The notes under the pieces were generated by a model. That model had not been told where the DNA came from, did not search any database, and saw only the letters and a list, made by a program, of their open reading frames with translations. A program made the translations under genes and the position numbers. A stretch of 64,000 nt of DNA from an uncultured Bacteroides sp. (GTDB lineage Bacteria; Bacteroidota; Bacteroidia; Bacteroidales; Bacteroidaceae). Of the stretch, positions 1 to 64,000 are shown piece by piece. Positions within the stretch are counted from its first letter, which is position 1; the number at the start of each line of letters is the position of its first letter. Where the stretch lies: positions 1 to 64,000 of the forward strand of contig CALUOR010000020.1 in assembly GCA_944322285.1 (NCBI GenBank). The letters run 5' to 3'.

Positions 1-270
1 CTAAGTTAATAAAAATCAGCGATATGCGCAACTTTTTAAACATAATTCTCAAACCAAATTAATTCCGCCAACGGGTTTATATATATAATATGGTATAGCA
101 TTCTATTCATAAAACATCATTTTTTAAATTCTCGCCAAAAGTAATAGTAAATATTAAAAAAGGAAAATTTTTAAAAGAAAAAGTATGTATTTATTAGAGA
201 AGAAACCGAGAAAAAGAGAATACGCATCCAGACAAATTCATTGGATAAGCAAAAATGAAATATTTCCTGT
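1..270. other. AT-rich upstream region, no gene seen
   Basis: Strongly AT-rich sequence before the first RiPP promoter. I see no plausible coding frame or RNA gene. Short frames on either strand here lack a signal peptide, a domain or a credible start. Confidence 0.5.
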
Positions 271-325
271 TTTTTTCTGCCCAGTCCGATGCCGTTGGAC
301 TCCGGTGGTATAGTTTTGCGGCAAA
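271..325 (+). promoter_or_regulatory. RiPP-type promoter with AGTCC-N9-GGACT palindrome
   Basis: A T-run (271-276) is followed by the inverted repeat AGTCC (283-287) / GGACT (297-301), a 9-nt gap, and a Bacteroidales-type -7 box TAGTTTTG (311-318), then CGGCAAA. The same parts at identical spacing precede the second precursor at 6973-7027. The palindrome covers the place of the usual -33 box, which suggests that an activator or repressor binds there. The start codon of the precursor is 62 nt downstream of the -7 box. Confidence 0.65.
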
Positions 326-380
326 AGAACTAGTTCTAACAATCAATAAATTATTATTCACTTTAAAATGTATTTTCATT

Positions 381-581
381 ATGAGTACGCAAAAAGAAAC
401 GAATGGTCTGAAACAACAAGACAACAAAGGTTTTAACGAAGAAGAGTTACTTAGCCAACAAGAGGCTGAACAAGTAGAGGGCGGCATTGATAATATCAAG
501 ATTAACAATCCTGATGATGGTGATCCTGATGATAAAAATTATTTTCAATGTGAATGTAATAATAACAAATGTGGTCAATGA
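381..581 (+). CDS. GG-leader RiPP precursor peptide (locus A)
   Basis: A 66-residue peptide with an acidic, glutamine-rich leader ending EAEQVEGG (residues 28-35), the double-glycine signal cut by C39 peptidase exporters. The predicted 31-residue core is rich in Asp and Asn and carries three cysteines near its end (CECNNNKC). This matches the layout of GG-Bacteroidales radical-SAM-modified precursors as a family. I chose the ATG at 381 rather than the upstream in-frame ATG at 255, because the longer form would begin upstream of its own promoter box. A radical SAM maturase gene follows after a palindromic repeat. No exporter gene lies in this locus, so export probably uses the one at 9651. The modification type is unknown. 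Confidence 0.75.
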   Translation: MSTQKETNGLKQQDNKGFNEEELLSQQEAEQVEGGIDNIKINNPDDGDPDDKNYFQCECNNNKCGQ

Positions 582-616
582 TTTGACTGCAATTTTGTTT
601 ATGCATCGTTGATTAA

Positions 617-766
617 GAGGTGTATCAAAATGCAAGATTGCTGTCATGCTGTCATATTGAGCGGAGCAAAACGGAGTCGAAACATCTCACGTAATACTAT
701 ATGAGACCCCTTGACTGTGTTCGGAGTGACAAAATGATAGTGACTTTACATTGTGATACACCCTCA
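617..766. repeat. Palindromic MITE-like element between precursor and maturase
   Basis: The ends are near-perfect inverted repeats: GAGGTGTATCA at 618-628 and its partner TGATACACCCTC near 754-765. An inner palindrome runs from about 649 to 740 and shares a CTGTCAT..GAGCGGA..GGAGTCGAA pattern with the repeat at 5110-5218. The right end overlaps the first codons of the longest maturase frame, which argues for the downstream ATG at 783. As RNA it would fold into a long hairpin and could reduce read-through from precursor to maturase. Confidence 0.6.
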
Positions 767-782
767 TATAAAAATAGCCGAT

Positions 783-1982
783 ATGAAAAATAGTTTGTTT
801 AATATATTCTTTGAACAGGGAAATGTAATATTAGGGTACAACACACTGTATAACACCGCCATATCGATTAAAAAAGAAGTTTATGCATTGACTGCGAAGA
901 TGTTGCAATATGATTTAATGCATATAGTAAATCAATCTTCTCGTATTTATAAAGTAATGGCCAATGAAAAATTTATAGTCAATGACGATGTGGACGAGCT
1001 TTCTATTGTAGCCTCATATTTGGAGCAAGAGAATAATAAAGAATCATTATATGAGATCATTATAAATCCTACTATAAATTGCAATTTTCATTGTTGGTAT
1101 TGCTATGAAACGCATATTGCTGGTGCTAAAATGTCTCTTGAAACTAGAGAAAACGTTATCAGATACATAAAATCAACAATAGATACGCATAGGCAATTGA
1201 AAGTACTAAGGATACATTGGTTTGGAGGGGAACCCCTAATGTATTTTAAAGATATTGTGAAACCGATACTTGCTGAAGCAAATGCTTACGCTACTATGTA
1301 TGGTATCAAACTCATTTCCGGATTTACAACTAATGGTTATTTTCTAAATGAAAATATCTTGGATTTTTGTGTACACCATTCTGTAAAGCATTTCCAAATA
1401 ACGCTAGATGGGAATAAAGAACGACATAACTTGATACGATTTACAACACCTGGTTCGAACACATACGATAAGATTATATCTAATATTATTTTATGTGTAA
1501 AAAAGGGATTTTCGGTTACGGTCCGAATCAATGTCTCTGCTGAGACCAGGATGAAAGTTACAGAATTATTGAAAGATTTTTTCGACTTAACTTTAGCGGA
1601 AAGAAAACTTCTACATTTTTCTATTCAGAAAGTGTGGCAGGAAAATGATTCTGTTATAAATGATATGGATGCTATAGTCAACGATATTAGGGATAACGGT
1701 TTTGAATGCGTTACTTTTTATAGCAATCCTAATACTATACGAAATACCTGCTATGCAGACAAAAAGAACAGCGTTACTATTAATTATAATGGAGATGTGT
1801 TTAAATGTACAGCTAGGGATTATACAGAAGACAATTGTGAGGGAAAATTACAAGATGATGGCTCTATAAGATGGAAAGATACATATGCTAAACGAAAAAA
1901 AATCAGTGTATTCAATTATGCTTCTTGTTTATCTTGCCCCATTATGCCAATTTGTAATGCAGGATGTTCCCAAAAAAAATAG
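783..1982 (+). CDS. Radical SAM/SPASM RiPP maturase (locus A), frameshifted 3' end
   Basis: A 399-residue radical SAM enzyme expected to modify the peptide encoded at 381. The [4Fe-4S]/SAM motif CNFHCWYC spans residues 100-107 and a GGEP motif lies in FGGEPLMYF. The C-terminus has the SPASM pattern C-x13-G-x4-C, then CLSCPIMPICNAGC (Cx2Cx5Cx3C). The final SPASM cysteine is missing in this frame: the frame stops right after an A8 run. A -1 shift on that run adds 37 codons to 2092, including the expected FCLY cysteine. The start is set at 783 because the upstream GTG (753) lies inside the palindromic repeat. It is either a slippage-controlled gene, a pseudogene, or a sequencing error. Confidence 0.75.
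   Translation: MKNSLFNIFFEQGNVILGYNTLYNTAISIKKEVYALTAKMLQYDLMHIVNQSSRIYKVMANEKFIVNDDVDELSIVASYLEQENNKESLYEIIINPTINCNFHCWYCYETHIAGAKMSLETRENVIRYIKSTIDTHRQLKVLRIHWFGGEPLMYFKDIVKPILAEANAYATMYGIKLISGFTTNGYFLNENILDFCVHHSVKHFQITLDGNKERHNLIRFTTPGSNTYDKIISNIILCVKKGFSVTVRINVSAETRMKVTELLKDFFDLTLAERKLLHFSIQKVWQENDSVINDMDAIVNDIRDNGFECVTFYSNPNTIRNTCYADKKNSVTINYNGDVFKCTARDYTEDNCEGKLQDDGSIRWKDTYAKRKKISVFNYASCLSCPIMPICNAGCSQKK
1972..1979 (+). other. A8 slippery run, possible -1 frameshift site
   Basis: The reading frame runs CAA AAA AAA TAG over 1971-1982, so the A AAA AAA heptamer fits the classic -1 ribosomal slip pattern. The -1 frame continues IEHPISFCLY and ends at TAA 2090-2092, restoring the last cysteine of the SPASM domain. 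RNA polymerase slippage (A8 to A9) or replication slippage would give the same product. Confidence 0.6.
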
Positions 1983-2109
1983 AACATCCAATTTCTTTTT
2001 GCCTATATAACAATATGGAGGAGAAGATCGATTTTGCCAAACGTGTTTTGCTTGAAAGAATGTACCAAGCCTCTCATAAGGCAAAGATTTAAATTGAAAG
2101 AATCATTAG

Positions 2110-2139
2110 TTGTTATTTAATCACCTTTCCCTATCTTTG
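2110..2139 (+). promoter_or_regulatory. Bacteroidales-type promoter
   Basis: TTG at 2110-2112 and TATCTTTG at 2132-2139 are separated by 19 nt, matching the -33/-7 promoter layout of Bacteroides. It lies 26 nt upstream of the outer-membrane receptor start at 2166. Confidence 0.6.
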
Positions 2140-2165
2140 TACATTATAGATTCTTTAGATATAAT

Positions 2166-4487
2166 ATGAAAACGAGCTATCTGTTTTTTATTCCGATATT
2201 GTCAGTCCTGAATATAGCTGTGGCACAAGCTCAGAATTTGATAGGTAAGATTGTAAATGAGGCCAATGAACCTGTAGAGTTTGCCAACGTGGTCCTGTTT
2301 GCCTTGCCGGACTCCGCTTTTCAGACCGGATCGGTAAGCGGGGCAGACGGACGCTTTCAACTTTCGTCAGAATTATCCAACGGTTTACTGAAAGTGTCAT
2401 GCATCGGGTACACCACTTTATATAAAACCTATGCGGTGGGCGATGAGCTATTATTGCAGTTGACTCCGGATACCCAAATTCTGGACGAAATAGTCGTGAA
2501 AGGCAATCTGCCTGTAACCCGAATGAAAAACGATGCCTTAGTGACCCATGTGGAGAACAGTGTACTAAGCAAGGCCGGCTCGGCAAATGACGTGTTGGAA
2601 AAACTGCCAGGTATCGTCAAGGAAGAAGACTCCTACGAGGTGATAGGGAAAGGAAAGCCCGTCTTTTACATCAATGGCAGGTTAGTGCGGGATTTATCGG
2701 AATTGGAGCAGCTCAGTTCCGAAGAGATAAGGAATGTCGAAGTCATACAAAATCCGGGCGCACGTTATGATGCCACCGTAAAGGCAGTGATACGTATCCA
2801 GACCGTCAGACGGCAAGGGGAAGGATGGGGCATTAATTTACGTTCAAGCTATTATCAAAACAAGCATACGGACCTGATAGAGCAGGCGAACATGAATTAT
2901 CGATATAAAAATATGGATGTGTTCGGGATGCTTCAATATACTCAAATAGAAACCGAACAGGACGCCCGCATCTACCAGATGATGCAGGCGAATGATTTAT
3001 GGGAACATCACAATCTTTCCACGTTTGAAAGCCAAAGGCGCTACCTGACTGCCGATCTGGGAATAAACTTCCAGCTGAATGAAAAGAACTTTGTCGGTAT
3101 GAAATACAGCCTGAGCGCCTGGCTAAAATCAGAAGGGACTGACTGTACACAAAACCATACGCTGAAGAACCACACCTATTATGACAACATACAGAACCGC
3201 TCCCTGTCAGACATGGAAGCAGATCCGGACCATGGCTTAAACTTATATTACAGTGGACAGATTAACAAACTGAATATTGACTTTAACGCAGATTATTATC
3301 AAGACAAGTATGAAACAAACCGATTGACTGATGAGACCAGCACTTCCATGGAGAATCGCAACGTACATGCGACTAGCAATGTGAGAAACCGTCTGGCTGC
3401 CGGCAAGTTGGTCGTATCATTCCCATTGGGTGGAGGCTCTTTGGCTCTCGGCGGCGAAGGCACTTATACAAACCGTCATGACGATTATCTGAACGTGGAG
3501 AACTATGTGCCCGCTTCATACAGCCAAATAAAGGAAATCAATGTTGCCGGCTTTGCCGAATACAACCGCAGCTTCCCATGGGGTGACTGGTCATTGGGAT
3601 TGCGGTACGAGCATGTGAAGTTCAATTACTACAAGGACAAAGTTCGGATTGATGAACAAAGTCGGACGTTCGACAATGTGTTTCCCAACTTTTCTTTCAA
3701 TGCCCGGTTGGGTAACGTACAGACTCGCTTGAGTTATACTGCTAAAACAGTGCGGCCATCATATCGTCAGTTGAGCAATAATGTGACTTATATAGACCGT
3801 TATTCTATGCAGACCGGAGATCCCACACTGCGGCCTACGTTCATTCACGATGTCACATTGACTGGTGTCTGGCGTTTTTTGCAGGGAGGCATTTCATTTT
3901 CGCAAATGAAAGACTGGATTTTTTATTGGGGTGACTTAATGGATGACAACAATCCGCAACTGATGCTCCGCTATCGCAATTGGGACAAATCGGTGCCTTT
4001 GCTCACTGTGTTCCTTTCCGCTTCTCCTACCATCGGGTGCTGGTCACCCATGTGGAATCTGGCAATAGAAAAACAATGGCTGACTATAGAATCGCAAGGC
4101 CAGCCTTATAAAATGAACACGCCACTTTTCAGGCTGACATTTAACAATACGTGGGAACTTCCGAAAGGATTCCTAATTAGTCTGGACTCGTGGCTTAGAA
4201 GTAAGGGGGCTTCCCAAAATACATATATGGAGAAGATGAAAGGCTGTGTGAACATCTCTGTTAGGAAAAGCTTTCTGCAAGACGCCCTTAGCGTAGAACT
4301 GAAAGGCACAGACTTGTTTGATACCAACAGAGAATATAATTACTTACGTAGTGGTTACTATTCTATTTATCAGGAAAATCATCTGGACAGAAGAGAATTC
4401 TCCCTGACCGTACGCTACAAGTTTAACACAACCAAGAGCAAGTACAAAGGAACTGGGGCAGGAACCGCCCAGAAGAACCGTATGTAA
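2166..4487 (+). CDS. TonB-receptor-like outer-membrane beta-barrel protein
   Basis: A 773-residue outer-membrane protein with a signal peptide (residues 1-22, ending AQAQ). A CarboxypepD_reg-like domain follows (about 24-100, starting LIGKIVNEANEPVEFANVVL), then a short plug-like domain (about 110-215) and a long barrel of the OMP_b-brl_3 type rich in aromatic residues. It has its own promoter and follows the locus A maturase by only 73 nt beyond the frameshifted stop. The substrate cannot be read from sequence. A role in uptake of, or immunity to, the peptide is conceivable but not shown. The 844-residue protein at 18798 belongs to the same broad family. Confidence 0.75.
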   Translation: MKTSYLFFIPILSVLNIAVAQAQNLIGKIVNEANEPVEFANVVLFALPDSAFQTGSVSGADGRFQLSSELSNGLLKVSCIGYTTLYKTYAVGDELLLQLTPDTQILDEIVVKGNLPVTRMKNDALVTHVENSVLSKAGSANDVLEKLPGIVKEEDSYEVIGKGKPVFYINGRLVRDLSELEQLSSEEIRNVEVIQNPGARYDATVKAVIRIQTVRRQGEGWGINLRSSYYQNKHTDLIEQANMNYRYKNMDVFGMLQYTQIETEQDARIYQMMQANDLWEHHNLSTFESQRRYLTADLGINFQLNEKNFVGMKYSLSAWLKSEGTDCTQNHTLKNHTYYDNIQNRSLSDMEADPDHGLNLYYSGQINKLNIDFNADYYQDKYETNRLTDETSTSMENRNVHATSNVRNRLAAGKLVVSFPLGGGSLALGGEGTYTNRHDDYLNVENYVPASYSQIKEINVAGFAEYNRSFPWGDWSLGLRYEHVKFNYYKDKVRIDEQSRTFDNVFPNFSFNARLGNVQTRLSYTAKTVRPSYRQLSNNVTYIDRYSMQTGDPTLRPTFIHDVTLTGVWRFLQGGISFSQMKDWIFYWGDLMDDNNPQLMLRYRNWDKSVPLLTVFLSASPTIGCWSPMWNLAIEKQWLTIESQGQPYKMNTPLFRLTFNNTWELPKGFLISLDSWLRSKGASQNTYMEKMKGCVNISVRKSFLQDALSVELKGTDLFDTNREYNYLRSGYYSIYQENHLDRREFSLTVRYKFNTTKSKYKGTGAGTAQKNRM

Positions 4488-4590
4488 AAGCCTCTTCCCC
4501 GCAAATTTTGGGTAAGTGCCTATTTTCAGTTTGTTTTTGAACATACATTATTGAAAGATAAGTAAGTGAACTGAATTAACTTATACTATG

Positions 4591-4680
4591 GCACACAGAT
4601 AACACTGATTTAACAGATGACCACAGATGTTATTAAAAAATAATCTGTGCAAATCAGTCTCATCTGTGTCATCTGTGTGC
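4591..4680. repeat. Imperfect palindrome of CACAGAT words
   Basis: Perfect 10-bp arms GCACACAGAT (4591-4600) and ATCTGTGTGC (4671-4680) enclose further inverted CACAGAT/ATCTGTG words around an A-rich centre. It lies 3' of the outer-membrane protein gene and may act as a transcription end signal. No gene lies in it. Confidence 0.55.
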
Positions 4681-4853
4681 TATAAGATAATTTTGATTAG
4701 TTACTTATGAAAAAAATGTACATTTCATTTTAAAAACTATTCAATATTGACTCGTTAAATTGTTAATTAGTGTATACATCTGGAGGCAAAAATGGTTTCT
4801 AAATACCACTATATTTGCTATGTGCTTGAATATTAGCTGTTTATGCTCTTTCA

Positions 4854-4964
4854 AAACACTGCGCTATTTGCTCTCAATCAGCGCAGTGTTTATACCCCAA
4901 ATACTGCGCTATTTTGAGAGAAACACTGCGCTGATTGAGAGCAAATACTGCGCTGATTGAGAGG
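4854..4964. repeat. 22-bp tandem array, word ACTGCGCT
   Basis: Direct units of 22 bp start at 4854, 4899, 4921 and 4943, each with A(C/T)ACTGCGCT followed by a CT- or GA-rich tail. The unit between the first two is inverted (core AATCAGCGCAGTGTTT), giving a perfect 25-bp inverted repeat between 4867-4891 and 4921-4945. There are no unique spacers, so it is not a CRISPR. It lies in the 1.1 kb gap between convergent genes. Confidence 0.7.
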
Positions 4965-5056
4965 AAAAAATTCGCCCGTATTTCAGAATGAGAAAAGATT
5001 GTACAAGATGTGACGAGTTTATACTTCGAACGGGATGAATTTGTGCATTAAATGGG

Positions 5057-5264
5057 AATTTAGCGGGGCGGAGCCCCGCAGCTACAAGTTACGAGCTACA
5101 AGTGAGTATCTGTCATCCTGAGCGGAACGCAGTGGAGTCGAAGGATCTCACATAAAGTATGTTCCTGTAAACGTGAGATTCTTCGACTACGCCCTTCGGG
5201 CTTCGCTCAGAATGACAGAATTAACAAACAGCTTTACTCGTACTCGTAGCTCGTAGCTTGTAGC
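5057..5264. repeat. Nested palindromic repeat with GC-rich hairpin
   Basis: It starts with a 23-bp hairpin-forming segment (5057-5079; GCGGGGC/GCCCCGC arms) that recurs exactly at 13001-13023. Outer arms of AGCTACAAG-type words (5080-5117 and 5240-5264) enclose inner arms 5110-5151 and 5173-5218, which share the CTGTCAT..GAGCGGA..GGAGTCGAA pattern with the repeat at 649-740. Such dispersed palindromes are common in Bacteroidales intergenic DNA. Confidence 0.6.
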
Positions 5265-5358
5265 TCGTCACTAATAAATTATCATTTAACTCTTAATACC
5301 TCTGCTAACTTATGAATTTCGGCTTCATAAAAACTTCTTTTTTCCTAAGTATATTTTA

Positions 5359-5442
5359 TAACCGAAGGTTTCGGTTGTAAAACCGAAAGTTTAAGTTGTA
5401 CAACCGAAAGCTTCGGTTATACAACCGTAAGCTTGAACACAA
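5359..5442. repeat. 21-bp tandem array, word AACCGAAAGCTTCGGTT
   Basis: Four consecutive 21-bp units (5359, 5380, 5401, 5422), each based on the near-palindrome AACCGAAAGCTTCGGTT and decaying towards the last unit. The 5443-5618 stretch beyond holds no gene that I can see. Confidence 0.65.
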
Positions 5443-5618
5443 CTTTCTACTTAGCCTCATCCGGTTTTCCGGTAAAGCTCATTCGGTTTTAAAGGCAAGT
5501 GCACGGAGATATTTACTTGCGTAAGAAACTAATTATATTTAGTTTATACGATAAATGGGAATTTAAACCACTGATGGACACGGATTAAACAACATGACAG
5601 AATGAAAGCCATTCCTCA

Positions 5619-6884
5619 TTATGACACATCCTCCTCTTCCACTCGCAATGCCTCATAATCATTGTATAACAGACGCGAACTCTTATTAGGTATGCTCAAT
5701 ATCTGCATGGCACCGTAAGTTCCCGTAATAGTCAGCATACCATAATAAAACAGTAGACTAATGAATATACTCGGATCTGTCAACTGATTAATAGAAAAAG
5801 AAGTGCCTAATTTACTCCTCACACTACCATCATTTACAATTTTTAATAGAAATTCCTTATAACTGCTGTCAAATGAATTCAAGCTAATTAAACGATTCAG
5901 TGGGGTGTATTGCGCCCGTATATCTCGATTCAACATTTCGTTGGGAGGACATCCGTGTTGGATATAGTGATTCACATAGTAAGTCACCATGTCGCTGTTG
6001 AACATCTTCGGGTCGGTGTAGACCACGTCCTCCGAGAAGCAGTAACCGTCATACCAAGGTTTCATTTCGGCTATCAGACTGTCTTCGTCCGCCTGCAACA
6101 CGCCTACCGACTGGTAGTAGCGAATCATCTCTCGTACTTCCGTCTCGCTGAATCCTAACATTTGGTTGAAGCGTCCGTCCATGGTAATGCTCGTGGCGAT
6201 GTTGTAACCGCTGGTCACATCGTCCATAGTCACAGGGCTGACGCCCAACATCAGGATGCGGTCGAAGTTGCCTTTAAACTTCTTGAACACGTCCCGGTAG
6301 AAGCCGCTGGCGTGGGTCATGGCGTGGTAGATGGCTTCACCTTGCTCGTTGAGCACCGTGTTGGTGAAGTTGTCATACTCGTCCACAATCAAATACAGTT
6401 TGCAGCCCTGCCGTTGCGCCGCCGAGTGGACGTAGTTCATAATGGCGCTTGCGGTGTCGTAACGTGCAAGTCCCTCCAAATAGCCGGCCGGGTAATAAGC
6501 CGCGTATTTTTCGGCGAAAGCCCTGTACTGTACGATCATGTAATCATCAAAGTTCTTATCCAGCGTTTCGATGTCACCCCCTGTCTGCGAGAAGTCCAGA
6601 TGGAGCACCTGGAACTTTCCCTGCCACTGGGTAGGATGCTGCCCTATCCAGAGTCCGTCAAAGAGCCGGGCGAAATTGTCTTTCTCCTCGATGTCGTAGT
6701 AATAACGCAACATGGAGAGGAACAGACTCTTGCCGAAACGTCGCGGACGGATGAGGAACAGGAAACTGGCCGCGTCCTCCAAGACGGGGATATAGGAACT
6801 CTTATCTACAAAATAATAATTCTCCTCCCGGATGCGCCGGAAGTTCGAGATGCCATACGGAAGTGCTTTGTATGCGGTTGCCAT
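5619..6884 (-). CDS. AAA-ATPase-like protein lacking its nuclease domain
   Basis: A 421-residue protein of the AAA-ATPase_like family (PF09820 type). The Walker A region is RPRRFGKSLFLSM (about residues 46-58) and the Walker B region is LYLIVDEYDNF (about 163-173). Family members usually run to 520-580 residues and end in a PD-(D/E)XK nuclease-like domain. Here the protein stops after LLYNDYEALRVEEEDVS, so that domain is absent, probably through a 3' deletion. These multi-copy genes are frequent in Bacteroidales and their role is not established; defence or mobile-element links are only suggestions. It is transcribed away from RiPP locus B. Confidence 0.7.
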   Translation of the reverse strand: MATAYKALPYGISNFRRIREENYYFVDKSSYIPVLEDAASFLFLIRPRRFGKSLFLSMLRYYYDIEEKDNFARLFDGLWIGQHPTQWQGKFQVLHLDFSQTGGDIETLDKNFDDYMIVQYRAFAEKYAAYYPAGYLEGLARYDTASAIMNYVHSAAQRQGCKLYLIVDEYDNFTNTVLNEQGEAIYHAMTHASGFYRDVFKKFKGNFDRILMLGVSPVTMDDVTSGYNIATSITMDGRFNQMLGFSETEVREMIRYYQSVGVLQADEDSLIAEMKPWYDGYCFSEDVVYTDPKMFNSDMVTYYVNHYIQHGCPPNEMLNRDIRAQYTPLNRLISLNSFDSSYKEFLLKIVNDGSVRSKLGTSFSINQLTDPSIFISLLFYYGMLTITGTYGAMQILSIPNKSSRLLYNDYEALRVEEEDVS

Positions 6885-6910
6885 GATACGTTCTCATTTG
6901 AATGTTTGTA

Positions 6911-6918
6911 CAAAGATA
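6911..6918 (-). promoter_or_regulatory. -7 box of the AAA-ATPase gene
   Basis: TATCTTTG on the minus strand, 26 nt upstream of the ATG at 6884. No clear TTTG -33 box is present at the usual distance. Confidence 0.45.
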
Positions 6919-6972
6919 ATGAAATTTCGCTTGCTCAGGAGGACTGTTGAACAAAAACGTCTGTTTATGCTC

Positions 6973-7027
6973 ATTTTTTTGTCCAGTCCTGAGCCACTGG
7001 ACTCTGCAGCTTTATATTTGCGGCAAA
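6973..7027 (+). promoter_or_regulatory. RiPP-type promoter with AGTCC-N9-GGACT palindrome, copy 2
   Basis: T-run (6973-6980), AGTCC (6985-6989), GGACT (6999-7003), a 9-nt gap, -7 box TATATTTG (7013-7020) and CGGCAAA (7021-7027). All distances equal those of the promoter at 271-325. The arms extend here to GTCCAGT/ACTGGAC. The precursor starts 29 nt after the -7 box. Confidence 0.7.
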
Positions 7028-7048
7028 CGATAACCAAAACTGAATTGT

Positions 7049-7264
7049 ATGATGGAAAAGAAACAAGAATCGCAAGAGGAACTGAGAAAGAATATTTCCG
7101 GTTGCCTGCAAGCGGAGGAAGAACCGCTGAACTTGGACGAACTGATGGACGTGGAAGGAGGAAAGGAACCGGAGGATCCGGTAAAGACTTGTGGCTTAGG
7201 CTGCTACCTGTCCGGCATGTCCGGCATAAAAGATGTGGAAAATGAACCGGACGCCCAATCTTGA
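7049..7264 (+). CDS. GG-leader RiPP precursor peptide (locus B)
   Basis: A 71-residue peptide (or 70 from the second ATG). The leader ends LNLDELMDVEGG at residue 38. This has the L/D/E-rich helix and double glycine recognised by C39 peptidase exporters. The predicted core has 33 residues and a compact KTCGLGCYLSGMSG segment with two cysteines, a likely target for the adjacent radical SAM enzyme. The start of the maturase gene overlaps its last codons, so translation is probably coupled. The type of crosslink is unknown. Confidence 0.8.
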   Translation: MMEKKQESQEELRKNISGCLQAEEEPLNLDELMDVEGGKEPEDPVKTCGLGCYLSGMSGIKDVENEPDAQS

Positions 7265-8768
7265 TCAAGTGTATGTGCTCAATCCGTACTATCGGTTGAG
7301 GCCGGACATACATCGGGTAGTGCTGTATGCCAAAGGTGGGAACGAACAGGACTGTTCCCGCCATTGGTGTACCTTTATCCATCCGCTGCATGCCGTGCTA
7401 CTGAGTTTCTTCACTTATAAGCGGACGCTGAAAGAGAATTTGGCCTTGCTAAGTGATTTTTTCTCCCGTCCGGAAAGCGAAGTAACCCAATGGGTGAAGC
7501 GCTTTATAGAGAATGAAGGACCGATACAAGCCACAAGCGGAGGGACGATTATTCACTTTCCCAAACGTGTACTGATAGAGGTAAAAGACGGAATGGAGGA
7601 AAGCGCTTTTACACAGACGGACGCCAACCGCTTTCTGTGGAAACATCTGGACCTGCGGACGCGAAGGCTCTACACCGGTCCGCTTATCGTTACGCTGATG
7701 CTGACCAACTGTTGCCGGACTCATTGTCGGTATTGCTATGCGGATACCACTACACGGGTAGCGAATCCGCTTTCTACCGCACGCTGGCTGGAACTGATAC
7801 GGGAGGCAGCCCGGCTGGAAGTGGCAAGCGTCAATCTGATGGGTGGGGAAGTGTTTCTGCATCCGGATTGGCCCTTATTGCTGCAAGAGACGGTAAAACT
7901 GGATATGGAACCGGATTTTCTTTCTACCAAAATTCCACTGAACCGGGCAATGGTCAACAGCTTGAAAGCCTGCGGATACAAAGGCGTGATTCAGGTATCG
8001 CTGGACGCGGCGTCAGATGCGATTGTCAATCCACTGACCGATACGAAACCGGGATATGTCCGTGCGGTGCTGGAAGGACTTCGCTTGTTGGATGAAAGCG
8101 GACTGAATTATCAGGTGGCTACCGTACTGACCACTTCGAACAGCCATTGGAAAGTACTGGAGGCTTTGTATGAAGAACTGTGCCGTTTGAAGCGTTTGCA
8201 GGACTGGCGGCTTGTTCCGGTGAGCAACTCCATCACCAAGCCTTACGCGGACTTAGCACGCCTGAAACCGGACAGACGACAGTTGGAAGAACTGTTTGGA
8301 GAGGTGGAAAGGTCCATAAAGGGGAGGTCTCCTTTTCCCATAATTTTGGGGAAGGACGTGTTGGACAGACACTATGGCCAGACAACAGGCGGCAGTTGCC
8401 GTTTCGAGGGTAGTGAATGTTCTGCGCTGAACAGCCATCTGTTTGTATTGCCCGATGGGAAGGTGACTATCTGCGAACAGCTTTATTGGAACCCGCGTTT
8501 CCTTATCGGCGATGTGACAAGCATGACATTGAAAGAAGTATGGAACTCGAAAAAAGCCCACAGCCTATGCTCTTTGCGGCAAACTGACCTACAGCCGCAA
8601 AGTCCTTGCAGCCGTTGCGCCCTCTTTGAGCAATGCTTCGGGTATCGTAACCGTTGCTGGAGTGACATTATCAAGGCATACGGACCGGATTGCTGGGACT
8701 ATCCGGATCCAAGGTGCGCATGGGCACCAACAATGAAATACAATTTAGGATATGGGAATGGATTATAG
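7233..8768 (+). CDS. Radical SAM/SPASM RiPP maturase with N-terminal RRE-like region (locus B)
   Basis: 511 residues (508 if the ATG at 7242 is used). Residues 1-120 look like a leader-binding winged-helix (RRE/PqqD-like) region, an inference from length and pattern. The radical SAM motif is CRTHCRYC (residues 161-168). The GGEP position reads MGGEVFLHP. SPASM cysteines follow: C396-x12-G-x4-C414, then C459, C462, C468, C475, and C487/C495 near the end, enough for two auxiliary clusters. It overlaps the precursor gene by 32 nt and the next gene by 17 nt, so the four genes from 7049 to 11852 form one coupled operon. It most likely installs a crosslink in the Cys-containing core. Confidence 0.8.
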   Translation: MWKMNRTPNLDQVYVLNPYYRLRPDIHRVVLYAKGGNEQDCSRHWCTFIHPLHAVLLSFFTYKRTLKENLALLSDFFSRPESEVTQWVKRFIENEGPIQATSGGTIIHFPKRVLIEVKDGMEESAFTQTDANRFLWKHLDLRTRRLYTGPLIVTLMLTNCCRTHCRYCYADTTTRVANPLSTARWLELIREAARLEVASVNLMGGEVFLHPDWPLLLQETVKLDMEPDFLSTKIPLNRAMVNSLKACGYKGVIQVSLDAASDAIVNPLTDTKPGYVRAVLEGLRLLDESGLNYQVATVLTTSNSHWKVLEALYEELCRLKRLQDWRLVPVSNSITKPYADLARLKPDRRQLEELFGEVERSIKGRSPFPIILGKDVLDRHYGQTTGGSCRFEGSECSALNSHLFVLPDGKVTICEQLYWNPRFLIGDVTSMTLKEVWNSKKAHSLCSLRQTDLQPQSPCSRCALFEQCFGYRNRCWSDIIKAYGPDCWDYPDPRCAWAPTMKYNLGYGNGL

Positions 8769-9654
8769 ATTTGCATTTGATGTCCGCCCTCAGACGGGCG
8801 AGCTACGGGTATCGCTACGCCTGGCCGAACGGATGTTTGAGCAGGGAAACACCGTATATTACAATTACTTTGACAGTCCGGTGTTCCGTGGGAGACTGAT
8901 AGGCCGCGGTATCTTGCTTGTGAAATATCCGAGTGATTTATGGCTCTCAACGCCCGACCTTGTGTTTCTGGACCCGGTATTCCGCAAGCGGGCTGATGTG
9001 TACCGCCACTTCGGCAGCATAGTCGCCTACATAACGGTGCAGCGAGAACAGGACGAACTGTGTCTGGATGAAGCAAACGGAGACTTATGGATCCATCTGC
9101 CCCCTTTGTCATGCAAACCTTTCTCGCACAGTCCGCGACAGGCGGATTTTATCGGAGAAATAAACAGAATAAAAGAACAGCAACCCGGAACGACAGTCAT
9201 CGGTGTGGCCGGTGAAGGAATGCAGCAATGCTACCGGGTGTTGGATTATTGCGCACGCCATTGTCCCGACTTCCGTTTCATCCTCTCAACCGGAAAACAG
9301 CGGATAGAGGAAACGTGGTTTGCCTGGCCGGAAAACGTCAGCGTCTATCGACAGCAGGAACTACAGCCTTTGCTGCCTCTATGCGACTTGATACTGACGG
9401 ACGAGAGCAGTGTCGCGTGGATGGACGGCGTGTTTGCCAGTGTACCCACGTGGCAGTTGTCGGCCAACGAACGGAAACACCTTACTCCCTCACGCTTGGA
9501 ACGCCGGATACGCGACATGCTGGCCGACCATCCTCAACTGGTGGAGCGACAAAAGCAGTTGAGGCTATTCTACAGGGAACAGAACCGGAAACTGGATGCA
9601 TTGATAGGCCGGCTTGGCGACTATCTGGAACAACATCAACCGAAAGAAGTATGA
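8752..9654 (+). CDS. Glycosyltransferase-like protein of RiPP locus B
   Basis: 300 residues. The overall pattern resembles a GT-B fold glycosyltransferase: an N-terminal half with GRLIGRGILL and a predicted Rossmann region, then TTVIGVAGEG and a C-terminal CDLILTDESSVAWMDGVFAS segment like the nucleotide-sugar site of GT-B enzymes. No radical SAM cysteine motif is present, so it is not a second SAM enzyme. Its start overlaps the maturase, and its stop overlaps the exporter start (ATGA), so it is tightly coupled to the operon. It may glycosylate the peptide, or may be a catalytically idle partner. Family assignment is by pattern only. Confidence 0.45.
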   Translation: MGMDYRFAFDVRPQTGELRVSLRLAERMFEQGNTVYYNYFDSPVFRGRLIGRGILLVKYPSDLWLSTPDLVFLDPVFRKRADVYRHFGSIVAYITVQREQDELCLDEANGDLWIHLPPLSCKPFSHSPRQADFIGEINRIKEQQPGTTVIGVAGEGMQQCYRVLDYCARHCPDFRFILSTGKQRIEETWFAWPENVSVYRQQELQPLLPLCDLILTDESSVAWMDGVFASVPTWQLSANERKHLTPSRLERRIRDMLADHPQLVERQKQLRLFYREQNRKLDALIGRLGDYLEQHQPKEV

Positions 9655-11852
9655 AACGATTTCCATTTTACAAACAATTGGACGCCATGGATTGCGGACC
9701 GACCTGCCTGCGCATGATAGCGGCCTATTATGGCAAGCGCTTCTCCGTGCAGCAGCTACGAGACCACGCTTACATTCAACGTACCGGCGTCAACCTGCTT
9801 GGCATCAGCGTTGCGGCGGAAAGCATCGGGATGCGTACGACCGGTGTGCGTACCACCCTGGAAAAACTGAAACAGCAATCCAAACTGCCGTGCATCCTGC
9901 ATTGGCAACAAGAGCATTTCGTCGTACTGTACCGGGTAGAGCGAAAGAAGGGGAAAACATACTTCTACATAGCCGACCCGGCTTACGGACTGCTGAAATA
10001 CGAAGAAGAGGAGTTGCGGAAATGTTGGATAAGCACCCGGAAGGACGGCATGGAGAAAGGTGTAGCCATGCTGGTGGAGGTAACGCCCCAATTCTATGAG
10101 ACAGAACCCATCAAGTATGAAAAACTTTCCCTATGGTACTTGCTGCACTACGTGCGCCCTTACCGCAAAGCCATGCTGCAATTGGTATTGGGACTATTGG
10201 CCGGCAGCGTGCTGCAACTGGTATTTCCTTTCCTGACGCAGACCATTGTAGACCAAGGCATTGGACACCGCAACCTGAATTTTATCCAACTGGTGCTGGC
10301 GGCACAGCTGATGCTGGTGTTTAGCCGTACCTTGATAGAAGTGATACGGCGTTGCATTCTGCTGCATGTCAGCACACGGGTCAACGTGTCGCTCATATCG
10401 GACTTTCTTACTAAGCTGATGAAACTCCCCATGCGGTTCTTTGACAGCAAATTGGCAGGCGACCTGATACGCCGCATTGAGGATCACGGACGCATTGAGA
10501 GTTTTCTTACGCAGTCTGTGCTACAGATACTGTTTGCCACGCTTACCATCGTTATTTTTGGCAGCGTGCTGGCCGTGTACAACTGGAAAATATTCCTTGT
10601 ATTTCTGTTCTTCAGTCTGCTCTATGTCGGATGGGTCATGCTGTTCATGCGCAAACGTGCCGATCTGGACAAAAAGAATTTTGAGCAGATGGCCGTCAAT
10701 CAAAATAACCTGATCCAATTAATATATGGTATGCAGGATATTAAATTGCTGGGATGCGAGCAACAAAAACGCTGGGAATGGGAGAACATACAGGCTTCGC
10801 TGTTTCATATCAACATGAGTTCGCTGAACCTAGGGCAGTGGCAACAGGTGGGAGCGGTACTTATTAACGAGGTGAAGAATATCCTGATAACCGTCCTGTC
10901 CGCTACAGCGGTGTTGCAAGGGAACATCACGTTAGGCGTTATGCTTTCCATTCAATACATCATTGGGCAAATGCAGGGACCGGTAAGCCAGTTTGTCTCT
11001 TTCATGCAGGCTACGCAGGATGCCAAACTCAGTTTGGAACGTTTGGGCGAAATACACGGTAAACCGGACGAAGAAGCGGACAACGGCTTGACAAATACAG
11101 ACTTGTCCGGGAAGGAAGGCATATCGTTGCGAAACTTGTCTTTCACGTACGGTTCGGAAAAATCGCGTCTGATTATCAAGAACCTGTCACTGGATATTCC
11201 CGCAGGAAAAACAACCGCCATCGTGGGATTGAGCGGAAGCGGAAAAACGACACTGATCAAACTGATGCTTGGGTTTTATCCGCCTACGGGAGGAGACATC
11301 CGCATAGGCGGACATTCGTTGCAAAAGATAAGTTTCAAAGAGTGGCGAAAACATTGCGGAGTAGTGATGCAGGAGGGATTCATCTTTGGCGACACCATAG
11401 CCAACAACATCGCTCCGGACGGGGAAGCGATAGACCGGGAACGCATGGCCTATGCAGTGGAAATGGCCAATATCCGGGATTTCATTGAGGCTTTACCACT
11501 GAAATACAATACCAAGATAGGCAATACCGGACAAGGATTGAGCCAAGGTCAGAAACAGCGTATCCTGATAGCGCGTGCCATCTACCGCAACCCGGACTAC
11601 TTGTTCTTTGACGAAGCGACCAATGCGCTTGATACGGATAACGAAAAAGTCATCCAACAACACTTGGATCAATTTTTCCGCAATAAGACCGTAGTCATCG
11701 TGGCGCACCGTTTGAGTACCGTACGTAACGCAGATCAGATAGTCGTATTGAAGGAAGGTGAAATAACGGAGCAAGGCACGCATGAATCGCTGATAGCACA
11801 GCAAGGAGATTATTACAGACTTGTCAAGAACCAATTGGAATTAAGCGCTTAA
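9651..11852 (+). CDS. C39 peptidase-containing ABC exporter (PCAT)
   Basis: 733 residues starting at the ATG in the ATGA overlap; the longer upstream frame is an artefact. The N-terminal C39 peptidase has an oxyanion Gln9, catalytic Cys15 in DCGPTC, His89 and Asp109, so it should cut after the GG of the leader. Six membrane helices follow (about 160-440). The ATPase domain has Walker A GLSGSGKTT, signature LSQGQKQR, Walker B LFFDEATNALD and an H-loop AHRLSTVR. It works with the HlyD protein encoded next. As the only PCAT in the window it may also serve the locus A peptide. Confidence 0.9.
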   Translation: MKRFPFYKQLDAMDCGPTCLRMIAAYYGKRFSVQQLRDHAYIQRTGVNLLGISVAAESIGMRTTGVRTTLEKLKQQSKLPCILHWQQEHFVVLYRVERKKGKTYFYIADPAYGLLKYEEEELRKCWISTRKDGMEKGVAMLVEVTPQFYETEPIKYEKLSLWYLLHYVRPYRKAMLQLVLGLLAGSVLQLVFPFLTQTIVDQGIGHRNLNFIQLVLAAQLMLVFSRTLIEVIRRCILLHVSTRVNVSLISDFLTKLMKLPMRFFDSKLAGDLIRRIEDHGRIESFLTQSVLQILFATLTIVIFGSVLAVYNWKIFLVFLFFSLLYVGWVMLFMRKRADLDKKNFEQMAVNQNNLIQLIYGMQDIKLLGCEQQKRWEWENIQASLFHINMSSLNLGQWQQVGAVLINEVKNILITVLSATAVLQGNITLGVMLSIQYIIGQMQGPVSQFVSFMQATQDAKLSLERLGEIHGKPDEEADNGLTNTDLSGKEGISLRNLSFTYGSEKSRLIIKNLSLDIPAGKTTAIVGLSGSGKTTLIKLMLGFYPPTGGDIRIGGHSLQKISFKEWRKHCGVVMQEGFIFGDTIANNIAPDGEAIDRERMAYAVEMANIRDFIEALPLKYNTKIGNTGQGLSQGQKQRILIARAIYRNPDYLFFDEATNALDTDNEKVIQQHLDQFFRNKTVVIVAHRLSTVRNADQIVVLKEGEITEQGTHESLIAQQGDYYRLVKNQLELSA

Positions 11853-11868
11853 CGAAAAGAGAAGGAAT

Positions 11869-12999
11869 ATGGAAGAAATCTACAAACCGAATGATCCGGA
11901 ACGGATAGAAGTCTATCACACGGAAAACAACGATATGCTGGGTGACATGCCCGGCTGGCTAATCTACACGGGTAGCTACACGGTGTACGGACTGATTATA
12001 CTCTTGGTAATAGGAAGCGCCTTGTTTCAATACCCGGACGTGGTGAAACAACACATCCGTATTGATGATACGGGTAGTGTGGAATGGATTACATCGAACC
12101 ATACCGGTATGATAGATCGTTTTCTGGTAGAAGACGGAGCACCGGTACGGGCAGGCGACACACTGGGTATCTTCAAGAACACTGCATCCTTGGAAGATGT
12201 CAAGACCTTCTGCCAAGTGCTGACCAAGGTGGAATATTATTATCGGACGCTCAATGCCGATTACCTGCAAAACTATCCTTTCGACTTGATTATGGGCGAC
12301 ATGACTCCGGCTTATGAACAATTTACACAGGCTGTCAGAAATTGTCTGATGTATCACGAATTTGACTTATATCCGCAGAAAAAGAAATTTTTGGATGAGG
12401 AACTGAAGATTCTTCATGCAAGCGGAAAAGCGGACGAACTGAGCCTGTTGAACGTCAAGCGGGAACTCTTTGACTTGAAAATCGCCCATCAAATGGAGGT
12501 CGCAAAGAATCTCCGGACATTGGAACTGGCGTATGAAAACATGGTGAACCAGCTGAAGACTTGGGACAACACCTACCTGATAAAATGCCGAAACAGTGGT
12601 ACCGTACTATGGGGAAAAAGCTGGAGCTTGGACGAACGAATTGCGGAAGGTGATACGCTTTGTACCGTTCTGTCAGAAAAACGAGGTACGCCAACCGGAC
12701 ATGTGTTGGTAGATGAAGCGCAAATAGCAAATATAGCGGTAGGCGATAAAGTGAACATTGAACTGAACAAATATCCCTCCCAATCGTATGGCAAACTGAC
12801 GGGCCAAGTGGCATCTGTCTCCTTTATTCCTCACAATAAGAACTACGCCATTGAGATAGCCTTTCCGAACGAGTTGAGTACTACAAACGGCAAGAAGATA
12901 AATTATGAGGTTGGGCTATCCGGACAGGCGGAGATTATTACACTAAGCCAAAGTATATTGAGCCGGATCTTTGCCCCTATAAAAGAGGTTTTTAAATGA
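11869..12999 (+). CDS. HlyD-family periplasmic adaptor of the peptide exporter
   Basis: 376 residues. A cytoplasmic N-terminus is followed by one membrane helix (about 37-57, IYTGSYTVYGLIILLVI) and a lipoyl/barrel-sandwich half near 65-100 (VEWITSNHTGMIDRFLVEDG). A coiled-coil region (about 110-220) and the second lipoyl half plus beta-barrel (about 235-360) follow. It starts 16 nt after the PCAT stop and should link the exporter to an outer-membrane channel. No TolC-like gene lies in this operon; the one at 27984 belongs to an RND operon. Confidence 0.85.
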   Translation: MEEIYKPNDPERIEVYHTENNDMLGDMPGWLIYTGSYTVYGLIILLVIGSALFQYPDVVKQHIRIDDTGSVEWITSNHTGMIDRFLVEDGAPVRAGDTLGIFKNTASLEDVKTFCQVLTKVEYYYRTLNADYLQNYPFDLIMGDMTPAYEQFTQAVRNCLMYHEFDLYPQKKKFLDEELKILHASGKADELSLLNVKRELFDLKIAHQMEVAKNLRTLELAYENMVNQLKTWDNTYLIKCRNSGTVLWGKSWSLDERIAEGDTLCTVLSEKRGTPTGHVLVDEAQIANIAVGDKVNIELNKYPSQSYGKLTGQVASVSFIPHNKNYAIEIAFPNELSTTNGKKINYEVGLSGQAEIITLSQSILSRIFAPIKEVFK

Positions 13000-13000
13000 T

Positions 13001-13153
13001 AATTTAGCGGGGCGGAGCCCCGCTTGAATGAAGAATTAAGAATGATGAATGAAGAATTAGGCTGCGCTGTTATAGCACATTCTTATACCGCATGGTATTC
13101 TTCATTCTTAATTCTTCATTTTTAATTTAAAGCGCGCTTGCGCGCGCTAAATT
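13001..13153. repeat. Palindromic element after the exporter operon
   Basis: Outer arms AATTTAGCG (13001-13009) and CGCTAAATT (13145-13153). Inner arms are GAATGAAGAATTAAGAATG-like words and their inverse (13025-13060 and 13099-13125). The first 23 bp duplicate 5057-5079 exactly, in the same orientation. It begins 2 nt after the HlyD stop and could end that transcript. Confidence 0.6.
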
Positions 13154-13183
13154 CCCATTTGACGAACCTATAAAAATAAAAAT

Positions 13184-13732
13184 ATGACTGAAGATGAATT
13201 GAAGAAAATCAAAGATTCGTTTGTCCGGACAGACGAAACAGGCGGGGCATCAGCAGCTTGTCTGATGACTGCCATTAAGTACTATGGTGGAACAACTACG
13301 TGGGAGCAGGTGAAAGAGTGGTGCAAGAGCGAGCCGGGACATGCTGCTCACGCGCTGACAGAAGCAGCCAGGCGAGCCGGATTTACCGTTGTGCCCGACC
13401 TGATGGACATAGAACGGTTGAAAAAGCATGATATTCCCACCATTCTTTACATGTATAATGACTTCGATAGGATGAACTACGCAGTATGCTACGGCATGCA
13501 CGAAAATCGTTTTATCGTATGGGAGCCGGAGTGGGGCCCCATGCAATATTGGGAATCCGAATTGAAAACGCTTTGGAAGTATTGCATCGCCTATAAACTT
13601 TATCCGGACCGAAGTATCATAAATCCGACACTGGAATGGTGGCAGATTGATGACTGGGACCGAAGGCTGAAGCATTGTATGGACCGCTGCAAGGAGTTTA
13701 TCGAATTGGAGATATTGCCTCGGTTCCGATAA
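13184..13732 (+). CDS. Stand-alone degenerate C39 peptidase-like protein
   Basis: 182 residues that align over their first 140 with the C39 domain of the exporter at 9651: AACLMTAIKYYGG matches PTCLRMIAAYYGK, AVCYGMHENRFIVWEPEWG matches VVLYRV..FYIADPAYG. All three catalytic residues are replaced: Cys by Ala22, His by Asn98, Asp by Glu114. It therefore cannot cleave, and resembles the C39-like domains (CLD) that bind substrate in some ABC exporters, but as a separate soluble protein. No signal peptide or membrane helix is seen. It lies 184 nt after HlyD, beyond a palindromic repeat. A leader-docking or immunity role is inference. Confidence 0.7.
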   Translation: MTEDELKKIKDSFVRTDETGGASAACLMTAIKYYGGTTTWEQVKEWCKSEPGHAAHALTEAARRAGFTVVPDLMDIERLKKHDIPTILYMYNDFDRMNYAVCYGMHENRFIVWEPEWGPMQYWESELKTLWKYCIAYKLYPDRSIINPTLEWWQIDDWDRRLKHCMDRCKEFIELEILPRFR

Positions 13733-13751
13733 TTAATTTCGCATTCTTAGT

Positions 13752-13939
13752 AACTGTTTTGAATTTCTACAAAAAGTTTTTCTTGGCTTGATATATTCGT
13801 TTTCGTGTGTGCTTTGGGAGATTTTTTGAGACATTTTTGCTTCTATTCTTCGTCAGATAGCCCCTATCTTCCTCATCACAGAAGCAAAAATGTCTCAAAA
13901 ACTCATCCCAAATCATCGCACGATAAATTCAAAACAGTT
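13752..13939. repeat. 188-bp palindromic (MITE-like) element
   Basis: Outer arms AACTGTTTTGAATTT (13752-13766) and its exact inverse (13925-13939). A perfect 22-bp inner inverted repeat joins 13823-13844 (core GAGACATTTTTGC) to 13880-13901. The sequences between these arms are also similar. It has no coding frame. It lies between the C39-like gene and the sufB terminator, at the point where sufC would be expected. Confidence 0.65.
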
Positions 13940-13943
13940 TCTT

Positions 13944-13981
13944 AAAAGCAAGGCGGTTTTCTTTATTTTCTCCGCCTTGCT
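13944..13981 (-). terminator. Rho-independent terminator after sufB
   Basis: The stem AGCAAGGCGG/CCGCCTTGCT (13947-13956 and 13972-13981) is followed on the minus strand by TTTT. It lies 24 nt past the sufB stop, so transcription ends right after sufB. Confidence 0.75.
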
Positions 13982-14004
13982 TATAGTTTCCCTTCTTCTT
14001 GTTT

Positions 14005-15475
<1,471 letters not shown>

Positions 15476-15495
<20 letters not shown>

Positions 15496-16003
15496 CGTTT
15501 ATCTCGTTATAAATTTGTTCGGTAAATTCTTTGGCGGCGGGGAAGAAGAGCCCTGCCAACGGCTCCATGCGGTAGTAAAGTATAGACTCCTGCTTCTGTC
15601 CTTTGCTGATGAGGTCGTTTTTTGTATCTACAGCCTCTAATACACATATCAGCAGGCTAACCAACAGAGCATGTACCATACCGCCCAGCACGCCGCCCAG
15701 CAGGCGGTTTATCCAGCCCAGGCAAACAACGTCCAATGCTTTGGTCAGCAGGTAGGCCACTCCCCAAAAGAGCAAGGGGACAATTATCCAGATGGTAAGG
15801 AATCCCAATAACTGCGCCACGGTCATGTTGTCCGTCACATGGCTGAACACCTGTGTGGCCACGGTGGCATACAAGGCTTTGGCGGCCAGCAAACCCACAA
15901 TCAATCCCAGCAGGCCGGCTAATTGCTTCAGTGCCCCTTTGACAAGACCCAGCAGGATGCCGATGCTGATAATAAATAGTATAATGATATCGATGGTGGT
16001 CAT
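15476..16003 (-). CDS. CvpA family membrane protein
   Basis: 175 residues from the ATG at 16003; an upstream in-frame ATG at 16027 would fall on the -7 promoter box. Four hydrophobic segments are visible, beginning [20 protein letters not shown], and [20 protein letters not shown] follows the family pattern. CvpA proteins are inner-membrane proteins linked to colicin V production and stress tolerance; the mechanism is not settled. It is the first gene of a two-gene operon with sufB. Confidence 0.8.
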
Positions 16004-16024
16004 AAGTCTTTTCTTTTTCGTTTG

Positions 16025-16032
16025 CAAAGATA
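16025..16032 (-). promoter_or_regulatory. -7 box of the cvpA-sufB operon
   Basis: TATCTTTG followed by C on the minus strand, 21 nt before the cvpA ATG at 16003. Confidence 0.5.
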
Positions 16033-16183
16033 TATTCTTTTGCCTAATAATCCGCCTTTTTCGATTGACTTTCCCGCATAAATATGCTTTCCCGTTTCAA
16101 TGCTTCGCCAAGGCCTCGTCTTCCTTTCGCGGAAGGGCTTCCTTTGCGATGCAGAGCAAACGGACATTCAACGGACGATTTGC

Positions 16184-16600
16184 CTACAGTCCCCGGAAGG
16201 TTACGAATATGCCGTCCAGCAGGCAGGAAAAAAGGTCGAAGTCGATGTATACATGATCCATATAAAGAACCACACCGCCCGGATACTCCAGCGCAATAGA
16301 GTTATGGAGGTTATTGGCCCAATGCCAGTAAAAGTTATAATATTCCTCCCACACTTCGCCATAATAATTGCACACCAGCGACTCATAGCCCCGTCCGTCG
16401 GGATAAAAGAATATCTGATGGTCGACTAGCGTCCCGTCATCCCACGAATAATATCCTTGCCACGTGTGGTCGCACAATTGCCACGTGGTGGCTCCTCCTC
16501 CCGGATAGCCATACTCATCGTTCACGGTGCAGCCGTTCAGCCCTATTCCGAGGAGGATAAGGCTGAGTATAACGAAGGTCTGTCGCTTGAATGTCTTCAT
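16184..16600 (-). CDS. Small lipoprotein of unknown function
   Basis: 138 residues with a lipoprotein signal peptide: MKTFKRQ, a hydrophobic stretch, then the lipobox GLNGC with the lipidated Cys at 24. The mature part is rich in Trp, Tyr and Asp (LCDHTWQGYYSWDDG) and may fold as a small beta-sandwich. I do not recognise the family. It is a single gene with no clear partner. Confidence 0.65.
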   Translation of the reverse strand: MKTFKRQTFVILSLILLGIGLNGCTVNDEYGYPGGGATTWQLCDHTWQGYYSWDDGTLVDHQIFFYPDGRGYESLVCNYYGEVWEEYYNFYWHWANNLHNSIALEYPGGVVLYMDHVYIDFDLFSCLLDGIFVTFRGL

Positions 16601-16713
16601 ATAATTCTCATAAATGTCACAAAGCTATAAAAAATATTTCTATTTCACTTGTTTTCTTCCCAAATTATCATTTCCTTTGCTTGATGTTACACCTTTAAAA
16701 AACAAAATATAAT

Positions 16714-16848
16714 ATGGGAAAGAAAAACAGAAAACAAATACGTGAGGAAAAAGAAGAACAACAGGGCAAGAAAGTGATGATAACCATGGGCGTGATAGCC
16801 ATCATCTTGGTAATACTGATGTTCATCGCTTATTCACAATGGGGATAA
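16714..16848 (+). CDS. 44-residue single-pass membrane protein
   Basis: A short frame with a highly charged N-terminus (MGKKNRKQIREEKEEQQGKK) and one membrane helix (about 22-40, ending MFIAYSQWG). It starts 21 nt upstream of the CYTH gene, on the same strand, and is probably co-transcribed with it. The gene is supported by this amphipathic-then-hydrophobic layout and its position. The function is unknown. Confidence 0.55.
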   Translation: MGKKNRKQIREEKEEQQGKKVMITMGVIAIILVILMFIAYSQWG

Positions 16849-16869
16849 AATCTGCCAAGAAGGAATGTC

Positions 16870-17346
16870 ATGGCGCAAGAGATTGAACGCAAATTCCTAG
16901 TGGAAGGCGAATATAAGTCGCAGGCATACGCGCATAGTCACATTGTGCAAGGATACATCTGTAGCGCACGGGGAAGGACGGTGAGGGTGCGCATCCGCGA
17001 TGAACAGGGATTCCTTACCATCAAAGGAGCGGCAGACGCCGCAGGTATGAGCCGCTATGAGTGGGAAAAAGAAATACCTTTGGCCGAGGCCGAAGAATTG
17101 ATGAAGCTATGCGAGCCGGGCGTGATAGACAAGACGCGCTACTTGGTGCGCAGCGGTAAGCACGTGTTCGAGGTAGACGAGTTTTATGGCGAGAATGAAG
17201 GGTTGACCATGGCCGAAGTGGAACTGGCATCGGAAAACGAGCCGTTTGTGAAGCCCGATTTCATCGGCCAAGAGGTGACCGGGGACGTGCGCTATTACAA
17301 TGCGCAATTAACAAGACATCCCTTTAAGGAGTGGGGAAGATTATAA
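16870..17346 (+). CDS. CYTH domain protein
   Basis: 158 residues spanning a single CYTH domain. It opens with the signature EIERKFLVEG (ExExK metal/triphosphate motif). Basic and acidic strand pairs follow (RTVRVRIRDE, FLTIKG, KTRYLV, FEVDEF, AEVEL), which form the triphosphate tunnel. Members hydrolyse inorganic or thiamine triphosphate, or act as class IV adenylate cyclases; bacterial short forms like this are mostly triphosphatases. It precedes the MgtC-family gene by 13 nt. Confidence 0.85.
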   Translation: MAQEIERKFLVEGEYKSQAYAHSHIVQGYICSARGRTVRVRIRDEQGFLTIKGAADAAGMSRYEWEKEIPLAEAEELMKLCEPGVIDKTRYLVRSGKHVFEVDEFYGENEGLTMAEVELASENEPFVKPDFIGQEVTGDVRYYNAQLTRHPFKEWGRL

Positions 17347-17359
17347 TGGATAAAGCCAC

Positions 17360-18649
17360 ATGGATAAATTGTACCAATACGTGCCGGACGAATTGGTCAC
17401 TTTTTTATTGGTGACCGTGTTCTCCTTGCTCATCGGGCTTTCGCAACGGCGCATCAGCCTGAAGCGTGAGGGGGAAACCACTTTGTTTGGCACCGACCGT
17501 ACGTTTACCTTTATCGGCATTTTGGGCTATTTGCTTTATATCCTCGAGCCAGACGATTATCGGCTCTTCATGGGTGGCGGAGCGATATTGGGCTTGTTGC
17601 TAGCACTGAATTATTACGTCAAGCAGATGAAGTATCACGTGTTTGGCGTGACAACTATTGTTATTGCGCTCATCACTTATTGCTTGGCACCTATTGTGGC
17701 CACACAGCCCTCTTGGTTTTATATTATGGTGGTGGTGACGGTGTTGCTCTTCACCGAGTTGAAGCACACCTTTACCGAACTGGCCCAACGGATGAAGAAT
17801 GACGAGATGATAACGCTGGCTAAATTTTTGGCTATCAGCGGTATCATCCTGCCAATGCTTCCCAGGGAAAATCTGATTCCCGGCATTAACCTGACTCCGC
17901 ATGCGGTGTGGCTGGCCACGGTGGTGGTGTCTGGCATTTCCTACCTGTCGTACTTGTTGCGCCGCTATGTGTTTCGCCAGTCGGGCATATTGGTATCCGG
18001 CATTGTAGGCGGACTTTATAGCAGCACGGCCACCATCACTGTCTTGGCCCGTAAAAGCCGTGCCGCTACGGCGGATGAAGCACCGGAATATGTGGCTGCC
18101 ATGCTGATGGCTGTGAGCATGATGTTTCTCCGCTTTCTTATTCTGATTGGCATTTTTAGTTTGGAGACGTTGGCCGTCATTTATCCTTACTTGCTCGTAA
18201 TGGCATTCATAGCCGGTGGCGTAGCTTGGTATATCCATTCGCGCCGTCCGGTGAGCGTGGAAGGGCAAATAGAGGAGGAAGACACCAGCAACCCATTGGA
18301 GTTTAAAGTGGCTTTGATATTTGCCGTGCTGTTTGTGGTGTTTACCGTTGTTACACATTATACATTAGTATATGCCGGGACACGTGGCTTGTCGGTGTTG
18401 TCATTTGTATCGGGGGTGAGCGATATTACGCCTTTCATCCTGAACTTATTGCAAGGCACAGGAGGGGTGGCGACTCTCGTCATTACAGCATGCAGCCTGC
18501 AAGCTATCCTCAGTAATATTCTTGTTAATCTTTGCTATGGCTTGCTCTTTGCCGGACGGAAGAGTGCGTTACGTCCATGGATGATGCGTGGCTTTGGCGT
18601 TGTTGTTGGGGTAAACATTGTCTTGCTCGTTCTATTCTATTTGCTTTGA
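17360..18649 (+). CDS. MgtC/SapB family membrane protein with DUF4010-like C-terminus
   Basis: 429 residues with about 12 membrane helices. The first 150 residues match MgtC (LLIGLSQRRISLKREG, then TFTFIGILGYLL), and the rest matches the DUF4010 pattern (SGIVGGLYSSTATITVLARKS). Such proteins are annotated as membrane proteins of unknown transport role. It is co-directional with the CYTH gene 13 nt upstream, so the 44-residue protein, CYTH and this gene look like one operon. Confidence 0.8.
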   Translation: MDKLYQYVPDELVTFLLVTVFSLLIGLSQRRISLKREGETTLFGTDRTFTFIGILGYLLYILEPDDYRLFMGGGAILGLLLALNYYVKQMKYHVFGVTTIVIALITYCLAPIVATQPSWFYIMVVVTVLLFTELKHTFTELAQRMKNDEMITLAKFLAISGIILPMLPRENLIPGINLTPHAVWLATVVVSGISYLSYLLRRYVFRQSGILVSGIVGGLYSSTATITVLARKSRAATADEAPEYVAAMLMAVSMMFLRFLILIGIFSLETLAVIYPYLLVMAFIAGGVAWYIHSRRPVSVEGQIEEEDTSNPLEFKVALIFAVLFVVFTVVTHYTLVYAGTRGLSVLSFVSGVSDITPFILNLLQGTGGVATLVITACSLQAILSNILVNLCYGLLFAGRKSALRPWMMRGFGVVVGVNIVLLVLFYLL

Positions 18650-18670
18650 CTAAAGCTTATAATCTTTTTT

Positions 18671-18713
18671 AACTCCGAAGCGTTCGGAGTTGCTTCAGAA
18701 AACTTTATTTTTG
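18671..18713 (+). promoter_or_regulatory. Hairpin and -7 box upstream of outer-membrane protein gene
   Basis: A stem-loop AACTCCGA/TCGGAGTT (18671-18691) is followed by a -7 box TATTTTTG (18706-18713). The hairpin has no T-run after it, so it may be an operator or a weak transcription end for the MgtC gene. The start codon of the next gene is 84 nt further on. Confidence 0.4.
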
Positions 18714-18797
18714 TCGCTCGAATATAATTTGGGTTATAGACCTATGCCTGGGTTAGGGCATAAAACAAGAATAGACAATTGATAAACTGAAAAACTC

Positions 18798-21332
18798 ATG
18801 AGACTGAGAATGATGACGCTGCTGTGGATGCTTTTGCTATCCGGGCTGGCAGCAGCGCAAAATGCCGCATCCGCCTTTCAAGTGAAAGGTGTGTTGCTCG
18901 ACTCTCTGACGCAAGAAGGAGAGCCTTACGCCACCATCCGTGTAGCACGTAAGAACAATCCGGATAAACCGGTGAAAATGATGATTTCTGACCTTCAAGG
19001 ACGTTTTAAAGAAAGCGTCAGTGGAAGAGGAAATTTCATATTGGTCATCACATCCGTGGGACGTACGACTATTGTGAAGAATTTTACCGTAAAGTCCGGT
19101 GAGAAGCTAGTGGACTTTGGTACGCTTTACATGACCGATGCTGCCAACGAGCTGGGGCAAGTGGAAGTGGTGGCACAAAAGCCGTTGGTGAGAGCGGACA
19201 TCGATAAAATAGAATATAGCGTGAAGGATGACCCCGATTCGGAGACGAACACCGTGCTGGAGATGCTTCGCAAAGTGCCACTGGTAACCGTGGATGGCGA
19301 GGATAACATTAAGGTGAACGGCAGTAGCTCATTTAAAGTGTATGTCAACGGGAAGCCCAACAATATGATGAGTAACAATCCCACGGAAGTGCTGAAGAGT
19401 ATGCCCGCCAATACCATCAAACACATTGAGGTGATTACCAATCCGGGACCTAAATACGATGCTGAGGGCGTAGGTGGCATTCTGAATATTGTGACCGAAG
19501 GAGGAGGATTCGAAGGATATACCGTGACATTGAGCGGCAACGTGAGCAATACTGGAGCCGGCGGAGGCTTGTTCGGAACGGTGCAGAAGGGAAAGTTCAC
19601 GCTGAGCGCGCGTTACAATTACAATTACAATAATAGTCCGCGAAGCTATTCGGGAGGTACGCAACGGGCTACGGATGCCACTTCGGACGTGGCTAACCTT
19701 GACTATGACGGGAGCAGCAAAGGCCATGGAAACTTTCAGTCGGGAAGTCTGGAAGCCAGCTACGAGATTGATACCTTGAATCTGGTGTCCGCCTCTTTCG
19801 GTTTGTGGGGAGGTGGCAATAATAGCCGAGGAGGAACCAATTATGTAGGCACTTCGCCATTGGATGGCGGTATGCTGTATCGCTATGCTACAAATAGTTA
19901 TAGCCATTCATCGTGGTATTCCATCGATGGAAGCGTTGATTATCAACGCATCTCGCCTACGGTGAAGGGACGTATGCTGACCTTCTCCTACAAAGTCAAT
20001 ACCCGTCCTCAAACATCGGATGCTGATACGGAATATGACATAGAGGAAGGTTATAATACTGATTGGGCCGACTATCTGCGCCGATTGGAAGACCAACAAA
20101 ACAATGGTGAGCAAAACACGACCGAGCATACCTTTCAGGCGGACTATACAACACCTATCGGCAAGGCGCACACAATTGAAGGCGGTGTGAAATACATCCT
20201 TCGCAATAACTCTTCCGACAATGACCGCTATTTGAGAACGGCCGCTGATGCTTCAGAGTATACATTCGATGAAGAACATAGCTCGCACTATCGGCATCAG
20301 AACGATATTATAGCCGCTTACTTGGGATACGGACTCACGTGGAAAAAACTTTCCGGTCGCTTAGGTGTACGCTACGAGCATACCATTGAGGATGTGAAAT
20401 ACTTGCTGGGGCGGGGGGATGACTTCCGCAAGCACTATGATGATGTGGTGCCTTCTGCCTCCATCGGCTGGAAGCTGACCGACCTGTCCAATTTCCGCTT
20501 GGGGTATAACATGCGTATCTACCGTCCCGGAATTTGGTATCTGAATCCTTATTTGGACGATAGCAATCCTTCCAATCTCAGCCAAGGTAATTCGGAATTG
20601 GAGAGCGAACACAGCCATGCTTTCTCGTTGAGCTACAGCAACTTCACACCGAAATTCAATCTGAATCTTTCCGCCCGCTATTCGTTCACCAACAATAGTA
20701 TTCAGTCTGTCACAAGCTTGATGTCTGAAGATGACATAGCCGACCTGTCGGAAGACAAGAAAACAGGCAAGGACGTGCTTTACACCACCTATCAGAATAT
20801 CGGTAAGAGCCGCGACTTTAGCCTGAATGCTTATGTCAATTGGAATGCCTCTAAGGGCACTCGCATTTATACTAATTTGTATAGTGGTTATACCAAGTTA
20901 AAGGGAGCGGGCGGTTTGGAGAATGATGGTTGGAATTTCTTTGGCTATGGAGGTGCGCAGCAGACTTTTAAATACGATTGGAGGCTGAGCCTGAATGTAT
21001 TTGGGCAAACTCCCTGGATTATGCTGCAGGGCAAAGGCAGCAGTTTCTTTGGCTATAGCATAAACCTTAACAAGTCGTTCATGGAGCGTCGCTTATCCTT
21101 ATCGGCATTTGCCAGCAATTTCTTCAAGAAGTATAACCGCTTCTCGTCCCACATAGAAGGTACGGGTTTTGTGAGCGACACGTGGAACAAATATCCGCAA
21201 ATGCGCTTCGGCCTGAGTGTCAGCTATCGTTTTGGAGAATTGAAAGCCAGTGTGAAGAAGGCCGCCCGCACCATCAGCAATGACGATGTGAAGTCCGGTG
21301 GAGGAAGTGGTGGCACCGGTGGAGTAGAATAA
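18798..21332 (+). CDS. TonB-receptor-like outer-membrane beta-barrel protein
   Basis: 844 residues: signal peptide (1-20), a CarboxypepD_reg-like domain (about 26-110), a plug-like domain (about 115-230, with VYVNGKPNNMMSNNP and ITNPGPKYDAEGVGGILNIV) and an OMP_b-brl_3 barrel to the end. The C-terminus is a low-complexity GGGSGGTGG tail. The specific ligand is unknown. It lies 16 nt before the methyltransferase gene, but that pairing need not be functional. Confidence 0.8.
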   Translation: MRLRMMTLLWMLLLSGLAAAQNAASAFQVKGVLLDSLTQEGEPYATIRVARKNNPDKPVKMMISDLQGRFKESVSGRGNFILVITSVGRTTIVKNFTVKSGEKLVDFGTLYMTDAANELGQVEVVAQKPLVRADIDKIEYSVKDDPDSETNTVLEMLRKVPLVTVDGEDNIKVNGSSSFKVYVNGKPNNMMSNNPTEVLKSMPANTIKHIEVITNPGPKYDAEGVGGILNIVTEGGGFEGYTVTLSGNVSNTGAGGGLFGTVQKGKFTLSARYNYNYNNSPRSYSGGTQRATDATSDVANLDYDGSSKGHGNFQSGSLEASYEIDTLNLVSASFGLWGGGNNSRGGTNYVGTSPLDGGMLYRYATNSYSHSSWYSIDGSVDYQRISPTVKGRMLTFSYKVNTRPQTSDADTEYDIEEGYNTDWADYLRRLEDQQNNGEQNTTEHTFQADYTTPIGKAHTIEGGVKYILRNNSSDNDRYLRTAADASEYTFDEEHSSHYRHQNDIIAAYLGYGLTWKKLSGRLGVRYEHTIEDVKYLLGRGDDFRKHYDDVVPSASIGWKLTDLSNFRLGYNMRIYRPGIWYLNPYLDDSNPSNLSQGNSELESEHSHAFSLSYSNFTPKFNLNLSARYSFTNNSIQSVTSLMSEDDIADLSEDKKTGKDVLYTTYQNIGKSRDFSLNAYVNWNASKGTRIYTNLYSGYTKLKGAGGLENDGWNFFGYGGAQQTFKYDWRLSLNVFGQTPWIMLQGKGSSFFGYSINLNKSFMERRLSLSAFASNFFKKYNRFSSHIEGTGFVSDTWNKYPQMRFGLSVSYRFGELKASVKKAARTISNDDVKSGGGSGGTGGVE

Positions 21333-21348
21333 CATATGAATGTAGACG

Positions 21349-22599
21349 ATGCGAGTCATTTCCGAAGAAACCCTACGCTTCATCCGCGGACACCGTACGG
21401 ACGATGTCCGGGCATTAGCCCTACAAGCCACCAAATACCCGGAGGTGGACATGTCCCTTGCCCTTACCCAAATAAGCGGATGGCAAATCCTGAAGAACAA
21501 AGTGCCGACATGGGCCGCCTGCGAAGCGATACTATATCCGCCCCATCTGTCCTTGGAGCAATGTTCCTCGGAACTGACCGCACGCTACAAAGTTTCTATC
21601 ATAGAAAGCCGAAAGGGGATTAGGGACACTTTGACCGACCTGACCGGTGGATTTGGCATCGATTGCGCTTTCCTTTCTTTCCTCTTCCGGCAAGCGGACT
21701 ACGTGGAAAGGCAAGAAATGCTGTGCGACATCGCCCGGCACAATTTTCCCGTATTAGGATTGACACATGTTGATGTGCATCACGCCGATAGCGTGGAGTA
21801 TCTGGAAGGAATGACACCCGTCGACTGGATATTCATCGACCCCGCCCGGCGCGACGGACACGGAGGAAAGGTCATTGCCATAGCCGATTGTGAACCGGAT
21901 GTATCTGCCTTGGAAGAACTTCTGCTGGCAAAGTCCCGCCAAGTGCTGGTCAAACTTTCGCCGATGCTCGACCTTCGCCAAGCATTGCACGACTTGCGCC
22001 ATGTGGCCGAGGCACACATCGTGTCCGTGGCGAACGAATGCAAAGAAATGCTCTTAGTGCTCAGCAAGAAAGCCGACCTGCAACCGAACGAAGTTCCCAT
22101 TCATTGCGTCAACCTCGGCACCGCCCAACCCCCTTTGACGTTTACCCGACAGAGCGAGCAAGAAGCTGTATGCCACTATGCCGACACGCCCTGCGCTTAC
22201 CTTTACGAGCCAAACGCCTCCATCCTGAAGGCCGGCGCTTTCCGCACGCTTGCTTCTATATATAATATGGTGAAGCTCCATCCCAATAGCCACCTCTATA
22301 CGTCTGACACCTTGCTGCCCGACTTCCCCGGCCGCGTCTTCCACATCGAAGGCTGGTGTGGCTTCGGCAAGAAAGAAGTGAAAGATTTATTGGACGGAGT
22401 GAAGCAAGCCAACCTGACCATCCGCAACTTTCCCGCCTCTGTAGGCGAGCTTCGCAAGCGTCTGAAGCTGACAGAAGGGGGCGATGTCTACCTTTTTGCC
22501 ACTACGATAGGCGAACGGAAAATCCTGGTACGGTGCCGGAAATACCAAACAGAGGATGGGGGAAAATATCCGCTTCCTATCCTTCATTCCTACTTATAA
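21349..22599 (+). CDS. THUMP-like class I SAM-dependent methyltransferase
   Basis: 416 residues. The SAM-binding motif is TDLTGGFGIDCAFLS (about 99-113) and motif IV is IFIDPARRDGHGGKV (about 161-175). The C-terminal region matches the THUMP-like fold seen in a conserved Bacteroidota family annotated as putative RNA methyltransferases. The substrate is not known. Its end overlaps the convergent AraC gene by 23 nt. Confidence 0.75.
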   Translation: MRVISEETLRFIRGHRTDDVRALALQATKYPEVDMSLALTQISGWQILKNKVPTWAACEAILYPPHLSLEQCSSELTARYKVSIIESRKGIRDTLTDLTGGFGIDCAFLSFLFRQADYVERQEMLCDIARHNFPVLGLTHVDVHHADSVEYLEGMTPVDWIFIDPARRDGHGGKVIAIADCEPDVSALEELLLAKSRQVLVKLSPMLDLRQALHDLRHVAEAHIVSVANECKEMLLVLSKKADLQPNEVPIHCVNLGTAQPPLTFTRQSEQEAVCHYADTPCAYLYEPNASILKAGAFRTLASIYNMVKLHPNSHLYTSDTLLPDFPGRVFHIEGWCGFGKKEVKDLLDGVKQANLTIRNFPASVGELRKRLKLTEGGDVYLFATTIGERKILVRCRKYQTEDGGKYPLPILHSYL

Positions 22600-23458
22600 C
22601 CTGTTCCCGATAGGCTTTGGGAGACAAACCCAAATGTTTTTTCACATATTTCCCGAAAAATGAAAGATTGGAAAAATCCAATTCACAAGCTATCTCTTTA
22701 ATACTTTTCTGCGTATGGTTCATCAGGTAAACAATATCTTTCACCACATATTGATCTATGAAATCTGTCGCTTTCTGTCCTCCCACCTGCCTACAGACAG
22801 AAGAAAAGTATTTAGGAGTGACATTCAGGCGTTCTGCGTAATATGAAACAGAACGCGGCCTTGGATAAGAAGATTCTATCAAATCTATGAAACGCTTAAA
22901 CAGGGTTTCGCGTGATGTGAATGGTCGAGGATTATGCTGTACGACACGTTCCAATACAATTTGCATGTCGTAAATTAAAGCAAGCATAATAGTTCCTATC
23001 ACTCTTTTCTGTTTGACGGAAGAATACTGTGTCTTGGTGCAAAGAAGGTCGTAGTACTGACAAAAGATCTTGGCTTCCTCCGGTTGAAGTGTGCATATCG
23101 GATTGGCATCGAAAAGCATTTTAATGTCCCATAAGTTTTCCGCAAGAGGTACGAACTGCTGTATGTAAGAAGAAGATACACAAATACAATGCCCTTGAAA
23201 GTCGATACTCATCAGACCGCTGTCAACGATGTTATTGGGCGGACAGATGAACAGGTCGTCTTTTTTAGCTTCGTATGTCGTCCCGTTGATTTGTACGGTT
23301 GCCCTTCCGCTTGTAACAAGCACAATGACATAAAATTCAAATTGAACAGGAAAATCAAATATACGTATATTGCGTATATTGTCGAAAAAAGCCAACTCGC
23401 CATCGTTGTACACGATACCTTCCCAATCTTTCAAATTCGCCAAATTTCCTTTTTCCAT
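22577..23458 (-). CDS. AraC-type regulator next to the RND efflux operon
   Basis: 293 residues. An N-terminal cupin-like sensor (about 30-140) with RATVQINGTTYEAKKDD precedes two C-terminal helix-turn-helix motifs: PRSVSYYAERLNVTPKYFSS and KSIKEIACELDFSNLSFFGK, ending LGLSPKAYR. It is divergent from the RND operon at 23659 and is the obvious candidate to control it. It is clearly paralogous to the regulator at 62174, sharing HCI, RPFTS, SYYA and LSFFGKYV segments. Confidence 0.85.
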   Translation of the reverse strand: MEKGNLANLKDWEGIVYNDGELAFFDNIRNIRIFDFPVQFEFYVIVLVTSGRATVQINGTTYEAKKDDLFICPPNNIVDSGLMSIDFQGHCICVSSSYIQQFVPLAENLWDIKMLFDANPICTLQPEEAKIFCQYYDLLCTKTQYSSVKQKRVIGTIMLALIYDMQIVLERVVQHNPRPFTSRETLFKRFIDLIESSYPRPRSVSYYAERLNVTPKYFSSVCRQVGGQKATDFIDQYVVKDIVYLMNHTQKSIKEIACELDFSNLSFFGKYVKKHLGLSPKAYREQVISRNEG

Positions 23459-23658
23459 TATGATAAGCTAATGCGTTACATTCGTTGACACAAAATAACG
23501 GAAAAATTATCGCAATTCATTATTCCAAAGGGACTATATACTGTTCCAAAAATCATATTTAATCGTGAGTGGAGAAAATAGAACATTTTTAGAGGCATGG
23601 AATGGGACTGTTTCTGCACAGAACCTCATTCTTTTGCGGAAAAAATCAGCAATAAAAA

Positions 23659-24696
23659 ATGAATATGATGGAAAAAAGAATTGTAACAGCCGCATTATGG
23701 CTAATTCCATTCTTGACTGGATGTCAGGGAAATGAGGAAAAACTAAAAGTCCATGAACCTGTAAAAGTAAAGGCTGTATCAATACAGAACAATACCTATG
23801 TGAATCCGAAACAGTATTCCGGTACGGTAGAAGAGGAAAATGGGACATCGCTCAGTTTCGCCACGGCAGGCACGATACAAACCATGCATGTCTGTTTGGG
23901 GCAGCAGGTGAATGCCGGGCAACTCATCGCGACACTCGACCCCACGCCCATGCAAAACAGCTATCAGGCCGCGAAAGCCGTACTTGAACAGGCGGAAGAT
24001 GCTTACCGACGTATGAAGGAACTGCATGACAAAGGCAGCCTGCCCGACATGAAATGGGTGGAAGTGCAAAGCAAATTGGAACAAGCCCATTCTATGGAAC
24101 AGATTGCGAAGAGGAAATTGGACGACTGCAAACTCCATGCACCTTTTTCCGGAGTCATTGCGGAAAAGAATAGGGAGGCAGGAGAAAATGTCGCACCGGG
24201 AATGTCCGTTGCACGATTAGTAACAGCCTCTTCATTGGTAGTAAAAATATCGGTACCGGAAACTGAAATGAGTTTTGTCAGCACCGGTCAAAAGGCGGAA
24301 ATCGCAATCACGGCCTTGGGAGGAAAGACTTTCATCGCCAAGATTGTAGAAAAAGGAGTCGTGGCAAATCCGCTTTCACGCACGTATGAGGTGAAACTGA
24401 AATTGGAAAATCCAGACAAAGAGATTATGTCCGGAATGGTTACGGAAGTGTCCTTACAGCCATCTAAGACAGATTCCCAAGAAATTTGTGTCATACCTGC
24501 GCATGTTGTCCAAATAGACGAGCACAACCAATCTTTCGTATGGAGCGTAAAAGACGGAAAAGCCCATAAGAACATCATCGTTTGCGATGAATACATGGCC
24601 GATGGCGTAATCGTCTCGTCCGGCCTTTCCGCAAACGACAGTATTATTGTAGAGGGACAGCAGAAGGTCTGTGAAGGAACGGAGGTGACATTATGA
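23659..24696 (+). CDS. RND efflux periplasmic adaptor (lipoprotein)
   Basis: 345 residues. The lipoprotein signal ends LTGC (Cys about 21), which fits a lipidated adaptor. Barrel-sandwich halves lie near 60-90 (HVCLGQQVNAGQLIATLDP) and 160-185 (APFSGVIAEKNREAGE), around a helical hairpin, with a beta-barrel and membrane-proximal domain after. The ATG at 23665 is an alternative start. Its stop overlaps the RND gene start by 4 nt (ATGA). It should join the permease at 24693 to the TolC-like protein at 27984. Confidence 0.88.
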   Translation: MNMMEKRIVTAALWLIPFLTGCQGNEEKLKVHEPVKVKAVSIQNNTYVNPKQYSGTVEEENGTSLSFATAGTIQTMHVCLGQQVNAGQLIATLDPTPMQNSYQAAKAVLEQAEDAYRRMKELHDKGSLPDMKWVEVQSKLEQAHSMEQIAKRKLDDCKLHAPFSGVIAEKNREAGENVAPGMSVARLVTASSLVVKISVPETEMSFVSTGQKAEIAITALGGKTFIAKIVEKGVVANPLSRTYEVKLKLENPDKEIMSGMVTEVSLQPSKTDSQEICVIPAHVVQIDEHNQSFVWSVKDGKAHKNIIVCDEYMADGVIVSSGLSANDSIIVEGQQKVCEGTEVTL

Positions 24697-27600
24697 AGAA
24701 ACGCAATTTTGTGGAATGGGCCATGCACTACCGGCAGATCGTCATTTTGTGCGTAACTTGTCTTGTGGCATTCGGCATCTACAGCTTGCCGCAGATGCGT
24801 AAAAACGAATTTCCCGATTTTACCATCCGTCAAGGTATTGTAGTCGCGGTGGCACCGGGCAATACGGCACAAGAAATGGTGGAACAGGTGGCAAAGCCTT
24901 TGGAAGAATATATTTTCAGCTACAAAGAAGTAAAAAAGGAAAAGACATTTTCCCGCAGCCGGGACGGAATTGTCTATATTCAGGTACAGCTGAACGATGA
25001 TTTGAACAACAAGGATGAGTTCTGGAGCAAGTTCAAGCATGGTATATCCAACTTCAAAGCCCAATTGCCGTCCAATGTGTTGGCCGTACAAGTCATGGAC
25101 GATTTCGGTGATACATCGGCATTACTCATCGCAATGGAAAGCGAAGAGAAGACCTATCGCGAACTGGATGCCTACATGGACGCGCTTCAAGAGCGTCTGC
25201 GCCGTATCCCGTCGGTCGGACGTATGACGGTAAGCGGAATGCAGTATGAGCAGATTTCAGTTTACATAGACAACGACCGTCTTTCCCATTATGGCATCAA
25301 TGACCGGACGCTTGCATTGGCTTTGATGCAAAAAGGGTTCGCTACCAGCGGCGGAAGATTGCAGACCGATGAACAGGTAACGCCTGTTTATGTCAGCCGA
25401 TCGCTCAATACAGTGAACGATGTGCAGCAACAAATCGTTTATACTGATCCGCAAGGCAATGTGGTGCGGTTGAAGGATGTGGCACGTGTCGTCCGCGAAT
25501 ACCCTACCCCCGACAGTTATATCACCTACAACGGAAAGAAGTGCCTGTTGCTGTCTGTCGAAATGAAAAAAGGACAGAACATCGTGGCGATGGGCAATGA
25601 GGTAAACAAGACGTTGGACACGTTCAAGCAGGAAGAACTTCCCGAGGAAGTCGGGATATTCCGCATCACCGACCAAAGTCAGGTGGTAGGCGACAGCGTA
25701 TATAACTTTCTGAAAGAATTGCTCATCGCCATTGTAGCCGTCGTTATAGTGGTCGTACTGTTGCTTCCGCTGCGTGTGGCACTGGTAGCGGCTTCCACCA
25801 TTCCCATCACCATATTCATTTCTTTGGGGCTGTTTTATGGCTTCGACGTAGAGCTGAACACAGTGTCTTTAGCCGCGCTTATATTGACTTTAGGCATGAT
25901 TGTGGATAACTCCATCGTCATTATCGACAGCTATCTGGAAAAATTGGGCGAAGGCATGTCGCGCTGGCACGCTTCCATCGAGAGTGCCACCCACTTCTTC
26001 AAGTCCATCCTTTCCGCAACTTTGGCCATCAGCATCACGTTCTTTCCGTTCCTGCTGACCACGACAGGCATGTTGCACGACTTTCTCCTGACGTTCCCTT
26101 GGGCCATTACGCTGATATTGGGAGTGTCTTTGTTGGTTGCCACGATGCTTGTACCTTTCATGCAGTTCTGGTTTATCCGCGAACCAATGCAGACGGACGG
26201 CAAATCATTCTCTTTTCTCGATTGGCTGCAACATTATTACAACCGGTTGATAGATTTCTGTTTCCGCTGGCCGAAATCTACATTGGCGGCAGGAGTGTTG
26301 TCTATTGTTATCAGTATGTTGCTTATAGGTACGCTGCCCCAGCAGATGATGCCGACGGCAGACCGCAACCAGTTTGCCGTAGAAATTTATCTGCCGTCGG
26401 GGAGCGCATTGGAACGCACCTCGCAAGTGGCAGACAATTTGGAACGGATTCTTCGTCAAGATCCGCGTGTGGTCAGCATAGCCTCTTTCAAAGGCTGTTC
26501 ATCCCCACGTTTCCAGTACAGTTATGCCCCGCAGATTGGTGGAACAAACTATGCCCAGTTCATTGTCAATACCGCAGGCATAAAAGAAACAGAACAGTTG
26601 CTTGATGAATATGCCCCACGTTGTGCGGACGCTTTTCCCGATGCCCGTGTGCGCTTCAAGCAGTTGTCGTATAGCGAAGCGGTCTATCCGGTTGAATTTC
26701 GTCTAACGGGTGAGAATCTGGACACATTACGCCGGGATGCCAATAAGCTGCTGACACTGATGTGCGGTATTCCGGAACTGACCTCCGTGCATACAGACTT
26801 TAACGAACCTCTTCCGACGAGCCGGATCATCCTGAAAGAAGATGAAGCATCGCGTTTGGGCATTACCAACACGGTCATCGAAAGCACGCTTGCCATGCGA
26901 TACGGCGCCGGACTGCCGATTTCTTCTGTTTGGGACGGTGATTATAAGCAAAACATTGTCTTGAAGGGAGAACATGCCGACTACGCCTTACCAAGTGATT
27001 TGGAAGATGAACTGATTCCCGCTATGGGAGGGATAACAAATGTACCCCTGCGACAAGTGGCGGATGTAGTGCCGATGTGGCAAGAAGGACAAATCGTACG
27101 GCGCAACGGCAGTTATTCCGTCACCGTAGGTGCGGATGTGGAGCGTGGGGAGAACGGTACGGAGCAGATGAACCGCATCACAGCCTTGCTAACCACGCTG
27201 CATCTCTCACCGGATAGCATCGTCACGCCGGGTGGCGACATCGAAGACTCCAATGAGAAGATTCCGCCTATCCTGGCAGGTCTGGCGTTGGCAGCCATGG
27301 TCATACTGTTCGTGCTCATCGCCCATTTCAAGAAAGTCGGGCTGGCCTTGCTCATATTTGCCTCCATGACTCTCTGCTTGTGCGGGACGGCTGCCGGCGT
27401 CCTCATTCAAGGCATCGATTTCGGCGTCACGTGCTTCTTAGGCATTGTGGCATTGATGGGTATCATCGTGCGCAACGGCATCATCATGTTCGACTACGCC
27501 GAGGAGTTACGGACGACAGAGAGGATGAATACTGCGGACGCCATCTACCATTCCGCCCGCCGGCGTATGCGTCCCATCTTCCTGACCTCCGCAGCGGCAT

Positions 27601-27785
27601 CGATGGGTGTAATCCCCATGATATTAGGAGGAAGCGGCCTGTGGATGCCTATGGGGACGGTCATCTGTTATGGAACGCTGATAACGATGGTGTTTCTGCT
27701 GACCGTACTGCCGTGCGCTTACCGGATTTGCTTCCGCGGCTCGACGAAGCGCAGGGCGAAGAGCGAAGCCTTGGAGTTGAAATAA
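24693..27785 (+). CDS. RND-family efflux permease
   Basis: 1030 residues with the RND plan: helix 1 (about 14-32), a large periplasmic loop, helices 2-6 from about 340, with TM4 carrying ILTLGMIVDNSIVIIDSY, a second periplasmic loop, and helices 8-12 with GIVALMGIIVRNGIIMFDYA. The TM4 acidic residue expected for proton coupling is present. The export substrate cannot be told from sequence. It is translationally coupled to the adaptor gene. Confidence 0.9.
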   Translation: MKKRNFVEWAMHYRQIVILCVTCLVAFGIYSLPQMRKNEFPDFTIRQGIVVAVAPGNTAQEMVEQVAKPLEEYIFSYKEVKKEKTFSRSRDGIVYIQVQLNDDLNNKDEFWSKFKHGISNFKAQLPSNVLAVQVMDDFGDTSALLIAMESEEKTYRELDAYMDALQERLRRIPSVGRMTVSGMQYEQISVYIDNDRLSHYGINDRTLALALMQKGFATSGGRLQTDEQVTPVYVSRSLNTVNDVQQQIVYTDPQGNVVRLKDVARVVREYPTPDSYITYNGKKCLLLSVEMKKGQNIVAMGNEVNKTLDTFKQEELPEEVGIFRITDQSQVVGDSVYNFLKELLIAIVAVVIVVVLLLPLRVALVAASTIPITIFISLGLFYGFDVELNTVSLAALILTLGMIVDNSIVIIDSYLEKLGEGMSRWHASIESATHFFKSILSATLAISITFFPFLLTTTGMLHDFLLTFPWAITLILGVSLLVATMLVPFMQFWFIREPMQTDGKSFSFLDWLQHYYNRLIDFCFRWPKSTLAAGVLSIVISMLLIGTLPQQMMPTADRNQFAVEIYLPSGSALERTSQVADNLERILRQDPRVVSIASFKGCSSPRFQYSYAPQIGGTNYAQFIVNTAGIKETEQLLDEYAPRCADAFPDARVRFKQLSYSEAVYPVEFRLTGENLDTLRRDANKLLTLMCGIPELTSVHTDFNEPLPTSRIILKEDEASRLGITNTVIESTLAMRYGAGLPISSVWDGDYKQNIVLKGEHADYALPSDLEDELIPAMGGITNVPLRQVADVVPMWQEGQIVRRNGSYSVTVGADVERGENGTEQMNRITALLTTLHLSPDSIVTPGGDIEDSNEKIPPILAGLALAAMVILFVLIAHFKKVGLALLIFASMTLCLCGTAAGVLIQGIDFGVTCFLGIVALMGIIVRNGIIMFDYAEELRTTERMNTADAIYHSARRRMRPIFLTSAAASMGVIPMILGGSGLWMPMGTVICYGTLITMVFLLTVLPCAYRICFRGSTKRRAKSEALELK

Positions 27786-27831
27786 TAGTAATAGATATAA
27801 ACAACCAAAGACGATGGGAAAGGGTGGTCAA

Positions 27832-27969
27832 GACATACGTATCTCCTCACTCGACACATACGTATCTCTCTGCTTAGGACATACGTATGTCCTCATGCAA
27901 GACATACGTATGTCTCCACCATCGACATACGTACATCGACACCATCGACATACGTACGTCCTAATCATA
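27832..27969. repeat. ~23-bp tandem array, word GACATACGTATGTC
   Basis: Six copies of GACATACGTA, or the variant GACACATACGTA, start at 27832, 27853, 27878, 27901, 27924 and 27947, so the period is 21-25 bp, mostly 23. The best copies extend to the palindrome GACATACGTATGTC. The array fills the gap between the RND permease and the TolC-like gene, where it may alter expression of the downstream gene. Confidence 0.7.
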
Positions 27970-27983
27970 TAGACTATATAGTT

Positions 27984-29297
27984 ATGAATCAACATGTTAT
28001 AAAATCAAGAAAAACGGCCGTATACGGCCTCCTGCTGGTCTTGGCTTTCGGCCTGACAGCGATAAACGTCTCTGCCCAGCAGGTTTACACGCTGGACAAG
28101 TGTATTGAAATGGCTTTACAAAACAACGTCCGCACGAAGAACGCGGAGAACGACCTGAATGCGGCCAAACTGCAGAAGAAGTCGGCCTTTACCCATTATT
28201 TCCCGTCGGTCAGCGCCACCGGAGGAGGCTTTATCTCAGACAAAGGTCTGCTGGAGATGAATACGGAAGCCGGCAAACTGTCGTTGGTAGATGACGGTCT
28301 TGTGGGCGGAGTTACCGCCACATTGCCGCTCTTTACCGGAGGACAGATTGTCAACGCCAACAAGCTGGCGGACGTAAATGTGGACGTCAGCCGCTTGCGA
28401 CGCCGGCAATCGGAAAACGAAGTGAGGCTCACCGTCGAACAGTATTTCTGGCAGGTGGTGACACTGAAAGAGAAGCTGCACACCATCGGCACCCTGCAAG
28501 CGCAACTCGACCGGATTCACCGGGATGTGGAAGCGGCAGTGGCCGCAGGGGTGACCAACCGCAACGACCAACTTCAGGTGGAACTGCGTAGGAACGAGAT
28601 GCGCAGCAAGCGTATCTCCATAGCGAACACCCTGGATGTTTCCCTGCATCTGCTGGCCCAGTACATCGGTTGTCCGACGGACAGCGCCGGACGTATTGAC
28701 GTGGATTGGAAGATGGACGGCGGGCTTCCCTTGTGCCCGGACGAGCTTTACCGTTCGCCGGAGTCATCGCTTCCGCTCACCGCGGAATACCATCTGCTGC
28801 ACAAACAGGTGGACGCCAGCCGTCTGCAACATAAGATAACCGTAGGAAAGAACCTGCCTACGGTGGCCGTGGGCGGCGGTTACGTGTATGAGAACCTGAT
28901 GGACCGGGACCATTCGTTTTGGATAGGAGGCGTTACCGTCAGCGTCCCTCTGACCAAATGGTGGGGCGGCTCGCACGACATGAAGCGGCAAAAGCTGCAA
29001 GTGCGCAACGCGGAGAACCAATTGAAAGACCAAAGCGAACTGCTCGTCATCCGTATGCGGAACGCATGGAACGCCATGAACGATGCCTATCAGCAAGTGA
29101 AGATAGCCATTGAAAGCATTGGCCAGGCGGAGGAAAACCTGCGCCTGCAATCGGATTATTACCAGGCGGGCACATGCACCATGAGCGACTTGCTCGAAGC
29201 GCAGACGCTCTACCAGCAAAGCCGCGACAAGTATGTGGAAAGCTACTCCCAATATGAGGTGAAGAAGAGGGAATATCTGTTGGCGACAGGCAGATAG
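27984..29297 (+). CDS. TolC-like outer-membrane efflux protein
   Basis: 437 residues: signal peptide (1-30, ending VSAQQ), then two OEP repeats of helical and beta-strand segments (for example VYTLDKCIEMALQNNVRTKN at the start and LLEAQTLYQQSRDKYVESYS near the end). It forms the outer-membrane channel of the RND pump encoded upstream. It is 198 nt from the permease, with the 23-bp array in between. Confidence 0.9.
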   Translation: MNQHVIKSRKTAVYGLLLVLAFGLTAINVSAQQVYTLDKCIEMALQNNVRTKNAENDLNAAKLQKKSAFTHYFPSVSATGGGFISDKGLLEMNTEAGKLSLVDDGLVGGVTATLPLFTGGQIVNANKLADVNVDVSRLRRRQSENEVRLTVEQYFWQVVTLKEKLHTIGTLQAQLDRIHRDVEAAVAAGVTNRNDQLQVELRRNEMRSKRISIANTLDVSLHLLAQYIGCPTDSAGRIDVDWKMDGGLPLCPDELYRSPESSLPLTAEYHLLHKQVDASRLQHKITVGKNLPTVAVGGGYVYENLMDRDHSFWIGGVTVSVPLTKWWGGSHDMKRQKLQVRNAENQLKDQSELLVIRMRNAWNAMNDAYQQVKIAIESIGQAEENLRLQSDYYQAGTCTMSDLLEAQTLYQQSRDKYVESYSQYEVKKREYLLATGR

Positions 29298-29410
29298 ACC
29301 TATATAATACTCATTTTGGGGACTTCGTTCATTTGGCCTTGTAACCCTTTTGCAACACCTTTGTTTCCCATTCTTAAAAAGTGTGTAAAGAATACGTAAC
29401 CGCATACCTG

Positions 29411-29418
29411 TACTTTTG
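29411..29418 (+). promoter_or_regulatory. -7 box of the TonB receptor gene
   Basis: TACTTTTG followed by CGGC, 29 nt before the ATG at 29448. There is no clear -33 box. Confidence 0.45.
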
Positions 29419-29447
29419 CGGCATCAAATTAACAGATTTAAATAGGT

Positions 29448-32246
29448 ATGAAACGTATTCTGAAAGGATTGTTATTCGCATTCCTGATTGCGACAGCTTC
29501 TGCCCCCGCGATGGCAGACGAGAACGATGCCGTGTCGGCCAAAGGAACCATCCGTGGCCGCATCATCGACAACACGAAACAGACGCTCCCCGGAGCCACC
29601 ATCTACATTGAAAACCTGCACACTGGCGTCACCAGCGACGTGAACGGCTTCTACACCTTCACCAACCTGGAGCCGGGCACATACAGAGTGAAAGTGACTT
29701 ACGTGGGCTACTCGCCCGTGGAAATGACCATCACCATCCCGCAAGGCAAGACCGTGGAGAAGGACGTGGTGATGAACGAAGGACTCGAATTACAGGAAGT
29801 CGTGGTAGGCGGCGCCTTCACCGGACAACGCCGCGCCCTGTCTTCACAGAAGAGCAACTTGGGCATTACGAACGTCGTATCCGCCGACCAGGTGGGCAAG
29901 TTCCCCGACTCGAACATCGGCGACGCGCTGAAGCGCATCAGCGGCATCAACGTGCAGTACGACCAGGGCGAGGCACGCTTCGGACAAGTACGAGGCACGA
30001 GTGCGGACATGAGCTCCGTCACCATCAATGGCAACCGCGTGCCCTCGGCCGAAGGCGAGACCCGCAACGTGCAACTCGACTTGATTCCTGCCGACATGAT
30101 TCAGACCATCGAAGTGAATAAGGTAGTGACGCCGGACATGGACGCCGACGCCATCGGCGGCAGCATCAACCTCGTCACCAAGAACTCTCCCTACAAGCGT
30201 TTCATCAGCGCCACGGCCGGCACGGGCTATAACTTCGTGGCCGACAAGATGAACCTCAACCTGGGCTTCACTTACGGCGACCGCTTCTTCAACGACAAGC
30301 TGGGCCTGATGCTCTCCGCTTCTTACCAGAACAACCCCGCAGGCAGCGACGACGTGGAGATGGCCTACGAACGGAACGACGACGGCGAGGTGGTGCTGGA
30401 CGAATACGAGGTGCGCCAGTACTACGTCACCCGCCAGCGTCAGAGCTACTCCCTGGCTCTCGACTGGGAAATCAACGCCAACCACAAGCTGGACTTCAAG
30501 GGCATCTTCAACAACCGCAACGACTGGGAAAACCGTTACCGCCGCCAGTATAAGTGGGATGACGAGACGCCGAACGAATACGAGATGATATTCGAGAGCA
30601 AGGCCGGAGGCCCTGACCAACGCTACGCCCGCCTGGAGCAGCAGCGCACCATGGACTTCACCCTGGGCGGCGAGCACCTCTTCGGCCGCCTGCAATTCGA
30701 CTGGAAGGCCTCTTACGCCCAGGCCGGCGAGAAGCGCCCCCACGAACGCTACCTCTCCTTCAAGCGCGAGGGCGTGGCCATGGAGACGGACTTCAGCGAC
30801 ATCCGCCGCCCCTTCATGCGTCCCGTTTCGGCTGCGGACTACCTGCTGGACAAGGACAACACCCACGGCTTCGAGCTGGACGAGCTGACCGAACAGTTTG
30901 AAGACATCAAGGAGAAGGACCTCAAGTTCAACGCCAACTTCGAATTGCCCCTCGTGCAAGGCCGCTTCGCCAACAAACTGAAGTTCGGTGCCAAGGTGGT
31001 GGACAAGGACAAGGAGAAATGGATAGACTTCTACGAATACAAGCCCACGGACGAGGACGCCTTCATGGCAGGCGCATTGGGCCACCTCGTCAACCAGGAC
31101 CGCGACGGCTACATGGCCGGCGACCGCTACAAGGCAGGCAACTACGTGGACAAGAAATACCTGGGCAACATCAATGTAAAAGACGCTTCACAATTTGAAG
31201 AAGAGGTGAAGCTGGACGAGATGGCCGAAAACTTCGAGGCACACGAGACGGTGACTGCCGGTTACCTGCGCTTCGACCAGCAGCTGGGCAAGCGCTGGAA
31301 CCTCATGGCGGGCCTGCGACTGGAGAACACGCACGTGACCTACAGCGGATATATCTACGACGACGGCGACATGACCGGAGGCGACGAGAGCCTCAACCCC
31401 ACGGGCGAGCAATCGAAGAGCTACCTCAACGTGCTGCCCAGCGTCTTGCTGAAGTGGGACGCTGGCGACGACCTGAAGCTGCGCGCCGCCTTCACCAACA
31501 CCCTCTCCCGCCCCAAGTACGCCGACCTCGTGCCCAACGTCATCATCGACAAGGAGGACATCGCCTTCGGCAACCCTGACCTGAACGCCACCCTCTCCTA
31601 CAACCTCGACCTCAGTGCCGAGTACTACTTCAAGTCCGTCGGCCTCATCAGCGCGGGCGTCTTCTACAAGAAAATCAACGACTTCATCGTGGACTACCGC
31701 CAGCAGAACTACCAGTACAACGGCGTGACCTACGACGAGATGAAGACCCCCATCAACGCCGGCGACGCCAACCTGCTGGGCGTGGAAGTGGCCTACCAGC
31801 GCGACTTCGGCTTTATCCACCCGGCACTGAAGTGCATCGGCCTGTACGGAAACTACACTTACACGTACAGCAAGGTGAACCACTTCAACTTCGAGGGCCG
31901 CGAGAACGACGACCTGCGCCTGCCCGGCTCGCCCGAGCACACGGCCAACCTCTCGCTCTACTTCGAGAAGGCCGGCTTCAACCTGCGCTGGAGCTACAAC
32001 TTCGCCTCCGACTTCATCGACGAAGTGGGCGAGGAAGCCTTCTACGACCGCTACTATGACAAGGTGAACTACATGGACGTCAACGCCAGCTACACCTTCG
32101 GCCGCGCGTTCAAGACCACCTTCTATGCCGAAGCCACCAACCTGCTGAACCAGCCCCTGCGCTACTACCAGGGCACGCCCGACCGCTCCATGCAGGCCGA
32201 ATACTACGGAGTACGTATCAACGCAGGTGTCAAGATTAGCTTCTGA
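29448..32246 (+). CDS. TonB-dependent receptor paired with a phosphatase
   Basis: 932 residues: signal peptide (1-23), CarboxypepD_reg-like domain (about 30-120, GRIIDNTKQTLPGATIYIE), plug (about 125-255, PDSNIGDALKRISGINVQYD) and a 22-strand-type barrel ending in NAGVKISF with a C-terminal Phe. It imports a ligand across the outer membrane using TonB energy. The phosphatase gene downstream suggests a phosphorylated or phosphate-bearing ligand, which is inference. The coding sequence is markedly GC-rich relative to the flanks. Confidence 0.88.
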   Translation: MKRILKGLLFAFLIATASAPAMADENDAVSAKGTIRGRIIDNTKQTLPGATIYIENLHTGVTSDVNGFYTFTNLEPGTYRVKVTYVGYSPVEMTITIPQGKTVEKDVVMNEGLELQEVVVGGAFTGQRRALSSQKSNLGITNVVSADQVGKFPDSNIGDALKRISGINVQYDQGEARFGQVRGTSADMSSVTINGNRVPSAEGETRNVQLDLIPADMIQTIEVNKVVTPDMDADAIGGSINLVTKNSPYKRFISATAGTGYNFVADKMNLNLGFTYGDRFFNDKLGLMLSASYQNNPAGSDDVEMAYERNDDGEVVLDEYEVRQYYVTRQRQSYSLALDWEINANHKLDFKGIFNNRNDWENRYRRQYKWDDETPNEYEMIFESKAGGPDQRYARLEQQRTMDFTLGGEHLFGRLQFDWKASYAQAGEKRPHERYLSFKREGVAMETDFSDIRRPFMRPVSAADYLLDKDNTHGFELDELTEQFEDIKEKDLKFNANFELPLVQGRFANKLKFGAKVVDKDKEKWIDFYEYKPTDEDAFMAGALGHLVNQDRDGYMAGDRYKAGNYVDKKYLGNINVKDASQFEEEVKLDEMAENFEAHETVTAGYLRFDQQLGKRWNLMAGLRLENTHVTYSGYIYDDGDMTGGDESLNPTGEQSKSYLNVLPSVLLKWDAGDDLKLRAAFTNTLSRPKYADLVPNVIIDKEDIAFGNPDLNATLSYNLDLSAEYYFKSVGLISAGVFYKKINDFIVDYRQQNYQYNGVTYDEMKTPINAGDANLLGVEVAYQRDFGFIHPALKCIGLYGNYTYTYSKVNHFNFEGRENDDLRLPGSPEHTANLSLYFEKAGFNLRWSYNFASDFIDEVGEEAFYDRYYDKVNYMDVNASYTFGRAFKTTFYAEATNLLNQPLRYYQGTPDRSMQAEYYGVRINAGVKISF

Positions 32247-32253
32247 TAGGTCA

Positions 32254-32368
32254 TGACATACGTATTTCCTATTCAAATACATGTACATGTAACATATTCA
32301 TACATGTACATGTAATGAGTAAACACATGTACATGTATCTATGGTATATATGTACATGTATTGATATT
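32254..32368. repeat. 23-bp tandem array, word ACATGTACATGTA
   Basis: Units start at 32277, 32300, 32323 and 32346, exactly 23 bp apart, each with the palindromic word (A/T)CATGTACATGTA. One unit to the left (32254) carries GACATACGTA instead, the word of the array at 27832. The array lies between the TonB receptor and the phosphatase gene. Confidence 0.7.
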
Positions 32369-32412
32369 CAATAGTAGGATGTCTGTTCCTAAAACATTCC
32401 AGAAACACGGCC

Positions 32413-32420
32413 TACCTTTG
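32413..32420 (+). promoter_or_regulatory. -7 box of the phosphatase gene
   Basis: TACCTTTG followed by C, 38 nt before the ATG at 32459. This suggests the phosphatase can be transcribed separately from the receptor. Confidence 0.5.
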
Positions 32421-32458
32421 CCGTACAAAAGAATATAAACCATTAAACAATAGAAACA

Positions 32459-33397
32459 ATGAAAAAACTATTCCTTTTACTCACCGTCGCCCTGCTGGGC
32501 CAGTGGGCATCGGCCCAAGAACCGAAGATAGACTACAGCGTCTACGACGACAAGTGCAACTTCTACATCGCCAACGACCTGGGCCGCAACGGCTACTACG
32601 ACCAGAAGCCCATCGCCGAACTGATGGGCGTGATGGCCGAGGAAGTCGGTCCCGAATGCGTTATTGCCGCCGGCGACGTCCACCACTTCGAGGGCGTGCG
32701 CTCCACGGAAGACCCCCTGTGGATGACCAACTTCGAGCTTATCTACGCGCACCCCGAACTGATGATTGACTGGCATCCCGTCTGTGGAAACCACGAATAT
32801 CGCGGCTCGACGCAAGCCGTCGTGGACTACAGCCGCGTGAGCCGCCGCTGGGAGATGCCCGCCCGCTACTACACCAAGTCGTTCAGCGAGGAAGGCACCA
32901 CCGTGCGCATCGTCTTCATCGACACCACGCCCCTCATCGACAAGTACCGCCAGGAGTTCACCAAGTATCCCGACGCCTGCCAGCAGGACATCGACGAGCA
33001 GCTGCGTTGGCTGGACAGCGTGCTTGCCTCGGCCAAGGAAGACTGGGTCGTAGTCGTGGGCCATCACCCCATCTACGCCGAGACGTCGAAGGACGACATC
33101 GAGCGCCAGGACATGCAACGCCGCGTGGACAGCATCCTGCGCCGCCACAGCAACGTGGCCATGTACATCAACGGCCACATCCACAACTTCCAGCACATCC
33201 GCATGGCGGGCAGCCCGATAGACTACATCACCAACTCCTCCGGCTCCCTCAGCCGCAAGGTGCAGCCCGTGGAGGGCACCGTCTTCTGCAGCCCCGAGCC
33301 GGGCTTCTCCATCCTCTCCGCCACGCCCACCACGCTGGAGCTGCGCATGATTGACAAGCACGGGCAGGTGCTGCATACGGTGACGCAGACGAAATAA
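32459..33397 (+). CDS. Purple-acid-type metallophosphatase
   Basis: 312 residues with a signal peptide (1-19, ending ASAQ), so it acts in the periplasm or outside. The metallophosphatase metal-site motifs are in order: IANDLGRNGYYD, AAGDVHH, CGNHE, VVGHHP and INGHIHNFQH. The length and motif spacing fit the tartrate-resistant acid phosphatase (ACP5-like) group. It probably releases phosphate from an organic ester taken from the medium, in partnership with the TonB receptor upstream. It is GC-rich like the receptor gene. Confidence 0.85.
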   Translation: MKKLFLLLTVALLGQWASAQEPKIDYSVYDDKCNFYIANDLGRNGYYDQKPIAELMGVMAEEVGPECVIAAGDVHHFEGVRSTEDPLWMTNFELIYAHPELMIDWHPVCGNHEYRGSTQAVVDYSRVSRRWEMPARYYTKSFSEEGTTVRIVFIDTTPLIDKYRQEFTKYPDACQQDIDEQLRWLDSVLASAKEDWVVVVGHHPIYAETSKDDIERQDMQRRVDSILRRHSNVAMYINGHIHNFQHIRMAGSPIDYITNSSGSLSRKVQPVEGTVFCSPEPGFSILSATPTTLELRMIDKHGQVLHTVTQTK

Positions 33398-33492
33398 CTC
33401 TTTATAAGACAATCGCTTCAAATCCCCTCTCCGGCAGAAGGATGTCGGGAGGGGAAACATTGTAAATCCTCAAGAATGCTCCTGATAATTTT

Positions 33493-33702
33493 TTACTTTG
33501 TTTCAAGCATGAAGAACACTGCCGTAGCGATAAGCAGTAAACCTAATACGCCATAAAACAGACGAGCTTGAAGACGACCTACGTTCTGCACTATAAATTG
33601 GGTATTGCGAGCTGTAAAGAACCAATTCCAGTCCAGCAAGGCTGCCAGCAGACTGATAAGTCCCGTCAGCGCGAAAATGCCTTGAATGATATAATGACTC
33701 AT
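33493..33702 (-). CDS. Imm17-like small membrane protein
   Basis: 69 residues from the ATG at 33702; the longer upstream start would overlap tsaE. It has two membrane helices (about 4-22, IIQGIFALTGLISLLAALLDW, and 46-64) joined by FFTARNTQFIVQNVGRLQAR. The size, the helix layout and the WFF/NTQ region fit the Immunity 17 family, which is annotated as toxin immunity from context in other genomes. No toxin gene is nearby, so that role is uncertain. Confidence 0.55.
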   Translation of the reverse strand: MSHYIIQGIFALTGLISLLAALLDWNWFFTARNTQFIVQNVGRLQARLFYGVLGLLLIATAVFFMLETK

Positions 33703-33712
33703 CTCCTCTTCA

Positions 33713-34138
33713 TTATGCAAAATCTTCCAGCGTAACTTTACGGGAAGTGTCTTCCATTTCCTCAATTATGACCTTTACGGTTTGTCCCGGAAGCAGTTCT
33801 TCTACTAGCTCGGGCCATTCGATGAAGCAAAGGGCACCGCTGTAGAAATAGTCTTCGTACCCCATGTCGTATACTTCTTCCAACTTCTTGATACGGTAGA
33901 AGTCGAAGTGATAAATCAACTCACCTCCCTTGTCGGAGCGATATTCGTTGACAATGGCAAAGGTTGGCGAGGTGATGACATCGCTCACGCCCAACTCTTC
34001 GCAAATGGCTTTGATGAAGGTTGTCTTGCCCGCGCCCATCTTTCCGTAAAAGGCAAATACGGTGTTGTCGCCCATGGCTTGGACAAACTGGCATGCGGCT
34101 TCCTGAATCTGATCTAAAGATTGAATTCTGATTTCCAT
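33713..34138 (-). CDS. tsaE: tRNA t6A biosynthesis ATPase TsaE
   Basis: 141 residues. Walker A is [14 protein letters not shown] (about 32-45), preceded by FAFYG, with the family segments [10 protein letters not shown] and HFDFYRI following. It is the ATPase that drives the TsaBDE complex in making N6-threonylcarbamoyladenosine at tRNA position 37. It lies 18 nt after the metal ABC permease gene. Confidence 0.92.
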
Positions 34139-34156
34139 CTTATATAGTTTGTTAGA

Positions 34157-34987
34157 TTATTGTCTGATAGCTTTCTTTTGCAAGCAGAAAGTCTGAACGC
34201 TTTTCCATCCCTTGCACAAAGCATAGATGAGGATGGAGAAGAATATAATGGAAGCACCCGAAGGCACATTGCTATAGAAAGATAAGAACAGTCCGCCTAA
34301 ACAGCTCAGGCATCCGATGGCAATGGCCCCCCAAATGATATGACTAAAACGATAAGAAAAAAGGTTGGCCGTCATCTGTGGTATGGTAAGCAACGAAATG
34401 ACCAACACAATCCCTACCATGCGGAGGCATGAAACAATGGCCAATGCGATGAACATCATCATGACATACTCAAACAACGTTACTGGCAATCCTTGTGAAC
34501 GGGCAAACTCGCTATCAAAAGCGATGCTGACAATGGTTCGCAGGAAAAAGAAAAAGAACAGGCCCAATACAGCCGCCAATATGGCCAATAGCATGATGTC
34601 ACTAACATTGATAGTCAGAATATTTCCAAATAAATAGGCCGACAAATCCGGAGTATAACCGGGGGAAAGGAATGTGAATATGATGCCTAACGCCATACCA
34701 AGCGCCCAAAAAACAGCGATGGCCGAATCTTCACGCATGTCTTTCCGTTTGCTGAGCCACTCTACTCCGAAGGCCGAGAGAACGGCAAATACCGCTGCGG
34801 ACAAGATGGGTGAGATTCCGGTGTACAGCCCCAAACCAATGCCACCAAACGATGCGTGCGTCAGCCCTCCGCTGATGAATACAAGCCTGCGTGTGACAAT
34901 GTAGGTGCCTATCATGCCACAAACAATGCTTGCCAGCAGGCTTCCTATCAATGCGTGTTGAAAGAATGTATAGTGTAATAGTTCCAT
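34157..34987 (-). CDS. Zinc/manganese-type ABC transporter permease
   Basis: 276 residues of the ABC-3 (ZnuB) family with about eight helices. The signature GGLTHASFGGIGLGLYTG (about 40-57) matches the EAA-like loop of this group, and ILIYALCKGWK ends it. It imports a divalent metal, most probably zinc or manganese, with an ATPase and binding protein that are not in this window. It sits in a minus-strand run with tsaE. Confidence 0.85.
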   Translation of the reverse strand: MELLHYTFFQHALIGSLLASIVCGMIGTYIVTRRLVFISGGLTHASFGGIGLGLYTGISPILSAAVFAVLSAFGVEWLSKRKDMREDSAIAVFWALGMALGIIFTFLSPGYTPDLSAYLFGNILTINVSDIMLLAILAAVLGLFFFFFLRTIVSIAFDSEFARSQGLPVTLFEYVMMMFIALAIVSCLRMVGIVLVISLLTIPQMTANLFSYRFSHIIWGAIAIGCLSCLGGLFLSFYSNVPSGASIIFFSILIYALCKGWKSVQTFCLQKKAIRQ

Positions 34988-35000
34988 ACCTCCGGCTGAC

Positions 35001-35432
35001 TTATTTTTTATGCGGGTTGGCTCGTAACTCTCCTACCACCAGAAATACTTCGTCCTTCAAATTGTCGGGCAAGGTAATGCCGCGCAATTGCAGGCTGCGC
35101 ACCCATCCGGCCACATCTTCTTCCTGCATGGTGTAGAATACATCGCGGAATTCTTCTTCTTGCTCAGTGCTATAGGCATCGCCGGCCATGCCTTTATAGC
35201 GGTCCAGCTCCTCATCATCGTAATATTCTATCTGCTTGCTTACAGCCGCCAACAGGCTTTCCTTTTCACAAACTTCGTGCTGGCCACAACATTCCATGTC
35301 CACCGGATTCACTTCAGGAATGGCCTCCAGTTCTCCGCTCTCTACTTTCTCTTGGAGGCGGCGGTTGCGCACCACTCCGGCGATAGCGGCCGCTATGCCC
35401 AATACAACCAGACTAATAATCAGTATCCACAT
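35001..35432 (-). CDS. Membrane-anchored hypothetical protein
   Basis: 143 residues with one N-terminal helix (about 2-20, WILIISLVVLGIAAAIAGVV) and a soluble acidic region including VDMECCGQHEVCEKESL, with four cysteines (CC..C..C pattern) that could bind a metal. The C-terminal part (EEEFRDVFYTMQEEDVAGW) is helical. I recognise it as a conserved Bacteroidales type of unknown function. Its position next to a metal permease hints at metal handling, which is inference. Confidence 0.65.
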   Translation of the reverse strand: MWILIISLVVLGIAAAIAGVVRNRRLQEKVESGELEAIPEVNPVDMECCGQHEVCEKESLLAAVSKQIEYYDDEELDRYKGMAGDAYSTEQEEEFRDVFYTMQEEDVAGWVRSLQLRGITLPDNLKDEVFLVVGELRANPHKK

Positions 35433-35458
35433 GAAGCCTTAAACGTTTTTTATTTGCG

Positions 35459-35466
35459 CAAAGATA
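35459..35466 (-). promoter_or_regulatory. -7 box of the 35432 gene
   Basis: TATCTTTG followed by CGC on the minus strand, 26 nt before the ATG at 35432. It probably drives this gene and the genes downstream of it on the minus strand (permease, tsaE, Imm17). Confidence 0.5.
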
Positions 35467-35493
35467 CATAGATTTAGCCATACGGCAAAATGT

Positions 35494-36744
35494 TTATTCA
35501 TTCTGCTCCACAATGCTGAATCCCGCTTGCTGCAAGTCGTTCCAAAAGTTTGGATAAGACTTGGTCACTACTTCGGGGTGACGGATACAAAGTTCTGCAA
35601 AGACAAAGCTTGCGGGAGCAAAGGCCATGGCCATGCGGTGATCCTCGTATGTATCGATGCAAGGACGTGCTTCGGGCGTACACCGTTCTCCTTCCCACAG
35701 GAGAATGCTATCCTGTTCGGAACGAAGCACAAAACCTAGCTTGCGTAACTCGGTGACGAGGGCATAAAGCCGGTCCGTTTCCTTTATCTTCAGACTTTGC
35801 AAGCCGGTGAAACGGAATGGGATGCCCATCAGGCAACAAGTCACGACAAAAGTTTGCGCCAAATCCGGAATATTCACTAAGTCGGCCTCGAGATGAGAGA
35901 CGGGTGCTTCGCCCCGACTGAGAATAACTCCTTGTGGAGTATATTCACTCCGTACGCCCAACCGGGAAAAAAGTTCGGCCCCGTGACTATCTCCTTGATA
36001 ACTATTTTTGAAAAGGCCTTGAAGCTCTACCCGCACATCGTCTTGCGTGTGCTTCCGCAGAAGGATCGCAACCATTTCATACCAATAAGAAGCCGCACTC
36101 CAGTCACTTTCCACACGAAAAGGCGTATCCCGATAACCACCCGGAGCTACGGCGATGCTATTGGCCGATGTCCATTGTGCTTGCGCGCCGAAGTCGTGCA
36201 TCAATTGCAAAGTCAGGTCGATGTAAGGCCGCGACACGATGTCGCCCGTCAGGTGCAGCGTCAATCCCTGAGGTAAGGTGGTGCCAATCATCAATAAGGC
36301 TGAAATATATTGCGAGCTGACACCGCCTGGCAAGGTGATTTCCTCTCCGGTCAGCCGGGTGCCCGTAATACGTAAGGGCGGATAACCTTCGTTGCCTGCA
36401 TACGTTATTTGTGCACCCAACGTCCGCAGGGCATCTACCAAGATGCGGATAGGTCGTTGCTGCATACGGGCTGTGCCGGTAATAAGATGCGTGCCGGGCG
36501 TCACGCTCAGGTAAGCGGACAAGAAACGCATGGCAGTGCCTGCCGCCATGATGTCTATTACGTCCGGCATGTCGGCCAAGGCACGTATCATGACACGGGT
36601 GTCGTCACAATCGCTCAGATTGCTTGGTCTGGTGGTGCCATTTGCCAGGGCATGCAGAATGAGCGCACGGTTGCTGATGCTTTTCGAAGCAGGCAGAGCG
36701 ATGGAGGCACTCAAGGTAATGGGAGCGATAAAGCTATATTGCAT
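35494..36744 (-). CDS. aroA: 3-phosphoshikimate 1-carboxyvinyltransferase (EPSP synthase)
   Basis: 416 residues from the ATG at 36744; the longer frame adds 13 residues with no homology-like content. Family motifs seen are LPASKSISNRALIL near the N-terminus (phosphate binding), SQYISALLM, DWSAASYW, and KIKETDRLYALVTELRKLG, DHRMAMAF near the end. It joins shikimate-3-phosphate with PEP in aromatic amino acid synthesis. Confidence 0.92.
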   Translation of the reverse strand: MQYSFIAPITLSASIALPASKSISNRALILHALANGTTRPSNLSDCDDTRVMIRALADMPDVIDIMAAGTAMRFLSAYLSVTPGTHLITGTARMQQRPIRILVDALRTLGAQITYAGNEGYPPLRITGTRLTGEEITLPGGVSSQYISALLMIGTTLPQGLTLHLTGDIVSRPYIDLTLQLMHDFGAQAQWTSANSIAVAPGGYRDTPFRVESDWSAASYWYEMVAILLRKHTQDDVRVELQGLFKNSYQGDSHGAELFSRLGVRSEYTPQGVILSRGEAPVSHLEADLVNIPDLAQTFVVTCCLMGIPFRFTGLQSLKIKETDRLYALVTELRKLGFVLRSEQDSILLWEGERCTPEARPCIDTYEDHRMAMAFAPASFVFAELCIRHPEVVTKSYPNFWNDLQQAGFSIVEQNE

Positions 36745-36780
36745 TGTAGTATGTATGTTATGGTATAGTAATTTCGAATG

Positions 36781-36811
36781 CAAAGATAGATTTTCCCGAC
36801 ATACTTTTCAA
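36781..36811 (-). promoter_or_regulatory. Promoter of aroA
   Basis: On the minus strand a TTG (36809-36811) and TATCTTTG (36781-36788) are 20 nt apart, the standard Bacteroides promoter layout, 36 nt before the aroA start. Confidence 0.6.
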
Positions 36812-36903
36812 GTTTTGTAACAGAAAAGCATTTTATTCCTTTAAAAAGATGATATTACACTAGTGTCTCTTAAAATTTGTTATATATAAATTTTTCTTTC
36901 TGA

Positions 36904-37415
36904 TTATGCGGTATTTAGGTTCCTAACACCTTGTCGCACTTTTGAATTGGCTATATTGGGTGCTTCCCTTAAATTAGCCATTTCATGAATACAGGAAGAT
37001 ACATTTTCACCTTGTTGTACACAGGGGGTCAAGTCAAATCCCACAGCCATGACACCGTTTTCGTGCCGTCCCAAGTACTGGCCATTCAAGTAGAATTCCC
37101 CGCCTTGGCGGATGCCTTCAAATTCCACAAGAAATTTCCTGCCGTCTACTTCCTTCAAGTTGAAGTGTTTGCGATACCAGACAATGGTATCTGTGTGTTG
37201 CTCGATGGAAAGCCGGAACGCTTCGTCCTCGTTGAAAGCGCGAGGTAGTGTAATCCGTTTCCAGATGCTGTCGTCAAAAGTGATGTCTTGCGCACCGATG
37301 GCATCACCTACATGCAACAACCATTCACTATTGAAATACGTTCCGTAGCCTGTATGTTCAAGGCGAACAGGATGGTCAATAAACATGTAAAAAGGAAAAA
37401 TTTGTTTCTCATCAT
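36904..37415 (-). pseudogene. Remnant of a GH2 family glycoside hydrolase
   Basis: One frame gives a signal peptide (MMRNKFFLFTCLLTILFALN, from the ATG at 37415). The mature sugar-binding start is in another frame: YFNSEWLLHVGDA, WKRITLPRAFNEDEAFRLS, IVWYRKHF, GGEFYLNGQYLGRHENG, VGFDLTP. A single-base loss near 37340 explains the shift. The homology ends at about QQGENV, so only the first 130 or so residues of a protein of about 800 remain, followed by unrelated residues. It is dead by both frameshift and truncation. Confidence 0.7.
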
Positions 37416-37633
37416 GACTATTATTAATTGGGTTTATAAACTACTTATTTATACGCTTCATTTTGCTGGTACAGTCTTTTCTGCCTGCAAATATAGAAGC
37501 CGCTTTGGAAGGAAGCATGTATTTACGTCCGAAAAACCTGCGAATTTATCTTCGGTGTCCATTCTGGAGCATGTGTGGATGTACATACCCGATAAATTGT
37601 ACATCTTTATAGCTCGGAACGGAAATTATGCGT

Positions 37634-37641
37634 TAACTTTG
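37634..37641 (+). promoter_or_regulatory. -7 box of the esterase gene
   Basis: TAACTTTG followed by C, 38 nt before the ATG at 37680. Confidence 0.5.
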
Positions 37642-37679
37642 CAATGTTAAGTAAACAGAATAATGAAAACAATACAGCC

Positions 37680-38585
37680 ATGAAGAAACTTGCATTGTTC
37701 GCGGTCGTACTCTGCTGTGCATTGACCGCATTTGCCAAAGGGAAAAAGGAAGCGTCGGCTACGGTTATTATTACCGCCGGACAGTCGAACACAGACGGGC
37801 GAGTGCTCAACACGCAACTGCCCGCTTACATCCAACAACACAAGTACAAGTATTGCCAATGGTGCTACGGCAGTGCGGGTAAGGTGCAGACCGACGGTTT
37901 TGAAACTTTTTGGCCCAAGATGGTGCATCCCCAGCGTCCGGGACGTTGGGCTTACGATGCCGTTGCCTACTATTGGTTGGAGCAGGCTTTGCAACGGGAG
38001 TTTTATGTCATCAAGTGGTCTTTGGGTGGGACGGCCATCGACACCGGATGCAGCAGCACCAGCGGTAAGTATTGGTCGGCCGATCCGGATTGGCTTGCCG
38101 CTAACCATTCTACCCTTACGGGAGGCAAGTCGTTGCTGCTTTCGTTCACCGAACTGATAGACACTTGCATCGACAACTGGCTGAGCAAGCTACCTCAAGG
38201 ATACGAAATCAAAGCTTTTCTGTGGCACCAAGGTGAAAGCGACCGCCATCAAGGCAAGAATTATTATGAAAACTTGAAAGCGGTGGTGACGTATGTGCGT
38301 GAATACCTTGTAAAGAAAACAGGTGAGAAGAAATACCGCAAGCTGCCTTTCATCTGCGGCACCGTCTCACGGAAAAACAAGCAATACAACGCCGATGTGG
38401 AGGCTGCCCTTTACCAATTGGCTAAAGAAGACAAGAACTTCTATGTAATAGACATGGCGGATGCCGAACTGCAACGCGACCAACTGCACTTCACCGCAGC
38501 GTCAGCCGAGTACTTGGGTAAACAGATGTATAACCGGTTGGTTGATTTAGGAGTAGCCGGCAAGCGGGCGGAAAAGATTGAGTAA
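37680..38585 (+). CDS. Secreted SGNH carbohydrate esterase (SASA/CE6-like)
   Basis: 301 residues from the ATG at 37680, with a signal peptide (1-19, ending AFAKG). The catalytic blocks are ITAGQSNTDGR (nucleophile Ser), KWSLGGTAID, FLWHQGESDRHQG and DQLHFTA (His). These match the sialate/acetylxylan esterase-like SASA group, which removes acetyl groups from plant or host glycans. It is the only plus-strand intact gene in the decayed locus and has its own promoter. Confidence 0.8.
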   Translation: MKKLALFAVVLCCALTAFAKGKKEASATVIITAGQSNTDGRVLNTQLPAYIQQHKYKYCQWCYGSAGKVQTDGFETFWPKMVHPQRPGRWAYDAVAYYWLEQALQREFYVIKWSLGGTAIDTGCSSTSGKYWSADPDWLAANHSTLTGGKSLLLSFTELIDTCIDNWLSKLPQGYEIKAFLWHQGESDRHQGKNYYENLKAVVTYVREYLVKKTGEKKYRKLPFICGTVSRKNKQYNADVEAALYQLAKEDKNFYVIDMADAELQRDQLHFTAASAEYLGKQMYNRLVDLGVAGKRAEKIE

Positions 38586-38668
38586 TCGAAGATTTCATAG
38601 GGAGGAGACTTATTTCAATAAGATGTTGACATCGTATCAATTCTTTACATCAGTCGTTGCTTTTATTA

Positions 38669-38778
38669 GTCCTCCCAGTCCCATACTATGAGGACTGCAG
38701 TCCTAGTATGGAAGAACTGTAGTCCTGGTGCGCTAGGACTCGAGTCCTTCCTAAGTGGGACTGGGGAGTATGCTTATT
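38669..38778. repeat. 22-bp tandem array, word AGGACTGCAGTCCT
   Basis: Units start at 38669, 38691, 38713, 38735 and 38757, exactly 22 bp apart. The second and fourth units carry the perfect palindromes AGGACTGCAGTCCT and AGGACTCGAGTCCT, the others partial versions. It lies 3' of the esterase gene. The rest of 38779-38930 shows no gene. Confidence 0.7.
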
Positions 38779-38930
38779 GAAAAAGACATACGAAAGGGAT
38801 GTACTTAGTGCTTGATCGTATTTTTCTTGTTATGAGATAGTTATGGACTTGCGTACGTTATGAGGAAATTTACGCGCTGAGGAAATGTAAGCGGATAATC
38901 AGAACGGGAAAAGGTATTACAAATAGAAGG

Positions 38931-38970
38931 CGCGGACTACATGGGGGTGATTCCTCCGGCGTAGTCCGTG
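38931..38970 (-). terminator. Hairpin after the minus-strand remnant
   Basis: Stem CGCGGACTAC (38931-38940) against GTAGTCCGTG (38961-38970), one mismatch, immediately 3' of the minus-strand remnant at 38973. Weak T content follows on the minus strand, so termination is likely but not certain. Confidence 0.45.
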
Positions 38971-38972
38971 CA

Positions 38973-39101
38973 TCATAAAGACATGGTATTCTCCAGCTTG
39001 TCACCTTCCTTATATCCGTTCAACAGGTTGTTTTTTAATACTTGTGCCTGGCTTCCCAGTGCAAAACATGCCAATGTGGCTGCAATAATTAATTTCTTCA
39101 T
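38973..39101 (-). pseudogene. 42-residue remnant of a secreted protein
   Basis: An intact signal peptide (MKKLIIAATLACFALGSQAQ) is followed by only 22 residues (VLKNNLLNGYKEGDKLENTM). The pattern VLKNNLL-GYKEGDKLE looks like the mature start of a larger secreted protein in this class of loci, cut off here by a stop and hairpin. Which enzyme it was cannot be told from this piece. Confidence 0.55.
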
Positions 39102-39131
39102 GGTTGTTCTTATTATTTAAAATTCCATTTC

Positions 39132-40409
39132 TTAATTCCCGTCCGGCTTTTTTGTCTGCGAGAACGGTGAAAGATTCCATTTAAAGTCCTCGAACTTGTC
39201 AGGATGAGCCGGGTCGAAACCGGTATAGTCGCTTCTTATGCACTGAGCTAACGGAAGACCGGCTTGCCTGATGCCTTCGATGACACATTTGGCCACTTCG
39301 TAAGCTCCGAAAGTATTGAAGTGTGTATTGTCTTCCAGTTCCTTCTCCTGTCCCGGGTAGGTATTGGCGGGATAGTGTGTATAGAGGTGTTTGGAACCTT
39401 CCACGCCCATGGATTCGCAGAGCACTTTGGTCATTTCCTGTAAGTCGATAACGGGTATCTTCTCGCGGGCGGCAATCTCGCGGATAGCGGCGGGATAGTC
39501 GCCGTGTGTGTCGCGTATCTTTCCTTCCTTGTCAAACTGACGGCGGCGTGTCGGAGTCACCAGTACCGGTATTGCTTCTTTCAGACGGGCTTCGTCGATG
39601 AATTGCTTGATGTAATAGGCAAAGGAATAGTAAGCCCCCTTACCCGGTCCGCGCTGTTTTTGGTCGTTGTGCCCAAACTCCACTAGTACATAGTCTCCTT
39701 TCTTCATCTGCGTCAAAGCCTTCTCCAGCCGCAAGCCGCCGATAAAGGTATTGGCGGAGAGGCCGCATTCGGCATAGTTGGCGATGCTGACTTGTTCGTT
39801 GAAGAAGCGGGGGATCATCTGCCCCCAGCTTGCGTATGGCTCTTCATCGTAATCTACTACAGTAGAGTTGCCGCAGAGGAACACAGTAGGAACGTCCTCT
39901 ACCCGTTCGATGACAAGTGAACTCACTCGTGGGTGCTCGCCGTTGAACTCCAACGTAAGTTTGTCGTCCCAGTTGAGCTTGTTCTTTTCACTCGCCTTGA
40001 TTTTCACCTTTTGATTGCCTTTAATGAAGACGTTGCGCTTGTTGATGACAAAACTTTCCGTCTTCAATTCGCCTTTGACGGTAGGCAGGTTCTCTATGAA
40101 GAGACGGCGCGATTCGCCTCGCACGGTCGTGCTTCCTGCTGACTTCTTGCTTCCTAGTGTGACGGTCACCTTGTAGTTGCCGTCAGGTACGTTGACCGAG
40201 AAGAAGAACGGCGCATCGCTTTTCCCATCCCAAGCGGATTGCAGGTCGTAACCGTAGCCTTGCTCTTCGTTGAACAAGGTTTCGGGCGTGACCGTAACAA
40301 ACCCGTCTTGAAATTTCAAGTCAGAAGAGAATTTAAATTGGTAGCTTTGCGCTTGCCCAAGCACAAAGCTTGTTACAAGCATAAACGATGTGGTTAGCAG
40401 ATGTTTCAT
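39132..40409 (-). CDS. Rhamnogalacturonan acetylesterase-like SGNH hydrolase
   Basis: 425 residues: signal peptide (1-20), an N-terminal beta-sandwich (about 22-165, starting YQFKFSSDLKFQDGFVTVTP), then an SGNH domain of the CE12 type. Its blocks are VFLCGNSTVVDYDEEPYASW (Ser), CGLSANTFIGG, VEFGHNDQK and DNTHFNTFGA (Asp-x-x-His). It removes acetyl groups from rhamnogalacturonan in pectin. It points to pectin as the former substrate of the locus. Confidence 0.82.
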   Translation of the reverse strand: MKHLLTTSFMLVTSFVLGQAQSYQFKFSSDLKFQDGFVTVTPETLFNEEQGYGYDLQSAWDGKSDAPFFFSVNVPDGNYKVTVTLGSKKSAGSTTVRGESRRLFIENLPTVKGELKTESFVINKRNVFIKGNQKVKIKASEKNKLNWDDKLTLEFNGEHPRVSSLVIERVEDVPTVFLCGNSTVVDYDEEPYASWGQMIPRFFNEQVSIANYAECGLSANTFIGGLRLEKALTQMKKGDYVLVEFGHNDQKQRGPGKGAYYSFAYYIKQFIDEARLKEAIPVLVTPTRRRQFDKEGKIRDTHGDYPAAIREIAAREKIPVIDLQEMTKVLCESMGVEGSKHLYTHYPANTYPGQEKELEDNTHFNTFGAYEVAKCVIEGIRQAGLPLAQCIRSDYTGFDPAHPDKFEDFKWNLSPFSQTKKPDGN

Positions 40410-40420
40410 TAGGTGTTGTA

Positions 40421-40633
40421 TTATTTGAATGTAACTGCGAAATGGAAAAATCCTTTTGTGCCTTCATCATTAGCAGACCATTGCGTCCCATTTTCGTTAA
40501 GAAGGGTACTTACTTGATTGATGTTAGCAAGGACGTTCAACGGTGACTCCGCAATGTCCGCTCCTTCGTACATGTCATTGTTACATCCCGTAAGGAATGC
40601 CATCATACCTGCAAAGAAATAATTTCTCTTCAT
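40421..40633 (-). pseudogene. Shortened lipoprotein, probably internally deleted
   Basis: 70 residues with a lipobox MAFLTGC and N-terminal region NDMYEGADIAESPL, VNQVSTLLNENGTQWSAN-like words as in fimbrillin-type or related Bacteroidales lipoproteins. It ends GTKGFFHFAVTFK, which reads like the C-terminus of a much larger protein. The simplest reading is an internal deletion joining the two ends of one gene. It could still be made as a small lipoprotein. Confidence 0.45.
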
Positions 40634-40804
40634 GATATTAATGTTTTTAAGTTGTTAATGGATTTAGTTTTTTGCTTGGAGACCTTTCCGGCTTCCGATG
40701 GCAAATGTGACGATAATCCCCTGAAGCAACCTTGACGTTTGTCCAAATCGCCTGCATTTCCGTACAAAAACGTCTACGGATTATTTTCCATGCCTGTAAG
40801 ATCG

Positions 40805-40812
40805 TACCTTTG
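40805..40812 (+). promoter_or_regulatory. -7 box upstream of the beta-helix remnant
   Basis: TACCTTTG followed by C, 23 nt before the ATG at 40836. A functional-looking promoter is left in front of a broken gene. Confidence 0.45.
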
Positions 40813-40835
40813 CTTAACTTATTAATTCATATACC

Positions 40836-41054
40836 ATGAAGCAATTTAAAATTGGTATCTTTTTACTCTGTCAGTCAATGGTGCTGGCCGCTGCGAACTA
40901 CTATGTGGCTACGGACGGCAATGACAGTAATTTGGGGACAATAGAAGCAGTTTCTCAAGACTCAGAGACAGCAAACCAGATATCATATTTATCTGATTTT
41001 CACGCGGATTTCACCGCCATGGGGATTGAAATCGAAATAAGCTTTGTCTGCTAA
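40836..41054 (+). pseudogene. N-terminal remnant of a secreted beta-helix protein
   Basis: 72 residues: a signal peptide (1-19) and NYYVATDGNDSNLGTIE, the typical opening of right-handed beta-helix polysaccharide lyases and related secreted proteins. The homology stops at about residue 36. The rest (SQDSETANQISYL...) is unrelated and runs antisense into the 3' end of the deacetylase gene, so a deletion joined the two genes. Confidence 0.6.
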
Positions 41055-41954
41055 TAACACAACGGGTATCTTTTTCCGGTCTTGCCGGACGACCATCTTT
41101 TTTATTCCACAGCCCTCAATGACTAAAGTCAGTGGCTCAGTGAATAATTTTTTGTCCAAAGGAAGCTGGGGACGGATGCATAGTTCGTTGCCCGATTGGG
41201 CGATTTCCAGTTGAACAGCTTCTTTTTCTTTCAAATAAGCTGCTACTTCACGAAAAGTGCCGACCCAGATCTTGTTTTCCAGTTTTTTCACTTTGTCCCA
41301 ATGTTCCCACAAGATTTCCGGGTGAACGAACGCGTCATATCCATAGGTTATTCCGTGTGTCATTGTCACACCCCAATCACCTTCCTTAAGCAATGTACGT
41401 ACCCATCTCTCTAAATCCTGCGGAGTGCGTTTGCTGCCCAATGAACGTTGCTCCATTCGGGTACCTACCCGATTCTGGATGATAAACGTCATGGCTTCAC
41501 CCCCTTTTCGGTTACCGGGATAAGCATAGGTGCGTGGTATGACGCCGACATTCGCATAGATGGCACTGTCGTTTTTCAAGACATCTGCTTTTATTTCCTC
41601 CAGCGAATGCTTGGTTACGTTGCGGTGCGCCCAACCGTGGTTGGAAATTTCGTGTCCGTTTGCTGCCATTTCTTTCAGTTGTGCCCATGAAACACGAGGT
41701 TTCGTTTTGTCTTTTATTTGTTTCCCGTCGGTTACTTTGGAGCCATTGATGAAAAAAGTTCCACGAAAGCCGCGCTTTTCCAATTCGGGGACGACGAGGG
41801 TGTAGTGTTCAATCAATCCGTCATCAAATGTATAAGTGATGGCACATGCCTTGTCGTGCTTATAAGATGCAACATAAACCTTCCAGTTCTCTCCCCATAG
41901 CGGTGCGGAAACGAAAGAGAACCAAAGCAAAGTTAAAAAAGAAATACGTGTCAT
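40989..41954 (-). CDS. Secreted polysaccharide deacetylase (CE4)
   Basis: 321 residues: signal peptide (1-20), then a NodB-type domain with TYTFDDG (Asp-Asp metal site, about 37-43), EISNHGWAHRNVT (HxxxH metal site, about 96-108) and a later RTYAYPGNRKGG. It removes N- or O-acetyl groups from a polysaccharide. A C-terminal beta-domain (about 240-321) follows. The gene seems complete although a neighbouring remnant overlaps its 3' end. Confidence 0.82.
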   Translation of the reverse strand: MTRISFLTLLWFSFVSAPLWGENWKVYVASYKHDKACAITYTFDDGLIEHYTLVVPELEKRGFRGTFFINGSKVTDGKQIKDKTKPRVSWAQLKEMAANGHEISNHGWAHRNVTKHSLEEIKADVLKNDSAIYANVGVIPRTYAYPGNRKGGEAMTFIIQNRVGTRMEQRSLGSKRTPQDLERWVRTLLKEGDWGVTMTHGITYGYDAFVHPEILWEHWDKVKKLENKIWVGTFREVAAYLKEKEAVQLEIAQSGNELCIRPQLPLDKKLFTEPLTLVIEGCGIKKMVVRQDRKKIPVVLLADKAYFDFNPHGGEIRVKIR

Positions 41955-42010
41955 TTTGTTCCTATAAGTAATTAATCATATTTAGTTTATACTATATCAG
42001 TAGTTAAGTA

Positions 42011-42112
42011 GTTAAGAAGTTAAGCCGATAGTAGGCTTATCATGTACCCTAAAAGGTTTTGGCTTAACTCCTAACGGAGCAAAGCGGAGTGATAACTCCT
42101 TAACTTCTTAAC
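42011..42112. repeat. Inverted repeat of GTTAAGAAGTTAAG
   Basis: Perfect 14-bp arms at 42011-42024 and 42099-42112 enclose a shorter inner set including GGAGCAAAGCGGAG. The gap 41955-42257 holds this repeat and no gene. Confidence 0.6.
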
Positions 42113-42257
42113 TCCTACAAATGATATCAATTAATTCTGTACACTTACTTATTTTTATTAATGGGACAAATGTAGTTGTCTGCTCCCGTAATTGGATAGA
42201 TAAAAGTACGGAATACCTATATAATAATCCGATTCCTATCCGGAAACAGGCTTTCTG

Positions 42258-45200
42258 TTATTTAGGGACTTGCGTTTTACTCTTTGCCTCTTTCTGATAA
42301 GCGGAAGGAGACACGCCAAATTGAGCCTTGAAGCATTTACTGAAATAGAACGGATCGCTGATGCCCACTTTGTAGGTAACGTCGGTGACACTGTTGTCTG
42401 TGGTTGCCAGCAACTCTGCAGCTTTCTTCATGCGGAGTACGCGCAAGTATTCCATCGGACTGTATCCGGTGACGCCACGTACTTTCTTAAAGAAGAGGGT
42501 ACGTCCCATGTTCATGGCAGATGCATAGTCCTCTGCATTAAACTCCGGATTTTCTAACTGCTCTTCGGCTATGCGGGTCAATTTTTCGGCAAACTCTTTG
42601 TCTTTGTCGTTGGCACTCAGTGTAGGTTGAACGATGCTGAGGTCATTGGAGAACTTTTGGCGCAATTTGTCCCGTTGTTCTATCAATTTGAAGATGCGTG
42701 TCAAAAGTAATTTGACACTGAAAGGCTTGGTGATGTAAGCATCGGCACCGCTCTCAATTCCTTCCAAGTAATGTTGCGGGTCATTGAGTGCCGTAAGCAG
42801 GATGATAGGGATGTGACAGGTGCTGAAGTCTGACTTTAGTTTTTGTGTCACTTCCAGTCCGGAATAGCCGGGCATCATCACGTCGCTCACTATTAAGTCT
42901 ATGTCTGCATTGCGGGCATGTTCAAATCCGGCTTTCCCCTCGGCTTCGGTCTCAACTTCGAAATAAATGGAGAGTTCCTCTGTCAGTAATTCCCGTATGT
43001 CCGTATCATCTTCTATGACAAGGATTTTGCGTCTATTGAGCGGAACTGCCGCCGGCGTTTGAACGGTGCCGGTCATTTGCTCTGTGGCTTTCTTCCCGCT
43101 TTGTTCCTCCAAATTGTTTTTGATGAGGCGTTGCATGTGTTCCTCTTCTTCACGCAACAAGACATTGCCGGGTACCAGAAAATCTTTCTCTTGGTATATA
43201 CCGGGGTTGGTCGGTAGCGTGACCGTGAAGATGGATCCTCCTCCCGGATTTTCCTCATAGCGGATGCTTCCTTTGTGTACGACTGCCAGTTCATGAGTCA
43301 AATTCAGACCTATTCCCATACTGCTGCTTGAGAAACTGCTTTGCATGAAACGGCTGAACAGTTGGCTGCGTTTGTCTTCGGGTATGCCTACACCGGTATC
43401 TGATACTTGGACGATTAAGCTCTCGCTTGTTTTGTCTACCTGAATGTTCACGCAAATCTTGCCGCCGGAAGGTGTATACTTGAATGCGTTTGACAGTATA
43501 TTATAGACGATCTTGTCTACATGTCCTTTATCTATAAACATGCGGAAGGAAGGGATGGATGGCTGGAAGATGAAATCTATTCGTTTAGATTCGGCCATGT
43601 CTGCAAAGCTGAGATAGATTTCGTAAAGGAAAGCAATGACATCCGTTTCTTCCAACGAAAGAGCCAGTTTGTTGTTCTGCATCTTTCGGAACTCCAGCAG
43701 TTGGTTGACAAGACGTAACATACGGTTCATACTTTTATTCATCAGTTTGATAGAAGAGTCAATCTCTGTCTTTGTCTTAGCGGCGCGCATTTTCTCCAAA
43801 GCTGCTTGAATGAGTGTCAGCGGAGTGCGGAACTCATGGGAAATATTGGTGAAGAACATCAGTTTGTATTCGGTCAATTGTTCTTCCAGTCTGACTTTGT
43901 TGCGTAAGACGCTCATGTTGTGGATAATTCGAAACGCAATGTAGAGCGCGGTGATTATCAGCAAGGCATAAAGCATGTAGGCCCATGCCGTTTGCCAGAA
44001 CGGTGGTATGATGACCAACTGCATGGTAACTGTATCTGACCATTGACCGGAAGCATTGAGCGCCTTTACTTGAAAGAGGTACTTTCCAGACGGAAGATTT
44101 TTGTAGGTAGCTTCGTACTCCGTAGACGGAATGCTCCAGGTCTTGTCATATTTCTCCAGCATATAACTGAATTTGCATGGAGTGGAAGCCGCATAATCTA
44201 ACGTGGAGAACTGGAATGTAAATGAATTCTGGTTATGGCGCAAATGGATTGCCTGTGTATAAGCAATGGCCTGTTGTAAAGGGGAGTCTTTGTCTTCCGG
44301 ACTTATGGATTCACCATTAAGTTTAAAGTCTGTGAAGATTACAATCGGTTTATTGGATTGGGATTTGATAAGAGCAGGGTTTATGAGAACGGCACCTTGG
44401 CTTGAACCTATGAGCAGTCGGCCGTCAGGTAGGCACACAGCACTGCTTTCGCTATAGATATTGCCTGGCATATCTTCCGCAAAGAAATAGTTTTTGAAGT
44501 TATCCGTTTCAGGTGTGTAACAGGAGATACCATATTCTGTAGCAACCCATATCCGTCCTTGGCGATCCTCAGTGAGTGTCTGTACCATGCTATTTATCAA
44601 TCCGTCGCCTATTCCATAGTGTTTGAATTTTAAATGGCTATAGTCCGCTGTATCTGTACAGACACAGAACCCTATTCCTGTCTCGGCTATCCAAATCCGA
44701 CCGTGTCTGTCTTGCATGATATGACGGATTTCATTACTTCGTAAGCTATGATTTCCTAAATTATAACGGTGGTAATCTTCTGAATCAGCCAAAAACCTGT
44801 CCGGATGAAACACAATGAGGCCTTCGCTGGTGCCTACCCATATCCAGCCGTTTCGGTCTTCTACAAGGGTGCGTATACGTCGTTCACCATATGTCTTGTT
44901 GAAGAAATGGCGGAACGTATAACCACCTTTTCCGTCAGGCTCTGCTAAATCCAAACCTCCACCGAATGTACCTACCCACATACGTTTCTTGCTGTCTTCC
45001 AACAGACAGAAAATATTGTCATGTGCAATGGCATACGGGTTATCTGTTTGTGGCATGTATTGTTTCTCGTTGATGTAAAGCCCGTTTCCCCGGCTTCCTA
45101 ACCATAGGTTCCCTTTGCTGTCTTGACAGGCTGCATAGATGTTCTTGCTGAAATGTGTCTTCTGTAGAGTGGAGAGGGAAGCATCGTATTGATAAAGGTT

Positions 45201-46583
45201 TCCATCGCGGGTAGCCATGAAGATGGATTTGTTGATGGCGGTTATCAGACGGATGCGGTTGGCATCGGGGCCTTGATATTTCGTCTGTATAGGAGCCGGG
45301 TAAAAGGAAGAGGCTCCTTGGTTGGTGCTGCTTAGATAAGAAATTCCGGTGTATTCACCGCTAATCCAAAGTCCGCCTGAACGGTCTTGAGCGATGTACA
45401 TCAAACTGTTGGAGTTGATGATGGCGGATCGGCTATTGTCGGCAGTGAAATGACGAAGTTCGTCAGTATGCAGGTTGTAGGCGAACATGCCATTGCCGTA
45501 GGTTGATATCCAAAGTACATCGTTCGAATCATGGACGACGTAATAACGCTCCATGTCAACAAAACCGACTTTCTGGCTTGGCATCACTTCTAATACAAGC
45601 GGTTTTTCTGTATGAGGGCGGAAGTAGTACAGACGTCCGGTCCGATTGTGGACCCAGTAATTTTGTCGGTTGTCTGTAAAAGTGATACCACCGGGAATAT
45701 TCCATTGGGAGGGGGCGATAGCAAGGGTGTTTGTGTGGGGATTGAATACATATCCGGCTTCTGGCGTAAGAATGAGCCATTGGCCGTTGATAGGCAGATT
45801 GCCAGGCAGATGCTCTGAGGATGATACACCGGGCAGGCGAGAAGCGGTACGGATCACTTGATTTTCTTGGTTTACAAAAGCAATGGTTCCGTCAGCGCAA
45901 ATCAGATAAGGCTTGTTGTCGAAGAATTGGATACGATAGTAAGCATCATGAGTCTCAACGACTTGGAGCACATTGTCTTGCCAGCGGTATAATCCTTTGT
46001 CGGTGCCTATCCAGATTTGTCCGTTGGGAGCGCGTTGTACAAAGAATATGCGGTTGGTCGGTAAGGTGCCTTTTCCTGTATCGAAAGCTTGCGAAATAAA
46101 ACGACCGTCTTGCCATGTGATGCGTCGACATCCAAGATTGTGTCCCCATAACCAAACTTCGCCAGGCATGATTTCCACGTAGCTGTAGTGTTGCTTCCAT
46201 TCACCGCAGCCGGTGAAATCCACAAAACGTCCACGGGTCAAATCATAACAACTGATGAGATCGGCAGAAGTGGTAATCCATAATAGTTTGTTCTTGTCTT
46301 CTGATAACTCACGTACACGACGGTCTGCTAAGCTGATACAGGTGGTGTCGTTGCTGGGTTGGAAAGTAACAAATGAGTTTCCATCGTAACGGTCCAGACC
46401 ATTGAGCGAACACATCCAGACAAATCCTTTGCTGTCTTGGTAGATGTATCGAACGGAATTGTTAGAAAGACCATCGTTAGTTGTTAAATGACGGACACTC
46501 ATGCCGATTTGTGCATACAACAAAATCGGACTCAATAAAAGCATGGCAAACAAGATGCCTTTCCGAAATATAGTCATTGTCAT
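42258..46583 (-). CDS. Hybrid two-component system regulator (HTCS)
   Basis: 1441 residues: signal peptide (1-24), a periplasmic sensor of two seven-bladed propellers made of Reg_prop repeats (about 25-740, many WVGT/WIATE words), a Y_Y_Y domain (about 770-840), a membrane helix (WAYMLYALLIITALYIAFRI), a histidine kinase (FFTNISHEFRTPLTL, His near 914; NILSNAFKYTPSGG), a receiver (LIVSDVMMPGYSG, Asp near 1229) and a C-terminal AraC-type DNA-binding domain. HTCS proteins sense an oligosaccharide and activate the adjacent utilization genes. Its target genes here are largely decayed. Confidence 0.9.
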   Translation of the reverse strand: MTMTIFRKGILFAMLLLSPILLYAQIGMSVRHLTTNDGLSNNSVRYIYQDSKGFVWMCSLNGLDRYDGNSFVTFQPSNDTTCISLADRRVRELSEDKNKLLWITTSADLISCYDLTRGRFVDFTGCGEWKQHYSYVEIMPGEVWLWGHNLGCRRITWQDGRFISQAFDTGKGTLPTNRIFFVQRAPNGQIWIGTDKGLYRWQDNVLQVVETHDAYYRIQFFDNKPYLICADGTIAFVNQENQVIRTASRLPGVSSSEHLPGNLPINGQWLILTPEAGYVFNPHTNTLAIAPSQWNIPGGITFTDNRQNYWVHNRTGRLYYFRPHTEKPLVLEVMPSQKVGFVDMERYYVVHDSNDVLWISTYGNGMFAYNLHTDELRHFTADNSRSAIINSNSLMYIAQDRSGGLWISGEYTGISYLSSTNQGASSFYPAPIQTKYQGPDANRIRLITAINKSIFMATRDGNLYQYDASLSTLQKTHFSKNIYAACQDSKGNLWLGSRGNGLYINEKQYMPQTDNPYAIAHDNIFCLLEDSKKRMWVGTFGGGLDLAEPDGKGGYTFRHFFNKTYGERRIRTLVEDRNGWIWVGTSEGLIVFHPDRFLADSEDYHRYNLGNHSLRSNEIRHIMQDRHGRIWIAETGIGFCVCTDTADYSHLKFKHYGIGDGLINSMVQTLTEDRQGRIWVATEYGISCYTPETDNFKNYFFAEDMPGNIYSESSAVCLPDGRLLIGSSQGAVLINPALIKSQSNKPIVIFTDFKLNGESISPEDKDSPLQQAIAYTQAIHLRHNQNSFTFQFSTLDYAASTPCKFSYMLEKYDKTWSIPSTEYEATYKNLPSGKYLFQVKALNASGQWSDTVTMQLVIIPPFWQTAWAYMLYALLIITALYIAFRIIHNMSVLRNKVRLEEQLTEYKLMFFTNISHEFRTPLTLIQAALEKMRAAKTKTEIDSSIKLMNKSMNRMLRLVNQLLEFRKMQNNKLALSLEETDVIAFLYEIYLSFADMAESKRIDFIFQPSIPSFRMFIDKGHVDKIVYNILSNAFKYTPSGGKICVNIQVDKTSESLIVQVSDTGVGIPEDKRSQLFSRFMQSSFSSSSMGIGLNLTHELAVVHKGSIRYEENPGGGSIFTVTLPTNPGIYQEKDFLVPGNVLLREEEEHMQRLIKNNLEEQSGKKATEQMTGTVQTPAAVPLNRRKILVIEDDTDIRELLTEELSIYFEVETEAEGKAGFEHARNADIDLIVSDVMMPGYSGLEVTQKLKSDFSTCHIPIILLTALNDPQHYLEGIESGADAYITKPFSVKLLLTRIFKLIEQRDKLRQKFSNDLSIVQPTLSANDKDKEFAEKLTRIAEEQLENPEFNAEDYASAMNMGRTLFFKKVRGVTGYSPMEYLRVLRMKKAAELLATTDNSVTDVTYKVGISDPFYFSKCFKAQFGVSPSAYQKEAKSKTQVPK

Positions 46584-46672
46584 GTCTTCATGGCTTTTAT
46601 AATGGAAGGGTTTTGTGTAAAGGGCACTACGATGATATGTGCAATGCCCCCTTTCCTTATACAGGCTACGGT

Positions 46673-47974
46673 TTATACAAAACTGATTGTTCCGTCATCC
46701 GCTTTCTCCTGAACCTCTTGTACGGCTTGCTTTCCTTCCTGTTCGGATTTGTTTCGGATGGAGTTTAACGCCATTTTATCGCGTTGGTAGGTTGGCGAAT
46801 TTTCTACCATGGCTATAATTTCGGCATTGTCTAGGTCTTCGGGAGTGAAGACATAGATGTGGCGTCGGCGAGTGCGATGTGCACGACCACTGGCATCGGG
46901 TCCGTAATAGCGTTCGCGGCGCAAGCGTCGGCGTTCTTCCTCTTCGGCCAGCTGTTCCATTTCTTCTTCCGTGCGGTTGGCCAAACGCTCATCCATTTCC
47001 TTCATGTGGATGTCCTGGATGCCGAAGCCGGTGGCAAGCAACGTGACTTTCACTTTATTACCTAAGGATTCGTCTTTTTCCACACCGTGCTTGGTGGTGA
47101 TGTCCCGGTTGAAACGGTTCATAAATTCGGTCACTTCGTCCAGTTCGCTCATAATAAGCTCGCTTTGTGAACTGTATGAAATGCAGATAACCACCTTTTT
47201 GGCATTAAATACATTGTTTTCGTTCAGCAAGGGAGAATTCTGCGCATCTTCAAAAGCTTTGCTCAAACGGCTTTCTCCTTCACCGTAACCGGTGCCAATG
47301 ATGGCTACGCCACCATTTTCCAAAACCATACGGACATCATTGAAATCGAGGTTGATTTTTCCGTGCATGGTGATGATGTCCGAAATGCTCTTGGCGGCTA
47401 CAAGTGCCACATCATCCGCCCGGGCATAGCCTTCCTCAAATTTTAAATCTCCGTATATCTTCAGGATGTTGTCATTCTTGACCACAATAAGCGCGTCTAC
47501 ATATTCGCTGATAGCTTCCACGCCATCCAAGGCTTGGTCTATCTTGCGGTCCGCTTCCCAACTATAAGGAATGGTGACGATGCCAACGGTCAGGATGCCC
47601 ATTTCGCGCGCCACTTTTGCCACGACGGGAGCCGCACCGGTTCCTGTGCCTCCTCCCATACCGGCCGTAATAAAGACCATGCGGGTTCCATCGTTGAGGC
47701 TTTCCCGTATGCGGTCAGCACAGGATTCCGCTTTCTTGCGTCCTTCTTCCGGATTATTGCCTGCTCCCAAGCCTTCACCTAACAGAAGCTTGTCGGGTAC
47801 AGGAGAGTCGTTGACAGATTTCATATCAGTGTTGCAAACCATAAAGGAAACTCCTTCGATGCCTTCGCGATACATGTGGCTGACGGCATTGCAACCACCA
47901 CCTCCTACACCAATAACTTTGATAATCTTAGGTATATCTGTTGTAAATCTAAAATCTTTGATAATGTCGTCCAT
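46673..47974 (-). CDS. ftsZ: Cell division GTPase FtsZ
   Basis: 433 residues. The N-terminal nucleotide-binding signature is GVGGGGCNAVSHM and the tubulin signature is AGMGGGTGTGAAPV (about 106-119). The GTPase core is followed by a long linker with RRRHIYVFTPEDLDN and a conserved C-terminal peptide. It polymerises at the division site and is tethered by FtsA, encoded 88 nt upstream. It is the last gene of the dcw cluster here. Confidence 0.96.
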   Translation of the reverse strand: MDDIIKDFRFTTDIPKIIKVIGVGGGGCNAVSHMYREGIEGVSFMVCNTDMKSVNDSPVPDKLLLGEGLGAGNNPEEGRKKAESCADRIRESLNDGTRMVFITAGMGGGTGTGAAPVVAKVAREMGILTVGIVTIPYSWEADRKIDQALDGVEAISEYVDALIVVKNDNILKIYGDLKFEEGYARADDVALVAAKSISDIITMHGKINLDFNDVRMVLENGGVAIIGTGYGEGESRLSKAFEDAQNSPLLNENNVFNAKKVVICISYSSQSELIMSELDEVTEFMNRFNRDITTKHGVEKDESLGNKVKVTLLATGFGIQDIHMKEMDERLANRTEEEMEQLAEEEERRRLRRERYYGPDASGRAHRTRRRHIYVFTPEDLDNAEIIAMVENSPTYQRDKMALNSIRNKSEQEGKQAVQEVQEKADDGTISFV

Positions 47975-48062
47975 CTTTTTATTTGCTATTTTTTACTTAC
48001 TATTTACCAAGTCTCAACTACACATAAGGTTGTATAATGTAAATTGTAAATGGTACTTGCTT

Positions 48063-49460
48063 TTACATTTTCTCGTCATCAAATATCGTCTCAGGAAGAT
48101 TTGCTATACGTCGGAACCAGTTGGGTTTGTTCTCATTCTTCTTCTTTTTCCTTTCCTCCTCTTTTCGACGTTTCTCTTCCTCCCTGCGACGCTTCTCCTC
48201 TTCCTCCTTCTTACGCCGGTTTTCTTTTTCCTGCGCTTTCAAGTCTTCATCATCCTGGAATATATCCACCGGTTTTCCCGGCTCAATGTGGGGAATTTTG
48301 GGTTCTTCCGGCTGACAGCAGTTTTCTTTACCCGCCAATAACAGGGCCAGCAATGTATTCTGCGTACCATCTTTTCTGATTTCCTCATGATAGCCCCGAA
48401 TAGTGTCCTGCACAAAAGTTGCCGTCCGGATTTTCTTCATCTTACTCAGTTTGAGCATGGCATTTTCTATGTGACGCAGGTTAGACGCTCCACCTGTAAA
48501 CACAATACCGGCCAACAACTTATCTTCGTAACCCGATAACTTGATTTGATTCCATACGTTTGCCAGAATCTCTTCAGCGCGTGCCCCGATGATGTCGTTC
48601 AATTCACTCAGCTGGATAGAGCGGCCATCTTCCGTAGTCACCATGGCGGGAGTCTCGCCTTCGGCTATTTCTTCTTGATAAAGCGCATCGCCGTATTGCA
48701 ATTTCAGTTGTTCGGCCTCCTCTTCTTCCAGTTGCAGGCAGGTAATGTCGCGCGTGATGTTACTTCCTCCTAAAGGCAGAACGCAAAGGTAGCGCAGGAG
48801 ATTATTCTTATATACCATAACGGTAGTGGTATCCGCTCCCAAGTCAACAAGCGCACAGCCGGAGCGCAATTCGTTTTCCGTCAGCACAGCATGACCTAAG
48901 CATAAAGGAGCGGTCAATAATTCAGCGATTTCCGTTTTGGCTTGACCGAAGCTCATCTCAAGATTCTTTTTCAGCGACGGAGAAGCCACAATATTCAGAA
49001 ACTTGCCCGTGATGGTTGTCCCCGTGACACCTACCGGTTCGGCATACAAATGATTGTCTATTTCATATTCCTGTGGAACAACATCCAGAATATCCATGTT
49101 GACAATCGGATAAGTCAGATTTTCATCATTCAGGCTGTCTATCAATTCCTGCCGGATAACTTCCGTATCCGCCATCCGGCTTATTTTGTTTACAACCGTG
49201 CGCAAGGACTGTCCGCCAATGCCTACATACACTTTAGCGATTGTACACTTCAACTGCTCTTCCAGTTTGTTGATGATGGAAGTCAATCCCTGTGCCGCTT
49301 TCCCGATGTTATAGACAGCACCTTTGCGGGCGAAAGAAGCCGCAGGTTCAGTGGCGTAAGCCAATATCTGCATGCTGCCATCACTGTTGCGGTGTCCGGC
49401 AATGCCGGATATTTTTGACGAGCTCAGCTCGATAGCGGCTATAAATTCTGTTGTTGCCAT
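48063..49460 (-). CDS. ftsA: Cell division protein FtsA
   Basis: 465 residues with the actin-like fold: FIAAIELSSSKISGIAG (phosphate 1), SGCALVDLGADTTTVMVYK (phosphate 2) and IVFTGGASNLRHIENAM (adenosine). The end is unusual: a long E/K/R-rich helical segment (about 395-445, EEEKRRREEEKRR type) precedes the membrane-binding NWFRRIANLPETIF. Most FtsA proteins are about 420 residues, so this linker is a Bacteroidota-type addition. It anchors FtsZ to the membrane. Confidence 0.94.
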   Translation of the reverse strand: MATTEFIAAIELSSSKISGIAGHRNSDGSMQILAYATEPAASFARKGAVYNIGKAAQGLTSIINKLEEQLKCTIAKVYVGIGGQSLRTVVNKISRMADTEVIRQELIDSLNDENLTYPIVNMDILDVVPQEYEIDNHLYAEPVGVTGTTITGKFLNIVASPSLKKNLEMSFGQAKTEIAELLTAPLCLGHAVLTENELRSGCALVDLGADTTTVMVYKNNLLRYLCVLPLGGSNITRDITCLQLEEEEAEQLKLQYGDALYQEEIAEGETPAMVTTEDGRSIQLSELNDIIGARAEEILANVWNQIKLSGYEDKLLAGIVFTGGASNLRHIENAMLKLSKMKKIRTATFVQDTIRGYHEEIRKDGTQNTLLALLLAGKENCCQPEEPKIPHIEPGKPVDIFQDDEDLKAQEKENRRKKEEEEKRRREEEKRRKEEERKKKKNENKPNWFRRIANLPETIFDDEKM

Positions 49461-49506
49461 ATCTTTATATTTACAAGTTACTATTTACAATTTAATAATG
49501 CGCTTA

Positions 49507-50244
49507 TCAGTCTCTTCTTGTACAGATGATTTGGTTGCTAAACTCTACGTTGATACGTTCGTATTTGTTCCATCCTACCTTGTTTAGTGCCTTACGGTAG
49601 AACTCCTTAACGCGGCTCAACTTCCGTTCATAATCTTCTGCTTTTCCCAAATAGATAATATGGTCACCCACACGAGGAACCAGCTCGATGGAACGGTCGG
49701 GCAGGACATGTATTTGTTCTATCTGGGCTTCCCAAAACGGGTCATTCTGTAGATACATGCCGAACGGGTATAAACCGGAAACGGCAAACGTCTTGTCAAT
49801 GGAACCTGTGGCCAATGGTACCAAGGCCGTACATTTGGCATCGGAGGGCATGACGGTCCCCTTATTGTCCAAATAGTAATTCTCGCCCCGGCTGTTGATG
49901 ACGTGCAGGATGGGGATGCGCTGAGTGACTTCTACACATATCTTGTGGCTGGGCGTCTTGTAGCACTCCACACGGTCAATAAGTGGCTGAGTGGCTAATG
50001 CTTCTTCTAATTCAGCGGTGCGTATCTCGTCCATATTCTTTCCAACCGGATTGAGTTTCTTCTTCGTAAGGATGGCAGCTATCTCCTTGGTCGTAACAAA
50101 ACCGGCGTAGGCCGTGTCTTTGATTACCAACTCAATATCGGCGCAAGTAGCTCCGGCCGGCTTCCGGTTGAAGGCGGTGATTGCTACCAGCAGATAAGCG
50201 GTAATGAGCAGCAGGACGATGGTCAGTAGAATTTTCTTCAGCAT
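49507..50244 (-). CDS. ftsQ: Cell division protein FtsQ
   Basis: 245 residues: one N-terminal membrane helix (about 3-22, KILLTIVLLLITAYLLVAIT), then a POTRA-like domain beginning TCADIELVIKDTAYAGFVT and a beta domain. It lies 12 nt after murC. FtsQ links the FtsL/FtsB pair to the divisome. It is short but within the usual range for Bacteroidota. Confidence 0.87.
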   Translation of the reverse strand: MLKKILLTIVLLLITAYLLVAITAFNRKPAGATCADIELVIKDTAYAGFVTTKEIAAILTKKKLNPVGKNMDEIRTAELEEALATQPLIDRVECYKTPSHKICVEVTQRIPILHVINSRGENYYLDNKGTVMPSDAKCTALVPLATGSIDKTFAVSGLYPFGMYLQNDPFWEAQIEQIHVLPDRSIELVPRVGDHIIYLGKAEDYERKLSRVKEFYRKALNKVGWNKYERINVEFSNQIICTRRD

Positions 50245-50256
50245 GATGACAGCACG

Positions 50257-51663
50257 TTAAGTGGTTACACAAGAAGCGTCATTCTCCAAGCGCTTTTGTA
50301 GCAGTTGGGTGATTGCGGGTGCATAGTTGTCCAGGTCGCCCGCTCCTAACACGATCAGCACTTCCACCGACTTGCGGGCGAGGAGATTCAGCACGTCTTC
50401 TTTCCGGCAGAGTGTTTTCTCAATGCCCGGGCGCAAGTGGTCATATATCAGTTGGCTGGTTACACCGGGGATGGGCTGTTCGCGCGCCGGATATATCTCC
50501 GTCAAGATGACTTCGTCCAGCAGGGAAAGACTGTCGGCAAACTCCTGATAGAAGTCACGGGTACGGGTGTACAAGTGAGGTTGGAAAATGCCGGTCAGTT
50601 TCCTGTCGTTATACAACTCGCGCATGGAGCGGACGCATTGGGCTATCTCGGCCGGATGATGGGCGTAGTCGCTAAGAAAGACGATACGGTCGGTCTTCAA
50701 TTTGAAATCGAATCTGCGCTCAACACCACGGAAGCTATCCATGCCACGGCGGATTTCTTCATCGGTCACTCCATTCAGATGGGCCAATGCCATAGCCGCC
50801 ACTCCATTCTCGATGTTAATACTGACGGGCACACCCAAACGGATGTCGTTAATACGTGTATCGGGAGCTACGAAGTCGATGTAGATTTCACCGCCGCCGA
50901 TACGTATGTTCTCTGCATGAAAGTCGCCTTCATCCCGGCTATACGTGTAGACACGGACACCGGTTTGTACATCGGGTTGCAGACTTAATCCTGTATGCAG
51001 AATCAAAGCTCCCTTCGGTTGAATCAGGGAAGTGTAGTGACGAAAACTTTCCAGATAAGCCTCGTAGGTGCCGTAGATGTCGAGGTGGTCAGGGTCTGTA
51101 GCCGTAATAACACTCATATAAGGCGACAACTGGTGGAAGGAACGGTCGAACTCATCGGCCTCAATCACCGTGTAGGGGCTGTTTTGCGAAAGCAACAGGT
51201 TGGTGCCGTAGTTCTTGGAGATGCCTCCTAAGAAAGCAGTGCATCCTATGGCCGACTGATGCAGTAGGTGAGCCGTCAGAGTGCTGGTTGTAGTCTTGCC
51301 ATGGGTACCGGCCACACAAAGCGCTTTGCTGCTGCGGGTGATGAGCCCCAATACTTGAGCACGTTTGTGCACTTCAAAGCCGTGCTCGCGGAAGTAGACA
51401 AGCTCGACATGCGTAGCGGGTACGGCGGGTGTATAGACAACTAATGTGGTGGCCGGATTCTTGCATTCGTCAGGAATCAGGGCGACATCCTCCTCGTAAT
51501 GTATTTGCGCTCCTTCGGCCATGAGGCGTGCGGTCAGCTCGCTGGGCGTGCGGTCATAGCCGGCCACCCGCTTCCCTTTTGAAAGGAAGTAGCGCACTAA
51601 CGCACTCATGCCGATGCCACCGGCACCTACGAAATATACGGATTGTATAGTATGTATCTCCAT
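50257..51663 (-). CDS. murC: UDP-N-acetylmuramate--L-alanine ligase
   Basis: 468 residues. The UDP-MurNAc-binding start is VYFVGAGGIGMSALVRYF. The ATP-binding loop is AGTHGKTTTSTLTAHLL (about 117-133), and the central DEFDRSFHQLSP and SDYAHHPAEI segments match MurC. It adds the first amino acid (L-Ala) to the peptidoglycan stem. A 174-nt gap with a 22-bp tandem array separates it from murG, the widest gap in the cluster. Confidence 0.95.
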   Translation of the reverse strand: MEIHTIQSVYFVGAGGIGMSALVRYFLSKGKRVAGYDRTPSELTARLMAEGAQIHYEEDVALIPDECKNPATTLVVYTPAVPATHVELVYFREHGFEVHKRAQVLGLITRSSKALCVAGTHGKTTTSTLTAHLLHQSAIGCTAFLGGISKNYGTNLLLSQNSPYTVIEADEFDRSFHQLSPYMSVITATDPDHLDIYGTYEAYLESFRHYTSLIQPKGALILHTGLSLQPDVQTGVRVYTYSRDEGDFHAENIRIGGGEIYIDFVAPDTRINDIRLGVPVSINIENGVAAMALAHLNGVTDEEIRRGMDSFRGVERRFDFKLKTDRIVFLSDYAHHPAEIAQCVRSMRELYNDRKLTGIFQPHLYTRTRDFYQEFADSLSLLDEVILTEIYPAREQPIPGVTSQLIYDHLRPGIEKTLCRKEDVLNLLARKSVEVLIVLGAGDLDNYAPAITQLLQKRLENDASCVTT

Positions 51664-51697
51664 TGTTACATTATATTATATAGTCGACTTCAGATTT

Positions 51698-51807
51698 GTA
51701 CTTGCCCGGTTGTGTTTTTGCATCCGCCCGGTTGTGTTTTTGTATCTGCCCGGTTGCGTTTTTGTATCCGCCCGGTTGCATCTTTGTATCTGCCCGGCTG
51801 CAAAAAT
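51698..51807. repeat. 22-bp tandem array inside the dcw cluster
   Basis: Five consecutive 22-bp units (51698, 51720, 51742, 51764, 51786), each with the core TGCCCGGTTG or CGCCCGGTTG followed by a T-run. The last unit decays. It lies between murG and murC, so it is transcribed inside the operon. Short plus-strand frames across it are repeat artefacts. Confidence 0.75.
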
Positions 51808-51837
51808 AAAATTGCTCAAGTGCGCGTCTTCATCTCG

Positions 51838-53004
51838 TTATCTGTTATCTATCAGTTTCAATACTTCTTCGGCAATGTCGCGGGCGGCGTTCGGACGAGC
51901 CAGCCGACTGATGTTGTTTCTTAGCTCAGCCAGCTTCTCATTATTAGCTAATGCTTCCAGTGCGACATTCAACAGACAATCCTTGGCTTCGGCATCCTTT
52001 ACGCAAAGGGCGGCATGCTTCTCCACTAAGGCTAAGGCGTTCTTCGTCTGATGGTCTTCGGCCACATTGGGTGAAGGCACCAAGATGCAAGGCTTTCCCA
52101 ATAGGCAAAGTTCGGAAATGGAGCCGGCGCCGGCGCGCGAGATGACCAAATCGGCCAAGGCATAGGCGCAGTCCATGTGTTTGATAAAATCGGTCACATA
52201 CAGGTTGGGCAAACTGTTGACGCGAGTACTCCGCACCGGTTCTCCCGTAAAAGTGGTAATGGCTTCCTTCACCTGGTCGATGTAAATCTTGCCCGTCTGC
52301 CAAATGAACTGCACATCCGGATGAGCCTTGATGAGCGGCAAGCCCGCCATCAACGTCTGGTTGATGGTGCGCGCCCCCAAGCTACCCCCTATGACGAGGA
52401 CGGTCTTTTTATTTGCATCAAAGCCGAAGAATTTGGCAGCTTCTTCACGATTGGTTGAATCGGTAAGCAATGCTTGACGCACAGGATTGCCGGTCTGCAC
52501 AATGCGGTCGGCAGGAAAGAAACGTTCCATTCCGTCGTAAGCCACGCAAATGCGCGAAGCTTTCTTTGCCAGCAGTTTATTGGTGACCCCGGCGTAAGAG
52601 TTTTGTTCTTGTATCAAAGTGGGAATGCCCATCATGGATGCAGTCTTCAACGTGGGACCACTGGCATAGCCGCCCACGCCCACCGCCACCTGCGGACGGA
52701 AGTCGCGGATGATTTTGCGGGCTTTCCATTGGCTGCGCAATAATTTCAGGATTACCGCAAAGTTCTTCCACAAGTGTTGGCGGTCGAATCCGGCTACGGG
52801 CAATCCGATGATGCGATAGCCTGCATCGGGCACACGTTGCATTTCCATGCGCCCCTCCGCGCCGACAAAAAGAATCTCGGCTTGCGGACGAAGCTCGCGG
52901 ATAGCATTGGCAATGGAGATGGCCGGAAAGATGTGTCCTCCGGTTCCTCCGCCACTGATGATGACGCGCGGCTTCGTGTTTTTATTGCTCACGTTCTCTT
53001 TCAT
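51838..53004 (-). CDS. murG: UDP-GlcNAc:lipid I glycosyltransferase MurG
   Basis: 388 residues. The N-terminal glycine-rich motif is ISGGGTGGHIFPAISIA (about 16-32). The C-terminal loops include VIGGSLGARTIN, ISRAGAGSISELCLLGKP and PSPNVAEDHQTKNA. It makes lipid II at the inner face of the membrane. The gene sits 20 nt after ftsW. Confidence 0.95.
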   Translation of the reverse strand: MKENVSNKNTKPRVIISGGGTGGHIFPAISIANAIRELRPQAEILFVGAEGRMEMQRVPDAGYRIIGLPVAGFDRQHLWKNFAVILKLLRSQWKARKIIRDFRPQVAVGVGGYASGPTLKTASMMGIPTLIQEQNSYAGVTNKLLAKKASRICVAYDGMERFFPADRIVQTGNPVRQALLTDSTNREEAAKFFGFDANKKTVLVIGGSLGARTINQTLMAGLPLIKAHPDVQFIWQTGKIYIDQVKEAITTFTGEPVRSTRVNSLPNLYVTDFIKHMDCAYALADLVISRAGAGSISELCLLGKPCILVPSPNVAEDHQTKNALALVEKHAALCVKDAEAKDCLLNVALEALANNEKLAELRNNISRLARPNAARDIAEEVLKLIDNR

Positions 53005-53024
53005 GCTATTGTTCTTTATATCGT

Positions 53025-54338
53025 TTATTTAAATTCACTATCACTATTCAGCAGGGGCGATGTCGGCTCGGCTGCCACTTCACTCTCGGGAGGAGGAGGA
53101 ACGTCAGGCATGTTCATCGGCTCGGCTTGGGCCGCCAACAATGCGGCTTCCTGTTTCTGCTGTTCTTCCAGTTTGGCGGTATAGCGGCTCACACTCAGTA
53201 TCATGCCGATGTAGGCGCAATTGATAAATGTCGATGTTCCGCCTTTGCTGATAAGTGGCAAAGGCTGACCCGTAACGGGCGCCAATCCCACTGCCACCAT
53301 CATGTTGAACAACGCTTGCGTGACCAACAGCAAAGCGATGCCTATCACCAGAAAGGCCGGGAACGTCCGGTCGCACTTGCGGGCTATCCGTCCTGCTTGA
53401 ATCAGCAGCCAAATATAAAGAAAAACTACGATAATACCACCAATAAGTCCCAATTCTTCAATGATTATGGCATAAATAAAGTCCGAATAGGCTTGGCTGA
53501 GGAAATCGCGTTGCACGGAGTTGCCCGGTCCTTTGCCTAAGACATGGCTCGTAGCCACCGCTATACGGGCATGAGCCACCTGGGCATCCCCGTCGATGTC
53601 GAACTTAGCAGGCGGCACTTCCTTGGCATAGGCAAAGTCGGTAATGCGCGCCTTTACGGTGGTGAAGCGGTGTCCCATGGGGATTTTCTCCAGCGTTTCA
53701 TTGGGCGTAGCCAAGAGGAATGCCACAAACAAAGCGGCCGCTCCCGCCAGTCCTCCACCCAACAACACCAACTTCCGCGTCTGCACCCGCCCGATAATCA
53801 TCATCAGGAAAACGGTGCCAAATAACAAAACACCGGTGGAATAATTCTCCGGAAGGATTAGTCCGCAGACAATACAGGTCATAATCATAATGCGCTTGAA
53901 AGCCTTAGGCGAAGCTCCGTGTTCATCTTGTCCCCGCGAAAGAATGACCGCCGTACCCATAATTACTCCCATCTTGGCCAACTCTGACGGTTGAAATTGG
54001 ATACCCATGAACGTCATCCAACGTGCCGCCCCATTGATGCGGTCGCCCGTGACGAAACCTGTAATCATGACAAAAGCCAACAACACGACCGACACCAACA
54101 ACAACGGATAAGGAAACATCTGAAACCATTTGTAGGGTATGTTGTGTACCAGCACCACAATCAGTGCTCCGATGGAGAGCAGAATGGTGTGTTGGGTAAT
54201 GGGACCCCAATGGTCGCCGCTCTTGTAGGTCAGCGTGGAAGCTGCCGAGAACACCTCTATAATAGAGATGAGACAGAGCGCCAGGAAGATAATCCATATC
54301 ACCTTGTTGCCTTTAAATATGCTGCGTAGTAAATCCAC
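53025..54338 (-). CDS. ftsW: Septal peptidoglycan polymerase FtsW
   Basis: 437 residues, with about ten membrane helices of the SEDS family. Signatures include FQPSELAKMGVIMGTAVILS and a late TGQPLPLISKGGTS. A C-terminal proline-rich tail (DVPPPPESEVAAEP) is Bacteroidota-like. It works with FtsI to build septal wall. Confidence 0.94.
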   Translation of the reverse strand: MDLLRSIFKGNKVIWIIFLALCLISIIEVFSAASTLTYKSGDHWGPITQHTILLSIGALIVVLVHNIPYKWFQMFPYPLLLVSVVLLAFVMITGFVTGDRINGAARWMTFMGIQFQPSELAKMGVIMGTAVILSRGQDEHGASPKAFKRIMIMTCIVCGLILPENYSTGVLLFGTVFLMMIIGRVQTRKLVLLGGGLAGAAALFVAFLLATPNETLEKIPMGHRFTTVKARITDFAYAKEVPPAKFDIDGDAQVAHARIAVATSHVLGKGPGNSVQRDFLSQAYSDFIYAIIIEELGLIGGIIVVFLYIWLLIQAGRIARKCDRTFPAFLVIGIALLLVTQALFNMMVAVGLAPVTGQPLPLISKGGTSTFINCAYIGMILSVSRYTAKLEEQQKQEAALLAAQAEPMNMPDVPPPPESEVAAEPTSPLLNSDSEFK

Positions 54339-54372
54339 TTTTCTAAGGATTAATGGTTAATGATTAATGGGG

Positions 54373-55707
54373 TTATAAAGCTCTCACGCATTCCTTGAAC
54401 TGGTCGCCCCGGTCTTCGTAACTCTTGAAAAGGTCAAACGAGGCACAACAAGGACTTAGTAACACGGTCTCGCCTTTCTTAGCCAAACGGTAGGCAGCGT
54501 CCACCGCATCCTTCATGCCCGTCTGCACATCGGCCACGGGCAAGCCCAAGCGGTCGAAGAAATCGTGCAGCTTTTCGTTGTGCAGACCTAAGTAAACCAA
54601 AGCGGAGCACTTTTGGCGCACCAAATCTTCTATCTCGCTATAGTCATTCCCTTTGTCCTTTCCCCCTAAGATAAGCACTACCTTGGTGGTCATGCTCTGT
54701 AAGGCATACCAACAGGAATTGACGTTGGTGGCTTTCGAGTCGTTGATGAAATGCACGCCTCGCACATCGCATACCCGCTCCAGCCGATGGGGAACGCCCT
54801 GAAAGTCGCTCAACGCCTTACGGATATCTTCGTTTTTGACGCCTGCCAAGTTGGCCGATATGCCCGCCGCCAACGAGTTATAAAGGTTATGCGTGCCACG
54901 CAAGGCCAATTTTTCCTGCTCCATGTTGAAAGCGATGGGCGTATTGATTTCCACTTCTCCGTCCTCCACGTAAGCGATGGCTCCGTCTTCTTTGACAGCG
55001 GAGAAAGGATAAAGATGCGCCTTTAGTCCGTGTTTGGCCAATTCGCGACGAATGATGGGATCATCGTTCCAAAAGATGAAAGCATCGTCCGGAGTCTGAT
55101 TTTGCGTGATGCGGAACTTGGCATCCACATAGTTCTGCATGCAATGGTCGTAACGGTCTAAATGGTCAGGCGTGATGTTCATCAGCACGGCTATGTTGGC
55201 GCGGAAGTCATACATGTTGTCCAATTGAAAGGAACTAAGTTCGATAACGTAATAATTGTGCTGCTCGGTGGCCACTTGCAGCGCGAGACTGTTGCCAATG
55301 TTACCGGCTAGCCCCACGTTCTTCCCGGCACTCTTCAATATGTGGTAGATGAGCGAAGTGGTGGTCGTCTTGCCGTTGGAACCGGTGATACATATCATCA
55401 TGGCACTCGTATAGCGTCCGGCGAACTCTATTTCGGAGATAATAGGCGTACCTTGCGCCTTGAGTTTCAGGATTAACGGAGCGTCATTGGGAATACCGGG
55501 GCTTTTGATGACTTCATCGGCATTCAGAATCTTCGCTTCCGTATGTCCATTCTCTTCCCAAGGAATGTCATAATGTTCCAGCAGTTCTTTGTACTTGCTT
55601 TTAATGGCTCCCATGTCAGAAACAAAGGTGTCAAAGCCTTTCACTTTAGCCAGCACAGCGGCTCCTGCACCGCTCTCTCCTGCACCTAAAACAACAATTC
55701 TCTTCAT
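54373..55707 (-). CDS. murD: UDP-N-acetylmuramoylalanine--D-glutamate ligase
   Basis: 444 residues. The Rossmann start is IVVLGAGESGAGAAVLAKVKG, the ATP loop is ITGSNGKTTTTSLIYHIL (about 108-125), and FINDSKATNVNS and LSPCCASFDLFKSYEDRG match MurD. It adds D-Glu to UDP-MurNAc-L-Ala. It is 34 nt upstream of ftsW. Confidence 0.95.
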   Translation of the reverse strand: MKRIVVLGAGESGAGAAVLAKVKGFDTFVSDMGAIKSKYKELLEHYDIPWEENGHTEAKILNADEVIKSPGIPNDAPLILKLKAQGTPIISEIEFAGRYTSAMMICITGSNGKTTTTSLIYHILKSAGKNVGLAGNIGNSLALQVATEQHNYYVIELSSFQLDNMYDFRANIAVLMNITPDHLDRYDHCMQNYVDAKFRITQNQTPDDAFIFWNDDPIIRRELAKHGLKAHLYPFSAVKEDGAIAYVEDGEVEINTPIAFNMEQEKLALRGTHNLYNSLAAGISANLAGVKNEDIRKALSDFQGVPHRLERVCDVRGVHFINDSKATNVNSCWYALQSMTTKVVLILGGKDKGNDYSEIEDLVRQKCSALVYLGLHNEKLHDFFDRLGLPVADVQTGMKDAVDAAYRLAKKGETVLLSPCCASFDLFKSYEDRGDQFKECVRAL

Positions 55708-55732
55708 CCTATATGCTATTTAATAAGTTCTT

Positions 55733-57001
55733 TTATCTAATCTTCAATGTTATAATGGTTATCGCTGCCAGTATGATAGTGATAATCCAGAAACGGACGG
55801 TTATCTTAGACTCGTGGAACAGTTGGTCGGGCTTGGTGAACACTACCCTGCATCCCGGTTCCACCAAGTTCATACTCGTGCGGAAGTGGTCGTGTATGGG
55901 CGTACGCTTGAAGAGACGTTGTTTCACTCCGCGCCGTTTGCCCGCCTTGTAGTAGACCCGTTGCAGAATGACCGACAAATTCTCCACCAGAAACACGCCG
56001 CACAGGATGGGTATGAGCAACTCTTTGTGGATGATGATGGCCAGCACGGCGATGATGCCGCCGATGGTCAGACTGCCCGTATCACCCATGAACACTTGTG
56101 CCGGATAAGCGTTGTACCACAGGAAGCCGATGAGCGCACCGATGAACGCACAGACAAAGACCACCAGTTCCTGCGAGCCGGGGATGTACATGATGTTCAA
56201 GTAACCGGCATACTCAATGTGGCTGGAAACGTAAGCCAGTATACCAAGCGTAACGCCCATGATGGCAGAGTTTCCTGCCGCCATACCGTCCATGCCGTCG
56301 TTCAGGTTGGCACCGTTGCTCACGGCCGTCACTACGAAGATGGTCACTAACACGAAGAGTATCCAGCCGGCCGTCTGCGCATGTTCTCCCAGAAAGCCCA
56401 TGATGTCAGCATAGTCCAAGTTGTTGCTCTTGAAGAAAGGAATGGTGGTTTGTGTCGCTTTGATTTCCTTGGCGGCATGCACTACCTCGATTTGTCCATT
56501 GGGGCGTTCTACCTCAATGTTCTCGCGAATGACCACTTGCGGACTAAGGTATAACGTAAGACCCACAATCAGTCCCAAACCCACCTGTCCTATAATCTTA
56601 AACTTGCCGTGCAGTCCCTCCTTGTCCCGCTTGAATATCTTGATATAGTCGTCGGCAAATCCCAATGAGCCGAGCCACACGATGGTGATGAGCATCAATA
56701 TCATATAGATGTTACCCAACCGTCCTAACAGCAGACAGGGAATCAGCGTAGCGAATATGATGATGACTCCCCCCATGCTGGGCACACCCACTTTCTTCAC
56801 GCCAAAGGGGTCGATGGAAGCGTCGCGCTGGGTCTCGGTGATTTGTTTTCTCTTCAACAGATTGATGAAACGGTCGCCCCATATCGTCGAGATAAGCAGC
56901 GCCAGAATGACTGCCATCAACGCCCTGAACGAAGTGTAGGCAAACATGCCTGCACCTGGGAAATCGTATTGATCAAGCCAACGGAATAAATAGTATAACA
57001 T
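55733..57001 (-). CDS. mraY: Phospho-MurNAc-pentapeptide transferase MraY
   Basis: 422 residues, ten membrane helices. The catalytic acidic loops are LGFADDYIKIFKRDKEG and NLNDGMDGMAAGNS, with the conserved HHxH-like CRVVFTKPD end. A periplasmic loop of about 60 residues (after VVIRENIEVERPNGQ) is longer than in E. coli and is typical of Bacteroidota. It makes lipid I. Confidence 0.93.
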   Translation of the reverse strand: MLYYLFRWLDQYDFPGAGMFAYTSFRALMAVILALLISTIWGDRFINLLKRKQITETQRDASIDPFGVKKVGVPSMGGVIIIFATLIPCLLLGRLGNIYMILMLITIVWLGSLGFADDYIKIFKRDKEGLHGKFKIIGQVGLGLIVGLTLYLSPQVVIRENIEVERPNGQIEVVHAAKEIKATQTTIPFFKSNNLDYADIMGFLGEHAQTAGWILFVLVTIFVVTAVSNGANLNDGMDGMAAGNSAIMGVTLGILAYVSSHIEYAGYLNIMYIPGSQELVVFVCAFIGALIGFLWYNAYPAQVFMGDTGSLTIGGIIAVLAIIIHKELLIPILCGVFLVENLSVILQRVYYKAGKRRGVKQRLFKRTPIHDHFRTSMNLVEPGCRVVFTKPDQLFHESKITVRFWIITIILAAITIITLKIR

Positions 57002-57043
57002 CTTTCTAATTTACGGTTTACTAAATTACTAATTTACGATTTA

Positions 57044-58516
57044 TCAGCTTACGGAACTGGCCATCTGGTTCTTGGCAAATGCAATAGCTTCTTCTTTGTC
57101 ATCGAAGTGATGTTTCACTCCTTTTATTTCCTGATAGTTCTCATGTCCCTTGCCGGCTATGAGCACCACATCTCCTTTCTGGGCCATCATGCAAGCGGCG
57201 CGGATGGCTTCGCGACGGTCGGCGATACTCAATGTTTTCTGCATATCGTTAGAATCGAGTCCAGCCAGCATATCGTTGATGATGTCCTGCGGCTCTTCAA
57301 AACGAGGATTGTCGCTGGTGATGATGAGGCGGTCACTTTGGCGCGCGGCTTCCTTGGCCATAAGGGGACGTTTGCCTTTATCGCGGTTGCCTCCGGCTCC
57401 CACTACGGTAATGACTTTACCTTTGCCTTCCAGCACGTCGTGAATAGCGTTCAGCACATTAGTCAGCGCATCGGGCGTGTGGGCATAATCTATGATAATT
57501 GTAAAGCCTTTTGGTGAGCGAACAGTGTCCAAGCGTCCTGCCACCGGGCGCAAAGTGCTGAGTGCTACCAACACATCTTCCTCTTTCTTGCCTAACAGCA
57601 CTGCGGCCCCAAATACGGCCAAGAGGTTGGAAGCGTTGAAACGTCCGATGAACTGCACAGCCACTTCATGATTATTGAAGTCGAGCAACATGCCTTCAAA
57701 ATGGGATTCCAACACTTTCCCTTTGAAGTCGGCTAAGCTGCGCAAGGAATAGGTGCAGACCTTTGCACGGGTATTTTGCGCCATCACCATTCCGTTCTTA
57801 TCATCCAAGTTAGTCAGACAGAAGGCACTTTTAGGCAAGTCATCGAAGAATCTTTTCTTGGCGCGCAAGTAATTCTCCACGGTTTTATGATAGTCTAAAT
57901 GGTCGCGCGTCAGATTGGTAAAGATACCTCCGGCAAAGCGTAGCCCGCTGATGCGCTTTTGGGCAACGGCGTGCGAGCTTACCTCCATGAAGGCATACTT
58001 GCAGCCCTCATCGGCCATCTGCCCTAATAAACGATTCAATGTGATGGGGTCAGGCGTAGTATGTTCGGTAGGGACGGGCTTATCATCAATATAGTTACAC
58101 ACTGTGGATATCAATCCTACCTTATAGCCGAAATAACGGAATATATTATATAATAAGGTGGCGATAGTGGTTTTCCCGTTAGTGCCCGTCACGCCTACCA
58201 ATTCCATCTTCGAAGTAGGGTCACCGTAAAATGCGGTGGCTACTTTCCCGGCGGCGTCTTCACTATCCTTTACCTGTATATAGGTCACATGGTCTTGCAA
58301 TGACTCCGGGAAATCTTCGCAAAGGATAGCAATAGCACCTTTGCCAAGAGCTGCGGGGATATAAACATGTCCATCAGCCTGTGTACCCCGCATGGCTATG
58401 AACAGATTGCCAGTCTCCACTTGACGAGAGTCGATGTTGATACCGGTTATTTCAATATCCGTACTTCCAACAACCTGTATCGGATGTACGGCTTTTAATA
58501 ATTCGTTCAGTTTCAT
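57044..58516 (-). CDS. murE: UDP-MurNAc tripeptide ligase MurE
   Basis: 490 residues from the ATG at 58516; five extra codons lie upstream. The ATP loop is [18 protein letters not shown]. The DNPR motif appears in SDNPRFEEP (about 404), as expected for a meso-diaminopimelate-adding enzyme. It extends the stem peptide by the third residue. Confidence 0.93.
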
Positions 58517-58559
58517 ATTGTCATTTACCATTTTACTGATTTATAATCGAATTTTACTA

Positions 58560-60668
58560 CTAACGCAGTTGTAGTCCGATAGTCTGTCCTTTTACCAATC
58601 GGCTTCCGGGCGTAATGGATTGTCTGCGTACTTTGCCCACTCCACTGAGCCGCACCTTTAATCCCTTGCTTTCCAGCAAGTAAACAGCATCTTTGGCTCC
58701 CATGCCTATTACGCTGGGAACAAGGTTGGCTGTAAATTCTTGCTTTTGTAGGACTATGGCATCGGGTGTGTGGTCGGCCTGCCCCCAAACATCTTTGCCC
58801 TTTGGATTGTTAAAATCCTGTCGGGTAGGTATGTTCAATTCATCTAACACGAAGAGTGTTTCGTTCAAATTACCAGTCTTAACAGAGGGAATGACGTTGG
58901 ATGTGCTATCTATCGCATTGGCCAAATCCAACCGCAGGTCTTTCGCATAAACTCGCTCAGCGATTTTACCGAATACACTACCGGCCATGCCGCCTCCTGA
59001 AGGAATGCCACGATCTATCTGTATGGACACGATGCAGCTGTACTTGGGGGCTTCCGAAGGGAAATAGCCACAGAAGCTGACTAAGTGATTGCGTTTCCCT
59101 GTTTTGTAACCTCCCACTTGCGCCACTTGTGCTGTTCCAGTTTTACCGGAAACGTTGAACTGCTTGCTGCCTGCGGGCTTAGCTAAGCCATGACTTACCA
59201 CCCGTTGAAGAATAGTTCGCATCTCTTCCAAAGTTTTCTCCGAACAAATCTTGGGGTTGATGATTTCTACGGGGAACTCTTCTACTGTTTTGTCATCTTT
59301 AACCGCTTTGGTCACAAAACGCGGCTTCACCATTGTACCGTTGTTGGCGATGGCATTGTAGAATGTCAGTACATTAATGGGGGGCAGTTGCACCTCGTAC
59401 CCGATGCTCATCCAAGGCAGGCTGGTCTTCCAAAAAGTGGGGTCATCGGCATTCTTTATGTAAGGCTTTCCTTCGCCCGGTATTTGTAGATGCAACGGCT
59501 GGTCGAGGCTCATGCGTTTTAGCCCGTCTATAAATTTTTGTGGGTCATCCTTATAGTTTTGGTCAATGAGGTAGGATACACCGATATTGGACGAGACTTC
59601 CACGATACGGGTGACATCTATCACTCCATAACCGCCACGGTGCCAATTGTGGTCGCGCATCAGGCTGCCATGCATTTTCATTATGCCATTACCTGTATCT
59701 ACAGTCGTGTGAGGCGTAATCTTTCCGTCTTCTAAGGCGACCATGATGGAGGCGGTCTTGAACGTTGAGCCAGGTTCCATCAAAGCATTGATGGCAAGGT
59801 TTTGCCGTTCGCGATAGTTGCCGTCCGCGCAACGTGACAGATTGACTATCGCTTTTACGTCTCCCGTCTGCACATCCATCAATACCGCCACGCCCCATAC
59901 AGCCTCTATTTCTTTCAGTTTATCCATTAAGGCTTTCTCACAGATATCCTGCATGTCTACGTCAATGGTTGTAATGATATCGCATCCGTCTACCGCCGGC
60001 TTGTCTACAATGTTCAGATACTTGTTCATTACTTTTTGGCGATGCGTGATGCCTTCTTTCCCTTTCAACAAGGTATCAAAAGCCAATTCGATACCATTCT
60101 TTGCTCCTTGGGCAGCGTCCGCATATACATCCCCCAGCGTACGTTCTGCTAACGAGCCAAAGGGCTTCTTACGCTGGTTATAAGCCAATTCGTGAAAGCC
60201 TCCTTTAAACTTGTTCAATTTAAACACCGGCAATTGTTTGACTTCCTTATACTGAATATAAGAAATGCGCTTAGGGTATATCAGATAGTTCCTGCTGCCA
60301 CGTTTATATCCTTTCTCTAAATGAGCCTTAAACCATGTCACGCTGCGATCGGGGAATATTTGATGCAACCCTTTACTGACTTTAGTCAAATTCTCCATCA
60401 ACAGTTTTCCCCCAACTTTGAAGTCCATGTAGATGCGATATTCAGGCAGCGAGCTTGCCATTAGTTTGCCATCTGCAGAGAGGACATTTCCTCGGTTCGG
60501 CTTTACAGGTACACCCTCACGTACAAAGCGGTCGGCTACATCTTTCCAATATTGCTGCTCGGCAAACATGATGACACCTGCTTTCACCACGATAGCAATG
60601 CCTACCAATGACAACAATAACACTACAAAGAAGTAGCGGGTCATTATATTTTTCTTATTTACTGCCAT
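58560..60668 (-). CDS. ftsI: Septal transpeptidase FtsI (PBP3-like) with PASTA domain
   Basis: 702 residues: N-terminal membrane helix (about 10-31), pedestal domain, then transpeptidase. The active-site Ser is in EPGSTFKTASI, SSN is in VEVSSNIGVSYL and KTG is in VSGKTGTAQVA. A C-terminal PASTA domain (about 640-702, GMGAKDAVYLLESKGLKVRL) is present, as in many Bacteroidota and Gram-positive forms. It crosslinks septal peptidoglycan, probably with FtsW. Confidence 0.93.
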   Translation of the reverse strand: MAVNKKNIMTRYFFVVLLLSLVGIAIVVKAGVIMFAEQQYWKDVADRFVREGVPVKPNRGNVLSADGKLMASSLPEYRIYMDFKVGGKLLMENLTKVSKGLHQIFPDRSVTWFKAHLEKGYKRGSRNYLIYPKRISYIQYKEVKQLPVFKLNKFKGGFHELAYNQRKKPFGSLAERTLGDVYADAAQGAKNGIELAFDTLLKGKEGITHRQKVMNKYLNIVDKPAVDGCDIITTIDVDMQDICEKALMDKLKEIEAVWGVAVLMDVQTGDVKAIVNLSRCADGNYRERQNLAINALMEPGSTFKTASIMVALEDGKITPHTTVDTGNGIMKMHGSLMRDHNWHRGGYGVIDVTRIVEVSSNIGVSYLIDQNYKDDPQKFIDGLKRMSLDQPLHLQIPGEGKPYIKNADDPTFWKTSLPWMSIGYEVQLPPINVLTFYNAIANNGTMVKPRFVTKAVKDDKTVEEFPVEIINPKICSEKTLEEMRTILQRVVSHGLAKPAGSKQFNVSGKTGTAQVAQVGGYKTGKRNHLVSFCGYFPSEAPKYSCIVSIQIDRGIPSGGGMAGSVFGKIAERVYAKDLRLDLANAIDSTSNVIPSVKTGNLNETLFVLDELNIPTRQDFNNPKGKDVWGQADHTPDAIVLQKQEFTANLVPSVIGMGAKDAVYLLESKGLKVRLSGVGKVRRQSITPGSRLVKGQTIGLQLR

Positions 60669-60728
60669 CTATATATTTACCATTTATCTATTATTTTATA
60701 TATCGCACATCAGCATATTGTCATATCC

Positions 60729-61076
60729 TTATTTTATCACATACGGAGGTTGAGTGGCTGTTTGTAATTCGCTTTCGCGATTGGATATATACTCTTCGAT
60801 ACGCGACTGGCGGCTGCGTTCCATCAATTCGGAATTTCGTGTCAGCGCGTCATACTTGATATCCGTCAACTCTTTCTTCAACCGGTCTATTTCAATCATC
60901 TGCTGTTGGCATGCATAGCGGTTGTGGATATAGAAAATGACGAGCGTCATAATGAGCACCACCAACTTGGTCTGACGTCGGAAAAAGTCCGTAGCTAAGA
61001 TGTCGCCTCCTACAATGCTTTTCCACGAAGCATGTTTTCTTGGTTTATTCGAATTCTCCTCTTGCTTACCTTCCAT
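60729..61076 (-). CDS. FtsL-like divisome protein
   Basis: 115 residues from the ATG at 61076, which overlaps the rsmH stop by 11 nt; a start at 61103 would add nine codons. A basic, soluble N-terminus precedes one membrane helix (about 38-55, TKLVVLIMTLVIFYIHNRY) and a coiled coil (IEIDRLKKELTDIKYDAL). The position between rsmH and ftsI and this layout identify it as the FtsL counterpart. Sequence identity with FtsL is low, as usual. Confidence 0.8.
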   Translation of the reverse strand: MEGKQEENSNKPRKHASWKSIVGGDILATDFFRRQTKLVVLIMTLVIFYIHNRYACQQQMIEIDRLKKELTDIKYDALTRNSELMERSRQSRIEEYISNRESELQTATQPPYVIK

Positions 61077-62001
61077 TATCCGTTCCTCCTGTCTTTTCTG
61101 CAATTCTTAGCTTGGCGCTCCGTGAGCGAGGGTTGCGTTCCACTTCTTCTTCAGTAGGCACTATCACCTTGTTGTTTACCACTTTGAGCGGGGTTTGGAT
61201 ACGTCCGTAAAAGTCTTGCTCCATCTTTCCGCTTATATTGCCGGTCTTCATTAGATTCTTCGTCATGCGATCCTCCAGCGAGTGATAAGTAATAACAACC
61301 AGCCTTCCACCCGGGCGCAAAGCCTGTATGGCGGCTCGCAACATCTCTTTCAAAGCCTCCATTTCTTGATTGACTTCAATACGCAAGGCCTGAAATACTT
61401 TGGCTAATTCCTTCCTTTCGCGTTCGCGTCCAAAAAGAGGCTTGATGACGTCCAAAAAGTGCCCTATTGTTTCTATCTTCTGCATTCCTCGGGCATTGAC
61501 AAGCGCAGCCGCCAGCTTACGGCTGTTTTTCAGTTCGCCATACAGATAGAACAAGTCGGCCAACCTTTCCTCGTCATAAGTGTTGACCACATCGGATGCT
61601 GTCATGCCCGCTCGTTTGTTCATACGCATATCTAATTTTCCTTCGAAACGGAATGAGAATCCTCGTTCACTGTCATCAAAATGATGTGACGAGACACCCA
61701 AGTCCGCCAGAATTCCATCTACTTGCTCTACATCATAATAACGGAGAAAGTTATGCAGATAACGAAAGTTGCTACGGACAAATGTGAAACGTGGGTCAGC
61801 CACGATATTGCGTTCAGCGTCTTCATCCTGGTCAAAGCTCAGCAGACGCCCGTTTTCCCCTAACCGGGAAAGAATCTCACGAGAGTGTCCTCCCCCCCCG
61901 AAAGTAACGTCTACATAGACGCCGTCCGGGCGGATGTTCAAGCCGTCTACGCTTGGTTTTAGTAAAACCGGGATGTGGTATGTTGTTGCTTCTGCGCTCA
62001 T
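61066..62001 (-). CDS. rsmH: 16S rRNA m4C1402 methyltransferase RsmH (MraW)
   Basis: 311 residues. The SAM-binding start is YVDVTFGGGGHSREILSRL. LADLGVSSHHFDDSERGFSF and FKALRIEVNQEM-like FQALRIEVNQEMEAL and VVITYHSLEDR complete the family pattern. It methylates C1402 of 16S rRNA. In most Bacteroidales mraZ precedes it; here the preceding gene is an AraC regulator and I find no mraZ-like frame in the 172-bp gap. Confidence 0.95.
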   Translation of the reverse strand: MSAEATTYHIPVLLKPSVDGLNIRPDGVYVDVTFGGGGHSREILSRLGENGRLLSFDQDEDAERNIVADPRFTFVRSNFRYLHNFLRYYDVEQVDGILADLGVSSHHFDDSERGFSFRFEGKLDMRMNKRAGMTASDVVNTYDEERLADLFYLYGELKNSRKLAAALVNARGMQKIETIGHFLDVIKPLFGRERERKELAKVFQALRIEVNQEMEALKEMLRAAIQALRPGGRLVVITYHSLEDRMTKNLMKTGNISGKMEQDFYGRIQTPLKVVNNKVIVPTEEEVERNPRSRSAKLRIAEKTGGTDNGR

Positions 62002-62173
62002 GTACGTCTCTTTTATAAATCGAGCGTAAAAGTACGCATTTCTTCCCGATAAGTTGCAAGGATTTCGAGAAAAAACGCAAACAAGTTTTCAACATCCTTA
62101 ATGCGCTTGTTAACAATGCTTTCTGAACACTTGTGAAAACAGTACTTTAAGTGGTATTTGGGGGTTATATCTG

Positions 62174-63061
62174 TTAGCCTTTTGGGTGCTGTCTCAATAC
62201 TTCTTCCCGATAAGCTTTAGGCGATGCGCCCAAATGCTGACGGACATATTTGCCGAAAAAAGAAAGGGTAGGGAAGTCTAGCTCAATGGCTATTTCCTTT
62301 ATGCTTTTTGAGGTATGTGTCAGTAAGTATTCTATGTCCTTAACCATGTAGAGGTCGATAAGTTGAGATGGTGTCTTTTTCCCGATATTTTTGCACACTG
62401 CAGCCAGATATTTGGGCGTTACGTGCAAGCGGTCAGCGTAATAACTTACCCGTCGATTCTTTGGATACATGGAGACAAGCAAGTCTATAAAGCATTTAAA
62501 AAGATGCTCCCCCGAAGTGAAGGGGCGCGAAGAACTTTGTATGAGCTTGTCCATAATTGTGCGCATATCGTAAAAGAAAGCCGTAATGAGCCCATCGATA
62601 ATTTCCCGGTGATATCGGGACGGTTGCACGGCTTTGCGACACAACATATTATAATAGTGGCAAAACTCTTCAACTTCACTTGGAGCGAGCGACATAAAGG
62701 GGTGGCTTTCGAAAAAGAGGCGGACATTCCAATTATTATTGGTCATCATCACAATTCGTTGAATGTAGTCTGCTGTAACGCCTATACAATGACACCTGAA
62801 ATCGGCACTTATGAGCGCATCATTCAAAATAACGTCCGGCATGCAGACGAACAGGTCACCCGGCCCGGCCACATAAAGATTTCCGTTAATATGCACAGAC
62901 GCTTTCCCTTGTATGCACAATACAATCGCGAAAAAATTCGTTTGTATTGTTTTATTCAATCTAATGTCGCCCCAATCATCCCAAAGTGCCAGATTGCCAT
63001 CATTGTAAGTGGCCACATTTACTATCTTTGGGTCGTTCAGATTCTTTTTTTCGCCAATCAT
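62174..63061 (-). CDS. AraC-type regulator upstream of the dcw cluster
   Basis: 295 residues: cupin-like sensor (about 35-145, KASVHINGNLYVAGPGD), and two helix-turn-helix motifs (RRVSYYADRLHVTPKYLAAV and KSIKEIAIELDFPTLSFFGK) ending LGASPKAYREEV. It is a paralogue of the regulator at 22577 across its whole length. It faces the same way as the dcw genes with a 172-bp gap to rsmH. Its target is unknown; control of the wall genes would be unusual. Confidence 0.85.
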   Translation of the reverse strand: MIGEKKNLNDPKIVNVATYNDGNLALWDDWGDIRLNKTIQTNFFAIVLCIQGKASVHINGNLYVAGPGDLFVCMPDVILNDALISADFRCHCIGVTADYIQRIVMMTNNNWNVRLFFESHPFMSLAPSEVEEFCHYYNMLCRKAVQPSRYHREIIDGLITAFFYDMRTIMDKLIQSSSRPFTSGEHLFKCFIDLLVSMYPKNRRVSYYADRLHVTPKYLAAVCKNIGKKTPSQLIDLYMVKDIEYLLTHTSKSIKEIAIELDFPTLSFFGKYVRQHLGASPKAYREEVLRQHPKG

Positions 63062-63145
63062 GCTCTTTTCGTTTTAGGTTATGATTGCAAAATAAACCGT
63101 TTTTTCTCAAATCAACATGTTCTATAGGGCACAAATAGTGGTTGC

Positions 63146-64000
63146 CTACTCTTTCTTGCATCCACCGCACGTCCGGCATTTGCCTAATTCTCCCCGAAAA
63201 CGCTTCTCCACCAAAAGGTGCAGACGGTCTTTCAAAGCATCGAGCCGAATGGTGTCTACTACTTCATTCACAAAGGCAAACATCAGCAGCAGACGGGCTT
63301 CACGCAAGGAAATTCCACGTTGACGCATGTAAAACAGGGCGGCATCGTCCAATTGGCCCACCGTAGCACCATGGCTGCATTTGACATCATCGGCATAAAT
63401 TTCCAGCTGAGGCTGGGTAAACATGCGGGCTTCGCGGGTGGCACAAAGGTTGCGGTTCGTCTGGCGAGCATCGGTATGCTGGGCGCCGGGGCGAACAAGA
63501 ATTAGTCCGGCGAAAGCGCCTGTAGCCTGCTCATCAAGCACATATTTATACAATTCATTAGAGCGACATGAAGGCGCGGCGTGCTCAATGACGGTGCGGT
63601 TATCCACATGTTGGTTTTTATCGGCAATGGCCATGCCGCATAGGTTTAATTCGGCTCGCTCGCCGGTCAAGAGAACGCGGGTGGTATTACGCGTAGTGCC
63701 GCAAGTCAGGGTCATGCCGTTCAGCAAAACGCTGCTTCCTGCCTCCTGACGAACATACAGATTACTAAGGCGGGTGTTGCCTGTATGCGTCTCTTCCAAT
63801 TCATAAAAGTCGAATACGGCATTTCGGCCCACAAAGGCTTCAACGACTTGTGTTGCCAGAAAATTTACTTCATCCATGGCGTGGTCACAAGCCAACAGAC
63901 GGGCTTGGGCGCCTTCTTCCAGTACGATGAGTACGCGACGATTTACTAGGAGGGGGACATCGCTGCGCAGAATATTTATCAGCTGAATAGGCTTCTCCAC
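63146..64000 (-). CDS. sufD: Fe-S assembly protein SufD (3' part, runs off the window)
   Basis: The last 284 codons of SufD. The beta-helix core and the typical SufD end are seen: AAPSCRSNELYKYVLDEQA, AFAGLILVRPGAQHTDARQT, IYADDVKCSHGATVGQLDDA and FRGELGKCRTCGGCKKE. SufD pairs with SufB and SufC in cluster assembly. Its gene is separated from sufB by about 48 kb and has an AraC gene rather than sufS downstream. The rest, and possibly sufC, must lie beyond base 64000. Confidence 0.9.
   Translation of the reverse strand: MEKPIQLINILRSDVPLLVNRRVLIVLEEGAQARLLACDHAMDEVNFLATQVVEAFVGRNAVFDFYELEETHTGNTRLSNLYVRQEAGSSVLLNGMTLTCGTTRNTTRVLLTGERAELNLCGMAIADKNQHVDNRTVIEHAAPSCRSNELYKYVLDEQATGAFAGLILVRPGAQHTDARQTNRNLCATREARMFTQPQLEIYADDVKCSHGATVGQLDDAALFYMRQRGISLREARLLLMFAFVNEVVDTIRLDALKDRLHLLVEKRFRGELGKCRTCGGCKKE

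Follow-up and report, generated by a model that had tools for sequence, protein, structure and literature searches.

What reads the palindrome that stands in front of two peptide precursor genes of one cluster? The cluster lies in a 64,000-nucleotide stretch of Bacteroides DNA, the window of this study. A sequence-only reading had claimed that both precursors are preceded by AGTCC-N9-GGACT, exactly 9 nt, a -7 box and CGGCAAA, and that a specific regulator probably reads the palindrome. Our analysis leads us to propose, as the specific reader of this promoter, a candidate family of small helix-turn-helix (HTH) proteins, here called B.

The shared promoter and its gene cluster

The arrangement can be read directly off the window letters at both sites and lies above chance (Table 1). 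The T-run upstream of AGTCC is likewise present; the distance of 12 nt given for it is loose and holds only as an average, because the runs start 13 nt (site 1) and 11 nt (site 2) before AGTCC, with 6 and 4 nt in between. T or A runs, as judged by eye, also occur upstream of many other sites.

Table 1. Promoter elements and genes of the cluster (window coordinates)
Feature	Position	Strand	Basis
T-run upstream of site 1	270..276	+	window letters
Palindromic operator 1 (putative), AGTCC-N9-GGACT; arms 283-287 and 297-301	283..301	+	window letters, shuffles, genome count
-7 box TAGTTTTG, 9 nt (302-310) 3' of palindrome; CGGCAAA follows at 319-325	311..318	+	window letters, pattern scan
GG-leader precursor 1, 66 aa, ATG at 381; leader ends at GG, residues 34-35	381..581	+	
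Radical SAM peptide maturase 1	783..1982	+	PF04055 E 1.7e-15
Outer-membrane beta-barrel protein with carboxypeptidase-regulatory-like domain	2166..4487	+	PF14905 E 5e-51
T-run upstream of site 2	6974..6980	+	window letters
Palindromic operator 2 (putative), AGTCC-N9-GGACT; arms 6985-6989 and 6999-7003	6985..7003	+	window letters, shuffles, genome count
-7 box TATATTTG, 9 nt (7004-7012) 3' of palindrome; CGGCAAA follows at 7021-7027	7013..7020	+	window letters, pattern scan
GG-leader precursor 2, 71 aa, ATG at 7049; leader ends at GG, residues 37-38	7049..7264	+	TIGR03949 weakly, E 0.038
Radical SAM/SPASM maturase 2	7233..8768	+	PF04055 and PF13186, both over cut-off
300-aa cluster protein	8752..9654	+	no NCBIfam/Pfam family; relatives in 5/34 site loci including the window
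C39 peptidase-containing ABC exporter	9651..11852	+	PF03412, PF00664, PF00005
HlyD-like membrane fusion protein	11869..12999	+	PF13437
Stand-alone C39 peptidase-like protein	13184..13732	+	PF03412 E 1.6e-13

Precursor 1 has no match in NCBIfam or Pfam, and TIGR04149, which we take to be the NCBIfam GG-Bacteroidales precursor family, matches neither window precursor up to E 0.1. Maturase 1 matches TIGR04463 (E 1.7e-48) with 165 bits, under the cut-off of 525. By eye, the window also contains two genes of the AraC type and one for a hybrid sensor kinase. A short GG-leader precursor, an adjoining radical SAM maturase, and a C39 exporter with its membrane fusion protein together mark this as a predicted GG-leader radical SAM RiPP cluster of the Bacteroidales type. 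The clusters described in PMC10352776 have a gene content of the same kind, from the GG-leader precursor and the C39 exporter to the membrane fusion and outer-membrane proteins; TPR-type genes are noted there for BGC2 and BGC9, and BGC3 has an HTH gene. In the main text of that paper the string 'palindrom' has 0 matches and 'promoter' has 1, in the reference list.

The -7 box of the window sites is the canonical TAnnTTTG of the Bacteroides sigma-ABfr promoter, which PMC7366714 gives as TAnnTTTG at -7 and TTTG near -33. Unlike that promoter, sites of the window type lack TTG at the usual -33 spacing and carry the palindrome there at a fixed distance. None of 26 sites has the -33 TTTG/TTG box: TTG at the expected spacer of 18-22 is found in 0/26, against 71/497 (14%) other TAnnTTTG occurrences, while 3/26 have TTG at a spacer of 16-17. 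These counts lend weak support to the earlier suggestion that the palindrome replaces the -33 box. A sigma-54 promoter was rejected by eye, the GG-N10-GC spacing being absent at both window sites.

Occurrence of the pattern across genomes

With up to two mismatches the palindrome occurs in the window at chance level (20 found, mean 18.96 in shuffles), whereas its exact form does not. The whole 3.7 Mb genome contains only three exact copies (control 2), and all three have TAnnTTTG exactly 9 nt 3' of the palindrome. The third site (G000:C56:283-318) precedes not a precursor but an outer-membrane barrel gene, and has no CGGCAAA after it. Across 158 genomes of the genus, AGTCC-N9-GGACT-N9-TAnnTTTG gives 11 exact sites in 8 genomes, of which three belong to the window genome itself, while the sites in G006, G099 and G153 are almost identical; the reversed control gives 0. 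The sequence-only reading had expected such hits mainly before GG-leader precursors, and this is where they fall (8/11), with a further 2/11 before the barrel gene.

Looser patterns were discarded as search tools. The palindrome with up to two mismatches gave 869 genome matches against 1009 for the control. One mismatch in the extended pattern added 16 genus sites against 11 for the control, mostly chance matches; four of the 16 (G016, G036, G112, G140) precede GG-leader ORFs. In a collection of 84,980 genomes, the pattern has 37 matches and extends to other Bacteroidota. Of these, 15 precede GG ORFs by script and one more by eye (L072), four precede barrel genes (L073 and L076 by script, L045 and L052 by eye), one (L051) lies before a radical SAM gene, and the remaining 16 have something else downstream. 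Exact sites before unrelated genes exist among these 16/37 and at L007, L040 and L044. For gene content we compared 34 site loci, with the window represented by its first 20 kb; chance-looking matches and same-contig repeats were dropped by eye, and the pairs L017/L064 and L023/L065 still overlap. Relatives of the window barrel protein occur in 20/34. The putative regulon is wider than two peptides: the barrel gene belongs to it, as does, in the relative G036, gene A of the regulator operon described below.

The two window promoters could also be a duplicated or inherited promoter block rather than a living regulatory site. The CGGCAAA that follows both -7 boxes would fit such an origin, but when the three regions of the window genome are aligned they agree only in scattered positions beyond the box, and elsewhere the two arms vary in concert from genome to genome with the spacing kept. 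We regard this explanation as very improbable.

A candidate reader and its half-sites

B is a small stand-alone HTH protein that is often encoded near the site, and we found no curated family for it. Pfam HTH_11 (PF08279) gives four B proteins 16.1, 21.4, 12.0 and 14.5 bits, all under the 25-bit threshold. The weak match covers the recognition-helix region of B, as in stand-alone HTH proteins of the HTH_11 type; B differs from these in falling below the cut-off, in having no visible effector domain and in often carrying a GG-leader-like tail. A search for solved-structure relatives by sequence gave none that convinced, the best being NolR at E 0.012. We assume that B resembles winged HTH proteins of the WYL/DeoR type.

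Within the genus, B is present in 7/8 site genomes and in 5/150 others (Fisher p 1.4e-8, uncorrected for kinship). In four of these five (G016, G036, G140, G075), which lack the exact site, a GG precursor is preceded by a variant box; in G076, which has B, 16 kb of sequence gave no box. The window genome, whose assembly is 90% complete, gave no B (best E 0.33); the proposed role of B predicts a B gene in this species, possibly in the gaps before C20:1 or C56:1. Two contigs of the assembly begin 282 nt upstream of a site, from which nothing can be concluded. In several cases in the genus, B follows two genes that we label A and C.

The larger neighbour A, rather than B, might read the palindrome, with B serving another role. 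By eye, A combines a TPR lipoprotein, a membrane span, a coiled coil and a LuxR-like C-terminus. It occurs in 10/34 compared site loci, its gene in G036 has the variant box AATCC-N9-GGATT 9 nt before TACATTTG, and a relative of A is encoded in the window genome (E 6.8e-112, 39% identity), where no B was found. Yet Pfam reports TPR repeats and no HTH in A, A is not among the genes common to the Cytophagales, Tannerella and Dysgonamonadaceae loci (5-8 kb each), and half-site variation tracks the recognition helix of B. We consider a role of A as the reader quite improbable.

B genes found by protein sequence have the same geometry with other half-sites, namely CGTCC, AGTGC and ACTGC. The set comprises 71 listed loci, or 70 distinct ones after one identical locus was dropped, and does not include L102, L151 and L152. 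Among 29 loci, each selected through the motif or through B, a 19-nt palindrome with a 9-nt gap is matched 16 times, although two of the matches are A/T-rich and probably due to chance; the cells that come next, with 7 matches at (21,8) and 6 at (17,10), have the identical centre. In the 600 nt downstream of B in the 71 listed loci, counts peak at this same centre with 4 to 7 per cell (cells share sites) against a mean of 0.36, and no cell upstream of B exceeds 3 with the same -7 pattern. When the -7 box is ignored, the plain palindrome count near B has no 19-nt peak (61 downstream, 54 upstream, shuffled mean 45, maximum 65).

A strict palindrome of the four half-site classes is present in 16 and absent from 54/70 distinct B loci listed, 1.9-3.2 kb each, against 0/70 for the reversed control. 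Four of the 16 (L139, L142, L145, L162) either have no -7 box close by or lie upstream of B, and in only four (L079, L080, L130, L157) does TAnnTTTG follow after exactly 9 nt; the remainder have degenerate boxes, a 10-nt gap or no box (L125, L126). For seven further GG-type precursors in B genomes (L104, L105, L106, L107, L108, L109, L122), the 130 nt of upstream sequence contain no TAnnTTTG.

Half-site sequence varies together with B. The residue at position 37 of the recognition helix (S/R) agrees with base 4 of the half-site (C/G) in 16/16 strict-palindrome loci, the half-site classes having been partly recognised on loci later counted, and in 32/32 after seven imperfect-arm loci and nine genus partners are added; residue 36 matches base 2 in 31/32. 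The residue-37 rule was fixed before 20 further loci were fetched, of which four had a strict palindrome and all four fit at base 4, one of them (L162) without a -7 box. On the tree, the residue-37 match rests on five changes, only one on well-supported branches, with few independent origins, so that a sign test cannot reach significance.

Activation, repression and a possible export tail

The best explanation, to which we give somewhat better than even credence, is that the palindrome is the operator of B, a dedicated small winged HTH protein that activates a regulon of double-glycine peptides and their outer-membrane partner. B, with about 75 aa of DNA-binding domain, would bind with two subunits, one on each 5-nt arm, and residues 36 and 37 would select half-site bases 2 and 4. 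The centre of the bound dimer would fall 18.5 nt upstream of the -7 box and so cover the position of the -33 element, where the dimer would most likely provide a contact for RNA polymerase and therefore act as an activator. In the window genome, B would switch on precursor 1, precursor 2 and the outer-membrane barrel gene together.

B could instead repress from the same operator by blocking sigma access to the -33 region, which the operator overlaps, with idle C39 exporters capturing or cleaving a GG-leader-like tail on B, which would limit peptide production to times of spare export capacity. Among the phylum and class loci listed, 21/48 B genes have a scorable G[GA] tail motif, and 17 of these 21 tails exceed 95% of 118 background GG contexts (AUC 0.89). 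In 25/48, a GG-peptide ORF follows B in the same orientation at a distance of up to 1 kb (antisense control 5/48, upstream divergent 3/48); among listed genus B genes, only 4/22 have a GG peptide at this distance downstream (antisense control 1/22). Most genus B proteins, however, lack a clear GG tail, and a repressor needs no single exact distance to the -7 box while the arms vary. Repression is possible if rather unlikely, and activation by B at the operator is more likely.

The tail on many B proteins hints at a coupling to the C39 exporter. In its broadest form, which we find doubtful, B would be a transcription factor whose C-terminal tail is itself a GG-type export leader; the cluster's C39 exporter would recognise or cleave this tail and tie peptide transcription to export capacity across much of the phylum, and the two-residue specificity code would keep lineage circuits separate. 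If it is true that an export tail works as a sensor, this would be a new way of matching transcription to secretion.

In the literature searched we found no description of how the timing of secreted GG peptides is controlled in Bacteroidota, and open PubMed Central titles and abstract openings contained no recognised description of the box or of B. Our results offer a concrete putative operator, a testable specificity code and, as candidate regulators, a protein family that has no curated name, and the search pattern finds GG-peptide genes from the promoter side. In PMC7366714, promoter motif 2 (PM2) of B. thetaiotaomicron is likewise a near-palindromic element upstream of transcription starts; it differs in preceding 75 coding genes enriched for oxidative stress, with elements at -10 and -30. 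Bacteroidetocins (PMC6671954) are likewise Bacteroidetes GG-leader peptides with an exporter that has a double-glycine peptidase domain, but they are class IIa-like with 15-aa leaders, whereas the window leaders are 35 and 38 aa long and lie beside radical SAM genes.

Promoter sites in the window and beyond

Read directly from the sequence, the two promoter sites of the window match the description given in the sequence-only reading, with the box AGTCC-N9-GGACT followed by a 9-nt gap and the -7 box TAnnTTTG. The T-run that was placed 12 nt before AGTCC is also present, but it lies 13 nt and 11 nt away, counted from its first base. The own genome (3.70 Mb) contains three exact copies of the palindrome, and in all three TAnnTTTG lies exactly 9 nt 3' of it. 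The third copy, on contig C56, is upstream of a gene encoding a 776-aa outer-membrane barrel protein.

Across the 158 genomes of the genus set (own genome counted in), the extended pattern has 11 sites in 8 genomes, with the close copies of G006, G099 and G153 all counted, and its reversed form has none. As had been expected, the genes 3' of these sites are mainly GG-leader precursors (8/11); the others are two barrel genes and one lipoprotein-like ORF (locus L007). Allowing one mismatch adds 16 sites versus 11 in the control, and GG-leader ORFs are downstream of 4 of the 16. In the family set (399 genomes), nine sites in six genomes compare with one in the control; four were already known, and the five new ones precede a GG precursor, a barrel gene, an early-ending precursor-like ORF and, in two cases, other ORFs.

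When the pattern was made slightly stricter and run once over an 84,980-genome collection, 37 matches in 34 stretches were obtained. GG-leader ORFs lie downstream of 16 (15 called by script and L072 by eye), barrel genes downstream of four (script: L073, L076; eye: L045, L052) and a radical SAM gene downstream of one (L051); the other 16 have other targets. The GG-type matches come from Bacteroides, Phocaeicola, Dysgonamonadaceae, Prevotellaceae and Cytophagales, plus locus L063, and Thermoflexibacter ruber (Cytophagales) has six sites. L063 is labelled Lachnospiraceae and carries a Bacteroidales-type set (relatives of A, B and C, described below, radical SAM and barrel); it is probably a mis-binned contig. 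In the seven other-phylum records with matches, none of the targets is a GG-leader, barrel or radical SAM gene. With its two sites, the window gives a glimpse of a promoter type present in several Bacteroidota lineages, and the earlier reading of a shared promoter was right overall.

A candidate regulator of the palindrome

The 34 site loci used to compare gene families were selected partly by eye; two pairs of them overlap, and the window is represented by 20 kb. Recurrent families include the barrel protein (20/34), radical SAM proteins (19/34), C39 exporters (10/34) and HlyD-like proteins (7/34), among others. Protein A, a TPR-membrane protein with an HTH-like end, is found in 10/34 loci, and B, a small HTH protein, at a length of at least 90 aa in 8/34; C is a neighbouring secreted protein. 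Across the loci first collected, a B profile recovers the protein from 14 distinct genomes or records, and B had no match at cut-off in Pfam (four proteins scanned) or NCBIfam (three scanned).

Strong B matches (E below 1e-30) occur in 12 of the 158 genus genomes, including seven of the eight with exact sites (Fisher p 1.4e-8, not kinship-corrected). Among strong-B genomes without an exact site, G016, G036 and G140 have one-mismatch boxes before GG precursors and G075 has AATCC-N9-GGATT-N9-TACTTTTG before one; strong-B genome G076 has no box in the 16 kb examined. Seven GG precursors in B genomes lack TAnnTTTG in the 130 nt upstream, and transcription from an upstream gene may cover some of them. 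The weakest point of the case is the own genome, where B was not detectable by profile search and none was seen beside the A relative on contig C19. The proposal that a specific regulator reads the palindrome, with B as the candidate, is well supported by comparison and unconfirmed in the own genome.

Half-site variation and a proposed promoter mechanism

Protein profiles yielded 71 B loci, 70 of them distinct. Other arms with the same geometry are CGTCC, in L170 and the loci of one genus (g36), and AGTGC and ACTGC elsewhere. A strict palindrome (perfect over 19 nt, arm classes N[GC]T[CG]C, partly suggested by the counted loci themselves) is present in 16/70 B loci and 0/70 reversed loci. In the recognition helix of B, residue 37 is R where base 4 of the arm is G, and S where it is C, in 16/16 strict-palindrome loci; leaving out L139, L142, L145 and L162, whose palindromes are not promoter-like in placement, the match is 12/12, and with seven imperfect-arm loci and nine genus partners added it is 32/32. 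Residue 36 (R/K versus others) matches base 2 (purine versus C) in 31/32, the sole exception being L139, where the palindrome is 932 nt away and has no -7 box. Twenty more loci, added after the residue-37 rule had been noted, contain four strict palindromes, all of which fit. On a B tree built without the recognition columns, matching residue/base changes number five on the best tree and one on supported branches. The pattern is striking, with independence little proven.

The palindrome centre lies 18.5 nt 5' of the -7 box, over the -33 region. TTG at spacer 18-22 is found at 0/26 sites versus 71/497 other TAnnTTTG occurrences (29 loci), a difference that counts for little because the palindrome itself fixes part of this stretch. 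The distance stays constant while the arms vary, suggesting that the bound regulator would contact RNA polymerase and so activate. Checking the -33 evidence made us slightly less confident of activation, which we still consider fairly probable; a repressor at the palindrome gained a little from the same check and remains unlikely. The A gene of G036 has its own variant box, which suggests feedback on the regulator operon.

The leader-like end of B and further features

Outside the genus, a C-terminal motif resembling a GG leader is common among B proteins, examples being LSEDEMEKITGG (L054) and NDEAKEIFGG (L124); of the 48 B genes obtained in the phylum and class searches, 21 have a G[GA] tail that could be scored. 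Against 118 GG contexts, and with the leader matrix omitting the same locus, 17/21 tails exceed 95% of the background (AUC 0.89), as do 45/51 true leaders (AUC 0.93). A GG-peptide ORF lies within 1 kb downstream of B in 25/48 cases (antisense control, 5/48). The B gene of some g36-type loci runs at its end into the operator, and operator DNA then encodes the post-GG tail. The B relatives of L094-L096, L153, L154, L156, L163 and L167 lack a GG tail, and the 1 kb downstream of them has no GG peptide; they may serve other genes.

Coordinates of features in the window and in fetched loci
Location	Feature
Window 1-283; L004:1-283	Starts of contigs C20 and C56, each exactly 282 nt before the palindrome; sequences unlike
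Window 630-760; 5108-5215	REP-like intergenic repeat, gtcat..gag..gtcgaa..atctcac (by eye)
Window 2166-4487	Product sharing family PF14905 with the C56 barrel protein
Window 4853-4975	Repeat with 22-nt phasing (ACACTGCGCTGATTGAGAG)
Window 5354-5434	Three direct repeats of 21 nt around AACCGAAA, also forming overlapping inverted repeats
L017:325-582; L019:2541-2798	B end: MGG plus Cys-containing tail of ~12 residues, resembling a tiny leader plus core
L018:1940-2750 (G074)	Exact box upstream of a 154-aa lipoprotein-like ORF, then 3' a 76-aa Gly/Ala-rich bacteriocin-like ORF without GG leader (by eye)
L050:4280-6176 (Phocaeicola vulgatus ATCC 8482)	A split across two reading frames; B and C each one open frame
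L176:1470-4773 (own genome G000, C19)	A relative, then a C-like secreted-protein gene, then an apparent B12-type radical SAM gene (latter two by eye)

The ACACTGCGCTGATTGAGAG repeat is found at 30 places genome-wide with at most one mismatch (reversed control, 0), one of them on C19, ~0.5 kb 5' of the A relative.
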